From NCBI GenBank assembly GCA_937858155.1, contig CALLYM010000261.1, forward strand, positions 1 through 42,362: 42,362 nucleotides of DNA. The letters run 5' to 3'. Below the pieces are notes generated by a model. The model made no database searches and was not told the DNA's origin. It saw only the letters and a program-made list of their open reading frames with translations. The stretch is from an uncultured Phycisphaerales bacterium. Lineage in GTDB: Bacteria > Planctomycetota > Phycisphaerae > Phycisphaerales > UBA1924. This document shows positions 1-42,362 of the stretch, piece by piece. The first letter of the stretch is position 1. The number at the start of each line of letters is the position of its first letter. Made by a program: the position numbers and the translations under genes.

Positions 1-197
1 GCGGCACGCCGATCGCCTTCGAGACGAACGGCACGGTGCGCGAGGCGCGCGGGTTCACCTCCAGCACGTAGACGACGCCGTCCTTGATCGCGTACTGCAC
101 GTTCATCAGGCCGACCACGCCCAGCGCGCGCGCCAGCGTCTCGGTCTGGTCGCGGATCTCGGCGATCAGCGCCGGCGCCAGCGAATGCGGCGGCAGC
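1..197 (-). CDS. carB: carB internal fragment (carbamoyl-phosphate synthase large chain)
   Basis: Reading the minus strand gives an open frame of about 65 codons beginning [19 protein letters not shown] and running through [12 protein letters not shown] and [16 protein letters not shown] to the window edge. This is the conserved first ATP-grasp region of the carbamoyl-phosphate synthase large chain, including the EVNPRASRT segment. The enzyme makes carbamoyl phosphate for arginine and pyrimidine synthesis. In the family a GDSACS-type stretch precedes LPP; here the frame hits a TAG immediately upstream (about 196-198), so homology ends abruptly. The piece has neither start nor stop of the gene and no neighbour from the pathway. 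I read it as a foreign sequence joined to the contig; a genuine gene remnant is the less likely alternative. Confidence 0.85.
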
Positions 198-303
198 TAG
201 CCCAAGTGGTGGAATGCGGAATGCAGAGTCGCTCATGCGTGATGCTACGGCGGCAAGATGGCTTGACCTCACAAGTGGCAGGTCGCCTTAACCCCGTGCC
301 TCT

Positions 304-329
304 GACCTGTCAGGCTCTAAGGACAGGTC
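304..329 (-). terminator. Hairpin downstream of the 349-672 gene
   Basis: A perfect 8-bp inverted repeat (GACCTGTC at 304-311, GACAGGTC at 322-329) with a 10-base loop lies about 20 bases after the stop of the minus-strand gene at 349-672. There is no T tract, so it may be a transcript 3' end stabiliser instead of a true intrinsic terminator. The rest of 198-348 shows no gene. Confidence 0.35.
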
Positions 330-348
330 GGGGTTCCCCCAACCACCC

Positions 349-672
349 TCACACCACCCCATCCCTCAACCACTTCTCGAACGCTCGTACCCACATCTCC
401 GTCCGCACGTTCGTCACCCCGCGCTCTATCTGCAAGTTCCCAAGCGCCACCATTGCCCGCATCCCGCGCAGCCGCACCTCATGCGGCCCCTCGATGAACC
501 CCTGATCCGCGATCGACCCCGCACCACCCCACAGGTCGTTCGACCGCAGGAACGTCTCGAGTTCGGCATCACTCCCCTCCATCGCCCGCGAGACCAGCGA
601 GGCCGAATATCCGTCATTGCCCGCGGCAAGTGTTTCGTGCAATCGTCCCAGCAACGTCCGAAAGTCGTCCAT
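349..672 (-). CDS. Small conserved hypothetical protein (LWGGAGSIAD motif)
   Basis: A 107-residue soluble protein starting MDDFRTLLGRLHETL. It is chosen over longer in-frame starts because the upstream codons are low-complexity translation of a repeat-rich intergenic region. The core motif SNDLWGGAGSIADQG is followed by a helix ending RAMVALGNLQIERG and a C-terminal stretch with MWVRAFEKW. It has no signal peptide or membrane segment, so it should be cytoplasmic. The LWGGAGSIAD pattern looks like a small bacterial family of unknown function; I cannot name its role. It is followed by a hairpin at 304-329 and is transcribed away from the next gene. No clear Shine-Dalgarno site precedes the start. 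Confidence 0.65.
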   Translation of the reverse strand: MDDFRTLLGRLHETLAAGNDGYSASLVSRAMEGSDAELETFLRSNDLWGGAGSIADQGFIEGPHEVRLRGMRAMVALGNLQIERGVTNVRTEMWVRAFEKWLRDGVV

Positions 673-973
673 CGAACCCAGCGTATGTGACGGAGCCATG
701 TGGCACAGGTTCGCCTTCAGTGCCACAGGTTCGACCGCGGCGCCAGGGGATGAGCGGTCGTACCTGTGCTCTGCCCAGTGATGCCCAAAGCACGCTGGCC
801 TGATAAAGGGAGGGGGTGCCAGGGGAACCGCAGGTTCCCCGGCGTCCTGGCAGGGTGGCACAGGTGCGTCTCTCCGGTTCCACAGCTTCGACCGCGGCCA
901 CGTGCCACGACTATCCGGCTTTGCGGAGAGCCGTGCTCTCCGCACGTGTCACCCGCCTACACCTTCCACACTC
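673..973. repeat. Repeat- and hairpin-rich intergenic region
   Basis: About 300 bases between divergent genes without a credible gene. The core TGGCACAGGTTCG, or close variants, occurs near 701, 721 and 857. CCACAGGTTCGACCGCGGC near 723 recurs near 880 with one change. Two tight hairpins are present: GGGGAACC/GGTTCCCC at 822-840 with a 3-base loop, and CGGAGAG/CTCTCCG at 924-942 with a 5-base loop. The open frames crossing it are artefacts of the composition. Promoters of both flanking genes should lie here, but I see no convincing -35/-10 pair. Confidence 0.45.
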
Positions 974-1510
974 ATGCCCCCTCCCCTCAAACCCATCCAC
1001 TACCGCGGCGGCCTCGTCACCTTCTCCATCCCGGCGCACTGGACCGAGGAGTATGAGAAGGACGGCGGCGGCACCTTCTACGACTCCGCCGACGAGTCCC
1101 TCACGCTCCGCCTCAGCGTGATGACGATGACGCCGCCCAAACCGCTGCGCCTGGAGGACGCGCCCGCCGTGCTCGCGTCCATGAGCGACATCCTGCAAGC
1201 GCCCGCCGGCCCAGCGCCGGACATCGAACCCCTCCCGCACGACCAGGCCATCTGCTTCTGCCCACCGCGGCGCGAAACCGAGAACGGCGAAGCAATCGAA
1301 CTGCACACGTGGGGTCTGCTCCGCGTCGTCGCGCCCACCCTCGTCCGCCTCGCCATTTTCACAACTACAGTGGCCCGCCGCGCCGGCGCAGACCGCGCAA
1401 CAGAGACACTCGCGATCCTCCGCGAGCAAGTCCGCAGCGCAGTCATCTCCCCCGCCCCACGGCTCAAACTCCCCACCCCCTGGTGGAAACGCATCTTCGG
1501 CGTCAAGTAG
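974..1510 (+). CDS. Hypothetical protein, 178 residues
   Basis: The start MPPPLKPIHYRG is chosen because the in-frame extension upstream covers the repeat-rich intergenic region. The protein opens with a short beta-rich segment (GGLVTFSIPAHWTEEY), then alternates strands and helices and ends in a basic, tryptophan-containing tail (WWKRIFGVK). No signal peptide or obvious membrane helix is visible. The shape, an N-terminal FSIP..W.EEY strand pair followed by a stress-protein-like sheet, is reminiscent of small DcrB/LpqN-type folds, but that is only an impression. The OsmC-family gene follows 44 bases downstream on the same strand, so the two may share a transcript. Confidence 0.6.
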   Translation: MPPPLKPIHYRGGLVTFSIPAHWTEEYEKDGGGTFYDSADESLTLRLSVMTMTPPKPLRLEDAPAVLASMSDILQAPAGPAPDIEPLPHDQAICFCPPRRETENGEAIELHTWGLLRVVAPTLVRLAIFTTTVARRAGADRATETLAILREQVRSAVISPAPRLKLPTPWWKRIFGVK

Positions 1511-1554
1511 CGCGCGTCGTCGGCGTTGTGGCACACCCGCCCTTACCGTCCTTC

Positions 1555-2025
1555 ATGGCCACCTACACCGCCGAAGTCACCTGGTCGCGCAACTCCGCTC
1601 CCTTCACCGACAACCGCTACAGCCGCGCCCACCGCTGGCGGTTTGACGGCGGAGCCGACGTGCCCGCGTCCTCGTCGCCATGGGTGGTGCCCGTCCCGAT
1701 GTCCGACCCCGCGGGCGTGGACCCCGAGGAGGCCCTCGTCGCCAGCCTCTCCAGTTGCCACATGCTCTGGTTTCTCGCGCTCGCGGCCCGCAAGGGGCTG
1801 GTCGTCGACGAGTACGAAGACGCCGCATCGGGCGTCCTGGGGCGAGACGCCTCCGGCAAGCAGGCAATGACCAGCGTGACCCTCCGCCCCCGCACGCGAT
1901 TCAGCGGGGAAAACCGCCCCACCCCCGCCGACATCGCCTCCCTCCACCACGCCGCGCACGAAGAGTGCTTCATCGCGCGGTCGGTCCGCTGCGACGTCCG
2001 CTGCGAGCCCGTGGTCGAGCCCTGA
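1555..2025 (+). CDS. OsmC/Ohr-family peroxiredoxin-like protein
   Basis: A 156-residue protein with the OsmC fold. The two cysteines that act on peroxide in this family are present: Cys68 in SLSSCHMLWFLALAA at the head of the central helix, and Cys138 in HEECFIARS. OsmC/Ohr proteins reduce organic hydroperoxides using this pair and a thiol donor. The length is typical. The start is the ATG giving MATYTAEVTWSRN; the preceding in-frame sequence is antisense-like and arginine-rich. The exact subfamily (OsmC, Ohr or YhfA-like) cannot be settled by eye. It is cytoplasmic, lies just after an unknown gene on the same strand, and is followed by a 287-base gap. Confidence 0.9.
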   Translation: MATYTAEVTWSRNSAPFTDNRYSRAHRWRFDGGADVPASSSPWVVPVPMSDPAGVDPEEALVASLSSCHMLWFLALAARKGLVVDEYEDAASGVLGRDASGKQAMTSVTLRPRTRFSGENRPTPADIASLHHAAHEECFIARSVRCDVRCEPVVEP

Positions 2026-2312
2026 GCGGCTGGTGGCACCCAGAGCGTGCGATCAAGGTCAGCTTTGCGACTTCAGTGCTCGAAGGGCACCAATTCCGCA
2101 ACAAAACTCTGCAAGACTCCCCACCCTACTCGCAAGTCTCTTGAGAGAGACTACAGGCGGCGTGCAACTTCCGCCCGCCTCCAAAGGGGCTCTAGCAAGA
2201 GACAAGGCCACGCAAAGTAACCAGGTGCAAAGAGACAAGCCCCAATGGGAATGTCCATGTTGGACAAGCCCCGTGAGGGTCGTGCTCCGCCACGCACAGA
2301 GGAGAAAGACAA
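2026..2312. other. Intergenic leader with one hairpin
   Basis: 287 bases between the OsmC gene and the secreted protein. The only structure I see is the hairpin AGTCTCT/AGAGACT at 2135-2152 with a 4-base loop, plus a short direct repeat of GACAAGCCCC near 2237 and 2266. The site AGGAG at about 2300-2304 is the ribosome binding site for the GTG start at 2313. Confidence 0.4.
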
Positions 2313-3098
2313 GTGAAGAACATCCATCCAATCGTCCTCATCGCCGCATCCGCCCTCACCGCCGCCGCCCACGCCGCACCGTACGACTTCCTCACCGTCA
2401 CTGGCAACAACGTCGCCGGCAACGGCGCGTACAGCCAGTTCAACAGCGTGAACGGCAACGGATACATCGGCGTGACGCACGCGTTCTCCAGCCCCGGCGG
2501 CGTCGGCTCCTTCGACAACAACAACACCGCCATCAACTCGCAATTCCCCAACCTCTTCCCGGGCACCGGGCCCGTGAACGGCCACCTCGCGATGACCGTC
2601 TACGGCTTCCAGTCCTGCGTCACGTTCCACATGCAGAACTACAGCATCTCGCCCACCAGCACCATCTTCGGCCTCTGGAACATCACGGACGAAGTCTCCT
2701 GGCCCAGCGGCCCCGGCGGCCCCTCCCGCTTCGTGTACCGCATGGAGCTGCTCGACTCGATCAACGGCGTGACCAACCCCACCATGATCCTGCCGTTCGG
2801 CTCCGGCAACGACCAGAACTCCCTCGATGTGCAGGGCCGCCACAACCTTGACCTGAATCCCAGCACCGGCGAGCTCTCCCCCGGCATCAGCATCCCCGGC
2901 AGCGTCCACACCAACGCCGCGTTCTTCTACAACATCCCCGCAACCACGCAGGAAATCCGCATCTACGCCGACCTGCCCACGCTCAATTCCATCGGCGACG
3001 GCGTCGGCTACTACTTCGCCGAAGCCCACGTCCCCGCGCCCGCCTCCGCCGGCCTCATCACCATCGCAGCTATCCGCCTCACCCGCCGCCGCCGGTGA
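2313..3098 (+). CDS. Secreted protein with PEP-CTERM-like sorting tail
   Basis: A 261-residue exported protein. It starts at GTG, supported by AGGAG 8 bases upstream. Residues 1-21 form a signal peptide (basic N-terminus, hydrophobic core, AHA-A cleavage site). The mature part is Gly/Asn/Ser-rich and beta-like, with no recognised catalytic motif. The C-terminus reads VPAPASAGLITIAAIRLTRRRR: a Pro-Ala cap, a short hydrophobic helix and an Arg cluster. That is the architecture of PEP-CTERM signals, which are processed by an exosortase. The protein is therefore probably delivered to the cell envelope or an exopolymer. It is the one surface protein here using this sorting route instead of the dockerin-like tail. 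Cargo function unknown. A strong hairpin follows at 3125-3168. Confidence 0.8.
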   Translation: MKNIHPIVLIAASALTAAAHAAPYDFLTVTGNNVAGNGAYSQFNSVNGNGYIGVTHAFSSPGGVGSFDNNNTAINSQFPNLFPGTGPVNGHLAMTVYGFQSCVTFHMQNYSISPTSTIFGLWNITDEVSWPSGPGGPSRFVYRMELLDSINGVTNPTMILPFGSGNDQNSLDVQGRHNLDLNPSTGELSPGISIPGSVHTNAAFFYNIPATTQEIRIYADLPTLNSIGDGVGYYFAEAHVPAPASAGLITIAAIRLTRRRR

Positions 3099-3124
3099 AC
3101 GCGGAAATACGAGGCACAGGCCAG

Positions 3125-3168
3125 CGCCACAGTTGTCACCGCTGCTCGGAGCGGCGACAGCTGTGGCG
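3125..3168 (+). terminator. Strong 19-bp hairpin after the PEP-CTERM-like gene
   Basis: Two 19-base arms (3125-3143 and 3150-3168) pair with one G-U and one A-C position around a 6-base loop, 26 bases after the stop at 3098. No T tract follows, so it is either a Rho-assisted end or a stabilising 3' structure. Confidence 0.5.
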
Positions 3169-3291
3169 AGCGCGGACGACGCTCCGAAAACTACGGGGGC
3201 CTGCTGCACCAATGAAAAGGCGGCCATCGCATGCAGCCATAGGTGTTTCACAGCAGTGTGAAGGCGATGGGCGTCTGTACGCTCGTGGTGC

Positions 3292-4215
3292 ATGCCGCTT
3301 GGTGCTGCGCTCCATCGCGCCCTCCGCGCCGCCGCCCACCTCGCTGTCTGGGCGGGGGCATACGTCGCATCCGCCGTCGTCTGCTTCACGCAGACAGCGG
3401 GGCTGGAAGCAGTTCCCAACGCGCGCACGCTCACCTTCGCGTTCTGCACCGCCGCCGGCGTCTACCTGCTGGACCGTGTGAAGGCACGTGACGCCTGGCT
3501 CGACCCCGCCGACGAAGCGGCCCACCCGAACCGCTACCACTTCCTCGCGGCGCACGCGGCCCCCGTCCGCACGCTCATGGTCTTCCTCCTCTGCGCCGCA
3601 ACCGTGCTGGGGTCCACGCTCAGACACGACCTGCCATGGCTCGGCACGCTCACGCCGTCCGCCGCCGCGCTCGCCGTCCTCGTCTACGCCGCGCGCCCGC
3701 GACGCACACGCCCGCGCCCAAAGGACGTGCTCCTCGTCAAGAACCTCTACGTCGCCGCCGGCATCACCGGTTTCGCCGCCGCCACCGCCATCGCGACCAC
3801 GACGCCCGCGCCCCTGCGCATAAGTGAACTCCGTTCACACGCCGCATGGATCATCGCGGCGGCCATCCACCTGCTGGTGCGCGTCGCCGCAGACGCCGTC
3901 CTCTGCGACCTGGACGACCATGCCGCCGACCTCGCGTACGGCACCCGCACGCTGCCCGGCACGCTCGGCCACGCCCGCGCGTGGAACACCGCGCTCGCCG
4001 CGCGCCTTGTCATCGCCGCGGCACTCGCCGCCCTCGCGCTGATCCACTCAGCCCCCCGCGAACCCTTGCTCGTCTGGTCCGTCGTGACGGCTCTCTCCTC
4101 ACTCGCCCTCCGCCTCGCCGCCCCCACCCGCGTCCGCGACTGGGTGGACGCCCGCTTCCTCATCGAAGCAGCAGTCGCAACCATGGTGCTCTGGGTGCTC
4201 CATGCCCGAGTTTGA
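3292..4215 (+). CDS. UbiA-like integral membrane prenyltransferase homologue
   Basis: A 307-residue polytopic membrane protein with about seven to eight hydrophobic helices. Two Asp-rich loops match the UbiA superfamily layout: YLLDRVKARD near residues 58-67, and CDLDDHAADLAYGTRTLP in the second half, where the YGTRTLP ending is typical of the second motif. UbiA enzymes transfer a prenyl chain to quinone or other aromatic acceptors using Mg2+ bound by these aspartates. The first motif lacks the usual N-D-xx-D form, so catalysis may be altered. The sequence is very Ala/Arg-rich. No quinone-pathway gene is adjacent, so the acceptor cannot be inferred. The start at 3292 is the first ATG of the frame and lacks a clear ribosome binding site. 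Confidence 0.75.
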   Translation: MPLGAALHRALRAAAHLAVWAGAYVASAVVCFTQTAGLEAVPNARTLTFAFCTAAGVYLLDRVKARDAWLDPADEAAHPNRYHFLAAHAAPVRTLMVFLLCAATVLGSTLRHDLPWLGTLTPSAAALAVLVYAARPRRTRPRPKDVLLVKNLYVAAGITGFAAATAIATTTPAPLRISELRSHAAWIIAAAIHLLVRVAADAVLCDLDDHAADLAYGTRTLPGTLGHARAWNTALAARLVIAAALAALALIHSAPREPLLVWSVVTALSSLALRLAAPTRVRDWVDARFLIEAAVATMVLWVLHARV

Positions 4216-4325
4216 GCCTGTCATTCTTCCTCAAAACCCTTGTTTATAACGACTTACGTATATTCTATCGTACCGTACAAAATCCTATTGATTTTGAAAC
4301 GAGCAGCCGTACATTATCCGTACCA
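4216..4325 (+). promoter_or_regulatory. AT-rich leader with repeated CCGTAC sites
   Basis: About 100 bases that are markedly AT-rich against a GC-rich background, directly upstream of the HTH-like gene at 4326. CCGTAC occurs at 4273-4278, 4307-4312 and 4318-4323, and the palindrome TACGTA lies at 4255-4260. The last two copies are 11 bases apart, about one helical turn, and abut the start codon. This is the layout expected of an operator, possibly autoregulatory. That role is inference; the repeats and composition are seen directly. Confidence 0.4.
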
Positions 4326-5018
4326 ATGGTGGCTCTCACGTCCAAACCCATTCTGCCCATCGAGCAGCACGCCCGCGCGCTGGAAGTGCTCCAATCGCCC
4401 CACCTCTCGTTTGAGGACGCCGCCGATGCCCTGGGCCTCACGCTGGAGCAACTCACTGCGTTCGTCACGTCCGATGATGGTCTCGCCCTCATCGCGGGCG
4501 CGGAGCTCGCGGCCGCGGTGCGTGTGCGAGCCATGGCCGCGGCCCAACTCCACACCGTGGTCGACGCCCTGTCCATGATGCTCCTGAGCTACGCGTCCAG
4601 CGCCCGCAACGTCCCCACCGCAGACTCTCTTCGCGCCCAGGAATTCAGCGAAACTCAGCGTCAGAACGCGCGCCGTGCCGGCCACCTCCTCTTCCGCCTC
4701 GCGCACTTCTCCCCCCGCCCCCTCCGCGCGTACGAGCCCCGAGCCAAAGAGGCCGGTGGTGAAAACGGCCCCGCGGACACCCACGCACTCAAGCCCGCCG
4801 CGCCCCCACAGTCAGGCACAAAGCCCCTCCTCCGCTTCGTGCAGGCCGACGAAACCCCGCCGTCCTGTGCGCAGGCAGCCACCAAAGCTGCCCCCTCCCC
4901 AAGCGCGGAAATCAGCGCCCAAGCACGCCCCACTGCCCCCGGTGGCCATCTCCCGAACGCCCCTACCACACGTGGGCAACGCTCAGGGCCCTCTCCTTCC
5001 TCCACCGCCCCACCCTGA
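4326..5018 (+). CDS. HTH-like hypothetical protein with Pro-rich tail
   Basis: A 230-residue protein starting MVALTSKPILPIEQHARAL. Residues about 15-50 contain LEVLQSPHLSFEDAADALGLTLEQL, which has the helix-turn-helix rhythm (AADALGLTLEQL) found in small DNA-binding proteins. Residues about 60-135 are helical and Ala/Arg-rich. From about 140 to the end the protein is disordered: Pro, Ala and Ser rich with no hydrophobic segment. DNA binding is an inference from the HTH pattern and from the repeated CCGTAC sites that touch its start codon. I do not recognise a family. A terminase-small-subunit-like origin was considered because of the HTH, but no phage gene is near. Confidence 0.6.
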   Translation: MVALTSKPILPIEQHARALEVLQSPHLSFEDAADALGLTLEQLTAFVTSDDGLALIAGAELAAAVRVRAMAAAQLHTVVDALSMMLLSYASSARNVPTADSLRAQEFSETQRQNARRAGHLLFRLAHFSPRPLRAYEPRAKEAGGENGPADTHALKPAAPPQSGTKPLLRFVQADETPPSCAQAATKAAPSPSAEISAQARPTAPGGHLPNAPTTRGQRSGPSPSSTAPP

Positions 5019-5142
5019 TTGGGGCGAACCGCTCGTTGGGAGCGGGCCGTGGGAGGACATGCCAGCTCAAAAAGGAGTGTCCAATCCCCCGACGACCGCC
5101 GCTAGTCCTTGAGGGCAACCACGAACCCACAAGGACAGCGCC

Positions 5143-6156
5143 ATGAACACACCACGCCTGATCTCCGCCGCGGCCCTCACAGCCACCAGCCTCGTCCCCG
5201 TCCATGCCACCGCACAGTGTGTGGGCATGCCCGCCGGCGCGCGCGGCTATATCGAGGCAGCGAACAGCAACACGCCCTGCGGCGAGATCGCCACGGCCAC
5301 CGAAGCGCTCCCCGTCCCCGGCGCCAACTACTGCTCCGCGAACTCCTGCGCCGCGGGCCAGGTCCTCCTCGCCAACGCCGACCACAACGCCCAGCGCATG
5401 CGCCTCGCGAACTACCGCTCGAAAGGCACACCCCTCTTCTTGTACAACTCCATGGCAGATACCTACACCATCTCCGGCCCGCCCGGCACGCAGGGCACCG
5501 ACGTGACAGCACGCATCATCTGCCGCATGACCGGCACGCTTTTCACACCCTTCCACGGCATCGTCGGCGGGAACCCCGTTTACTACTACTCGCCCCACAA
5601 TGTCCAATTCGAGATCGGCACCTGGGCGTCCGCGAGTAATAGCGACTTCCATGAGCAGTTCCGCGTGAACGCATTCAGCAGCGACTACGCCATGACAGCG
5701 TCATGGAGCCCCGCGCCCTCCAACACCATGCTCTTCAATCAAGTCGATATGACGCTCGACAGACCCCTCACCCGCACCGTCGGCACGCCCTTCGAGATCG
5801 GATACAGCATGAACAACGCCAGCGGCGGCGCCGGCAACTACTCAGGCTCCCTCAGCCCGCCCGACGACCAGTACATCGTCGTCACGATCAACTGGGACCT
5901 GCCGCCCGGCTACACCATCACCTCCGAGCGCGGCTACGTCGACCCCGACGCACCGGCCTGCGACCCCCTCGACTTCAACGGCGACACCCTCTTCCCCGAT
6001 ACCGCCGATATCGACGACTTCCTCAGCGTCTTCAGCGGCGGGCCATGCTCAACCGGCACATGCGGCGATATCGACTTTAACAACGACGGCCTCTTCCCCG
6101 ACACTTCCGATATTGACGCGCTGCTCAGCGTCTTCTCAGGCGGACCATGCGCCTGA
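5143..6156 (+). CDS. Secreted protein with C-terminal GC-type dockerin-like module
   Basis: A 337-residue exported protein; AAGGA lies 7-11 bases before the ATG. The signal peptide covers about residues 1-25 (cleavage near ATA-Q). The middle (about 26-270) is an unrecognised beta-rich domain with several cysteines. Residues 273-337 hold two tandem repeats of the form DFNxDxLFPDTxDID, each closing with LSVFSGGPC. Cysteines sit at module positions 1, 30, 35 and 64. The Asp/Asn loop resembles the calcium loop of dockerins. Modules of this kind end many Phycisphaerales secreted proteins (GC-type dockerin). They probably anchor or assemble the protein outside the cell, but their partner is not established here. 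The cargo role is unknown. Confidence 0.85.
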   Translation: MNTPRLISAAALTATSLVPVHATAQCVGMPAGARGYIEAANSNTPCGEIATATEALPVPGANYCSANSCAAGQVLLANADHNAQRMRLANYRSKGTPLFLYNSMADTYTISGPPGTQGTDVTARIICRMTGTLFTPFHGIVGGNPVYYYSPHNVQFEIGTWASASNSDFHEQFRVNAFSSDYAMTASWSPAPSNTMLFNQVDMTLDRPLTRTVGTPFEIGYSMNNASGGAGNYSGSLSPPDDQYIVVTINWDLPPGYTITSERGYVDPDAPACDPLDFNGDTLFPDTADIDDFLSVFSGGPCSTGTCGDIDFNNDGLFPDTSDIDALLSVFSGGPCA

Positions 6157-6163
6157 GAGGTGC

Positions 6164-6316
6164 TTACTTGCCGTCGCCCTGATTCCTGCCCACCGCATAC
6201 CCAGCGCCCGCCCCCGCACCCGCAGCCAGCACGTAGCCGCAGCCCGAGACCGCAAGGAGCACGAAAGCCGAAAGACACACCGCAAGCGAACGAGCAATGG
6301 TACTGCGATTGTACAT
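6164..6316 (-). CDS. 50-residue glycine-rich lipoprotein
   Basis: A short minus-strand gene with strong translational signals: GAAGGAGGC ends a few bases before the ATG. The protein begins MYNRSTIARSLAVCLSAFVL and has a hydrophobic core ending in the lipobox AVSGC at residues 22-26. The mature peptide is only about 25 residues: CGYVLAAGAGAGAGYAVGR, then a polar end NQGDGK. The Gly-Ala repeat is a glycine-zipper-like helix, as in small envelope lipoproteins. The lipidated cysteine predicts membrane anchoring. Its stop lies 7 bases from the end of the convergent dockerin gene. It lies downstream of 6425-7018 on the same strand, separated by strong hairpins. Function unknown. Confidence 0.8.
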   Translation of the reverse strand: MYNRSTIARSLAVCLSAFVLLAVSGCGYVLAAGAGAGAGYAVGRNQGDGK

Positions 6317-6365
6317 ACAAGCCTCCTTCGCGCAAAGCCATGAAGCAGAGGGGGAGAAGCAGAGG

Positions 6366-6431
6366 GGGAACGCCGCGGGCGAACCCGCGGCGTTCCCCAG
6401 ACCTTGCGGTAGCGCGTCCCGACGCTACCGC
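6366..6431 (-). terminator. Tandem hairpins at the end of the 6425-7018 gene
   Basis: A perfect 14-bp stem (6366-6379 with 6384-6397) is closed by a CGAA tetraloop in plus orientation (TTCG on the minus transcript, a very stable loop). Next to it is a 9-bp stem (6406-6414 with 6423-6431) that overlaps the stop codon of the minus-strand gene. On the minus strand the large stem is followed by a C/T-rich run. Probably a terminator or stability element separating this gene from the small lipoprotein downstream. Confidence 0.65.
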
Positions 6432-7018
6432 CGGTTATTCGGAGGGATCTCCGATGGGTTGTTGCGGGGATTGGGGTTGTTGTTCTTGTCACGCTGGTCG
6501 GTCATGCCCTGTGCATCCAGCGTCGCTTCGCCGGACCAGGTCGTGCGGGCCTCAATGAGGTACTGCTGCATCTGCTGCTGGTCGAGGATCACACGCTGCA
6601 GAACATCCGCGAGCGCATCCAGCTTGCGATCACCCGTCATCGCCCGGGCCTCGCCCAACCGCCGCAGCAGCTCGGTTCTCCGCGCCTCGAACTGGTCTTC
6701 CATCCGCAGCAGGTCCTGCGTCCGCGTGTTGAACGCGGTCTGGCTCTGTGGCGACTGGAACATGAACGGCCCGGAATACATGCTGCCGTTCGCGGGTTGC
6801 TGGAGGTTGGGGTCGACAGGCTGGTTGGGATCAGCCGGAGGGGGTGTCTGGTTCGGCTGATTGGGCTGTGTCCTCTCGGGCGGCGCCGGCTGACGGGGGC
6901 TCGGCAGCGGATTCTTCGGACGCGTCGGCTGTGTCTGTGCCTGCAGCACACCCAGACCTGCGATACCAATGCCGCACCATGCACAGACGAGAGTAGCTCG
7001 ACGAGTATTGGACTTCAT
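6425..7018 (-). CDS. Secreted Pro/Gln-rich protein with C-terminal helical region
   Basis: A 197-residue exported protein. The ATG giving MKSNTRRATLVCAW is preceded by AAGGAG at ideal distance, which decides the start over an upstream ATG. A signal peptide (about residues 1-28) ends near LQAQ. Residues 30-80 are low complexity, full of Pro, Gln, Asn and Thr. Residues about 95-165 are amphipathic and charged (QDLLRMEDQFEARRTELLRRLGEA), likely a coiled coil or helical bundle. The tail (NNNPNPRNNPSEIPPNNRR) is Asn/Pro-rich. I do not recognise a family. A periplasmic or envelope-associated structural role is plausible. It shares its upstream region with the divergent GH43 lipoprotein gene. Confidence 0.7.
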   Translation of the reverse strand: MKSNTRRATLVCAWCGIGIAGLGVLQAQTQPTRPKNPLPSPRQPAPPERTQPNQPNQTPPPADPNQPVDPNLQQPANGSMYSGPFMFQSPQSQTAFNTRTQDLLRMEDQFEARRTELLRRLGEARAMTGDRKLDALADVLQRVILDQQQMQQYLIEARTTWSGEATLDAQGMTDQRDKNNNPNPRNNPSEIPPNNRR

Positions 7019-7114
7019 AAGAAACTCCTTTCCTGCTCCCGCACAGTGCGTACGGTGCTGGGCCTTTGGCGTGAGCAAACCGTGAATCGAAACTCACCAG
7101 ACGCAGCCCAACCC

Positions 7115-8095
7115 ATGCCTACCCGCCTTCACGTGCTGCTCTTCCTGGTGGCCCTCGCAACCGCCGCGTGCACGACGCCGCGCGTCCACCCTGGCACGGC
7201 CCCGCCCGCAAATCCCATTCTCCCGGGCTGGTACGCCGACCCCGAGGGAGCCGTCTTTGACGGGCGCGTGTGGATCTACCCAACGTCCTCCGCACGCTAC
7301 GAAAACCAGCTCGGGTTCGACGCGTTCTCATCCAGCGACCTCGTCCACTGGCAGAAGCATCCAGCAATCCTCGACAAACAGTCCTTCCCATGGGCCACGC
7401 GCGCATTCTGGGCGCCCGCTGTCGTCCGCAACGATGGAAGGTACTACTTCTTCTTCGCGGCCAACGACATCCAGAAGAACGACGAGATCGGCGGCATCGG
7501 CGTCGGTGTGAGCGACTCACCCGCCGGCCCGTTCAGAGACGTGCTCGGAAAGCCTCTCATCGGATCGTTCCACCACGGCGCGCAGCCCATCGACCAGTGT
7601 GTGTTCCATGACCGCGACGGAGCGTGGTACATGATCTATGGCGGCTGGGGCCACTGCAACATCGCGCAGCTCAACAGCGACTTCACCGGGTTTATCCCGG
7701 GAGCCGACGGCGCTATCTTCCGCGAAGTCACGCCCGAGGGATACGTCGAGGGCCCGTTCCTTTTCGAGCGAAAGGGCGTGTATTACTTCATGTGGAGCGA
7801 GGGGGGCTGGACCGGGCCGGACTACCGCGTGGCGTACGCGATGGCCCCCACCATCGATGGCCCCTGGGAACGCGTCGGCACAATCCTGCAGCAGGAAGCC
7901 GGAGTGGGTACGGGCGCTGGACACCACAGCGTGGTCAGGATCAGGGACGACGACTATCGGATCATCTACCACCGCCGCCCGCCGGGAGAAACCGCGGCCG
8001 AGCACCGCGTGGTGTGCATCGACCGGTTGGAGTTTGACGAGTGCGGGAAGATCAGGCCCGTCGTGATGACGCCCAGGCCCGCGGCTGCCCCATGA
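7115..8095 (+). CDS. Glycoside hydrolase family 43-like lipoprotein
   Basis: A 326-residue protein with a lipoprotein signal (hydrophobic core, lipobox TAAC at residues 16-19) followed by a five-bladed GH43-type catalytic domain. The three acidic residues of the family are in place: base Asp42 in WYADPEG, modulator Asp160 in QPIDQCVF, and acid Glu212 in YVEGPFLF. The motifs FWAPAV and YYFFFA also fit. GH43 enzymes release arabinose or xylose from arabinan, xylan or related side chains; the exact substrate cannot be told by eye. Lipidation predicts an envelope enzyme acting on incoming oligosaccharides. No transporter or other glycosidase is adjacent. The frame extends upstream, but the start at 7115 gives a clean signal peptide. 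Confidence 0.9.
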   Translation: MPTRLHVLLFLVALATAACTTPRVHPGTAPPANPILPGWYADPEGAVFDGRVWIYPTSSARYENQLGFDAFSSSDLVHWQKHPAILDKQSFPWATRAFWAPAVVRNDGRYYFFFAANDIQKNDEIGGIGVGVSDSPAGPFRDVLGKPLIGSFHHGAQPIDQCVFHDRDGAWYMIYGGWGHCNIAQLNSDFTGFIPGADGAIFREVTPEGYVEGPFLFERKGVYYFMWSEGGWTGPDYRVAYAMAPTIDGPWERVGTILQQEAGVGTGAGHHSVVRIRDDDYRIIYHRRPPGETAAEHRVVCIDRLEFDECGKIRPVVMTPRPAAAP

Positions 8096-8098
8096 GCG

Positions 8099-8377
8099 TC
8101 AGGGCATCTTGTAGAACCCGCCGCCCGAGTCCTTGATGCGGCCCAGCCGCGCCAATTCCTTCCAGACTTCACGGGGGAATTCACTGGGCGGGTTGATGGA
8201 GATGTCGTCGGCCTTCTTGCCCGCCGTCATCGGGCGGGAAGCGCCGAGCCGCGACTCCTGGTCCAGTCGCGTGACTTTGAGCCGCTTCTTGAACGCGTTG
8301 TACGCACGCTTGAGTTCTTCTTCGGAAAGCGCTGGCTGTCCGGATGGTTCGCTCACGACGACCTCCTGTGACTTCAT
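8099..8377 (-). CDS. Small hypothetical protein, translationally coupled
   Basis: A 92-residue charged, soluble protein starting MKSQEVVVSEPSGQP. Its start codon overlaps the stop of the upstream gene as ATGA (8374-8377), which decides this start and predicts coupled translation. Residues about 20-45 form a basic helix (EELKRAYNAFKKRLKVTRLDQES). The C-terminal part has FPREVWKELARLGRIKDSGGGFYKM, a helix-turn shape like a small winged or nucleic-acid-binding domain. No cysteines or membrane segments. Not recognised. Because it is coupled to the unknown 247-residue protein, the two probably act together or in a fixed ratio. Confidence 0.65.
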   Translation of the reverse strand: MKSQEVVVSEPSGQPALSEEELKRAYNAFKKRLKVTRLDQESRLGASRPMTAGKKADDISINPPSEFPREVWKELARLGRIKDSGGGFYKMP

Positions 8378-9117
8378 GAACTCCCGCCGCGCATGCGCTC
8401 CAGCCCTTCCGGGAAGGGGTAGCTGGGGAACACGCCCACGTGCCCGACTCGCCACATGCCGGGGCTTGTAAACACGTCGCCACGGAAACCGGCGTCGTAC
8501 ATCGTCCGGAGCACGGCCTCAAAGCTCGGCTCCTTGTGGTCCGCGCCGACGAGCTTGTTGGCCTTGGCGTTGAGGAAGCTCACGCTCGCCACCGGGAGCC
8601 GGTCGCGGCGGTCGCGGAGCATTTTGGCAACGGTGCGGAAGCCGCGCCCGAGGTCATGGATCGTGAAGTGGTCCCGGCCCTTTGGGCGGAGGATCGCGAG
8701 CACGAGCAGGGCGTCCAGGTCAAACTTCAGGACGTAGGGCTCCTTGTCGTTCCCGGCCAATGTACCGACGCTCTGCTGGAATACCTTGGAATAGCTGGTC
8801 ACGCTCTGGTGCGTCCACTGGCTGGCGGAGACAAGGTCGCACACCTGGCTGATGACGCCGTGGCTGTTGTCCACGTCGTTGACGCCGCACACCACGGTGC
8901 GGTAGCGGCCATCGAGGAGGTCGCGGAGCAGGTCCTGGCCCCACATGATGCGGATGCGCTCGGACATGTCCTCCGGGCGGGAGACGCGGCCCTCGCCGCC
9001 GGGGAGCAGCACCACCCTCTCCGCGGCGCCATCGGCGGATACCAGGTGGTCCGCGTCGTCGTCGTACAGCCGGATGGCGGCCGGGGTCTTCTTGGTGGTC
9101 GCGCTGGAAGTCCGCAT
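8374..9117 (-). CDS. Hypothetical protein, first gene of a coupled pair
   Basis: A 247-residue soluble protein with a near-perfect Shine-Dalgarno site (AGGAGGT, 6 bases from the ATG), unusually strong for this contig. Features: a hydrophilic N-terminus, a beta/alpha core with RTVVCGVNDVDNSHGVISQV, KFDLDALLVLAIL and GRDHFTIHDLGRGFRTVAKML, and an end with SPGMWRVGHVGVFPSYPFP. No signal peptide. The core suggests a Rossmann- or PIN-like fold, but no catalytic signature is certain. It overlaps the downstream small gene by ATGA. I cannot assign a function. Its promoter lies in the 100-base divergent gap shared with the gene at 9218. Confidence 0.65.
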   Translation of the reverse strand: MRTSSATTKKTPAAIRLYDDDADHLVSADGAAERVVLLPGGEGRVSRPEDMSERIRIMWGQDLLRDLLDGRYRTVVCGVNDVDNSHGVISQVCDLVSASQWTHQSVTSYSKVFQQSVGTLAGNDKEPYVLKFDLDALLVLAILRPKGRDHFTIHDLGRGFRTVAKMLRDRRDRLPVASVSFLNAKANKLVGADHKEPSFEAVLRTMYDAGFRGDVFTSPGMWRVGHVGVFPSYPFPEGLERMRGGSS

Positions 9118-9217
9118 CGTGCACCTCCTGTGGATCGCCTGAGTCTACGCCCTCCCTGGACGCGGCCTTTCCCGGTTTCGCGAGAACGCCGGGGGCGCAC
9201 GCCTCGTACAACTCCCG

Positions 9218-9847
9218 GTGCAACTCGACATCCCTTCCCCGCCGTCACTCCCCGCGCCGCCGACGCTCGTTCACTACACGTTGGAAAACCCGTGGCCGGT
9301 CGCTGCTCTGCTGGTGTTGGTCGCGGCGATCGTGTTTTCGATCTACCACCAGCGGGGGCAGCCGCGGAAGGCGCTGGGCTGGGCGTTGTCCGCCGCGGCG
9401 CTCGCGGGCGGGCTCGTCGTGCTGGGCCGGTTTATCGTGACGCCGAGAGAGGCGATCGCGGATGCCACCCGCTCGCTCGTTTCGGGCGTGGCGCAGGCGG
9501 ACACGGCGGCGCTGGACTCAGCGCTCGGCGATCCGTGCACGCTGTACTACTTCCAGGCGCCCGATGGGCTCGATCGTGCGGGCATCTTGGCGGCGGTTTC
9601 TCGGTTCTTTGAGAAGGGCTCGGCGTACCGATTGTCGGGCTGGCAGATCGAGTCACTCCAGACGCACGCGGGGGGCGCGACGACCGGGCAGGCTCAGGTG
9701 AAGGTGCTCGCGCGTCCCGAGCAGTGGAATCTGCCGCACCATTCGTGGTGGCGCATCGACTTCCGCAAGGGGAACGACAACGTTTGGCGTGCGACCGCGA
9801 TCATGCCGCTCGCGGTGCAGGGTGTGGACAATCCGAGCGGGCGGTAG
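9218..9847 (+). CDS. Membrane-anchored NTF2-like (SnoaL-type) protein
   Basis: A 209-residue protein. Two hydrophobic helices occupy residues about 27-45 (WPVAALLVLVAAIVFSIY) and 53-73. A polar domain of about 130 residues follows (ADATRSLVSGVAQADTAALDSAL, RAGILAAVSRFFEKG, WWRIDFRKG). This order of helix, loss-of-function-style DxxAL element and curved sheet fits an NTF2-like fold, a scaffold used for binding or minor catalysis. The N-terminal Pro-rich stretch precedes the first helix, so the domain probably faces the periplasm or cytoplasm from a hairpin anchor. The start is GTG at 9218, chosen by the reading frame. It is tail-to-tail with the next gene, 7 bases apart. Specific function unknown. 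Confidence 0.6.
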   Translation: MQLDIPSPPSLPAPPTLVHYTLENPWPVAALLVLVAAIVFSIYHQRGQPRKALGWALSAAALAGGLVVLGRFIVTPREAIADATRSLVSGVAQADTAALDSALGDPCTLYYFQAPDGLDRAGILAAVSRFFEKGSAYRLSGWQIESLQTHAGGATTGQAQVKVLARPEQWNLPHHSWWRIDFRKGNDNVWRATAIMPLAVQGVDNPSGR

Positions 9848-9854
9848 CAGGGCT

Positions 9855-10838
9855 TCAGCTGCCGGGCACACGGACCAGGAAGCTCTCCTGCTCCGCCCAT
9901 GCGTCCGAACCTTTGTTCTTGACGCGGATCGCCGCGCCGTTCACGAGGTTCTTGGGGTGCGCGCCGCGGGCCGCCATGAGGCGTGCGCTCTCGCGCGGCG
10001 CGGAGAGCTGCACCAGCTTCCCGGTCTGGTCCGGCACCGCCGTGACCTGGTCTTTGTCGTCAAACACCCCCACCGTCACCGTGCTCCCGCGCGGGCTGTG
10101 GTAATAGAAGGACTCTTCGCCCCCGCGGCGCAGCTCCAGCACTGCTTTCTCCGCGGCTGATCGGAATTCAGCAAGTTCCTTGTCCGTCGGCGTGTGCTGA
10201 TCTGTGTGCCCGTAATAGCCGACCTGCAGCGTCCACTTTGCTCCTTTGCCCATCGTGGGGAGGAGCTTCCCGGCCAGCGTCGAGAGGTCAAAGTCCGGGA
10301 GCGAACCGACGCTCACGGTCTGGGCTGGGGGCACAAGGATCGCGCCGGGCGCGAGCTGGCGCACGATGGCGAGGTCGGCCTTCGCTGCGGCATCCTCCGA
10401 CCCCTCGTACGAGCCCTGGAGGAGCGCCCACCCGCCCGCCTGTGTTGCGCTTGGTTCCACGCGCGCGCCGCTCAGCCCCGTCTGGGCCGCGAACTGGGCC
10501 ACCGACTGCTGGGCCGTTTCTCGCGCACCTTGACCCTGGAACGTCATCACGAGGATGCTCCAACCGTCTGGTTTCTTGCGGTTGTCGAACACACCGTTCG
10601 ATGCGGGCTTGGCTGCAGCGGCGGCGGCCTGCTTCGCCAACGCTTCGCTTGCTTCCCGGTCCGCACGCTTCCGGAATACGAAAGGTGACTTGGAAGTTGC
10701 GCTTTTTCCCGCGTCCGGAGCGGTGCTTGGCCTTGGTGCGGGCTGATTCTTCGGCGTGGCGCATGCCACCAGAATGCAGCACAGCACGCCCACCGCGGCG
10801 GACCGATGTAGCGGCGATTGTCTTTCGCGTCTTCGCAT
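9855..10838 (-). CDS. Lipoprotein with SPOR-like region
   Basis: A protein of about 327 residues. The start chosen (MRRRERQSPLHRS) gives a standard lipoprotein signal with lipobox LVAC; a TTG start 30 bases upstream is also possible. After the lipidated cysteine comes a Pro/Lys/Ala-rich linker. Then follow two similar alpha/beta segments: WSILVMTFQGQGARETAQQS with WALLQGSYEGSEDAAAKADL, and TLQVGYYGH with a charged helix EFRSAAEKAVLEL. The strand-Gly-helix order resembles SPOR domains, which bind denuded peptidoglycan at division sites, but the match is loose. The protein should sit in the envelope. Its gene is convergent with 9218-9847 and divergent from the FlgM-like gene. Confidence 0.65.
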   Translation of the reverse strand: MRRRERQSPLHRSAAVGVLCCILVACATPKNQPAPRPSTAPDAGKSATSKSPFVFRKRADREASEALAKQAAAAAAKPASNGVFDNRKKPDGWSILVMTFQGQGARETAQQSVAQFAAQTGLSGARVEPSATQAGGWALLQGSYEGSEDAAAKADLAIVRQLAPGAILVPPAQTVSVGSLPDFDLSTLAGKLLPTMGKGAKWTLQVGYYGHTDQHTPTDKELAEFRSAAEKAVLELRRGGEESFYYHSPRGSTVTVGVFDDKDQVTAVPDQTGKLVQLSAPRESARLMAARGAHPKNLVNGAAIRVKNKGSDAWAEQESFLVRVPGS

Positions 10839-11210
10839 CTTCCTGATCCAATCCGTACGCTTGTTCAAAGTAGCACGCCCTGTCTTCGCGCAAGAAAATA
10901 TGTCCTCCGGAGTACCTCGCGGTCGATATAAGCCTCACGATTACAAGACTTTGCACGATGGATGTACCCTAACGGTCTTTTTGGAGGTCTCCGGCACCCA
11001 ACGTCGATACCCATTCCCGCCGGAGTGGTTCCGGCGGAACTGCGAGTGACCGCAAGGATGGGCGGGCACGGCACGGACGCGAACGACCGAGACACTTACG
11101 CGACCCCGGTGAGCCAGGATGGCCCCGCGGCCAGGGCACTACGCGCCTGTCGCTCTTCCAAGGGTGCCGAAACGAACCCGGGCATCCCGCGTCTGAAAGG
11201 TGGAGGACCT
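10839..11210. other. Long divergent intergenic region, no gene seen
   Basis: 372 bases between the lipoprotein gene (minus) and the FlgM-like gene (plus). The sequence is AT-richer near 10880-10985, where promoters are expected. I find no clear -35/-10 pair and no sigma-28 pattern. An in-frame extension of the FlgM-like gene to 10962 exists but looks non-coding. GGAGG at about 11202-11206 is the ribosome binding site for the ATG at 11211. Confidence 0.4.
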
Positions 11211-11522
11211 ATGGCAGACCTCTTTTCAATCTCCGGAGCCGCCCACGCCCGTGCGGCCTACCAGGCCGGCTCGGTCGCACGCAACGGCGAAGGCGCCCGC
11301 AAGCGCCCAAGCCAGGAATCTGCATCGGCGGCGCGGGCGGACGACCTGTTTGAGGTTTCGGACGCGGCGCACTTCCTCGCGAAGCTGCGTTCCATGCCGG
11401 ACGTGCGGCAGGATGTTGTGCAGCGTGCGAAGCAGCAGATCGCCGACGGCACCATCGATACACCCGAGAAGCTCGAGTCCGCGCTTGACGAGATGATCAA
11501 GGACGTGCTCGGCGAGGAGTGA
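11211..11522 (+). CDS. FlgM-like anti-sigma-28 factor
   Basis: A 103-residue protein with a disordered N-terminal half (Ala/Arg/Ser rich) and a C-terminal helical half. The core VRQDVVQRAKQQIADGTIDT, followed by PEKLESALDEMIKDVL, matches the conserved C-terminal pattern of FlgM (V-x4-V-x2-A/L-K-x2-I-x2-G-x5-P/E-K-L). FlgM binds and inhibits the flagellar sigma factor FliA until the hook is complete. Length is typical. A strong GGAGG precedes the start, and an intrinsic terminator follows 27 bases after the stop, so it is probably monocistronic. No other flagellar gene is in the window, so the call rests on sequence pattern alone. Confidence 0.7.
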   Translation: MADLFSISGAAHARAAYQAGSVARNGEGARKRPSQESASAARADDLFEVSDAAHFLAKLRSMPDVRQDVVQRAKQQIADGTIDTPEKLESALDEMIKDVLGEE

Positions 11523-11549
11523 CCTGACCGTCGATTTCGTGCTTATCGC

Positions 11550-11580
11550 CCCAGCCGCCCGTGCGGCTGGGCTTGTTTTT
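11550..11580 (+). terminator. Intrinsic terminator of the FlgM-like gene
   Basis: A perfect 9-bp GC stem (11550-11558 with 11563-11571), a 4-base loop, then CTTGTTTTT. Textbook Rho-independent terminator just after the stop at 11522, and it isolates the sigma-factor promoter downstream. Confidence 0.9.
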
Positions 11581-11605
11581 GGCTCGCCAGGGCTCTTGCG
11601 GCGTC

Positions 11606-11621
11606 TGGTATACTGGTCCTG
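11606..11621 (+). promoter_or_regulatory. Extended -10 promoter at a leaderless GTG start
   Basis: TGGTATACT (11606-11614) is an extended -10 element (TG-N-TATACT). The GTG start of the ECF gene is at 11621, only 6 bases past the -10, exactly where transcription should begin. No Shine-Dalgarno site precedes the GTG. This predicts a leaderless mRNA. No good -35 is seen, as is usual for extended -10 promoters. Confidence 0.55.
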
Positions 11622-12232
11622 TGGGACCCCCCCCGTCCATCCACGTCACCCGGACGACGACCCAACTCCTCGACGCGCTGCACGACAACGCCAACGAGCC
11701 GGTGTGGCTTGCGATCGACGCGCGGTACCGGCCGGTGGTCACCTCGATGGCACGGAGGCTGGGCCTTTCGGACGCCGACGCGGACGAGGTTTCGCAGCAG
11801 ACCCTGGCCGAATTTGTGAAGGCGTACGGCGAGAACCGGTACGACCGCGCGAAGGGGAGGCTTTCTTCCTGGATCCTTGGGATCGCGCACCACTCCATCA
11901 TCCGGGTGCTGAAGCGGAACAAGCGGGAGGACTCGACAACGACGTCGCTGGGCGAGGTGGTGGATGAGCCGGCGTTGCGTTCCATATGGGCGGACGAGCG
12001 TGACCGTGCGATCCTTGCGCAGGCGTTGGAGGTGCTGAGGGGCGAGTCGGGCGTGGACGACCGCACGCTGCTGGCGTTCGAGCTGACGAGCCTGCGTGGC
12101 GTGCCCGCACACGAGGCGGGGCAGCAGTGCAACATGAGCGTGGACCAGGTGTACGTGGCGAAGAGCCGGATCCTGAAGCGGCTGCGGGCCCTTGTGGAGC
12201 AGCTGACCGAGGCCTTCGAGGCGGACCAATGA
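11621..12232 (+). CDS. ECF-type RNA polymerase sigma factor
   Basis: About 203 residues from the GTG start. Region 2 spans roughly residues 25-90 (a helix from WLAIDARYRPVVTSMARRL, then DADADEVSQQTLAEFVKAY and SSWILGIAHHSIIRVLKR, the core- and -10-binding part). Region 4 lies in the last 60 residues (LLAFELTSLRGVPAHEAGQQ, then SVDQVYVAKSRILKRLRAL, the HTH that reads the -35). It directs RNA polymerase to a dedicated regulon. The next gene, 13 bases downstream, encodes a kinase whose N-terminus carries a zinc-binding H-x3-C-x2-C motif like anti-sigma domains. Sigma/kinase pairs of this kind are common in planctomycetes. An alternative ATG at 11561 lies inside the terminator and is rejected. 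Confidence 0.9.
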   Translation: MGPPPSIHVTRTTTQLLDALHDNANEPVWLAIDARYRPVVTSMARRLGLSDADADEVSQQTLAEFVKAYGENRYDRAKGRLSSWILGIAHHSIIRVLKRNKREDSTTTSLGEVVDEPALRSIWADERDRAILAQALEVLRGESGVDDRTLLAFELTSLRGVPAHEAGQQCNMSVDQVYVAKSRILKRLRALVEQLTEAFEADQ

Positions 12233-12245
12233 GGGGGCACGCGTC

Positions 12246-15200
12246 ATGACGATGACGGGCGCGCAGTGCCCCTCGGATACCCAGATCGACCGGCTCGCGG
12301 CGGAGGGGACTGCGTCGGAGGAGCTGGCACGGCACGTCTCGGGGTGCGAGGTGTGCTCCGCGCGGCTGGCGTCCGCGCGGGAAGACCTGTCGTTCCTGAC
12401 GCGCGTGCGGTCGCTGGCGTCCGCGCCGGCGGGGACCGGCGCACCGCGCATCCCTGGCTACCGGTCGCTCTCGATCATCAATTCGGGCGCCCAGGGGGTG
12501 GTGTTCAAGGGGACACAGGAATCCACGGCGCGGACTGTCGCGATCAAGACGCTGAACACGGGGCGGCTGTCGTCCGCGCGTCAGCGCCTGCGCGCGGAGC
12601 GCGAGGCCGAGATCGCGGCGCGGCTGCGGCACCCGAACATCGTGACGATCTACGAGTCTCGGACGCTCTGGGACGGGCAGTTCGCGGTGGTGATGGAGTT
12701 TGTGGACGGCGTGCCGCTGGACCAGTGGACGCCGCCGGGGCTGACGCAGGGTGAGCGGACGCGCAACCTGCTCAACGTGTTCGCGCAGGTCTGCAGCGCG
12801 ATCCACCATGCGCACCTGAACGGCGTGATCCACCGCGACCTCAAGCCGGACAACATCCTGGTGACAGCGGAGGGCCGGCCGGTGGTGCTGGACTTTGGCA
12901 TCGCGAAGCTGGGTGGGCTCCACACGACGATTACGCGGGACTTCGCGGGCACGCCGGCGTACGCGAGCCCGGAGCAGGCGGCGGGGCGGGCCGACGAGGT
13001 GGACGGCCTGACGGACGTGTACTCGCTGGGCGTGATCCTCTACAAGCTGCTGTGCGGGGGGCTGCCGTACGAGCTTGAGGGTTCGATCTTCGAGATGGCG
13101 CGGACGATCGGCGAGCAGGACCCTGCGCCGCCGCGGTCGCGCGACCCGAGCCTCCCGCGTGAGCTGGAGGCGATCGTGCTGCGCGCGATCCGGAAGGACA
13201 AGCGGGAGCGGTACCAGTCGGCCGCGTCGCTGGCGCACGACATCGAGCGGTACCTCGCGGGCGACCCTGTCGTCGCGATGAGCCAGTCGCAGATGTACCT
13301 TCTGCGCAAGGCACTCCTGCTGAACCGGAAGCGGCTCGCCTTCGCGGCGGTGGGCCTTGTGGTGCTGGCGGGCGCGGCGATCGCGGTGGGCGTCAGCATG
13401 TCGCGGGCGGCGGAGGCCGCACGCAAGGCCGATATGGAGCGTGAGAAGGCGCGGGAGGACGGCATCCGCGCACGCGCGGTCACGGAGTTCCTGCGGGAGG
13501 CTTTGCCCAACGACGACCCCACGCGGCCGGACGTGGCGACGCTCATTGGCGCGGGGGTCGGGCGGCTGTATTACCGCCTGGAGACTGGCGGCTTTGCCGA
13601 CGACCCGGAGGTGGACCAGGCGCTGCGGCGGCTGTGGGGCGAGGTGTACACGGGGTTTGGCGCCAAAGCGGTGAACCTCATCGAGTATTCCGAGGTCTCG
13701 CTGCGGAACGGGCTGACGCGCCTGCGCATGCAGCACGGCGCCGAGAACCCGGAGGTTGCCGCGACGATGCACAACCTCGCGGCGGTCGTGCTTCTGCGGC
13801 ACCGACCGGCCGAGGCCGAGCGGCTGTGCCGCGACGCTCTGGCGATGCGTGAAACCCTGCTTGGGGCCAACAGCACCGAGACCGCTTCCACCCGTGCGCT
13901 CCTAGCCCGCATCCTCATTGCGCAGCAACGCCCCGAGGATGCGGTGCGCGAGGCGCAGCGTGCGCTGGACGTGTTCCTGACACAGCCCCCGGCCGAGTCG
14001 GACCTTTCCGTGGCTTCGATGCTCTCGCTCAGGGCCCATGTGCTCCTGGATGCGGGGCACGCCGCCGAGGCCGAGCCGCTGCTGAAAGAGGCCCTTGTCC
14101 GGCGCCTGCACAGGCTGCCGCCGGATGACCCCGATGTGCTCTCCTCCCTTGAGGACGCGGCGCGGCTGGCCGAGGACGATCCGACGCTGCCGTTCATCGA
14201 CCACCTGCGTGCCGCATGGAACGACCCGGAGCGCACGCACACGCCCCATGCGCCGCTGCCGCAGCGCATCCGGGACGACATCAAGGCACTGCGGACGCCG
14301 GACCACCAGCCGAGCCTGCCGCCGGTGCGGGCGGGGCGCACGCCCGCCCTCAAGCGGTTGGCGCGGCTGTCGGAGTCGGTGCTCGGTCCCAACGACCTTG
14401 CCACGGTGCGGGTGCTCATCGGGCTCATCCGCGCCACGGATGGGGAAATGCTGGACCTGTACAAGATCGACGCGGCGCTGCACGCGGCGGAGATACTGGA
14501 GAAGAACTTCGGCAAGGACGATCCCACGGTCATGCTGTGCCTGGATCAGGCGGCGCTCACGCTTGCCGTGAACGGGATGGCCGACCGCGCTGTGCCGCTC
14601 GTGGAGCGGACGTGCGCCCACCGCTTGAGCATCCCGGCGGCGGCGCGTGATCCGCTGATTGTCGCGAACGGCGAGCGGCACCACGCGTGGTACCTCGCGC
14701 TCGCCGGGCGCGACGCGGAGGCGGTTCGTGTGTACGAGCCGGTGCTGGCGGACATCAAGAAGAACTTCGGCGATACGCACCACTTCTACGCGCTCACCGA
14801 GGCGGGGTATGCCCTTTCGCTGCTGGACACGGGGGAATTTGAGAAGGCGGACGCGGCGTCGGCGCACGCGCTCGCGATTGCCGAGCCCGCGCCGGGCAAG
14901 GTGCACCCTGCGGTGGTGGGCGACCAGCGGTGTCACATCCGGCTCGCGCGGGCGTGCTGCCTGATCGAGGCGGTGCGGCGTGACCGGGCGGGGGTGAAGG
15001 CCGGCGACCCGCGGCTTGCGGAGGCCCGAACGCTTCTGGAGAGCGCGTGGGACATCTACTACTACTCCCTCCCGATCGCAAGTCCATGGCGCGCGCGGAT
15101 GGTCAAGGAGATGATCGCGATCGCCACATTCCAGCATGATTCGGCGGCGGTGGCGTTGTGGGGCGAGCGGGCGATGTCCTCCGGCTATGACCCGGACCCC

Positions 15201-15263
15201 GCGATTCCGGTTGACGCACCGTCCGCGGCGGGCCCCAAGGGGCCGTTGATCCGGCCGCTGTGA
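12246..15263 (+). CDS. Transmembrane Ser/Thr protein kinase with zinc-finger N-terminus and TPR sensor
   Basis: 1005 residues. Residues 20-50 contain H30-x3-C34-x2-C37, a ZAS-like anti-sigma zinc motif. A complete Hanks-type kinase domain follows (about 70-340): Gly loop SGAQGVVFKG, Lys101 in VAIK, HRDLKPDN with catalytic Asp198, DFG at 216-218, and SPEQ. Residues 363-385 form one membrane helix. The remaining 600 residues are helical repeats of TPR type, rich in Ala/Leu with pairs such as EVAATMHNLAAVVLLRHRPAEAERL. The kinase and zinc motif face the cytoplasm, and the repeats should face outward as a protein-binding sensor. Being 13 bases after the ECF gene, it probably controls that sigma factor by binding, phosphorylation or both. 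Confidence 0.9.
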   Translation: MTMTGAQCPSDTQIDRLAAEGTASEELARHVSGCEVCSARLASAREDLSFLTRVRSLASAPAGTGAPRIPGYRSLSIINSGAQGVVFKGTQESTARTVAIKTLNTGRLSSARQRLRAEREAEIAARLRHPNIVTIYESRTLWDGQFAVVMEFVDGVPLDQWTPPGLTQGERTRNLLNVFAQVCSAIHHAHLNGVIHRDLKPDNILVTAEGRPVVLDFGIAKLGGLHTTITRDFAGTPAYASPEQAAGRADEVDGLTDVYSLGVILYKLLCGGLPYELEGSIFEMARTIGEQDPAPPRSRDPSLPRELEAIVLRAIRKDKRERYQSAASLAHDIERYLAGDPVVAMSQSQMYLLRKALLLNRKRLAFAAVGLVVLAGAAIAVGVSMSRAAEAARKADMEREKAREDGIRARAVTEFLREALPNDDPTRPDVATLIGAGVGRLYYRLETGGFADDPEVDQALRRLWGEVYTGFGAKAVNLIEYSEVSLRNGLTRLRMQHGAENPEVAATMHNLAAVVLLRHRPAEAERLCRDALAMRETLLGANSTETASTRALLARILIAQQRPEDAVREAQRALDVFLTQPPAESDLSVASMLSLRAHVLLDAGHAAEAEPLLKEALVRRLHRLPPDDPDVLSSLEDAARLAEDDPTLPFIDHLRAAWNDPERTHTPHAPLPQRIRDDIKALRTPDHQPSLPPVRAGRTPALKRLARLSESVLGPNDLATVRVLIGLIRATDGEMLDLYKIDAALHAAEILEKNFGKDDPTVMLCLDQAALTLAVNGMADRAVPLVERTCAHRLSIPAAARDPLIVANGERHHAWYLALAGRDAEAVRVYEPVLADIKKNFGDTHHFYALTEAGYALSLLDTGEFEKADAASAHALAIAEPAPGKVHPAVVGDQRCHIRLARACCLIEAVRRDRAGVKAGDPRLAEARTLLESAWDIYYYSLPIASPWRARMVKEMIAIATFQHDSAAVALWGERAMSSGYDPDPAIPVDAPSAAGPKGPLIRPL

Positions 15264-15287
15264 CCGGGCTCTCCGGCGGCTGCTCCG

Positions 15288-16022
15288 CTAGGGCTTGACG
15301 AAGACCCACACCGCGGCGCCGTCCTGCACCGCGAACGTCTTGCCAGTGGCGTGCAGGAGTTCGATGGGCAGGACGGGTGGGGCAGCGTCGGGCTGTAGGG
15401 TGAGGGCCTTGTCGCCACGCTTCCATGCGCCGCGTTCAACCACTGTTGTCTTGCCCTTTGCGTCGGGCTTGGAGAGGAGGTACTTCCCGTCCGGCGTCAC
15501 GATGAGCGCCCTGGACCTGTCGGGGTAGGCGCTGACCCACACGCCGACCAGGACCTCGCGCCTGGGCTGCGCGGGCTGGCCCTCCTTGGGCGGTTCGGCG
15601 GGTGCACCTTCCGGGGCGTCTGCGGCCGGCGCGGCGTCGGTTTCGGCGGGCACGTCGTCGAGCCCCAGGAAGGGCATCATGTTGTTGATGGCGCCGATCG
15701 ACTTGCGGAGGGAAGCGAGGTGGGTGTCGAGCTTTCCCATCGACGCGTTGATTTCGCGGAGCAGGGCGAGCTGCTCCTCCACTCCTGACAGCGAGGAGTT
15801 CGTGCCCTGCAGTCGCTCGTTGGTGCCGCTGAGCCGCTCGTTGGTGCCGGTGAGCTGCGTATCGACCCCGGACAGCTTCTGGTTGGTGCTGGCGAGGCTC
15901 TCCTGCACGGCACCCACCTGTGCGTTGGTCCGGCGCATTTCGTCGCGGATTTCCCAGACGACGCAGCCGGGGAGGCAGGCGGCGATGCTCGCGAGAATTG
16001 CCAGCAGAGCGGGGTGTTTCAT
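15288..16022 (-). CDS. Coiled-coil lipoprotein with heptad repeats
   Basis: 244 residues. MKHPALLAILASIAACLPGC is a lipoprotein signal with lipobox LPGC (residues 17-20). Residues about 30-95 form a long coiled coil made of near-identical 7-residue units (LSGTNERL, LQGTNSSL, LTGTNERL, LSGVEEQL), visible in the DNA as 21-base repeats. A Pro/Ala linker follows (about 125-155). A C-terminal beta domain of about 90 residues (VGVWVSAYPDRSRALIVTPDGKYLL) looks like a lipocalin-type or DUF-like copper/lipid barrel, not identified further. It should be lipid-anchored with the coil as a spacer or trimeriser. The gene starts 28 bases after the rhomboid gene and likely shares its transcript. Confidence 0.75.
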   Translation of the reverse strand: MKHPALLAILASIAACLPGCVVWEIRDEMRRTNAQVGAVQESLASTNQKLSGVDTQLTGTNERLSGTNERLQGTNSSLSGVEEQLALLREINASMGKLDTHLASLRKSIGAINNMMPFLGLDDVPAETDAAPAADAPEGAPAEPPKEGQPAQPRREVLVGVWVSAYPDRSRALIVTPDGKYLLSKPDAKGKTTVVERGAWKRGDKALTLQPDAAPPVLPIELLHATGKTFAVQDGAAVWVFVKP

Positions 16023-16050
16023 GCGGCGAGTGTACCACAGGCCGCCGCGT

Positions 16051-17163
16051 CTACCGGCTGCGCTGACGCTCCCTGTCTGTTGCCTCTGCCAGAAGGTCCT
16101 TGTCCTTCTTGGTGAGGCTCGCGAGCCCTTGCTTGTGCGACTTTTCCAGCACGGCGTCCACCCTCTTCTGAAACTCCGCGTCCTTTTCCGCGTCGGACAT
16201 TCGGAAGATCGCCTTCTTGCCTTTCGCGCCCGATGACTTTCTCGAGTCGCCGAACACGTCGAAGAAGTCGCGCAGCAGGTGGCTGTTGCGGATGAAGAAG
16301 TACCCTGCGATGGCGCCGCCGATGTGGGCCGCCTCGCCCCCGGCGTTGCTGGTGCCGATGAGGAGGGAGACGGCGGCGATGGCGACGTAGACGTACGCGA
16401 ACGTGCGCATCCGCATGGCGATGGGTGGGAAGATCCACTGCATGACCTCGTTGGGCATGAGGTATGCGCAGGCCATGATGACGCCGAAAACACCCGCGGA
16501 AGCGCCCACGAGGGGGGTTGCGGTATCCTCGAACAGGAGGAACGGGATGCGGGGCCAGCCCATGGCCTGGACGATTGCGCCCAGGCCGTTGAGGAGCAGG
16601 TACATGAGCCCGCCGCAGATGCCGCACATGAGGTAAAAGGCAAGGTACTTCTTGCCGCCGAGGTTTTCCTCGACGGGGCGTCCGAGCATCCAGAGCCCGA
16701 GCATGTTGAAGATGATGTGCATCCAGCCGGCGTGGAGGAACTGGAAGGTGATGAGGCGCCAGACCTCGAACCTGCGGAACCCCATGTAGGTCGAGAAGTA
16801 GCCGAGGGTGTAGGGCGCGGGGGACACTTCGTACACGGCCTGGCCGCGCACCTCGGTGGGGTGGTCGGCGTCGACCATCGCGCGGGAGACGAACTTTCCG
16901 TAGCGCCGCGTGTCTGCCGGGGAGGCGGGGCCCATCGTCCCTCCCTTGGCGTAGAGGTACCACTGGTTGCGGGCCTCGGTGACACGGCCGGGCGTGGGCG
17001 TGAACCACTCGAAGGCGCGGAACGCGGGCAGCCCGAGGCCGTCGAGGATGGGGGTGTTGGTGGCAAGGAACACCACGCTGTTGATGATGATCAACCAGAC
17101 TGTCACCGAGAGCCCGGATCGGGGCTTGGGGGCTGCTGCGTATTCGCGGTCGTAGATTCCCAT
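16051..17163 (-). CDS. Rhomboid-family intramembrane serine protease
   Basis: 370 residues, six or so membrane helices. Family signatures are present: WRLITFQFLHAGWMHIIFNM (residues 135-154), GASAGVFG with catalytic Ser222, and AAHIGG with catalytic His280. Rhomboids cut single-pass membrane proteins within or next to the bilayer. A soluble loop of about 65 residues (57-125) sits between the first and second helices, longer than usual. The last 70 residues form a charged cytoplasmic tail with FQKRVDAVLEKSHKQGLASL and SLTKKDKDLLAEA, a tail also seen on rhomboids of other phyla. Candidate substrates could be the membrane-anchored proteins nearby, but nothing shows that directly. Upstream of the coiled-coil lipoprotein gene in the same orientation. 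Confidence 0.9.
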   Translation of the reverse strand: MGIYDREYAAAPKPRSGLSVTVWLIIINSVVFLATNTPILDGLGLPAFRAFEWFTPTPGRVTEARNQWYLYAKGGTMGPASPADTRRYGKFVSRAMVDADHPTEVRGQAVYEVSPAPYTLGYFSTYMGFRRFEVWRLITFQFLHAGWMHIIFNMLGLWMLGRPVEENLGGKKYLAFYLMCGICGGLMYLLLNGLGAIVQAMGWPRIPFLLFEDTATPLVGASAGVFGVIMACAYLMPNEVMQWIFPPIAMRMRTFAYVYVAIAAVSLLIGTSNAGGEAAHIGGAIAGYFFIRNSHLLRDFFDVFGDSRKSSGAKGKKAIFRMSDAEKDAEFQKRVDAVLEKSHKQGLASLTKKDKDLLAEATDRERQRSR

Positions 17164-17203
17164 ACCTTGTTGCCTTTGCGCGGAGCGCCGATGCCGGATT
17201 ATC

Positions 17204-17809
17204 TCAGAGGACGCCGCGTTCCCGCGCGAGTGTGAGGGCGGTCAGGCTCTTTCCATCTTCCAGGCGACCGTCGCGCACCATGCGCCACGCTTCGTGGATA
17301 TCGACCGGGGTTACCTCGATGTCCTCGTCGGGTTCCAGCCGCTGCTGGGCCTGACGCAGCCCCCGTGCCGCGAACGCCCACATGCGTTCGTCCGACAAGC
17401 CTGGCGAGGTCAGGAAGCTTCCCAGTTCCACGATGTCCCCTGCAATAAACCCTGTTTCCTCCTCCAATTCCCGGGCGGCGCAGGCCCTGGGCTGTTCACC
17501 CGGTTCCAGCGTGCCGGCCGGCAGTTCCAGAAGGTATCGTTCGACGGACAGGCGGAAGCTCTGGATGAGGACCAGCCGCTTTCCCCAGGCCCCCTCCCAT
17601 ATCGGCAGAATGACCACGGCGCCAGGATGCCTGACGATGGCCCGCTCCCGGAGCGTGCCGTCCCGCGCCTGTGCGGTGAGCAGTTCGATGTCGTACTTTC
17701 CACCTTTGCGCAGGAGGGAGCGTGCAACGACGGGGGCGCGCGGGATATGCTTGCCAGCACTAACCCCGCTGTTGCCGGTGTCTGAGCTGCTGAGTCCGTC
17801 CTGGCTCAT
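17204..17809 (-). CDS. Nudix hydrolase, ADP-ribose pyrophosphatase type
   Basis: 201 residues, cytoplasmic. The Nudix box runs from Gly99 to Phe121: G-TLEPG-E105, then RELEEETGF with Arg113, Glu114, Glu117 and Glu118 as metal ligands. The upstream RYLLELPAGTLEPGE is characteristic of the ADP-ribose/ADP-sugar pyrophosphatase group, and the trailing SPGLSDERMWAFAARGL is its usual continuation. These enzymes hydrolyse ADP-ribose to AMP and ribose 5-phosphate using Mg2+. About 18 residues of disordered N-terminus precede the domain. It lies 40 bases upstream of the rhomboid gene on the same strand and may head that operon. It is divergent from the MlaF-like gene. Confidence 0.9.
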   Translation of the reverse strand: MSQDGLSSSDTGNSGVSAGKHIPRAPVVARSLLRKGGKYDIELLTAQARDGTLRERAIVRHPGAVVILPIWEGAWGKRLVLIQSFRLSVERYLLELPAGTLEPGEQPRACAARELEEETGFIAGDIVELGSFLTSPGLSDERMWAFAARGLRQAQQRLEPDEDIEVTPVDIHEAWRMVRDGRLEDGKSLTALTLARERGVL

Positions 17810-17888
17810 GCGGCATCGTACGGAGCACGGTCGCCCGAACGGGAGTGTGAAGAGGGAGAGCGCCCACGGAAGGGCACCATTCGCTGTG

Positions 17889-18791
17889 ATGTTCTGCTCG
17901 CCACAACCAGACCGTGCGGAAGCACCCCACCCGCAGGCGGGGGCGGGGCCGATCGTGCGCCTCGTGGACGTTCACAAGGCCTTTGGCGCTCAGACGGTGC
18001 TGGACGGAGTGACGCTCGACATTCAGCCGGCGCGGACGACGGTGGTGATGGGCCCTTCGGGGTGCGGCAAGAGCGTGATGCTCAAGCACATCATCGGCCT
18101 GCTGCGGCCGGACAAGGGCCAGGTGTGGTACGCGGGGAACCGCATCGACGAGGCGGACGAGGAGACGCTTGGGAAGGTGCGGCTTGAAGTGGGGCTGCTT
18201 TTCCAGATGGGCGCGCTGTTCGACTCCTCCACGGTCGAGGAGAACATCGCGTTCCCGCTGATCGAGCACACGCGTTTGACCCGACGCGAGCGGTGCGAGC
18301 GTGTGGCGGAGGCGCTCGAAACAGTGGACCTTGAGGGGATGCAGGACAAGCTGCCAAGCCAGCTCTCGGGCGGTCAGCGGAAGCGCGTCGCGCTGGCACG
18401 CGCGATCGTGCTGCGCCCGCGGGTAATGCTCTACGACGAGCCGACAACGGGGCTGGACCCGATCCGCTCGGCGGGGATCGATGAATTGATCAACCACCTC
18501 AAGACAAAGATGGGCGTGACGAATATCGTGGTCACCCACGACCTGGCGAGCGCCAGGCACGTGGCCGACCGCGTCGTGATGCTGCTTGGGGGCAAGATCG
18601 CCGCGGATGGGACGTTTGATCAACTTACCACGACGAGCGATGTGCGTGTTCAGCACTTCTTCCAGGGTGTGTACGACAAGGCTGACGAAACGGATATGCG
18701 CGAGGCGGTACGCCCGACGCGCGGGCACGTGAAACCCAAGACCGTCACTATGCCGACCATCCCCTTCACCGACAGGAGAAAGACCAGGTGA
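17889..18791 (+). CDS. MlaF-like ABC transporter ATP-binding protein
   Basis: About 300 residues from the ATG chosen; upstream codons do not resemble the family. Walker A GPSGCGKS is at residues 55-62, the Q-loop in GLLFQMGALFDSSTVEENIAF, the signature LSGGQRKR at 159-166, and Walker B VMLYDEPTTGLD at 179-190, with the switch His in VTHD. The QMGALFDSSTV stretch is diagnostic of MCE-associated ATPases (MlaF, Mkl, TTG2A). They power phospholipid movement between inner and outer membrane. The gene ends with a 40-residue basic extension. It overlaps the MCE gene by 4 bases (GTGA), so they are co-translated. The permease MlaE is not next to them. Confidence 0.9.
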   Translation: MFCSPQPDRAEAPHPQAGAGPIVRLVDVHKAFGAQTVLDGVTLDIQPARTTVVMGPSGCGKSVMLKHIIGLLRPDKGQVWYAGNRIDEADEETLGKVRLEVGLLFQMGALFDSSTVEENIAFPLIEHTRLTRRERCERVAEALETVDLEGMQDKLPSQLSGGQRKRVALARAIVLRPRVMLYDEPTTGLDPIRSAGIDELINHLKTKMGVTNIVVTHDLASARHVADRVVMLLGGKIAADGTFDQLTTTSDVRVQHFFQGVYDKADETDMREAVRPTRGHVKPKTVTMPTIPFTDRRKTR

Positions 18792-19828
18792 ACAAGACCC
18801 TTTTTCGGGACTTCCTCACGGGCCTGACCTCCCTGCTCGGGCTGGTGGGGCTGATCGTCATGCTCATGCTGTTCGGGGAGCTCACCACCTCCTTCACGCC
18901 CCAGTTCACGTTCAGCGTGACGCTTACCAACGCCGCAGGGCTCAGCGACTCTTCAGCCGTCACGCTGGACGGGGTGAAGGTCGGTCGGGTCTCGAACATC
19001 GAGAGCGTGCAGGGCATCGGTGCGCGGGTGAAGGTGCAGGTGCGCGAGTCGGCCCACATTCCGCGGCGTTCGAAGGTCGCGGTGGACAGGGGTCTTACGG
19101 GCGACGCCACCATGGACTTCAAGAGCGTGGGGCTTTCCACCTCTGACCTTGCGGACGCGGTTCGGAAGGATGATGTCATTGACGGGGGCTCGCCGGGAAG
19201 TCTCCTGGGGGGCATTCAGGAGGTGATCAAGGAACCTCTTGACCGTCTGAACAAGACCGCGGACAACATCGACGCGCTCGCGCAGGAATACAAGAAGCTT
19301 GGTGAGCGGCTGAACGAGATGGTCGAGCCCCGCACACTCGATGATGTCGCGGGTGGCAAGCCGGCCAATCTGCGTTCGACGCTTGCACGCGTGGACAAGG
19401 CGCTTGCGGACGCGGACCAGTGGCTTGGTGATACCAAGCTGCGCACGACGACGGCGGAACTGATCGATCGTGCCGGGCGTGTGGTGGACCAGGCTCAGGA
19501 ACTCACGAAGGCTTGGACCGCTGCTGCGAACAAAGTAGAAACTACTGCGGACGACATCGGCGTGCGCGCGGGTGAGGTCTCCACGGAGTTCAAGGCGCTC
19601 TCATCGAAGGCCCAGGATGTGCTCGGGCGAGCGCAGTCCGCCGCGGATCAGCTCGCTGTCGCTGTTGAGAAGGTCAATAAGGGCGAAGGGACCGCGGGCA
19701 AGCTCATCAACGACCCAAGCCTGTACCAGAACCTCGACGAGGCCGCCGCGCGGCTGACCAAGGTGCTGGATGAAGCCCAGCAGCTTCTTGAAAAGTACAA
19801 GCAGGAAGGCATCCGCCTGAAGCTCTGA
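18788..19828 (+). CDS. MlaD-like MCE domain protein
   Basis: 346 residues starting at GTG, whose last two bases overlap the preceding stop. A single N-terminal membrane helix (about residues 12-32) is followed by the MCE domain (about 38-115: FSVTLTNAAGLSDSSAVTLD, GVKVGRVSNIE). Then comes a long helical region (about 135-345) with repeated amphipathic heptads such as LDRLNKTADNIDALAQEYKK. MCE proteins form rings or tubes that carry lipids through the periplasm for an ABC transporter. The helical tail may form the tube part. Downstream comes a 414-base gap before mraZ. Partners MlaE, MlaB and MlaC are absent from the window. Confidence 0.88.
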   Translation: MNKTLFRDFLTGLTSLLGLVGLIVMLMLFGELTTSFTPQFTFSVTLTNAAGLSDSSAVTLDGVKVGRVSNIESVQGIGARVKVQVRESAHIPRRSKVAVDRGLTGDATMDFKSVGLSTSDLADAVRKDDVIDGGSPGSLLGGIQEVIKEPLDRLNKTADNIDALAQEYKKLGERLNEMVEPRTLDDVAGGKPANLRSTLARVDKALADADQWLGDTKLRTTTAELIDRAGRVVDQAQELTKAWTAAANKVETTADDIGVRAGEVSTEFKALSSKAQDVLGRAQSAADQLAVAVEKVNKGEGTAGKLINDPSLYQNLDEAAARLTKVLDEAQQLLEKYKQEGIRLKL

Positions 19829-20043
19829 CCTGCGGCGAGAGGCTGCGGCCGCTGCGCTCACACCTTGCCGTTTGCTGTTGAGCGATGCCGTGATTTCGGC
19901 ATTGCGTTGTCTGCCTGCGCTGTGCAGATTGGTGTTGCACTGCGGTGGCGGTGGGCACTGAGATTTACCAAACTAATTCCGAACACATATCGCCTTCCCA
20001 CATCATTTCCACACGATCCCACAATCTGGCACATAAGTGTCGC
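19829..20043. other. Intergenic stretch upstream of the mraZ promoter
   Basis: No gene or strong hairpin is seen in this part of the 414-base gap between the MCE gene and mraZ. Composition is noticeably less GC-rich from about 19860 to 20045, consistent with an upstream promoter region. Confidence 0.4.
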
Positions 20044-20077
20044 GGAGTGTTGCAAAGTGGGGCAAAGTGGGTAGACT
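20044..20077 (+). promoter_or_regulatory. MraZ operator overlapping the mraZ promoter
   Basis: Three 10-base direct repeats lie at 20044-20053 (GGAGTGTTGC), 20054-20063 (AAAGTGGGGC) and 20064-20073 (AAAGTGGGTA). The unit AAAGTG-K with a 10-base period, or TGGG spaced by 5-6 bases, is the published binding pattern of MraZ in other bacteria. A promoter overlays it: TTGCAA (20050-20055), 16 bases, TAGACT (20072-20077). Bound MraZ would block polymerase, giving negative autoregulation. The transcript would carry about 160 bases of leader before the start at 20243. Confidence 0.8.
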
Positions 20078-20242
20078 ATCGCCGCTGGCAGGACGCCAGC
20101 CCATCCCGGCCCAGCCCACGCAGGATCGCGCAGGCTGGATCGGAAGGCGACGGTCAAGGAAACGACCCGATGCCCCCCACCGTCACCGCCACGCCCGCGT
20201 TCACCTCTCTTACCGCCGCACCCGCACCTCGGCACTCACGCC

Positions 20243-20707
20243 ATGATCTTCACGGGGCACGCCGAACTCACGATCGACCCGAAGGGGCGGCTCGCGATTC
20301 CCGCGAAGCACCGCGGGCTGCTTCGCCCCGAGCGCGACGGGACGGCGTGGTACTGCGTGCCGTGGAGGCGTGGGCTCCTGATGCTTTTCACCGAGTCTCG
20401 GTTCATGAGCCTTGCGGAGCGGGGCGATGCGACGCTTACGCCGCAGGGCGAGCAGGCGGGCGCCGAGGCGAACTACTTCGGGCTGACCGAGCGCGTGGAG
20501 ATGGACGGGGCGGGGAGGATCGTGCTCCCTCGCTTGCACCAGGATCTGACCGGTTTGCGCGCGGAGAGCGAGGTCGTGATGATCGGCGCCGGTCCGCGGC
20601 TGGAAGTGTGGGAGAAGAAGGCGTGGGGCGACGGGCTGCAGCAGCGGTTCGCGCAGTTGCCCGAGTTGATGCGGTCGCTGGAGCAGCGTGGCGGTGAAAA
20701 GAGGTAG
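20243..20707 (+). CDS. mraZ: Transcriptional regulator MraZ
   Basis: 154 residues with the two AbrB-like half-domains of MraZ: residues about 4-22 with LTIDPKGRLAIPAKHR, and about 85-100 with VEMDGAGRIVLPRLH, both carrying the DxxGRxxxP signature. MraZ is a ring-shaped DNA-binding repressor that normally heads the division and cell-wall cluster. The upstream region carries the matching triple operator. Unusually, no rsmH, ftsI or mur gene follows: the next 320 bases have no gene and end in a strong terminator. MraZ here is therefore a one-gene unit, and must control its division targets elsewhere if it does so at all. Confidence 0.93.
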   Translation: MIFTGHAELTIDPKGRLAIPAKHRGLLRPERDGTAWYCVPWRRGLLMLFTESRFMSLAERGDATLTPQGEQAGAEANYFGLTERVEMDGAGRIVLPRLHQDLTGLRAESEVVMIGAGPRLEVWEKKAWGDGLQQRFAQLPELMRSLEQRGGEKR

Positions 20708-21027
20708 GTGTGGAGTACCCCCACTGCCGCCGGGAACGGCGCAGGTGAGGATTGCCTGACAGATCACGTGCCGGCGGGAATCTGCAAGGAAGCGGGTTTT
20801 CGCCACCGGCGGAAGGATGGGTGTTGGACGCCTGCACGGACGCGCGGCGTTCACTCACCCGGGGCCACAGAGGGCGCGGCAGACCATGCCGTGCTCAATC
20901 GACCCCCGCCCGTCGGATGGTCCAAAGGCTCACACGTCGCGCCGCCTCACCGGCGTCGCGACGCATTGCATCCCCCGGGCGGCGGGGCGTTCTCCACCAC
21001 CACCATCCTGCCTTGTCGCCCAAAGAA
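20708..21027. other. Unexplained 320-base trailer of the mraZ transcript
   Basis: No convincing protein frame fits this segment; the open frames are Arg/Pro-rich and lack initiation signals. It lies between the mraZ stop and a strong terminator, so it is probably transcribed. It is GC-rich with several self-complementary patches (for example CCGCCGGGAACGGCG near 20726-20740). I could not match it to RNase P, SRP, tmRNA, 6S RNA or a riboswitch. It may be a long 3' UTR, a small RNA or the remnant of a deleted rsmH. Confidence 0.35.
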
Positions 21028-21064
21028 ACCACCCCGCGCCGTTGAGCGCGGGGTGGTCGTTTTC
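21028..21064. terminator. Bidirectional intrinsic terminator between mraZ and the PPC-dockerin gene
   Basis: A perfect 12-bp stem (21028-21039 with 21046-21057), a 6-base loop, then CGTTTTCC on the plus strand and TTTCTTT on the minus strand. It sits 20 bases beyond the stop of the convergent minus-strand gene at 21085, so it can serve both. Confidence 0.9.
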
Positions 21065-21084
21065 CGGCAGAACGGACGTGCTTC

Positions 21085-23214
21085 TCAGAGGCAGGGGCCG
21101 CCGGAGAAGACAGACAAGAGGCTATCGATGTCCAGCGTGTCCGGATAGAGGGTGTCGTTGTTGAAGTCGATGTCGCCGCAGGCGCCTGTGCTGCAGGGAC
21201 CGCCGGAGAAGACGCTCAGGAAGTCGTCGATGTCCGCGGTGTCGGGGAAGAGGGTGTCATTGTTGAAGTCGACGGAGTCACAGGTTGCGCCGCAGGGGCT
21301 GGGGATGGTGACGGTGTTCCACTCGAACTCGGTGTTGTCGTCCGCGGAGGCCGTGGGCTGCTGCGTGGCGGACGTGTCGGTCGCGTTCTCGACGCCGATG
21401 GTCACGTCGCCGGTGAAGGCCTCGGGGAGGTTGTCCATGTTGCCGTACTGAACGATGAACGAGTTGCTGCCCTCAAAGAAGGTAATCTGGAAGTTATTGT
21501 TGTTGGTCGCGCCGAACTCGGTCACGCCTTCCCAGGAGATCTTGAGGACCTGGTTGGGGGAGGAGCCGAAGACCTGGTAGTAGACGTCGCCGCCCGCGCC
21601 GGGGTTGTAGTCGTCCCAGGCGGGGTAGATGGCGTTGCTGGGGGTCGCGCCATCGGGGATCGTGGTGTTGGTGTAGGCGGCGTCGGGGAACGCGGCGTCG
21701 AACTGGACGTTGCCGTTGGAGGACACGGCGACGTTGGTGACGGGCGTGCCGTAGAAGCTGAAGGGGAAGGGCATCGGGATGTTCTCCGTGCAGTCGTCGC
21801 AGTTGGAGATGGTGCCCAGGAGGTTGCCCGTTGCAGCGATGGACAGGAAGTCGTTGCCGACGCCCGCGGGGCTGACGGCGTAGCCCTCACCACCGCAGGA
21901 CGTGCCCGCGCCGAGCCAGGTGCCACCCGAGGGTGCGCAGAGGGTCTCGCGGGAGATGTCGCACGCGCCGCCGCCTGCGCAGCATGCGCCGGAGGGGCCG
22001 TTGGTGATGGTGACTTCGCTGCTGGAGGACGCGGAGCGGCCCTGATCGTCGTGGACGGCGATGGGGTAGTTGTACGTGCCGGCGACAGCGGACATGGGCA
22101 GGGTGTAGAGGAACTCGTAGACGTTATCGCCCGCGATTTCGTCCTCGGGTGGGCCCGAGTCGTACAGGGTCTGGGTGGCCGAGCCTCCGATGGAGGACAG
22201 GTCGGCGGTGACGACCAGGCCGGTGCTCGGCGGGGGCGAGCCGGGCGTGACGAACGCGCCGACGAAGACCTGCGTCAGTTCGGGGGCTGTGGAGAAACCG
22301 CCCGCGATTTCGAGCGGCTGGCTGAACGCGCCGATGGTGAGGACGCCGGAATTCTCATCGGCCGGGTCCCAGGAAGACAGGCGGACCAGGACCTGCTGGC
22401 CCGCGGTCATGGAGAGCTGGACGGTGCTGTTGAGGCCGATGGGGCCGCAGCCGTCGTCGCCGCAGGCGATCTGCGAGCCGCCGCAGCTGTCGATGAGCTG
22501 GAGGATGGTGTCATCGAGGCCGCCGGCGGGGGTTGCACAGGTATCAAACTGGTAGAGGTCGTCCGCGGGCGCGGTAAAGCGGAAGAAGATGTCGTGCGTG
22601 CCGGTGTTGCCCGCGAAGCCGCAGGTGGCGTCGGGCCCTTCGGTGCCCGCGCCGGTGTTGTCGAAGGGGAAAGCGCCGACGCCGACGTTCTGCGCGTTGG
22701 TGCAGAGGTCGTTGGCGGGCGCGACACCGCAGGTGCCGCTGGCGGTGATGGTGAGGCGGCCGTTGCCGTCGCCCGCGGAGAATTCGTCGTACGCCGCGAC
22801 ACGGATGAGGTAGGTCTGGCCGGCGTTCATGCAGAGGTTGGTGACGCGGCTGGACCACCCGTTGGGGCCGCAGGCGGTGTCACCGTTGTCGTCGCTGCAG
22901 CCCATCTGCACGGTCGCGCCGCACGTGCCGGAGTAGACGCTCAGCACCGTGTCGAACCACTGCGAGGCGGTCGAGCCGCAGGTGTCGAACGTGTACTTGC
23001 CGGTGGTGGCGGGCGTGAACGTGAAGAACACGTCGAACGCGGAGAAGCCGTTGCAGGACGCGCCCGGGTTGTTGTCGGTGGAGGCGCCGGCGGTGATGAG
23101 GGTGGTACCGAGGCCCACGGGCGTCGCCGTGCCACAGGTCTCACCGGCGAATGCCGCGAACGACAGAGCAAGGGCGGCGGCTGCGCCCAGGCTCGTACAC
23201 GCCAGGTTTCTCAT
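21085..23214 (-). CDS. Large secreted PPC-domain protein with dockerin-like tail
   Basis: 709 residues. Signal peptide about 1-24 (MRNLACTSLGAAAALAL, cleavage at AFA-G). Two pre-peptidase C-terminal (PPC)-type beta domains follow (about 25-150 and 155-275), recognisable by YTFDTCGST, FDTVLSVYSG, YQFDTCATP and DDTILQLIDSCGG. Next are a middle beta domain (about 275-410), a Cys-rich link (GACCAGGGACD), and a nidogen-like region (about 455-640) with FSFYGTPVTNVAVSSNG and IYPAWDDYNP. The last 65 residues are the double dockerin-like module (LSVFSGGPC twice; cysteines at positions 1, 30, 35 and 64). PPC domains often bind carbohydrate or aid export. No catalytic domain is visible, so a structural or adhesive surface role is likely. 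Confidence 0.88.
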   Translation of the reverse strand: MRNLACTSLGAAAALALSFAAFAGETCGTATPVGLGTTLITAGASTDNNPGASCNGFSAFDVFFTFTPATTGKYTFDTCGSTASQWFDTVLSVYSGTCGATVQMGCSDDNGDTACGPNGWSSRVTNLCMNAGQTYLIRVAAYDEFSAGDGNGRLTITASGTCGVAPANDLCTNAQNVGVGAFPFDNTGAGTEGPDATCGFAGNTGTHDIFFRFTAPADDLYQFDTCATPAGGLDDTILQLIDSCGGSQIACGDDGCGPIGLNSTVQLSMTAGQQVLVRLSSWDPADENSGVLTIGAFSQPLEIAGGFSTAPELTQVFVGAFVTPGSPPPSTGLVVTADLSSIGGSATQTLYDSGPPEDEIAGDNVYEFLYTLPMSAVAGTYNYPIAVHDDQGRSASSSSEVTITNGPSGACCAGGGACDISRETLCAPSGGTWLGAGTSCGGEGYAVSPAGVGNDFLSIAATGNLLGTISNCDDCTENIPMPFPFSFYGTPVTNVAVSSNGNVQFDAAFPDAAYTNTTIPDGATPSNAIYPAWDDYNPGAGGDVYYQVFGSSPNQVLKISWEGVTEFGATNNNNFQITFFEGSNSFIVQYGNMDNLPEAFTGDVTIGVENATDTSATQQPTASADDNTEFEWNTVTIPSPCGATCDSVDFNNDTLFPDTADIDDFLSVFSGGPCSTGACGDIDFNNDTLYPDTLDIDSLLSVFSGGPCL

Positions 23215-23426
23215 GCTTGCACCAGACCTTTCATAAAAGGGAACGGGGAAACGGGACTGCGAACGCACGGACGACCAGACCCCAGCGCCCCGAAGGGCCA
23301 CGAAGAAGCCATAGTCCACCGCAATTTGGTAGAGTTGTCAACCGCGAATGTCAGGTATTTTCCGGATCGGTGCCGTGGGGTACCGGATAATTGGTACACG
23401 CACTGCGTCCGGGAAGTGCGCGATGG

Positions 23427-25391
23427 TCAAACGACCTGCAGCATGCTCATCGCGGCCTTCTGTATGAATGCGGCGGAGATGCCGCACATGTCCAAGAGTT
23501 CTTCGGGGGATCGGGCGCTCTTGGGGATGCGTTTCACATGGAGTTGGTGCAGGCGGAAGCCGTCGCCCGCGTCGAGGATCGCGTCGGCCACTGCGCTTCC
23601 GATGCCCCCACCGAAGTTGTCTTCGACAGTCAGGACGAGCCCGCCGTTCGAGGAAATAAGGTCCAAAAGAGCTTCCTGATCGAAGGGGAGCGAGTAGAGG
23701 TCGACCACGGTGGCAGAAATGCCGGCTTTGTCCAGGGCTTCCATCGCTTTGTTGGCCTCGCCGACCATGTAGCCCGAGGCGCAGATGAGGATGTCGCGGC
23801 CTTCATTAAGAACTTCTAATCCACCGAGGTTGAAGACGTGCTTGTCGGAGTAGATGAACTCGGACTCGGGGCGGAGGGTGCGCATGTAGCAGCAGCCCTC
23901 GTACTCGGCCATGACCTGGGTGAGGGCGTACGCGGCGTGGGCGTCGCTGGGCTGCAGGACATAGCAGCCGGGGTTCCCGCGGTGGTCCTTCATCGTGCTG
24001 AAGGAGCGGAACCAGGCGACGTCGGGGAGGGACATCTGGCTGGGGCCGTCGGCGGCGAGGGTGATCCCGGCGTGGCTGCCCACGATCTTGAGGTTGGCGC
24101 CGCTGTAGATGGCCATCTCGATCTGGTCGTAGGCGCGGGTGAGGAACTTGGCGAAGGTGGAGCAGAAGGGGATCTTGCCCGCGGCCGAGAAGCCCACGGC
24201 GGCCGAGATCATGTGTTGCTCGGCGATCTTGCACTCCACGAAGCGGGAGGAGATGGTGGGGTCCTTGCGGACCATTTCGCTGAAGGTGCTGTTGGAGACA
24301 TCGGCGTCGAGCGCGACGATGTTGGGGTTGGCCTTGCAGAGTTCGCGGAGGGCGATGCCGTACGCGCGGCGGGTCGCAAGGACGCCTGACTGGTAGACCG
24401 TGAACATGTCCTGCCTGCGCATGGCCTCGGCGAGTGTGGGTATTTCACCCGCGGGCTTGGGGGCGGGCGCGTCGGCGGGTGGCTGGATGGTGAACTGGTC
24501 GGAGCTGGAGAGCGCGCTGGTGAGCTCCACACGGCGGGACTCAAGCTCGGTGATCGCGCGTTTGAGCGCTTCGCCGGTGGGGGGCTTGCCGTGCCAGCCG
24601 CCGCCCTGGATGCTGGGGCTGCCCCAGCCCTTGACGGTCTTGGCGACGATGGCGATCGGTTTGCCCGACTTGTTCTGGGCGTCGATGAATGCGTCGAAGG
24701 CTTTCTTGATCTGCGTGGGGCTGTGGCCATCGATGACAAGCGCTTCGAAGCCGGTTGCTTCGAGCTTGGCCCTGAGCACATCGGGCGATTGCTGGATGCT
24801 CACCCGGTCGGCCTGGCCGTACTCATTGCAGTTGAAGATGGTGAGGCAGTTGCGGAGCTTCTGATCAACGATGAAGTCGAGTGCTTCGGCGATCTGTCCT
24901 TCGCGGGCCTCGCCGTCGCCCACGATGCAGTAGACGCGCTTGTCCAGGCCGTCGAGCTTTGCGGCGTGGGCGATGCCCGCGGCGACGGAGAGGCCCTGCC
25001 CGAGGGAGCCGGTGGCGGCGTCGAAGAAGGGGAATCCCTCCATTGGGTTTGGGTGTCCCTCGAGTTCGCTGGCGGCGGTGCGGAGGTTCTTGAGGTCCTC
25101 GACCTTCAGTTTTTTGCGCTTGGCGGGGTCCTTGCCGTAGGCGACACCCAGTTTCGCGCACGCGGCATAGACGGCGGGGCAGGCGTGACCTTCGCTCAGC
25201 ACGAGGCGGTCGCTGGTGGGGTATTCCGGGTGGTTCGTGTCCCACCGCATGGTGTTGAACATGAGCACCGTGACCAGGTGGCCGATGCTGGCGGCGCTCG
25301 TGGGGTGTCCGCTGCCGGCGGCGGCGCACATCTCGAGGGACAGCCGGTCGATCTCGATGGCCTGGGCGTGCACGACAGCGTCGAATGACAT
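23427..25391 (-). CDS. tkt: Transketolase
   Basis: 654 residues, full length for a single-chain transketolase. Thiamine-diphosphate binding motif GDGEAREGQIAEALDF continues to a closing NCN. Substrate-site elements include GSGHPTSAAS near the N-terminus and AEQHMISAAVGFSAAG in the pyrimidine-binding domain (Glu of the family). The C-terminal domain has VDLYSLPFDQEALL and VEDNFGGGIGSAV. The enzyme shuttles two-carbon units in the pentose phosphate pathway. Two in-frame ATGs compete (25397 and 25391); AAGGA lies 8 bases before the second and 2 before the first, favouring 25391. It is a lone metabolic gene between secreted-protein genes. Confidence 0.95.
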   Translation of the reverse strand: MSFDAVVHAQAIEIDRLSLEMCAAAGSGHPTSAASIGHLVTVLMFNTMRWDTNHPEYPTSDRLVLSEGHACPAVYAACAKLGVAYGKDPAKRKKLKVEDLKNLRTAASELEGHPNPMEGFPFFDAATGSLGQGLSVAAGIAHAAKLDGLDKRVYCIVGDGEAREGQIAEALDFIVDQKLRNCLTIFNCNEYGQADRVSIQQSPDVLRAKLEATGFEALVIDGHSPTQIKKAFDAFIDAQNKSGKPIAIVAKTVKGWGSPSIQGGGWHGKPPTGEALKRAITELESRRVELTSALSSSDQFTIQPPADAPAPKPAGEIPTLAEAMRRQDMFTVYQSGVLATRRAYGIALRELCKANPNIVALDADVSNSTFSEMVRKDPTISSRFVECKIAEQHMISAAVGFSAAGKIPFCSTFAKFLTRAYDQIEMAIYSGANLKIVGSHAGITLAADGPSQMSLPDVAWFRSFSTMKDHRGNPGCYVLQPSDAHAAYALTQVMAEYEGCCYMRTLRPESEFIYSDKHVFNLGGLEVLNEGRDILICASGYMVGEANKAMEALDKAGISATVVDLYSLPFDQEALLDLISSNGGLVLTVEDNFGGGIGSAVADAILDAGDGFRLHQLHVKRIPKSARSPEELLDMCGISAAFIQKAAMSMLQVV

Positions 25392-25518
25392 GAGCATGGT
25401 CCTTTGTGAGGCCCGGGCCACCGGCCGGTTCCACCGACGGTTCGTGGGGCGGCGGCAGGGTAGTGGGGGGGCGTTGCTCTGACCACAAAAAAACGTCCGA
25501 AGGGCAAGGGCGGAAGCG

Positions 25519-25544
25519 AAAAACCCCGGGCGTAATGCCCGGGG
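25519..25544 (-). terminator. Intrinsic terminator of the fibro-slime gene
   Basis: On the minus strand an 8-bp stem (CCCCGGGC at 25544-25537 with GCCCGGGG at 25531-25524) and a 5-base loop are followed by TTTTTCGC. It lies 26 bases after the stop at 25571 and separates this gene from the transketolase gene downstream. Confidence 0.9.
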
Positions 25545-25570
25545 CTCGTGGGTGAACGGCGTGGCGTGGA

Positions 25571-27055
25571 TCAGTCGTGGAGGCCGCTCACGCCCGGCTG
25601 CGCGACGGCGCGCGAGGTCGAGAGCACCAGGTTTGTGCGGAGTCGGAAGCCGGCGTTGCTCGTGGCCCGCTGGGCGTAGAAGAGCTGGACGTGGACGGGC
25701 TGGCCCGCGGTGAGGCCCAGGCGGTCGAGGTCGACGTACTGGGACTCGGCGGTGTGTGTGCCGCCCATGTCGACGACGAGCCGACCGTTGATGTACACCC
25801 AGGCGTCGGTGTCGCTGCCGACTTCGAGGAACTGGCGGCCGCACTTGGTGTAGGTCGCGGCGGCATCGATGGCGTAGGTGAAGCCGCGGTTGGGGGCGTC
25901 GGTGGCGGCGGAGTAGAGCGCGCCGCGGGCGGGGTCAAAGTCATCGGTGGCGAAGGAGTACACCCCCTGTGCGTCGCGAGTCATGTCGATGGCGTAGGTC
26001 ATGGAGGCGTTCTGTCCCGCGATGTCCTGGTACCACGAGGCGAAGGTCACGGGGGAGGTAATGCGACCGTCGTCGGCACCGCCGCGCGTGGCTGGGGTGT
26101 CGCGGATGACCACGCACCCGGTGTCGGTCGGCGGGTCGAAGTAGGAAGGATCGGTCGCGAGGTCGACGAGAACCACGAGGTCCTGCTGGTCGAAGGCGGA
26201 GGAGGACGTGCTGGTGGCGCCCAGTTCGAAGAGGTAGATGACCTGGTTGTCAAGGAGGGAGACCTTGCCGCCCGCGTCGAGGTAGGGCGTGAGCATGTCC
26301 TTGGCGGACACCTGGCCCAGGAAGCCGGCGACGGGGGGAGGGGTATCGCCGTTGCGGAGCGCGACGACCTGCTTGCCCCCGCTGGCGGAGTTGATCGTCA
26401 TGTTGGACGACCAGTCCGAGTCGGCGGGCGAGGAGTAGGCGGAGTTCTTGCGGGCCCAGGACTGGCCGTCGACGTTGATTTTGGTCCCCGGGGGGATGAG
26501 GTTGGGGAGGACGACGGACCGTGGGTTGTTAGCGTCGTTGACGTTTCCCGAGGCGGCGCCGTCGAAGGAGCCGAAGGGGGTGTAGGCCTGGGAGCCGACG
26601 TTGATGCGGGTAGTGACGTGCATGTCGTAGGCGCCGCCGTAGCTGATGGCCGCGCCGATGACGCGGACCTTGGCGGCCATGGGCCGTGTGGACTGGATGG
26701 ACGCGCCGGTGATGGAGAAGTCTGTGAGGGGTGCGCCGCCGCCACCGGAGGAGGAGGCGGTGTAGAGGTTGGGCGCGATTGCGCGTGCGGAGGCGTCGCG
26801 TGCGGGGGTGGTGATCGCGGTGCCCGCGCGGGTGTAGGTGGGGGTGGCTCCGCTGGGGAGCGTGAGCCCGACGCTGCCGGCGGAGAGGACCGCGCCGTCA
26901 CCGGGGTTGTTGGCGAAGTCGGTGTGCTGGGGGGCAAAGTCACGGACAATGCCCATGAGTGGATAGACCTGGGGCGCGGCCTGCTGTGCGAGCGACGTGC
27001 CCGCGAGCAGTGCGACCGCGAGGCATGAAGTGGTGACGCTGGTCTTGGTCGGCAT
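25571..27055 (-). CDS. Secreted fibro-slime domain protein
   Basis: 494 residues. Signal peptide about 1-24 (MPTKTSVTTSCLAVALLAG, cleavage near SLA-Q). The N-terminal 270 residues are a Ser/Thr/Gly-rich beta domain with repeated references to sheet-forming segments (TRINVGSQAYTPFGSFDG). The C-terminal half matches the fibro-slime domain, a PA14-like fold: the core VGSDTDAWVYINGRLVVDMG continues with GTHTAESQYVDLDRLGLTAG and VHVQLFYAQR. These modules occur in adhesins and slime or fruiting-body proteins and usually bind carbohydrate. It has no dockerin-like or PEP-CTERM tail, unlike its neighbours, so it may be released. An intrinsic terminator follows. Confidence 0.82.
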   Translation of the reverse strand: MPTKTSVTTSCLAVALLAGTSLAQQAAPQVYPLMGIVRDFAPQHTDFANNPGDGAVLSAGSVGLTLPSGATPTYTRAGTAITTPARDASARAIAPNLYTASSSGGGGAPLTDFSITGASIQSTRPMAAKVRVIGAAISYGGAYDMHVTTRINVGSQAYTPFGSFDGAASGNVNDANNPRSVVLPNLIPPGTKINVDGQSWARKNSAYSSPADSDWSSNMTINSASGGKQVVALRNGDTPPPVAGFLGQVSAKDMLTPYLDAGGKVSLLDNQVIYLFELGATSTSSSAFDQQDLVVLVDLATDPSYFDPPTDTGCVVIRDTPATRGGADDGRITSPVTFASWYQDIAGQNASMTYAIDMTRDAQGVYSFATDDFDPARGALYSAATDAPNRGFTYAIDAAATYTKCGRQFLEVGSDTDAWVYINGRLVVDMGGTHTAESQYVDLDRLGLTAGQPVHVQLFYAQRATSNAGFRLRTNLVLSTSRAVAQPGVSGLHD

Positions 27056-27328
27056 CTGGCGTTTCTCCGGCTGTGGTGTGGTCGGGCTGCCCGTCAACCG
27101 TCCCCCGGCACGTGCAGGGCCCGACCGACTGACAGCATGCACCACAACCCGCGGAGGTGCAACCAAACGTGCGGGAATTGCGGGTCCAAGCGCCCGCGTG
27201 TGCGGGGTTTGCGGTGTGTGACGCCTGCGCGTGCGCGCGGCGGGGGCCGCCCGTCCGGCGGGCGTGGCGGAGGGGGGCGCCGGGGCTGGAATCTCCGAAC
27301 GCAAGGCCCCGGCGCGCTACAGTGGCCC

Positions 27329-28507
27329 ATGAAGGTCATCTGCGATCGCGGCGCTCTCCTGGACGCCATCAACCTTGTGTCGGGCGCGGTGGCGGCCCGC
27401 TCGCCAAGGCCCCAGCTTGGATGCGTAAAACTCGTGGCGGCAAAGCACGGGGGCGCGGGCGACCTGACCCTTTCGGCCACGGACGCGGAGATCGCGCTCA
27501 AGCTCAGCCTCTCGCAGGTGGACGTGCAGAAGGCGGGCGAGGCACTCGTGCCGGCGGACAAGCTGCGGTCGATCGTGGCCGCGGAAGAAGGTGAGCCGAC
27601 GCTGACCCTGGAACTGGACGGCGAGGCGCTGCACATCAAGGGCGCGGACGCGCACTTCAAGGTGTTTGGGTATCCGGCGAACGAGTTCCCGCCGATCCCG
27701 GACTTTTCGGCGGTGGTGGCGGGCACCGGCGACGCGCCCAAGGCGAAGGCGACGATGACGCATCCTTCTGGGTCTTTGGCGCAGCTGGTGGCGCGCACAC
27801 TGTTCGCGACGGCACGGGAGAATTCACGGTACGCGATCAACGGCGTGCTGATGAAGCGCGACGGCAAGCGGCTGGAGATGGTTGCGACGGACGGTCGCCG
27901 GCTGGCGCTGGCGCGTGCGGCGCTGGCGGGTGGCGAGAAGGACGCCAAGGGTGTGTCGTGCATCGTGCCGACCAAGGCGCTGGGCATGCTGCAGAAGCTC
28001 ATCAGCCAGCACGACGAGCCGGTGCAGATTGCCATCACCGACGCGCAGATTTTCTTCTCGTTCGGCACGGCCGCGAGCCCGGGGAGGGCGCTCCTGGTTT
28101 CCAACCTTGTCGAGGGCGCGTTCCCTCCCTACGAGGACGTCATCCCCAAGGACCACGACAAGAAGGTGTCGTTCGACCGGGACGTGGTGTCGTCGGCGGT
28201 GCGGCGTGCGGCGTTGCTGACGAACGAGGAGTCGCGCGGCGTGCGGCTGGTGTTCAAGGGCAAGGACAAGCAGCTCGAGCTGTCCAGCCGCGCGGCGGAG
28301 GTGGGCGAGGCTCAGATCAAGGTGGACCTGGCCGGCTATGACGGCGACGACATGGAAATCGGGTTCAACCCGCAGTTCATCGTCGATGCCCTCAAGGTGA
28401 TCAACGAGCCGGAAGTGATCATGGAGCTCAAGGCGAGCAACAAGCCCGGGCTCATCAAGAGCGGCACGGACTTCATGTACGTCGTGATGCCGGTGAACCT
28501 GCAGTAA
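27329..28507 (+). CDS. dnaN: DNA polymerase III beta sliding clamp
   Basis: 392 residues, close to the family norm of about 370-380. Three clamp domains are traceable: residues 1-125 starting MKVICDRGALLDAINLVSGA, 130-255 with FATARENSRYAINGVLM and MVATDGRRLALAR, and 260-392 ending FMYVVMPVNLQ, close to the usual end MPMRL. The protein forms a dimeric ring that tethers polymerase III and many repair factors to DNA. The usual neighbours dnaA, recF and gyrB are absent, and no DnaA boxes are seen in the 273 bases upstream, so this is probably not the replication origin. It stands alone between a secreted-protein gene (divergent) and a CHRD gene. Confidence 0.95.
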   Translation: MKVICDRGALLDAINLVSGAVAARSPRPQLGCVKLVAAKHGGAGDLTLSATDAEIALKLSLSQVDVQKAGEALVPADKLRSIVAAEEGEPTLTLELDGEALHIKGADAHFKVFGYPANEFPPIPDFSAVVAGTGDAPKAKATMTHPSGSLAQLVARTLFATARENSRYAINGVLMKRDGKRLEMVATDGRRLALARAALAGGEKDAKGVSCIVPTKALGMLQKLISQHDEPVQIAITDAQIFFSFGTAASPGRALLVSNLVEGAFPPYEDVIPKDHDKKVSFDRDVVSSAVRRAALLTNEESRGVRLVFKGKDKQLELSSRAAEVGEAQIKVDLAGYDGDDMEIGFNPQFIVDALKVINEPEVIMELKASNKPGLIKSGTDFMYVVMPVNLQ

Positions 28508-28692
28508 ACCGTGCGTTCGGGGCGGAGTTCGCTGTCTGTCCGGCGTGGGCCTGGGGCAAGGCTGCTCGCTGTTGTTTTTTGTTGCAAGCAACACTCGAAT
28601 GTGGTACATCTGTCCATCGTGGACCACGCTTGGAGTGCGCGCACGACGTACGAAAGCGCGGGCTGTGTGGGAAACTGATAAGGGAGAAGGTC

Positions 28693-30294
28693 ATGAGGAA
28701 AAACGCGTGGAGAAACGTGGGCGCGGTGGCGGTCGGCGCGCTGCTGGCGGGTGCGGCACAAGCGGAGGTTGTGACGCGGGTCGCGGTGCTCACGGCGTCG
28801 CAGGAGGTGCCTGTCAACGCGAGCACGGCGATGGGGTGCGGGCGGTTTGTGATCGACACCACGGCGAATACGGTGACGTACCGCATCGCGTACACGGGCC
28901 TTTCCGGGCCCGAGACGGCGTCGCACTTCCATGGCATGGCGGGCCCGGGCGTGAACGCGGGTGTCATCATCGCGCTCCCCGCGGGGAACGTGAAGACCGG
29001 TGTCTGGAATTACGCCGAGGCCCAGGAGGCGGACATCCTTGGCGGGCGCGTGTATGTGAACGTGCACACGGCGGCGAACCCCGGCGGCGAAATCCGCGGG
29101 CAGGTCGTTGCGGCGCTGGCGCTGCTCGATGGTGGCCAGGAAGTCCCGGCGGTGGCGACGGGCGCGACAGGCTTTGCGCTGTTCAATATTGATCCGGTCG
29201 CCAACAACCTGTCGTACTACATCAATTACGGGGGGCTGGGTTCCGCGGAGACCGCGGCCCACTTCCACGGCACGGCCTTGCCCGGCACGAACGCGGGCGT
29301 CTTATTCCCGCTCCCTGCAGGATCGCCCAAGGTCGGCACGTGGAATTATCCCGAGGCGCAAGAGCAGAACATCCTGGACGGCATGCTGTATGTGAACATC
29401 CACACCGTGGTGAACGGCGGCGGCGAGATCCGCGGACAGATCGTCAGCAGCGTGAACCCGATGGACGGCGGGCAGGAGGTGCCTGCGATCAACGTTCCAG
29501 GCGCGGGCTGCGGGCTGTGCTCGTTCAGCCGCGCGACCAACACGATGGGCTTTGACGAGAGGTTCGCGAACCTGACCACCGCGGAAACCGCGGCGCATAT
29601 CCATGGGTTCGCCGCGCCGGGCGCGAGCGCGGGCGTGATCTTCCCCATGGCCGCGGGCACGCCCAAGCGCGGCACGTGGGCCTTTGGCGCCGGCAGCTTT
29701 GACAACGTGTTCCACCGCGGCCTCACATACTTCAACGTCCACACCATCGCGAACGGTGGCGGCGAACTCCGCGGGCAGATCAACCGCGGCAAGTCCATCC
29801 CGTGCTCGCCCAACATCACGACCAGCCCGGGCAACCAGTCCGCCAACGTGGGCGACATCCGGTCCTTCGGCGTGGTCGCCGACGACCGGGGCGGCGGAAC
29901 GCTGGGCTACCAGTGGCGCAGGAACGGGTCCAACCTGAGCAACGGCGGCACCATTTCCGGCGCGACGTCTCCGACGCTCACGATCAATCCTGTTGCCGCG
30001 GGCGACGCCGGCAACTACGACTGCGTCGTGACCAACTTCTGCGGCAGCAACACCAGCAACGCGGGCACACTGACAGTGGGGCCCACCTGCGACTCCATCG
30101 ACTTCAACAACGACGGGCTGTTCCCGGACACGGCGGACATCGACGACCTTCTGTCGGTCTTCTCCGGCGGGCCGTGCTCGACGGACCCGGTCCCGGGGTG
30201 CAATGACCTGGACTTCAACAACGACACACTCTTCCCCGACACGCAGGACATCGACTCGATGCTGAGCGTGTTCAGCGGCGGCCCGTGCATTTAA
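28693..30294 (+). CDS. Secreted triple-CHRD, Ig-like protein with dockerin-like tail
   Basis: 533 residues. GGAG lies 8 bases before the ATG. Signal peptide about 1-24 (AGAAQA-E). Three consecutive CHRD domains cover about residues 25-375, each recognised by the pattern ETAxHxHGxAxPGxxAGV and a closing NGGGE-[IL]-RGQI. An Ig-like domain follows (about 380-463: GYQWRRNGSNLS, DAGNYDCVVTN). The last 68 residues are the double dockerin-like module, with a 7-residue spacer between the inner cysteines. CHRD domains contain conserved His positions and occur in secreted proteins of unclear function. An intrinsic terminator follows at 30325. Role likely surface-associated. Confidence 0.9.
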   Translation: MRKNAWRNVGAVAVGALLAGAAQAEVVTRVAVLTASQEVPVNASTAMGCGRFVIDTTANTVTYRIAYTGLSGPETASHFHGMAGPGVNAGVIIALPAGNVKTGVWNYAEAQEADILGGRVYVNVHTAANPGGEIRGQVVAALALLDGGQEVPAVATGATGFALFNIDPVANNLSYYINYGGLGSAETAAHFHGTALPGTNAGVLFPLPAGSPKVGTWNYPEAQEQNILDGMLYVNIHTVVNGGGEIRGQIVSSVNPMDGGQEVPAINVPGAGCGLCSFSRATNTMGFDERFANLTTAETAAHIHGFAAPGASAGVIFPMAAGTPKRGTWAFGAGSFDNVFHRGLTYFNVHTIANGGGELRGQINRGKSIPCSPNITTSPGNQSANVGDIRSFGVVADDRGGGTLGYQWRRNGSNLSNGGTISGATSPTLTINPVAAGDAGNYDCVVTNFCGSNTSNAGTLTVGPTCDSIDFNNDGLFPDTADIDDLLSVFSGGPCSTDPVPGCNDLDFNNDTLFPDTQDIDSMLSVFSGGPCI

Positions 30295-30324
30295 GATCTC
30301 CTTTCATCCGACGGTGAAGTGCAA

Positions 30325-30350
30325 GGCTCGGGAGCAATCCCGAGCCTTTT
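30325..30350 (+). terminator. Intrinsic terminator of the CHRD gene
   Basis: A perfect 9-bp stem (30325-30333 with 30338-30346) with a GCAA tetraloop, followed by TTTT. It lies 30 bases after the stop at 30294 and separates this gene from the cupredoxin gene. Confidence 0.9.
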
Positions 30351-30478
30351 CCTTGCGCGCAGCTGTCAGGAAGAGAACCGCGGCGTCATCCCGATAAGCA
30401 AGGCACGGGTCCAGATGAGGTTGTTGAGAAAGCTTGAGTTCGCTACGATTTGCCGCGTTCCATCCGGGAGGGCGATTC

Positions 30479-31090
30479 ATGAAGTGCGATACTTTGAAGT
30501 TTCTGGCGGTGGCGGTGTGTGTTGGTGGGCTGGGCGCTACGCGAGCGGTGTCCGCTACCAAGACGGTGTACGTGCTCCCGCACGAGTTCAGCACCTATCC
30601 CAACGTGACGGACCCGATCACGGACCCCGTGATCTTCGCTGGGGACGCCATCCACTGGGAATTCCTGAGCCAGTTCCATTCCGTCACGTCCTGCGCTGGG
30701 AACGCCGAGGAGTTTGACTCGGGGCTGATCTTCTCGCTGCCCGCGTCGTTCGAGCACACGTTCAACAACCCCGGGGTGTTCCAGTATTACTGCTTCATCC
30801 ATGGGGGCGACAACGGCGACGGCACCGGGTACGGGATGTCGGGGATTGTGACGGTGCTGCCGGTGGGCGTGACGTGCGACTCGGTGGACTTCAACAACGA
30901 CACGCTGTTCCCGGACACGCAGGACATCACCGACTTCATCAGCGTGTTCGGGGGCGGTGTGTGCGCCGGCCAGGAGCCCGGCGATCAGCCGTGCAACACA
31001 GACATCGACTTCAACAACGACTCGCTCTTCCCAGATGTCGCGGACATCGACAGCCTTCTGAGCGTCTTCAGCGGGGGCACGTGCGTCTAG
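30479..31090 (+). CDS. Secreted cupredoxin (plastocyanin-like) with dockerin-like tail
   Basis: 203 residues. A strong GGAGG precedes the ATG. Signal peptide about 1-26 (VSA-T). Residues about 27-130 form a type-1 copper domain: ligand His in SQFHSVTSC, then Cys and His in QYYCFIHGG, and a Met in GYGMSGIV, in the usual His...Cys-x2-His...Met order. Such proteins carry electrons, or sense copper, outside the cytoplasm. The last 71 residues are the double dockerin-like module with a 9-residue spacer between inner cysteines. The gene is separated from the CHRD gene by a terminator. It overlaps the convergent CoA-transferase gene by 23 bases. Confidence 0.88.
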   Translation: MKCDTLKFLAVAVCVGGLGATRAVSATKTVYVLPHEFSTYPNVTDPITDPVIFAGDAIHWEFLSQFHSVTSCAGNAEEFDSGLIFSLPASFEHTFNNPGVFQYYCFIHGGDNGDGTGYGMSGIVTVLPVGVTCDSVDFNNDTLFPDTQDITDFISVFGGGVCAGQEPGDQPCNTDIDFNNDSLFPDVADIDSLLSVFSGGTCV

Positions 31091-32345
31091 CGAGCGCGTG
31101 CTGGCGGCGGAGGTCTGCGCGGAAGTCCGGATGGGCGATGCCGGTGAGCAGGTCGGCTCGCTCGTCGAATGTTCTGCCGTGGAGGTTGACAGCGCCGTGC
31201 TCGGTAATGACCCAGTGCACGTGGCCGCGCGTGGTGACGACACCCGCGCCCGGGGAAAGCTCGAACGCGATGCGGCTGACCTTGCCGCCCGCGGCGGTGG
31301 ACGGGAGCGCGATGATGGGCTTGCCACCCTTGGACAGGGCGGCTCCGCGGATAAAGTCCATCTGGCCGCCGATGCCCGAGTAGATGCGGTGGCCCAGCGA
31401 ATCGGCGCACACCTGGCCGGTAAGGTCGACCTGCAGGGCGGAATTCACCGCGACAACTTTGGGGTTGCGCCGGATGAGCGCCGTGTCGTTCGTGCGGTCG
31501 GCGGGGTGGAACTCCACGAGGGGATTGTCGTGGACATAGTCAAAGAGCTTCCTGCTGCCGATGACGAAGGATGTGGTGCAGCGCCCGGGGTGCACCGCCT
31601 TGTGCCTGTTGGTAATGACACCCGCTTGCAGGAGCGGCAGCAGGCCGTCGCTGAACATTTCGGTGTGGACGCCGAGGTCGTGCTTATTCCCCAGGCGGGC
31701 GAGCACGGCGTCCGGTATGCACCCGATGCCGAGCTGCAGCGTCGAGCCGTCCTCGATGAGGTCGGCGATGAGCTCCCCGATCCGCGCCTCGACATGCCCG
31801 CACTCGGTGGCCTCGTGCTCGTGGAGCGGGCGGTTGGTCCGGGTGAGTGCGGTGATGCGCCGGAGTGGCACGACGGTGTTGCCCAGGGTGCGGGGCATCT
31901 GCTCGTTGACTTCGGCGAGCACGATGCCCGCGTGGTCGGCGGCGGCGCGGGCCGCATCGACGGAGGTGCCCAGCGTGCACAGGCCATTGCGGTCTTGGGG
32001 CGAGAGCTGCAGGATGGCCGCGTCGAGGCGGATGGCGCCGCTGGCGAACAAGGCCGGGATGTCGGAGAGGAACACCGGCATGGCGAGCGCGCGCCCGTCG
32101 TGCACTGCGGCGCGGGTGGCGGCGCCGACAAACAAGGAAACACTCGTGATGCGCCCGGCGCAGCGTGGTTCCGCGAACGGCGCGGGGCCCTCGGTGTGGA
32201 GGTGGTACAGGCGGACGCCCTCCAGGTCAGTACGGTCCGCGAGGGCCTCCAGCAGGGGCGTGGGCGTGGCGGCACCTCCATGCACGAACACGTTCATGCC
32301 GCTCTTGACATGGGAAACGACTTCCTGCGCAGTCTGCTCTCTCAC
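31068..32345 (-). CDS. Acetyl-CoA hydrolase/transferase family (4-hydroxybutyrate CoA-transferase-like)
   Basis: 425 residues from GTG, supported by GGAGG 8 bases upstream; longer starts cover non-coding sequence. Family motifs: VHGGAATPTPLLEAL near the N-terminus, TLQLGIGCIPDAVLA, a Glu in PLVEFHPADRTND that matches the catalytic Glu region, and the CoA-binding loop SGIGGQMDFIRGAALSKGGK. The family moves CoA between acyl groups and acetate, or hydrolyses acetyl-CoA; 4-hydroxybutyrate CoA-transferase is the closest look-alike, but the acyl substrate is open. Cytoplasmic. Convergent with the cupredoxin gene, with overlapping 3' ends. No butyrate-pathway neighbours. Confidence 0.88.
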   Translation of the reverse strand: MREQTAQEVVSHVKSGMNVFVHGGAATPTPLLEALADRTDLEGVRLYHLHTEGPAPFAEPRCAGRITSVSLFVGAATRAAVHDGRALAMPVFLSDIPALFASGAIRLDAAILQLSPQDRNGLCTLGTSVDAARAAADHAGIVLAEVNEQMPRTLGNTVVPLRRITALTRTNRPLHEHEATECGHVEARIGELIADLIEDGSTLQLGIGCIPDAVLARLGNKHDLGVHTEMFSDGLLPLLQAGVITNRHKAVHPGRCTTSFVIGSRKLFDYVHDNPLVEFHPADRTNDTALIRRNPKVVAVNSALQVDLTGQVCADSLGHRIYSGIGGQMDFIRGAALSKGGKPIIALPSTAAGGKVSRIAFELSPGAGVVTTRGHVHWVITEHGAVNLHGRTFDERADLLTGIAHPDFRADLRRQHALARRTCPR

Positions 32346-32444
32346 CGTGGTCCTCCGCCGGGCGCCCGTTCCGCGCGTTGAGGCGGACAGTACCCGCCGC
32401 AAGGGCGTGGCGCAGCGCCCTCCAGGACATAATTGTGGTCAGCC

Positions 32445-35408
32445 TTACAGGCACGGCCCGCCGGCAAACACGCTCAGCAGCGCGTCGATGTCGAGGGTGT
32501 CGGGCAGCAGGCCGTCGTTGTTGAAGTCGATGTCGTTGCAGCTGCCCGTGGAGCAGGGGCCGCCAGAGAAGACGCGGATGAAGTCGTCGATGTCGGTGGT
32601 ATCGGGGAGGAGCGTGTCGTTGTTGAAGTCGATGGAGTCGCAGAAGTGGGGGACGCTGAAGGGATCGGCGGGGTTGCTGCCGGCATCGATCTCGTCGCGG
32701 TCGAGGTAGGTATCGGCGTCACGGTCGACGCCGATGCGGCGCTCGGTGCCCTTCACGACGAAGGTGTACGTGAGTTCCTGGCCCGCGCCGGCGGAGGCGC
32801 GCAGCGCCGTTTCGTTGATCGTCTGGCCCGTGCGGTCGGACTGCAGCAGGTTCGCGCCGATGAGGTAGTACCCACGCGCCACGCCGCCCACGCGCCCCTT
32901 GATGACAAGGCCCAGGCGGTTCGCGTTCGCCTGCCCGAGCAGGAGGTTAAAGCGGGTCATGTCGACGGCACCGGTTCCGAAGGTCACCTGCTGTCCCACG
33001 CCCGCGTGGGCGTCCTGGCTTGTGCCGCCCGGAGGGTCGAAGATGTTGTTGAGGGGGGCGGCGGCAAAGTCCGACCCGCTGAAGGACATCATGAGGGCAA
33101 CCAGGTCGGCGACCTGCTGATCGCTGGTGACGCTGAAGGCGGGCTCGCTCACGAAGCGTTCGATAGAGTCCACCGAGCCGTCGTGCAGCACGCCGAACCC
33201 CGCGGTGTTGACCGTCTGCAGCGTGTTGAAGCCGGTCTTCTCATAGATGTTGCGGAGCTGGGGCACCTTCATGGAGATGTTGGTCAGGCCGTCGATGGAA
33301 ACAAGACCACGGTGGTGCTGCCCATCGCTGCCGGGGGCGATTGTGACGTACTGCGAACCGTTCCATGCGGTGTCGCTGCCGGCGCCGGTGGGGACGGTGT
33401 GGCACGTGACGCACGCGAGGAGCCCGCCGCCATCGAGGCGCTGCACGCGGTAGAGGTTGACGCCGGTGACGGCGTTGCCGTTGGGCAGCTGCTGCCCCGC
33501 GCTGCCGAAGCGCCCGGTGCGGAGGTGCCCCGGCAGCGGGAGGTTGGTGGGCAGGGAGTTGTCAAGGTTGCGGAACGGGTTCGGCGGGAAGTGGATGGTC
33601 GCAAGGAAGGCTTCGAAGAGGCCCATGTCGAACGCGGGCATCGGGGCGTCGTCGCCCTGCAAACCCTGGAACGCCGGCGCGAATGCTTCCAACCCGCTCC
33701 GGTCGCCGCGCCAGTGGTGCGGCTCGTGCCCGATGATGTCCTGCAGCGTCTGCGTCGTCATCGGGCCCTTCATGGGGTGGTGCGGCTGGAACGGGATGGG
33801 GGCTGTCGCCGGCGTGAGCCCGCCAAAGCCGGGAATGTTGAACCCGAAACCCAGGTTCAGCCCCGTGAGCGCTTGCGAGGATCCGGACGGATCGCCCAAG
33901 TCCCACGCGAGGCGATCGAGGCGGCCGTCGACGTGGCAGGACCCGCACGCGATCTGGCCAAGGCCAGAGCCAAAGTGGGTGTCGTAGAGGTACTTCCTGC
34001 CGTTGTGGATCGCGTCAGGCGTGGGATCGTGGAGGTCCAGGGTGGTGACGAGTGTTTCGTTGGTCGTGCGGAGGACGGTGATGGTGTCGTCGAACTTGTT
34101 GAGGACGTAGAGGCGGCTGCGGGCCTCGTCGAGCGCGATGCCCGTGGGGCCCTTGCCGACCTGCAGGTTGGGCCAGAGGCCGATGCGCGCGCCGGTGGGG
34201 TCGATGACCGTCACGTTGTTGCTGCCCATGCCGGCGACATAACCCTTGGTGCCGGCGGCATTCCACACGATGCCGCGCGGGTCGCCCGCGCTGCGGTCGC
34301 GGTCCACCTGGGGGATATTGCCGACGGTGTAGTTGAGGTGCGGGTTGAGGTCGACGACGGTGCCGGCGAGCGTCGTGGGGTTCACTGTGCCCATGGTGAC
34401 GCGGAGGAACTTGCCCGTGAGATTGGGCTCAAAGCGTTTCTCGTTGGTGCCGTCGGTGCCGACAACGGTGATCGCGCCGGTGGCGGGGTTCACGCCCAGG
34501 GCCATGCAGATGTTCATGAGGCCGTGGGCATAGGTCACTCCGAGCGTGGAGGTATTGATGGCGGCGACATCGTCGTCGGCGAGCGTCCAGCCCTGCACGC
34601 GTCCGGAAGACGACGCGTTGGGGCCGCTGACCCATTGTGTCCAGTCGCCGTTGTTGTCATCCATCCACTGGCCGGCGGCGTTCTTCTTGACGATGAGCGA
34701 CACGGCGGGCGGCGTGCCGGCGGCGGCGTTCTTGGGCGGGACAAAGTTCGCGCCGCTGTTGGGCGGCGGGTTGACGCCGCCGTAGGGGCCTGCCGTGCTG
34801 ACGACATTGGGCGGGAAGCCGATGGTGGTGGAGACGGAGGCCCCGCCGCCGAGGACGGTGGAGTTGTTGCCGGACTCGAAAATGGCGGCGTAGACGGTGA
34901 GGCCGTCGGGCGACACTGCGAGCATGCGCGGGTCTTCGCCCAGGATCGGGACCTCGGCGAGTACGGCGGTGGGGCTCAGGGGATCGAACACCTGCACGAG
35001 GTTTGCCTGCGAGCAGGAGACGAACGCGCGTCGGGGAGCGCCGGCAAAGACCACGTCGCAGGGCTCATCCTTGGTGAAGACCGTGCGCACGACACTCATC
35101 GTCGAGAGGTTCACGATGCTGATGGAGTCGGAGATGTGGTTGACGACCCACGCTTCGCCGTTGCCGTTGGCGCGCACCGAGACGGGGTCCACGCCCACCG
35201 CGACGCTGCCCAACGATGTCGGGAGCGCGGTGGTGAGGTCAAAGACTTCCAGGTAGCCGTCGGAGGTGTTGACGGCGAGGAGGCGCGTGCCGTCTGGCGT
35301 CATGGCGAGGGGAGAGACCTGCGGGGTCTCGAAGTTGATGTAGTTGTTCTGGGCGAGGGCGGGCGCAGCTAATACCAGGGTCGCGGCTACTACGGCTGTG
35401 GAACGCAT
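32445..35408 (-). CDS. Secreted beta-propeller / di-heme cytochrome c protein with dockerin-like tail
   Basis: 987 residues. AAGGAG lies 6 bases before the ATG. Signal peptide about 1-20 (APALA-Q). The N-terminal 470 residues are YVTN-type beta-propeller repeats (PDGTRLLAVNTSDGYLEVFD, PDGLTVYAAIFESGN, SRLYVLNKFDDTITVL). Two c-type heme sites follow: CGSCH at residues 488-492 and CVTCH at 666-670, in a di-heme peroxidase/MauG-like region. A thrombospondin-type calcium stretch (GVDRDADTYLDRDEIDAG) leads into the 65-residue double dockerin-like module (residues 923-987). The protein should be an extracytoplasmic redox protein, fixed to a surface partner by its tail. Neighbours upstream and downstream are also secreted or metabolic. 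The substrate is unknown. Confidence 0.9.
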   Translation of the reverse strand: MRSTAVVAATLVLAAPALAQNNYINFETPQVSPLAMTPDGTRLLAVNTSDGYLEVFDLTTALPTSLGSVAVGVDPVSVRANGNGEAWVVNHISDSISIVNLSTMSVVRTVFTKDEPCDVVFAGAPRRAFVSCSQANLVQVFDPLSPTAVLAEVPILGEDPRMLAVSPDGLTVYAAIFESGNNSTVLGGGASVSTTIGFPPNVVSTAGPYGGVNPPPNSGANFVPPKNAAAGTPPAVSLIVKKNAAGQWMDDNNGDWTQWVSGPNASSSGRVQGWTLADDDVAAINTSTLGVTYAHGLMNICMALGVNPATGAITVVGTDGTNEKRFEPNLTGKFLRVTMGTVNPTTLAGTVVDLNPHLNYTVGNIPQVDRDRSAGDPRGIVWNAAGTKGYVAGMGSNNVTVIDPTGARIGLWPNLQVGKGPTGIALDEARSRLYVLNKFDDTITVLRTTNETLVTTLDLHDPTPDAIHNGRKYLYDTHFGSGLGQIACGSCHVDGRLDRLAWDLGDPSGSSQALTGLNLGFGFNIPGFGGLTPATAPIPFQPHHPMKGPMTTQTLQDIIGHEPHHWRGDRSGLEAFAPAFQGLQGDDAPMPAFDMGLFEAFLATIHFPPNPFRNLDNSLPTNLPLPGHLRTGRFGSAGQQLPNGNAVTGVNLYRVQRLDGGGLLACVTCHTVPTGAGSDTAWNGSQYVTIAPGSDGQHHRGLVSIDGLTNISMKVPQLRNIYEKTGFNTLQTVNTAGFGVLHDGSVDSIERFVSEPAFSVTSDQQVADLVALMMSFSGSDFAAAPLNNIFDPPGGTSQDAHAGVGQQVTFGTGAVDMTRFNLLLGQANANRLGLVIKGRVGGVARGYYLIGANLLQSDRTGQTINETALRASAGAGQELTYTFVVKGTERRIGVDRDADTYLDRDEIDAGSNPADPFSVPHFCDSIDFNNDTLLPDTTDIDDFIRVFSGGPCSTGSCNDIDFNNDGLLPDTLDIDALLSVFAGGPCL

Positions 35409-35694
35409 GAGGTGCTCCTTGCGGGTCGAGGCATGAGCATACCCGACAAGGCTGACGCCCAACAGTCAAACTTCCGGGTTTGCTCCTTCCAACGACCCTA
35501 ACCCTTCCCAAGTCATGAGGCTTACGTCGAGAAGCGTCGGGTTGATTCTCGGCCCTTCACTCAACGCTCTGCCTCCCAGTAGCGAGTACGAGCTGATCCG
35601 CCCGCTCACGCCCCGCGAACGCGAACGGTGCCGAGCCAACGGCAACTGAAAATCTTGTGCGCCGAACCCTGCTGTGAGCATGATCCGCCGGCCT
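35409..35694. other. Intergenic stretch between two dockerin genes
   Basis: 286 bases on the minus strand between the kelch-like gene and the cytochrome gene. No gene, hairpin with T tract or obvious promoter was recognised. Confidence 0.35.
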
Positions 35695-37986
35695 TCAGCC
35701 GCACGTTCCGCCCGCGAATACGCGGAGAAGGGCCTGGATGTCCTCTGTGTCGGGAAAGAGGTCGTCGTTGTTGAAGTCGATGTCGTTGCAAGCAGCCGTG
35801 GGACATGGGCCGCCCGCAAACACCAGGAGGAAGTCGGTAATGTCCTGGGTATCGGGAAAGAGTGTGTCGCGGTTGAAGTCGATGGAGTCGCAGGGCGGGC
35901 AGCTGCCGGTGTCGAGGAAGCGAGTCAGGTACACCCCCGTGCGCGACCCGGAGTATCCGGTGTTGTTCAGCCACCCGCTGGCCCACAACTCGCCGTTGTA
36001 TGCGGCCAGGCCCATCACACATCGGTCCGCCGCCAACGCGCCGGCGTAATCATTGATTGGTGTCCAGGATCTGCCGTTCCACCGTGCAAGCCCGGTCGCG
36101 GGCTCGCCACCCGCGATCGTGAAGTTGCCGCCTGCAATCAGGTCTGAGTTGTACTCAACCATGTCGAAGACCAACCGCGCCGCCCCGACACCCCCGAGAC
36201 CTTCGACGCCTGCAGCGTGGAGAGGCGCCCAGGCCTGACCATCCCACACCAAAATGTTCGGGGCGGTGGCTCCGGCGTTTCCGCCCGCGAGCAGCGCGCC
36301 CTGCCACAGTTGCAATTTGTACGGCCACAAGCTCGGCGTGCCCCCGCCCAGAGGCCGCCACTGCACACCGTCCCACACCGCAACATTGTGGAGCAAGCTA
36401 CCCCCGGGGGACGACAGCGAGTTTCCGCCAATGATAAGCTGGCCGTTGTACACGGCCATGGCCGAGACGTCACCGAGCACACCGGCTCCCAGTTGATGCC
36501 AAAGCGTCCCGTCATACTGCGCGACATTCATGGCGGGCACACCGCCGATGGACGAGAAGGAGCCCGCAACGACCAGCCCTCCCGGCATGTCCGCCAAGCG
36601 GTATGCTCCATATCCAGCCACGACCGTGCTCCCGACAACTTGCCACTCTGTACCGTTCCACACCGACACGTCCTTGCCCGCCGCATAGAGCAGCCCATTG
36701 TGCACCTGCAGATCGGCGACCCGTGGAGACCACGTCGCGGACTGGGTCGTCAGCGAACCCATCTGTGCCCACTGCGTCCCCTGCCACCGCGCGACATTCG
36801 GCGTCACTTGTGTTTCCACCGCGTCAAATGTGCCAGCGCACACGAGCCCGCCCTCAAAGGGCTCAAACGCGGAAACGTTGGGCAGGAACGCGTTTGTCGT
36901 ACAGAATGGGCCGTCGCTCGGCACATCAACCCCGGCCGCGGTCGCTATGGCGACGGTGCGGATCGGGATGGACCCATTGCTCGCATCACCTGTTGCAACG
37001 AGGTTGCCCCGGAAGGCAGCGAAGGCGTACGCGGGAGCAAAGTCCGGCCCCTCTTGCAGGGTCACTCCGTCCCACACCCCGACAAATGTTGCGGGGGTGT
37101 TGAAGGACCCTCCGACGTACAGCGAGCCACCCCGGGACCGCAGGCACCGCACCGCGCCGTTGAGCGTTGAGGTTACCGCGGGCTGCCACTGCGCACCGTC
37201 CCATCTCCAGAACCTCGATCCGCTCGAGGTGCCTGCAAAGACGCTGCCTTCATGCGATTCAAGCGCGGCCACGGTGCTCGTCAGGTTGCCGAGTGCCTGC
37301 ACCGTCGTCCCGTCCCATGCAACGACCTCACCGGCCGCCGCACCGCGGAGGGTGTCAATAACGCCCCCCATGACAAGGGCATTGCCGTTGCTTGTCAGCG
37401 CGTTGATCGATGTCGAAGGGCCGAACACGCTGGTCTCCAATGCTCGCCACTCGGCCCCGTCAAACCGCGCAGCGCGATCCACCTGAACGGCACCGGCATG
37501 TTGAATCGTGCCAGCGGCGACAAGCTCTCCGTTATGAACATGGAGCGCCAAAACCGAGCCGTCCAGTACCGCCCCTGGCGGTTCCCACGTCGAGCCATTC
37601 CATCGAAGGAGCGAACTTACACCCGGAAAGACACCGCCCACGTATAGCTGGCCATTGGCGACTTCGAGCGCGAACGCATCCGGCGAAGCCACCTCCGTTG
37701 GCAGGTCCATGGCATGCCAATGCTCACCGTCCCATGCGGCCACACCCCGAGAGACCACCGTCCCCGCAAACCCAAACCTTCCTCCGATGACAAGCCAAGT
37801 AGGAAGCGGGCCCGCGCCGTCAGGATCCCACTCCACGGCGGTCCGTACCACAGCAGTGCCCGAAGTGCTCACCACCCCGGGGAAAGCCGACTGCATGACC
37901 ACCTCGTTGCACTGCGCGAGGCACCGCAATCCCACGGTGGACGTCAACACCGCCACCGAAGCATGAACGAAACAAAGTCGCGCCAT
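35695..37986 (-). CDS. Secreted kelch/delta-60-like repeat protein with dockerin-like tail
   Basis: 763 residues. AGAGGA precedes the ATG by about 10 bases. Signal peptide about 1-25 (LAQ-C). Residues about 40-680 are many 45-60-residue repeats of the form VAxWDGxxWxxLGxG followed by LxVxNGxLxxGGxF (for example VAAWDGEHWHAM, VAQYDGTLWHQLGAG, LQLWQGALLAGGN). These build one or two beta-propellers. The last 65 residues are the double dockerin-like module, with FAGG replacing FSGG. Proteins of this kind probably bind ligands or scaffold partners at the surface; no catalytic residues are recognised. It is the first gene of a minus-strand run with the cytochrome gene downstream. Confidence 0.87.
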   Translation of the reverse strand: MARLCFVHASVAVLTSTVGLRCLAQCNEVVMQSAFPGVVSTSGTAVVRTAVEWDPDGAGPLPTWLVIGGRFGFAGTVVSRGVAAWDGEHWHAMDLPTEVASPDAFALEVANGQLYVGGVFPGVSSLLRWNGSTWEPPGAVLDGSVLALHVHNGELVAAGTIQHAGAVQVDRAARFDGAEWRALETSVFGPSTSINALTSNGNALVMGGVIDTLRGAAAGEVVAWDGTTVQALGNLTSTVAALESHEGSVFAGTSSGSRFWRWDGAQWQPAVTSTLNGAVRCLRSRGGSLYVGGSFNTPATFVGVWDGVTLQEGPDFAPAYAFAAFRGNLVATGDASNGSIPIRTVAIATAAGVDVPSDGPFCTTNAFLPNVSAFEPFEGGLVCAGTFDAVETQVTPNVARWQGTQWAQMGSLTTQSATWSPRVADLQVHNGLLYAAGKDVSVWNGTEWQVVGSTVVAGYGAYRLADMPGGLVVAGSFSSIGGVPAMNVAQYDGTLWHQLGAGVLGDVSAMAVYNGQLIIGGNSLSSPGGSLLHNVAVWDGVQWRPLGGGTPSLWPYKLQLWQGALLAGGNAGATAPNILVWDGQAWAPLHAAGVEGLGGVGAARLVFDMVEYNSDLIAGGNFTIAGGEPATGLARWNGRSWTPINDYAGALAADRCVMGLAAYNGELWASGWLNNTGYSGSRTGVYLTRFLDTGSCPPCDSIDFNRDTLFPDTQDITDFLLVFAGGPCPTAACNDIDFNNDDLFPDTEDIQALLRVFAGGTCG

Positions 37987-38074
37987 TGGAATGTCCTCTT
38001 TGAGGGGCGGCCGCTGCTGCCAGCGTACTCAACCCTGGGGGGGCCGCCCAGTTGCTGGTTGCGGCCGCGCTTTT

Positions 38075-38093
38075 ACTCCGGGTTTTCCGGAGT
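38075..38093. other. Small hairpin upstream of the PilZ gene
   Basis: Perfect 7-bp stem ACTCCGG/CCGGAGT with a GTTTT loop inside the 277-base divergent gap between the kelch-like and PilZ genes. No further signal is certain here. Confidence 0.3.
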
Positions 38094-38263
38094 TGTACCC
38101 CTCATCTTACGGAAGCCACATGAAGTGGTTGCGTGTATTTCTCGGCCGTTGGTTGAATTAATGGGCGGCATGCTCCGATAGGTCAGATGCTCTTCCGCGC
38201 CTCCCCGCGCACGGACGCGACCGGGGGGCGGCGGAAGACCAGATCCGACGCTTGGAGCACGCC

Positions 38264-38599
38264 ATGTCGAACTTCGAGGACATTGGACAGGAAGTGGGCA
38301 CACTGAAGTTCCACAACGAGCGTCGGCGCACGCCGCGTAGGCGCGTTTCAGGCGCGGCAATGGCCGTGTTCGCGACGGGCAAAGCCGCCGGCACGCTGAC
38401 CCGCGTCGACCTGCTGGACGCGTCGTACACCGGGCTGGGCGTGATGAGCCCGGTGGCGGTGGAGCCGGGCACAAGCGTTTCTGTCATCCCTGAGCACGCG
38501 ATGAGCCCGCGCCAGGTGGGCATCGTCATCCGCTGCGAGCAGCTGGACGACGGCTTCCGGCTGGGCGTGCAGTGCCGGGCGCAGAAGGCCGCGGCTTAG
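38264..38599 (+). CDS. PilZ-domain protein (c-di-GMP receptor candidate)
   Basis: 111 residues, one PilZ domain. Start at MSNFEDIGQ, with GGAG 7 bases upstream; a start 12 bases earlier is less well supported. The c-di-GMP motifs are visible: the Arg cluster ERRRTPRRR (RxxxR at residues 21-27) and D52-A-S54-Y-T-G57 (DxSxxG). PilZ proteins bind the second messenger c-di-GMP and alter motility, exopolysaccharide or secretion. No membrane segment, so it acts in the cytoplasm. It is 97 bases upstream of the NeuB gene on the same strand, which makes a link to surface sugar production possible but unproven. Confidence 0.85.
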   Translation: MSNFEDIGQEVGTLKFHNERRRTPRRRVSGAAMAVFATGKAAGTLTRVDLLDASYTGLGVMSPVAVEPGTSVSVIPEHAMSPRQVGIVIRCEQLDDGFRLGVQCRAQKAAA

Positions 38600-38696
38600 G
38601 AAATTGGTCAAAGTGGGAAAGGGTCACGCTGCCAAGTGAGAAGAAGGGCGCGCTACGCTGCGTGTTCTCTGTCCCATTTGCTGACTTGACTACTTT

Positions 38697-39854
38697 GTGC
38701 CTCGGAAACTATCTCTGCGCCTCGCCTCCCGCACCATCTCCACCGCGACCGCACCCTTTGTCATCGCCGAATTGGGCGTCAACCACGACGGCTCGCCGGA
38801 GAAAGCTCTTGCGCTGGCGAGGGCCGCGCTGGACGCCGGCGCGGACGCCATCAAACTGCAGCTCTTCACGGCCGAGGGGCTGATGAGCAAGGCGTCGCGC
38901 CTTGCCGCGTACCAGAAGTCGGCGGGCGAGAGCGACCCTGCCGCGATGCTCCGGCGGCTGGAACTGACCATCGACCAGATGGCGCCCATCGTGGACCTTG
39001 CGCACGTCCGCAACGCCGCGGCGATCGTGACGGTCTTCAGCCTGGAGCTTGTGCCCGTGGCCGAGCGGCTGGCGTGGGACGCGTACAAGACAGCGTCGCC
39101 CGACATCATCCACCGGCCGCTGCTGGAAGCGCTCGCCGGGACGGGTCGTCCGCTCATCCTGAGCACGGGGGCGAGCACGCTGCAGGAGGTGGGCCGGGCG
39201 CTGACGTGGCTGCGGGGGACGAAGGAACGCCTCGCGGTGCTGCAGTGCGTCTCCAGCTACCCCACGGCGTTGGAAGATGCGGAGCTCGCGGGCATCAACG
39301 CCATCCAGGACATCTACCCGGGCATCGTGGGCTACAGCGACCACACCGACAGCGTCAAGACCGGCGCGCTGGCCGTGATCGCCGGCGCGAGCGTGCTCGA
39401 GAAGCACATGACGCTCGACCGCTCCGCGCCGGGCCCGGACCACGCCGCCTCGCTCGCGCCAGAGGACTTCGCGAAGTACCGCAAGTACGCGCGGCTCGCC
39501 AAGCGGTACGAGGATGACCCCGCGGCCCGCGAGTACATCGACACATTCCTGACACTGGAGACCGAGCAGCGGGCGTACCGGCTCGTGCAGTCGCTGCGTG
39601 CCCAGCACGACTCAGCGCGGAAGGTGAAGCGGGTGCTGCCCATCGAGGAGGATGTGCGGGCCGTGTCCCGCCAGTCCATTGTCGCCGTTCGCGACCTGCC
39701 CGCGGGGCACGCGATCACACGCGCCGATCTGACTTTCAAGCGGCCCGGCACGGGCATCCCACCGTTCATGCTGGATGCGGTCCTGGGGCGCCCCGTGGGT
39801 CGGGCCGTCGCACGCGACGAAATGATCCCCACCAGCGTCCTTCCAACTCCATAA
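38697..39854 (+). CDS. NeuB-family nonulosonic acid synthase
   Basis: 385 residues from a GTG start that matches the family's N-terminus. The TIM-barrel has FVIAELGVNHDG with metal and substrate ligands, DAGADAIKLQLF, ILSTGASTLQEV, QCVSSYP, YSDHTDSVKTG, and ASVLEKHMTLD. The C-terminal SAF domain (about 325-385: AVRDLPAGHAITRADLTFKR) is also present. These enzymes condense phosphoenolpyruvate with a hexosamine to make sialic, legionaminic or pseudaminic acid. Which product is made cannot be told from this gene alone. The UDP-GlcNAc 2-epimerase gene follows 8 bases downstream, so the two are an operon. Confidence 0.9.
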   Translation: MPRKLSLRLASRTISTATAPFVIAELGVNHDGSPEKALALARAALDAGADAIKLQLFTAEGLMSKASRLAAYQKSAGESDPAAMLRRLELTIDQMAPIVDLAHVRNAAAIVTVFSLELVPVAERLAWDAYKTASPDIIHRPLLEALAGTGRPLILSTGASTLQEVGRALTWLRGTKERLAVLQCVSSYPTALEDAELAGINAIQDIYPGIVGYSDHTDSVKTGALAVIAGASVLEKHMTLDRSAPGPDHAASLAPEDFAKYRKYARLAKRYEDDPAAREYIDTFLTLETEQRAYRLVQSLRAQHDSARKVKRVLPIEEDVRAVSRQSIVAVRDLPAGHAITRADLTFKRPGTGIPPFMLDAVLGRPVGRAVARDEMIPTSVLPTP

Positions 39855-39862
39855 CCTGACGC

Positions 39863-41053
39863 ATGATCGGCGATTCGTGGGACGGGCACGGCGCTCTTCC
39901 CAGCACCAACGCGGACGTTCCCAGCGCCCCGCGGCGCGTGGCGGTCGTCACCGGCTCGCGGGCCGAGTTTGGCCTGCTGCGCCCCGTGATGAAGGCCATC
40001 GAGCGGCGGCCGGACCTTGAGCTGCTCGTCGTCGCCGCGGGTTCGCACCTGGTGTTGCCGGCGAGCACGTTCCACGAGGTGAAGCGCGAGTTCGCGGTCG
40101 CGGAAATCGTGCCTATGCAGACCGCCGGGCAGACGGGGCGCGCAGAGGACGTGCAGAGCGTGTCGCGCGGCGTCGGACGGTTCGGGCGCGCGTTCGAGAA
40201 GCTGCAGCCTGACTGGGTCGTGGTGCTGGGGGACCGCATCGAGGCATTCGCCGCCGCCACAGCGGCGGCGGTCGGGGGGTGGGCGCTTGCGCACATCCAC
40301 GGTGGGGATAGGGCCGAGGGTGTCGCGGACGAGTCGATGCGGCACGCGATCACGAAGCTCGCGCACCTGCACTTTCCGGCGACGGCGCTCTCGGCCTCGC
40401 GGATCGTGCGGATGGGGGAGGACCAGACACGCGTGCACTTCACGGGTTCACCCGCGGTGGACGCGCTGCACACCATCGCACCGCTGACGCTCGAGGCATA
40501 CCGCGACCTGGGCGAGCCGACGGTGCTGTTCCTCATGCACCCGGTGGGGCGGACCAACGAGGCCGAGGAGGCCGGCGCTGCGGCCGCGCTGGAAGCGGTC
40601 CGCGGCGAGCGAGTGCTCGCGCTCACACCCAACCTGGACGCGGGACGAGATGGTGTGATACGGGCGCTGAAGCACGCCGGGGTGCGCACGCTGGAGAACC
40701 TGCCGCGTGAGCAGTTCATCGCGCTGCTCAAGCGCCTGGCAGCGCTGCGCCCCACTCCCGGCGCGATGGTGGGGAACTCGAGCGCAGGTCTGATCGAGGC
40801 CGCTGCGGTGAAACTTCCCGTGGTGGATATCGGCCCTCGTCAGAATGGGCGAGAACGCTGCGGGAACGTGGTGCACGTGGACAGGGAACTCTCCGAGGAA
40901 GTTGCGCGTGCGCTCGCGCAGGCGCGCGGGGTAGGCCCGGACTCCTACACGCACCCTTATGGCGACGGTCACGCTGGAGAGCGGGTCGCGGAGGTCTTGG
41001 CGAAGACAAACCCCCACGAGCCGGGCCTGACGCGCAAACGCTGCGTGTATTAG
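39863..41053 (+). CDS. NeuC-like hydrolysing UDP-N-acetylglucosamine 2-epimerase
   Basis: 396 residues in the epimerase family. Motifs: TGSRAEFGLLRPVMKAI, LGDRIEAFAAATAAA, AHIHGGDRAEGVADESMRHAITK, FTGSPAVDAL and VGNSSAGLIEAAAVKLPVVD. NeuC-type enzymes convert UDP-GlcNAc (or a relative) to a mannosamine plus UDP, giving the substrate for NeuB. The pairing with NeuB 8 bases upstream supports a nonulosonic acid pathway for surface glycans. The CMP-sugar synthetase (NeuA), normally close, is absent from the window. An N-terminal extension of about 22 residues precedes the first motif. The contig core ends shortly after this gene. Confidence 0.9.
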   Translation: MIGDSWDGHGALPSTNADVPSAPRRVAVVTGSRAEFGLLRPVMKAIERRPDLELLVVAAGSHLVLPASTFHEVKREFAVAEIVPMQTAGQTGRAEDVQSVSRGVGRFGRAFEKLQPDWVVVLGDRIEAFAAATAAAVGGWALAHIHGGDRAEGVADESMRHAITKLAHLHFPATALSASRIVRMGEDQTRVHFTGSPAVDALHTIAPLTLEAYRDLGEPTVLFLMHPVGRTNEAEEAGAAAALEAVRGERVLALTPNLDAGRDGVIRALKHAGVRTLENLPREQFIALLKRLAALRPTPGAMVGNSSAGLIEAAAVKLPVVDIGPRQNGRERCGNVVHVDRELSEEVARALAQARGVGPDSYTHPYGDGHAGERVAEVLAKTNPHEPGLTRKRCVY

Positions 41054-41172
41054 TCGCACAACCCCGCCACTCCCCCCAAAGTCCGCAAAACCGAACGCCG
41101 ATGTCCCAGCGGACCACCCGGCCCGCCATGGATGTGCGTGGCCACGCAGGGAGCAACCAAGGGAGTCGTGCG

Positions 41173-41412
41173 ATGAGCGTACTTGCCCAGGAACGTGAAC
41201 AGGTCGTCGGGAACGCGATCCGCGAGATCAGCCACATCGCGACGCTGCCCGAGGTGACCGTCAAGGTGGTGGAGCCGGTGCCGGGCGACTGGGAGATGGT
41301 ATCGGAGAGCCAGAAACACACGAAGGGTGACGCCCAGTCCGCGGTCTGGCAGGTGATGGTTCCGGCGGGCGGGAAGGCCACCTTGGCGTACACCGTCAGG
41401 ATGCGCTGGTAA
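41173..41412 (+). CDS. Chimeric frame: HDOD-like N-terminus joined to DUF4139-like C-terminus
   Basis: About 79 residues. It begins with GGGAG about 8 bases before the ATG and reads MSVLAQEREQVVGNAIREIS, then HIATLPEVTVKVVE. That is the usual opening of HDOD-domain proteins. From about residue 34 it continues PVPGDWEMVSESQKHTKGDA and ends VPAGGKATLAYTVRMRW. That is the C-terminus of DUF4139-type proteins, which have VTVRVVEPLPGDWE at the same place. The two parts share roughly the VTVKVVE stretch, so the joint lies at about 41255-41285. The frame is complete but matches neither family in length. I read it as an assembly junction, so both genes are only fragments here; a true fusion is unlikely. 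Confidence 0.6.
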   Translation: MSVLAQEREQVVGNAIREISHIATLPEVTVKVVEPVPGDWEMVSESQKHTKGDAQSAVWQVMVPAGGKATLAYTVRMRW

Positions 41413-41470
41413 GCGGCTTATAAGTCATGAGGGACGCCCCATTTGATGGCCGTTCCAGACAAAAAGGCGC

Positions 41471-41499
41471 TTGTGTATGCAGTATACCCGGGCTATTAT
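41471..41499 (+). promoter_or_regulatory. Sigma-70-type promoter upstream of the trpB-like fragment
   Basis: TTGTGT (41471-41476), a 17-base spacer, and TATTAT (41494-41499). It lies 107 bases before the ATG at 41606 and belongs to the segment that I judge foreign to the planctomycete core. A near-consensus promoter of this type is unlike the rest of the window. Confidence 0.45.
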
Positions 41500-41605
41500 T
41501 TTTCCCGCACTTGGGCTAAGGTGATTCTGCAAGGCGGAATCGATCAGGCTGCGGGGAGAGGGAACGAGCCTGGCAATCCATCCATATAACGAGGAGGAGA
41601 TAGAG

Positions 41606-42362
41606 ATGTCTGACGTCAAGATTTTGCTCAACGAATCCGATATTCCGACCCACTGGTACAACGTCGTCGCCGACATGCCGAAGCCGCCGCTGCCGCCGCT
41701 GGCGCCGGACGGCAATCCGGTCACGCCCGAGCAGATGCTGGCCATGCTGCGCAAGCAGCCGGGCGTCAAGCGCGAGGAGCTCGCCTGGAGCGGCGTCGAG
41801 GACTGGCTGAAGCAGCAGAAGGGGCCGGTCACCAGGGAGCAGGTCGCCGACTACCTTCGCGCCAACGAGGTCAAGGTCGAGGAGACGGTGAACGGCGGCG
41901 AGGTCGGGCCCGAACCCGCGCCGCCGGCCGAGTATGTGTCCGTCAGCCGCCAGCTCACCGCCCTTGAGTCGAAGCTGCTGCACACGCCGCCGGGTCCGGC
42001 GCGGGAGGCCGCCCAGGCAGAGGCGGCGCGCCTGCGGAACCGCGCCGAGCAGCTGCGGGGGGAGTGGATGAAGGCGGTTCATGCCTGGGAGCGCACGAAG
42101 CCGCCGCGGCCCGCCTTTGCCGACTACCAGATCCCCGGCGGCCTCCAGGGCAGCTACCGCGAGCTCCTCCTGCGGGTGCCCAGCATCGAAAAGCCCGACA
42201 CGCCGGAGGTCCAGGCGCTGCTGGCCGAGCGCGGTCAGATCGCGGCGCGCCGGCATCTGCTGCAGGCGCAGATGGACGCCGCGCCGACCGAGGAATGGCG
42301 GCGCTTGCGCGACGAGCGCAACAAGCTGGAGCGGCGCGAGAACGAGATCAACGACCAGATCG
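41606..42362 (+). CDS. Chimeric frame: TrpB2-like N-terminus joined to phage/polyvalent-type protein (3' incomplete)
   Basis: 252 codons, open at the window edge. GGAGGAG about 8 bases before the ATG fits the TrpB part. Residues 1-45 (MSDVKILLNESDIPTHWYNV, then PPLPPLAPDGNPVTPEQ) match the N-terminus of TrpB2-type tryptophan synthase beta chains. From about residue 43 the sequence reads LAMLRKQPGVKREELAW and VTREQVADYLRANEVKVEE, then a long Ala/Glu/Arg-rich coiled coil. That half resembles large polyvalent or phage-island proteins with the PGVKxEEL...DYLRANxVxV element. The TrpB sequence should go on with a hydrophobic helix and PLP lysine, which are absent. Joint at about 41725-41745. Probably a misassembly. 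Confidence 0.6.
   Translation, partial: MSDVKILLNESDIPTHWYNVVADMPKPPLPPLAPDGNPVTPEQMLAMLRKQPGVKREELAWSGVEDWLKQQKGPVTREQVADYLRANEVKVEETVNGGEVGPEPAPPAEYVSVSRQLTALESKLLHTPPGPAREAAQAEAARLRNRAEQLRGEWMKAVHAWERTKPPRPAFADYQIPGGLQGSYRELLLRVPSIEKPDTPEVQALLAERGQIAARRHLLQAQMDAAPTEEWRRLRDERNKLERRENEINDQI

Follow-up and report, generated by a model that had tools for sequence, protein, structure and literature searches.

The DNA analysed here, a 42,362-bp stretch from an uncultured Phycisphaerales bacterium (referred to below as the window), encodes a stand-alone mraZ gene preceded by a predicted MraZ operator. This gene very probably constitutes a monocistronic, autoregulated unit, which has moved out of the dcw cluster, has kept its operator and has itself as its sole multi-box target. 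In many bacteria mraZ is the first gene of the dcw cluster, which makes it difficult to tell the function of MraZ from that of the operon. The following features of the window were distinguished:

20034-20070, + strand: predicted MraZ operator, four 7-bp units with a 10-bp period (based on sequence, pattern counts and conservation in the family)
20034-20040, + strand: operator unit 1, TAAGTGT
20044-20050, + strand: operator unit 2, GGAGTGT
20054-20060, + strand: operator unit 3, AAAGTGG
20064-20070, + strand: operator unit 4, AAAGTGG
20050-20055, + strand: putative -35 element TTGCAA, within the operator (found by eye; almost all relatives in the alignment have the TTG)
20072-20077, + strand: putative weak -10 element TAGACT (found by eye; aligned columns TATAAT-like in relatives)
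20078-20242, + strand: non-coding leader, from the promoter to the mraZ start
20243-20707, + strand: mraZ open reading frame (154 aa), two MraZ domains, both D-x-x-x-R loops
21028-21057, no strand assigned: perfect 12-bp hairpin (z -4.5 on the + strand, -5.0 on the - strand), probable shared terminator

The protein encoded by mraZ matches the Pfam family MraZ (PF02381) in two stretches (57 bits, cut-off 23; E 1.9e-15), as well as the solved MraZ structures 1n0e, 9qlr, 9qlg and 9sx6. Each of its halves carries one D-x-x-x-R loop (IDPKGR and MDGAGR), which we take to be the DNA-contact loops. For comparison, 66 mraZ loci were gathered, from which L103 (foreign, see below) and L084 (a duplicate of L035) were left out. 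Among the resulting 64 rows, the [IV]DxxxR loop is present in 63 and the second loop in all. The protein misses the NCBIfam equivalog cut-offs (TIGR00242 and NF001476; scores of 49.9 of 98.35 and 50.3 of 162, respectively), and it is therefore considered a divergent MraZ, filed under the Pfam family and not under the equivalog. An overlapping open reading frame starting from ATG 20170 is in a different frame from mraZ.

The GTG cores of the operator units are located at positions 20037, 20047, 20057 and 20067. Taking at least three AAAGTGK units with a 10-bp period as the mark of an MraZ operator, the window site has four, with the K position right in every unit and the full AAA in two. The first-pass annotation described three repeats overlying a -35/-10 pair; the repeats are there, but it caught only the last three units and missed the weaker one at 20034. 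Four in-register GTGs occur once in the window (0.01 expected), and an exact AAAGTGN4AAAGTG pair spans positions 20054-20069. When two mismatches were allowed in the AAAGTG pair pattern, two matches were obtained in the window vs. 1.0 expected, so this loose form alone is not significant. The predicted -35 and -10 elements are separated by a 16-nt spacer. The TTGCAA/TAGACT pair, with only 8 of 12 positions agreeing with the consensus, was read by eye and is absent from the list of a consensus promoter scan (cut-off 9); its support comes from the TTG and A...T columns conserved across the relatives. A conserved leader peptide or RNA in the 165-nt leader was rejected, since the leaders that were compared vary in length and sequence and no small open reading frame was seen to be common to them.

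The upstream picture is largely uniform in the 64 regions: a GTG, TTGCAA-GTG, GGGCAAAGTG, and then a -10-like GGGTATAATC. With a fixed scoring rule (a score of at least 11), the operator was recognized in 52 of the 64 mraZ upstream regions of the family, vs. 3 of 640 Markov-resampled sequences, 1 of 64 reverse complements and none of 60 rsmH flanks, and the earlier description of the operator as well preserved is thus borne out. A site matrix was built from 58 of the 64 rows, the other six having no usable site. Its leave-one-out scores at mraZ range from 2.7 to 57.1 (median 40.2); the window site scores 29.5, as against 0.3 to 7.2 for five shuffled windows. A second candidate in the window, at 36393 on the - strand (score 9.9), was rejected, as it lies within a 763-aa open frame and its score is near the shuffled maxima (up to 7.2). 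The operator is also present in the genomes G012, G206 and G126, and none was found upstream of mraZ in the congener G207 (locus L176; MraZ 42% identical).

It is extremely improbable that the repeat is the operator of some other protein (e.g., a C-protein-like regulator) or a mere compositional repeat. Similar GTG repeats are bound by HsdC in Mollicutes, as stated in the available part of PMC5282649, with a spacing that differs by 1 nt; the repeat described here has the 10-bp spacing of MraZ sites, is tied to mraZ across 61 genomes and is rare in resampled controls.

The architecture of the site is that of known MraZ systems, which are compared here on the basis of the available parts of the cited papers. 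MraZ sites of Mollicutes have the form (AAAGTGKN3)3 (PMC5282649), and the mraZ promoter of Mycoplasma genitalium holds the only chromosomal occurrence of the site (PMC8475190). The dcw promoter of M. genitalium and M. gallisepticum shares with the window the box (AAAGTG[T/G]), the 10-bp direct-repeat spacing and the placement in the mraZ promoter. However, the Mycoplasma mraZ heads mraW and ftsZ, whereas in the window mraZ stands by itself, and its lineage gave no FtsZ match. In Escherichia coli, the boxes lie upstream of mraZ itself, as in the window, and MraZ represses its own operon (Eraso 2014, cited in PMC8475190); there the MraZ-box promoter drives the dcw cluster, whereas in the window no division gene follows mraZ. 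The promoter PmraBc of Burkholderia cenocepacia contains four seven-nucleotide repeats bound by MraZ (PMC7761207), the same number and length as in the window, but it serves a long dcw operon and not a stand-alone gene. Our literature search found no work on the mraZ context in Phycisphaerae; the available part of PMC12283558 deals with dcw gene presence across the superphylum, and nothing on an MraZ operator was noticed there.

Downstream of mraZ, the region 20708-21148 was rejected as a second cistron, given its lack of codon-position GC bias (0.68/0.64/0.71 vs. 0.69/0.48/0.89 in mraZ), and the next gene (21085-23319) is convergent. The first-pass annotation was thus right that neither rsmH nor another division gene comes after mraZ. 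Its "strong terminator" corresponds to the perfect hairpin at 21028-21057, which has a short U tract (+ strand CGTTTT) and is not in the list of the terminator scan. As it lies 320 nt beyond the mraZ stop and 27 nt beyond the stop of the convergent gene, it probably ends both transcripts. The gene preceding mraZ in the window encodes an MlaD-domain protein. The two large proteins encoded by 21085-23319 and 35695-37986 (both on the - strand) have a common repeated tail at their ends, approximately DFNNDTLFPDT-DI-DFL-VF-GGPC, which presumably resembles a dockerin-like or anchoring motif.

The source genome (82.78% complete, 296 contigs) has one MraZ match in a profile search (contig C261) and one rsmH match (contig C13), both well inside their contigs, and mraZ is not followed by rsmH as in a dcw cluster. 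The search for a second mraZ in a dcw cluster of this genome (82.8% complete) returned only the MraZ of the window. On C13, the genes that come after rsmH are a LysM gene, a small open reading frame and a gene for an FtsI-like transpeptidase, in keeping with the earlier statement that mraZ has left its usual cluster. This rsmH cluster may be what is left of dcw after the loss of mraZ from it. The locus as a whole (L120:4568-10697) comprises rsmH, the LysM gene, a 133-aa open reading frame, the FtsI-like transpeptidase gene and a gene for a protein with a weak match to an exosortase signal.

MraZ was found in 57 of 61 family genomes (56 once the foreign copy is taken out), and of the 55 genomes that have both genes, 54 carry mraZ and rsmH at separate places (as read off the tables). 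The sole adjacent pair, in G040 (contig C76, locus L103), is of quite different type; it was excluded because the contig is probably foreign. This was a judgement, made on the score of its MraZ with the family profile (86 vs. 145-228 for the others); G040 (69% complete) has another rsmH besides the C76 copy. The two genes are also apart in G126 and G156, which represent two other families of the order, and adjacent in all four genomes from elsewhere in the class (G110, G171, G185 and G197). In a sample of the phylum, counted among the matches listed (102 genomes with mraZ, 138 with rsmH and 95 with both), they are adjacent in 87 of the 95 genomes, the eight exceptions being the source genome, G126, G156, G080, G136, G151, G170 and G204. 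The nameable relatives are Phycisphaerae/Phycisphaerales or Planctomycetota MAGs. Because the genes are apart across the order and adjacent in 4/4 class genomes outside it, the separation most likely dates from the origin of this planctomycete order or close to it. In three other planctomycetes (G159, G183 and G193), mraZ matches occur at two separate places.

The first-pass annotation suggested for the displaced MraZ either a dispersed division regulon, controlled in trans, or another target. Trans control of division and cell-wall genes through copies of the same operator is very unlikely. The strict pattern GTGTTGN4GTGNNGNANNGTG gave 22 hits in the 61 family genomes, one per genome, of which 21 are at mraZ (the reversed control gave none). 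The remaining hit (G024, L136) lies within a 151-aa open frame and was taken as chance. All eight hits of the exact pair AAAGTGN4AAAGTG are at mraZ; the reversed control also gave eight, scattered, so that only the placement at mraZ is telling. The loose form AGTGN6AGTGN6AGTG is not enriched (12 hits, four of them at mraZ, vs. 18 in the reversed control). None of 30 rsmH loci scanned with the site matrix has a comparable site (best score 3.9 vs. the mraZ median of 40.2). In the assembled part of the source genome (82.8% complete, about 17% missing), the genome-wide patterns, which covered multi-box sites of regular spacing and included further AAAGTGKNNN repeats, matched only the mraZ operator. 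On the other side, rsmH and ftsI persist in the source genome, and the retention of mraZ in 57/61 family genomes implies a function outside its former operon. Another MraZ target, of weaker or different sequence, is possible. Thus, of the earlier interpretation, the autoregulatory operator and the departure from dcw are supported, and the dispersed division regulon is unsupported.

A candidate second target of MraZ is a flavin reductase gene (PF01613), which is divergent to mraZ and shares the operator region in 47 of the 64 family rows (41 clear cases and six with an open frame running into mraZ; e.g., L035:3135-3713 and L036:3086-3601). The pair might then form a metabolic or redox switch, of which the source genome would have lost the reductase partner. 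We consider this unlikely: no flavin reductase was found beside mraZ in the window, in the congeners G206 and G207, or in G126 and G156 of the order, yet the operator persists in the source genome, G206 and G126; moreover, the boxes are oriented toward the mraZ promoter.

No tubulin/FtsZ match was obtained in any of 21 genomes (the source genome and relatives), whereas 13 of 14 control genomes were positive, which agrees with the ftsZ loss reported for the class in the available part of PMC12283558. It can tentatively be proposed, at rather low probability, that the orphan MraZ, kept by the whole order with its own promoter as its only multi-box site, serves single-box or unconventional targets or another job (such as the flavin reductase pairing), its role then no longer being division control.

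The preferred reading is that of an orphan, self-regulating MraZ in FtsZ-less bacteria. MraZ would bind the four GTG units, which are spaced by 10 bp and overlie both the -35 element and the spacer of the mraZ promoter. The bound protein would most likely block RNA polymerase and so keep the amount of MraZ constant. Repression is suggested by the operator position and the analogy with E. coli; the sign need not be repression, as MraZ overexpression in M. gallisepticum is accompanied by more FtsZ (available part of PMC8475190). The mraZ unit would have departed from dcw, with its operator retained, when the order arose or close to that time, and rsmH would have stayed elsewhere with the LysM gene and ftsI and with no MraZ site, leaving the mraZ promoter as the one multi-box target of MraZ.

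The system represents a modest variant of a known switch; what is unusual is that mraZ stands alone, and does so across the order. An order with a lone mraZ, a kept operator and no FtsZ match, in which the separation can be dated by comparison inside one class, offers a natural test of the role of MraZ beyond the division genes.
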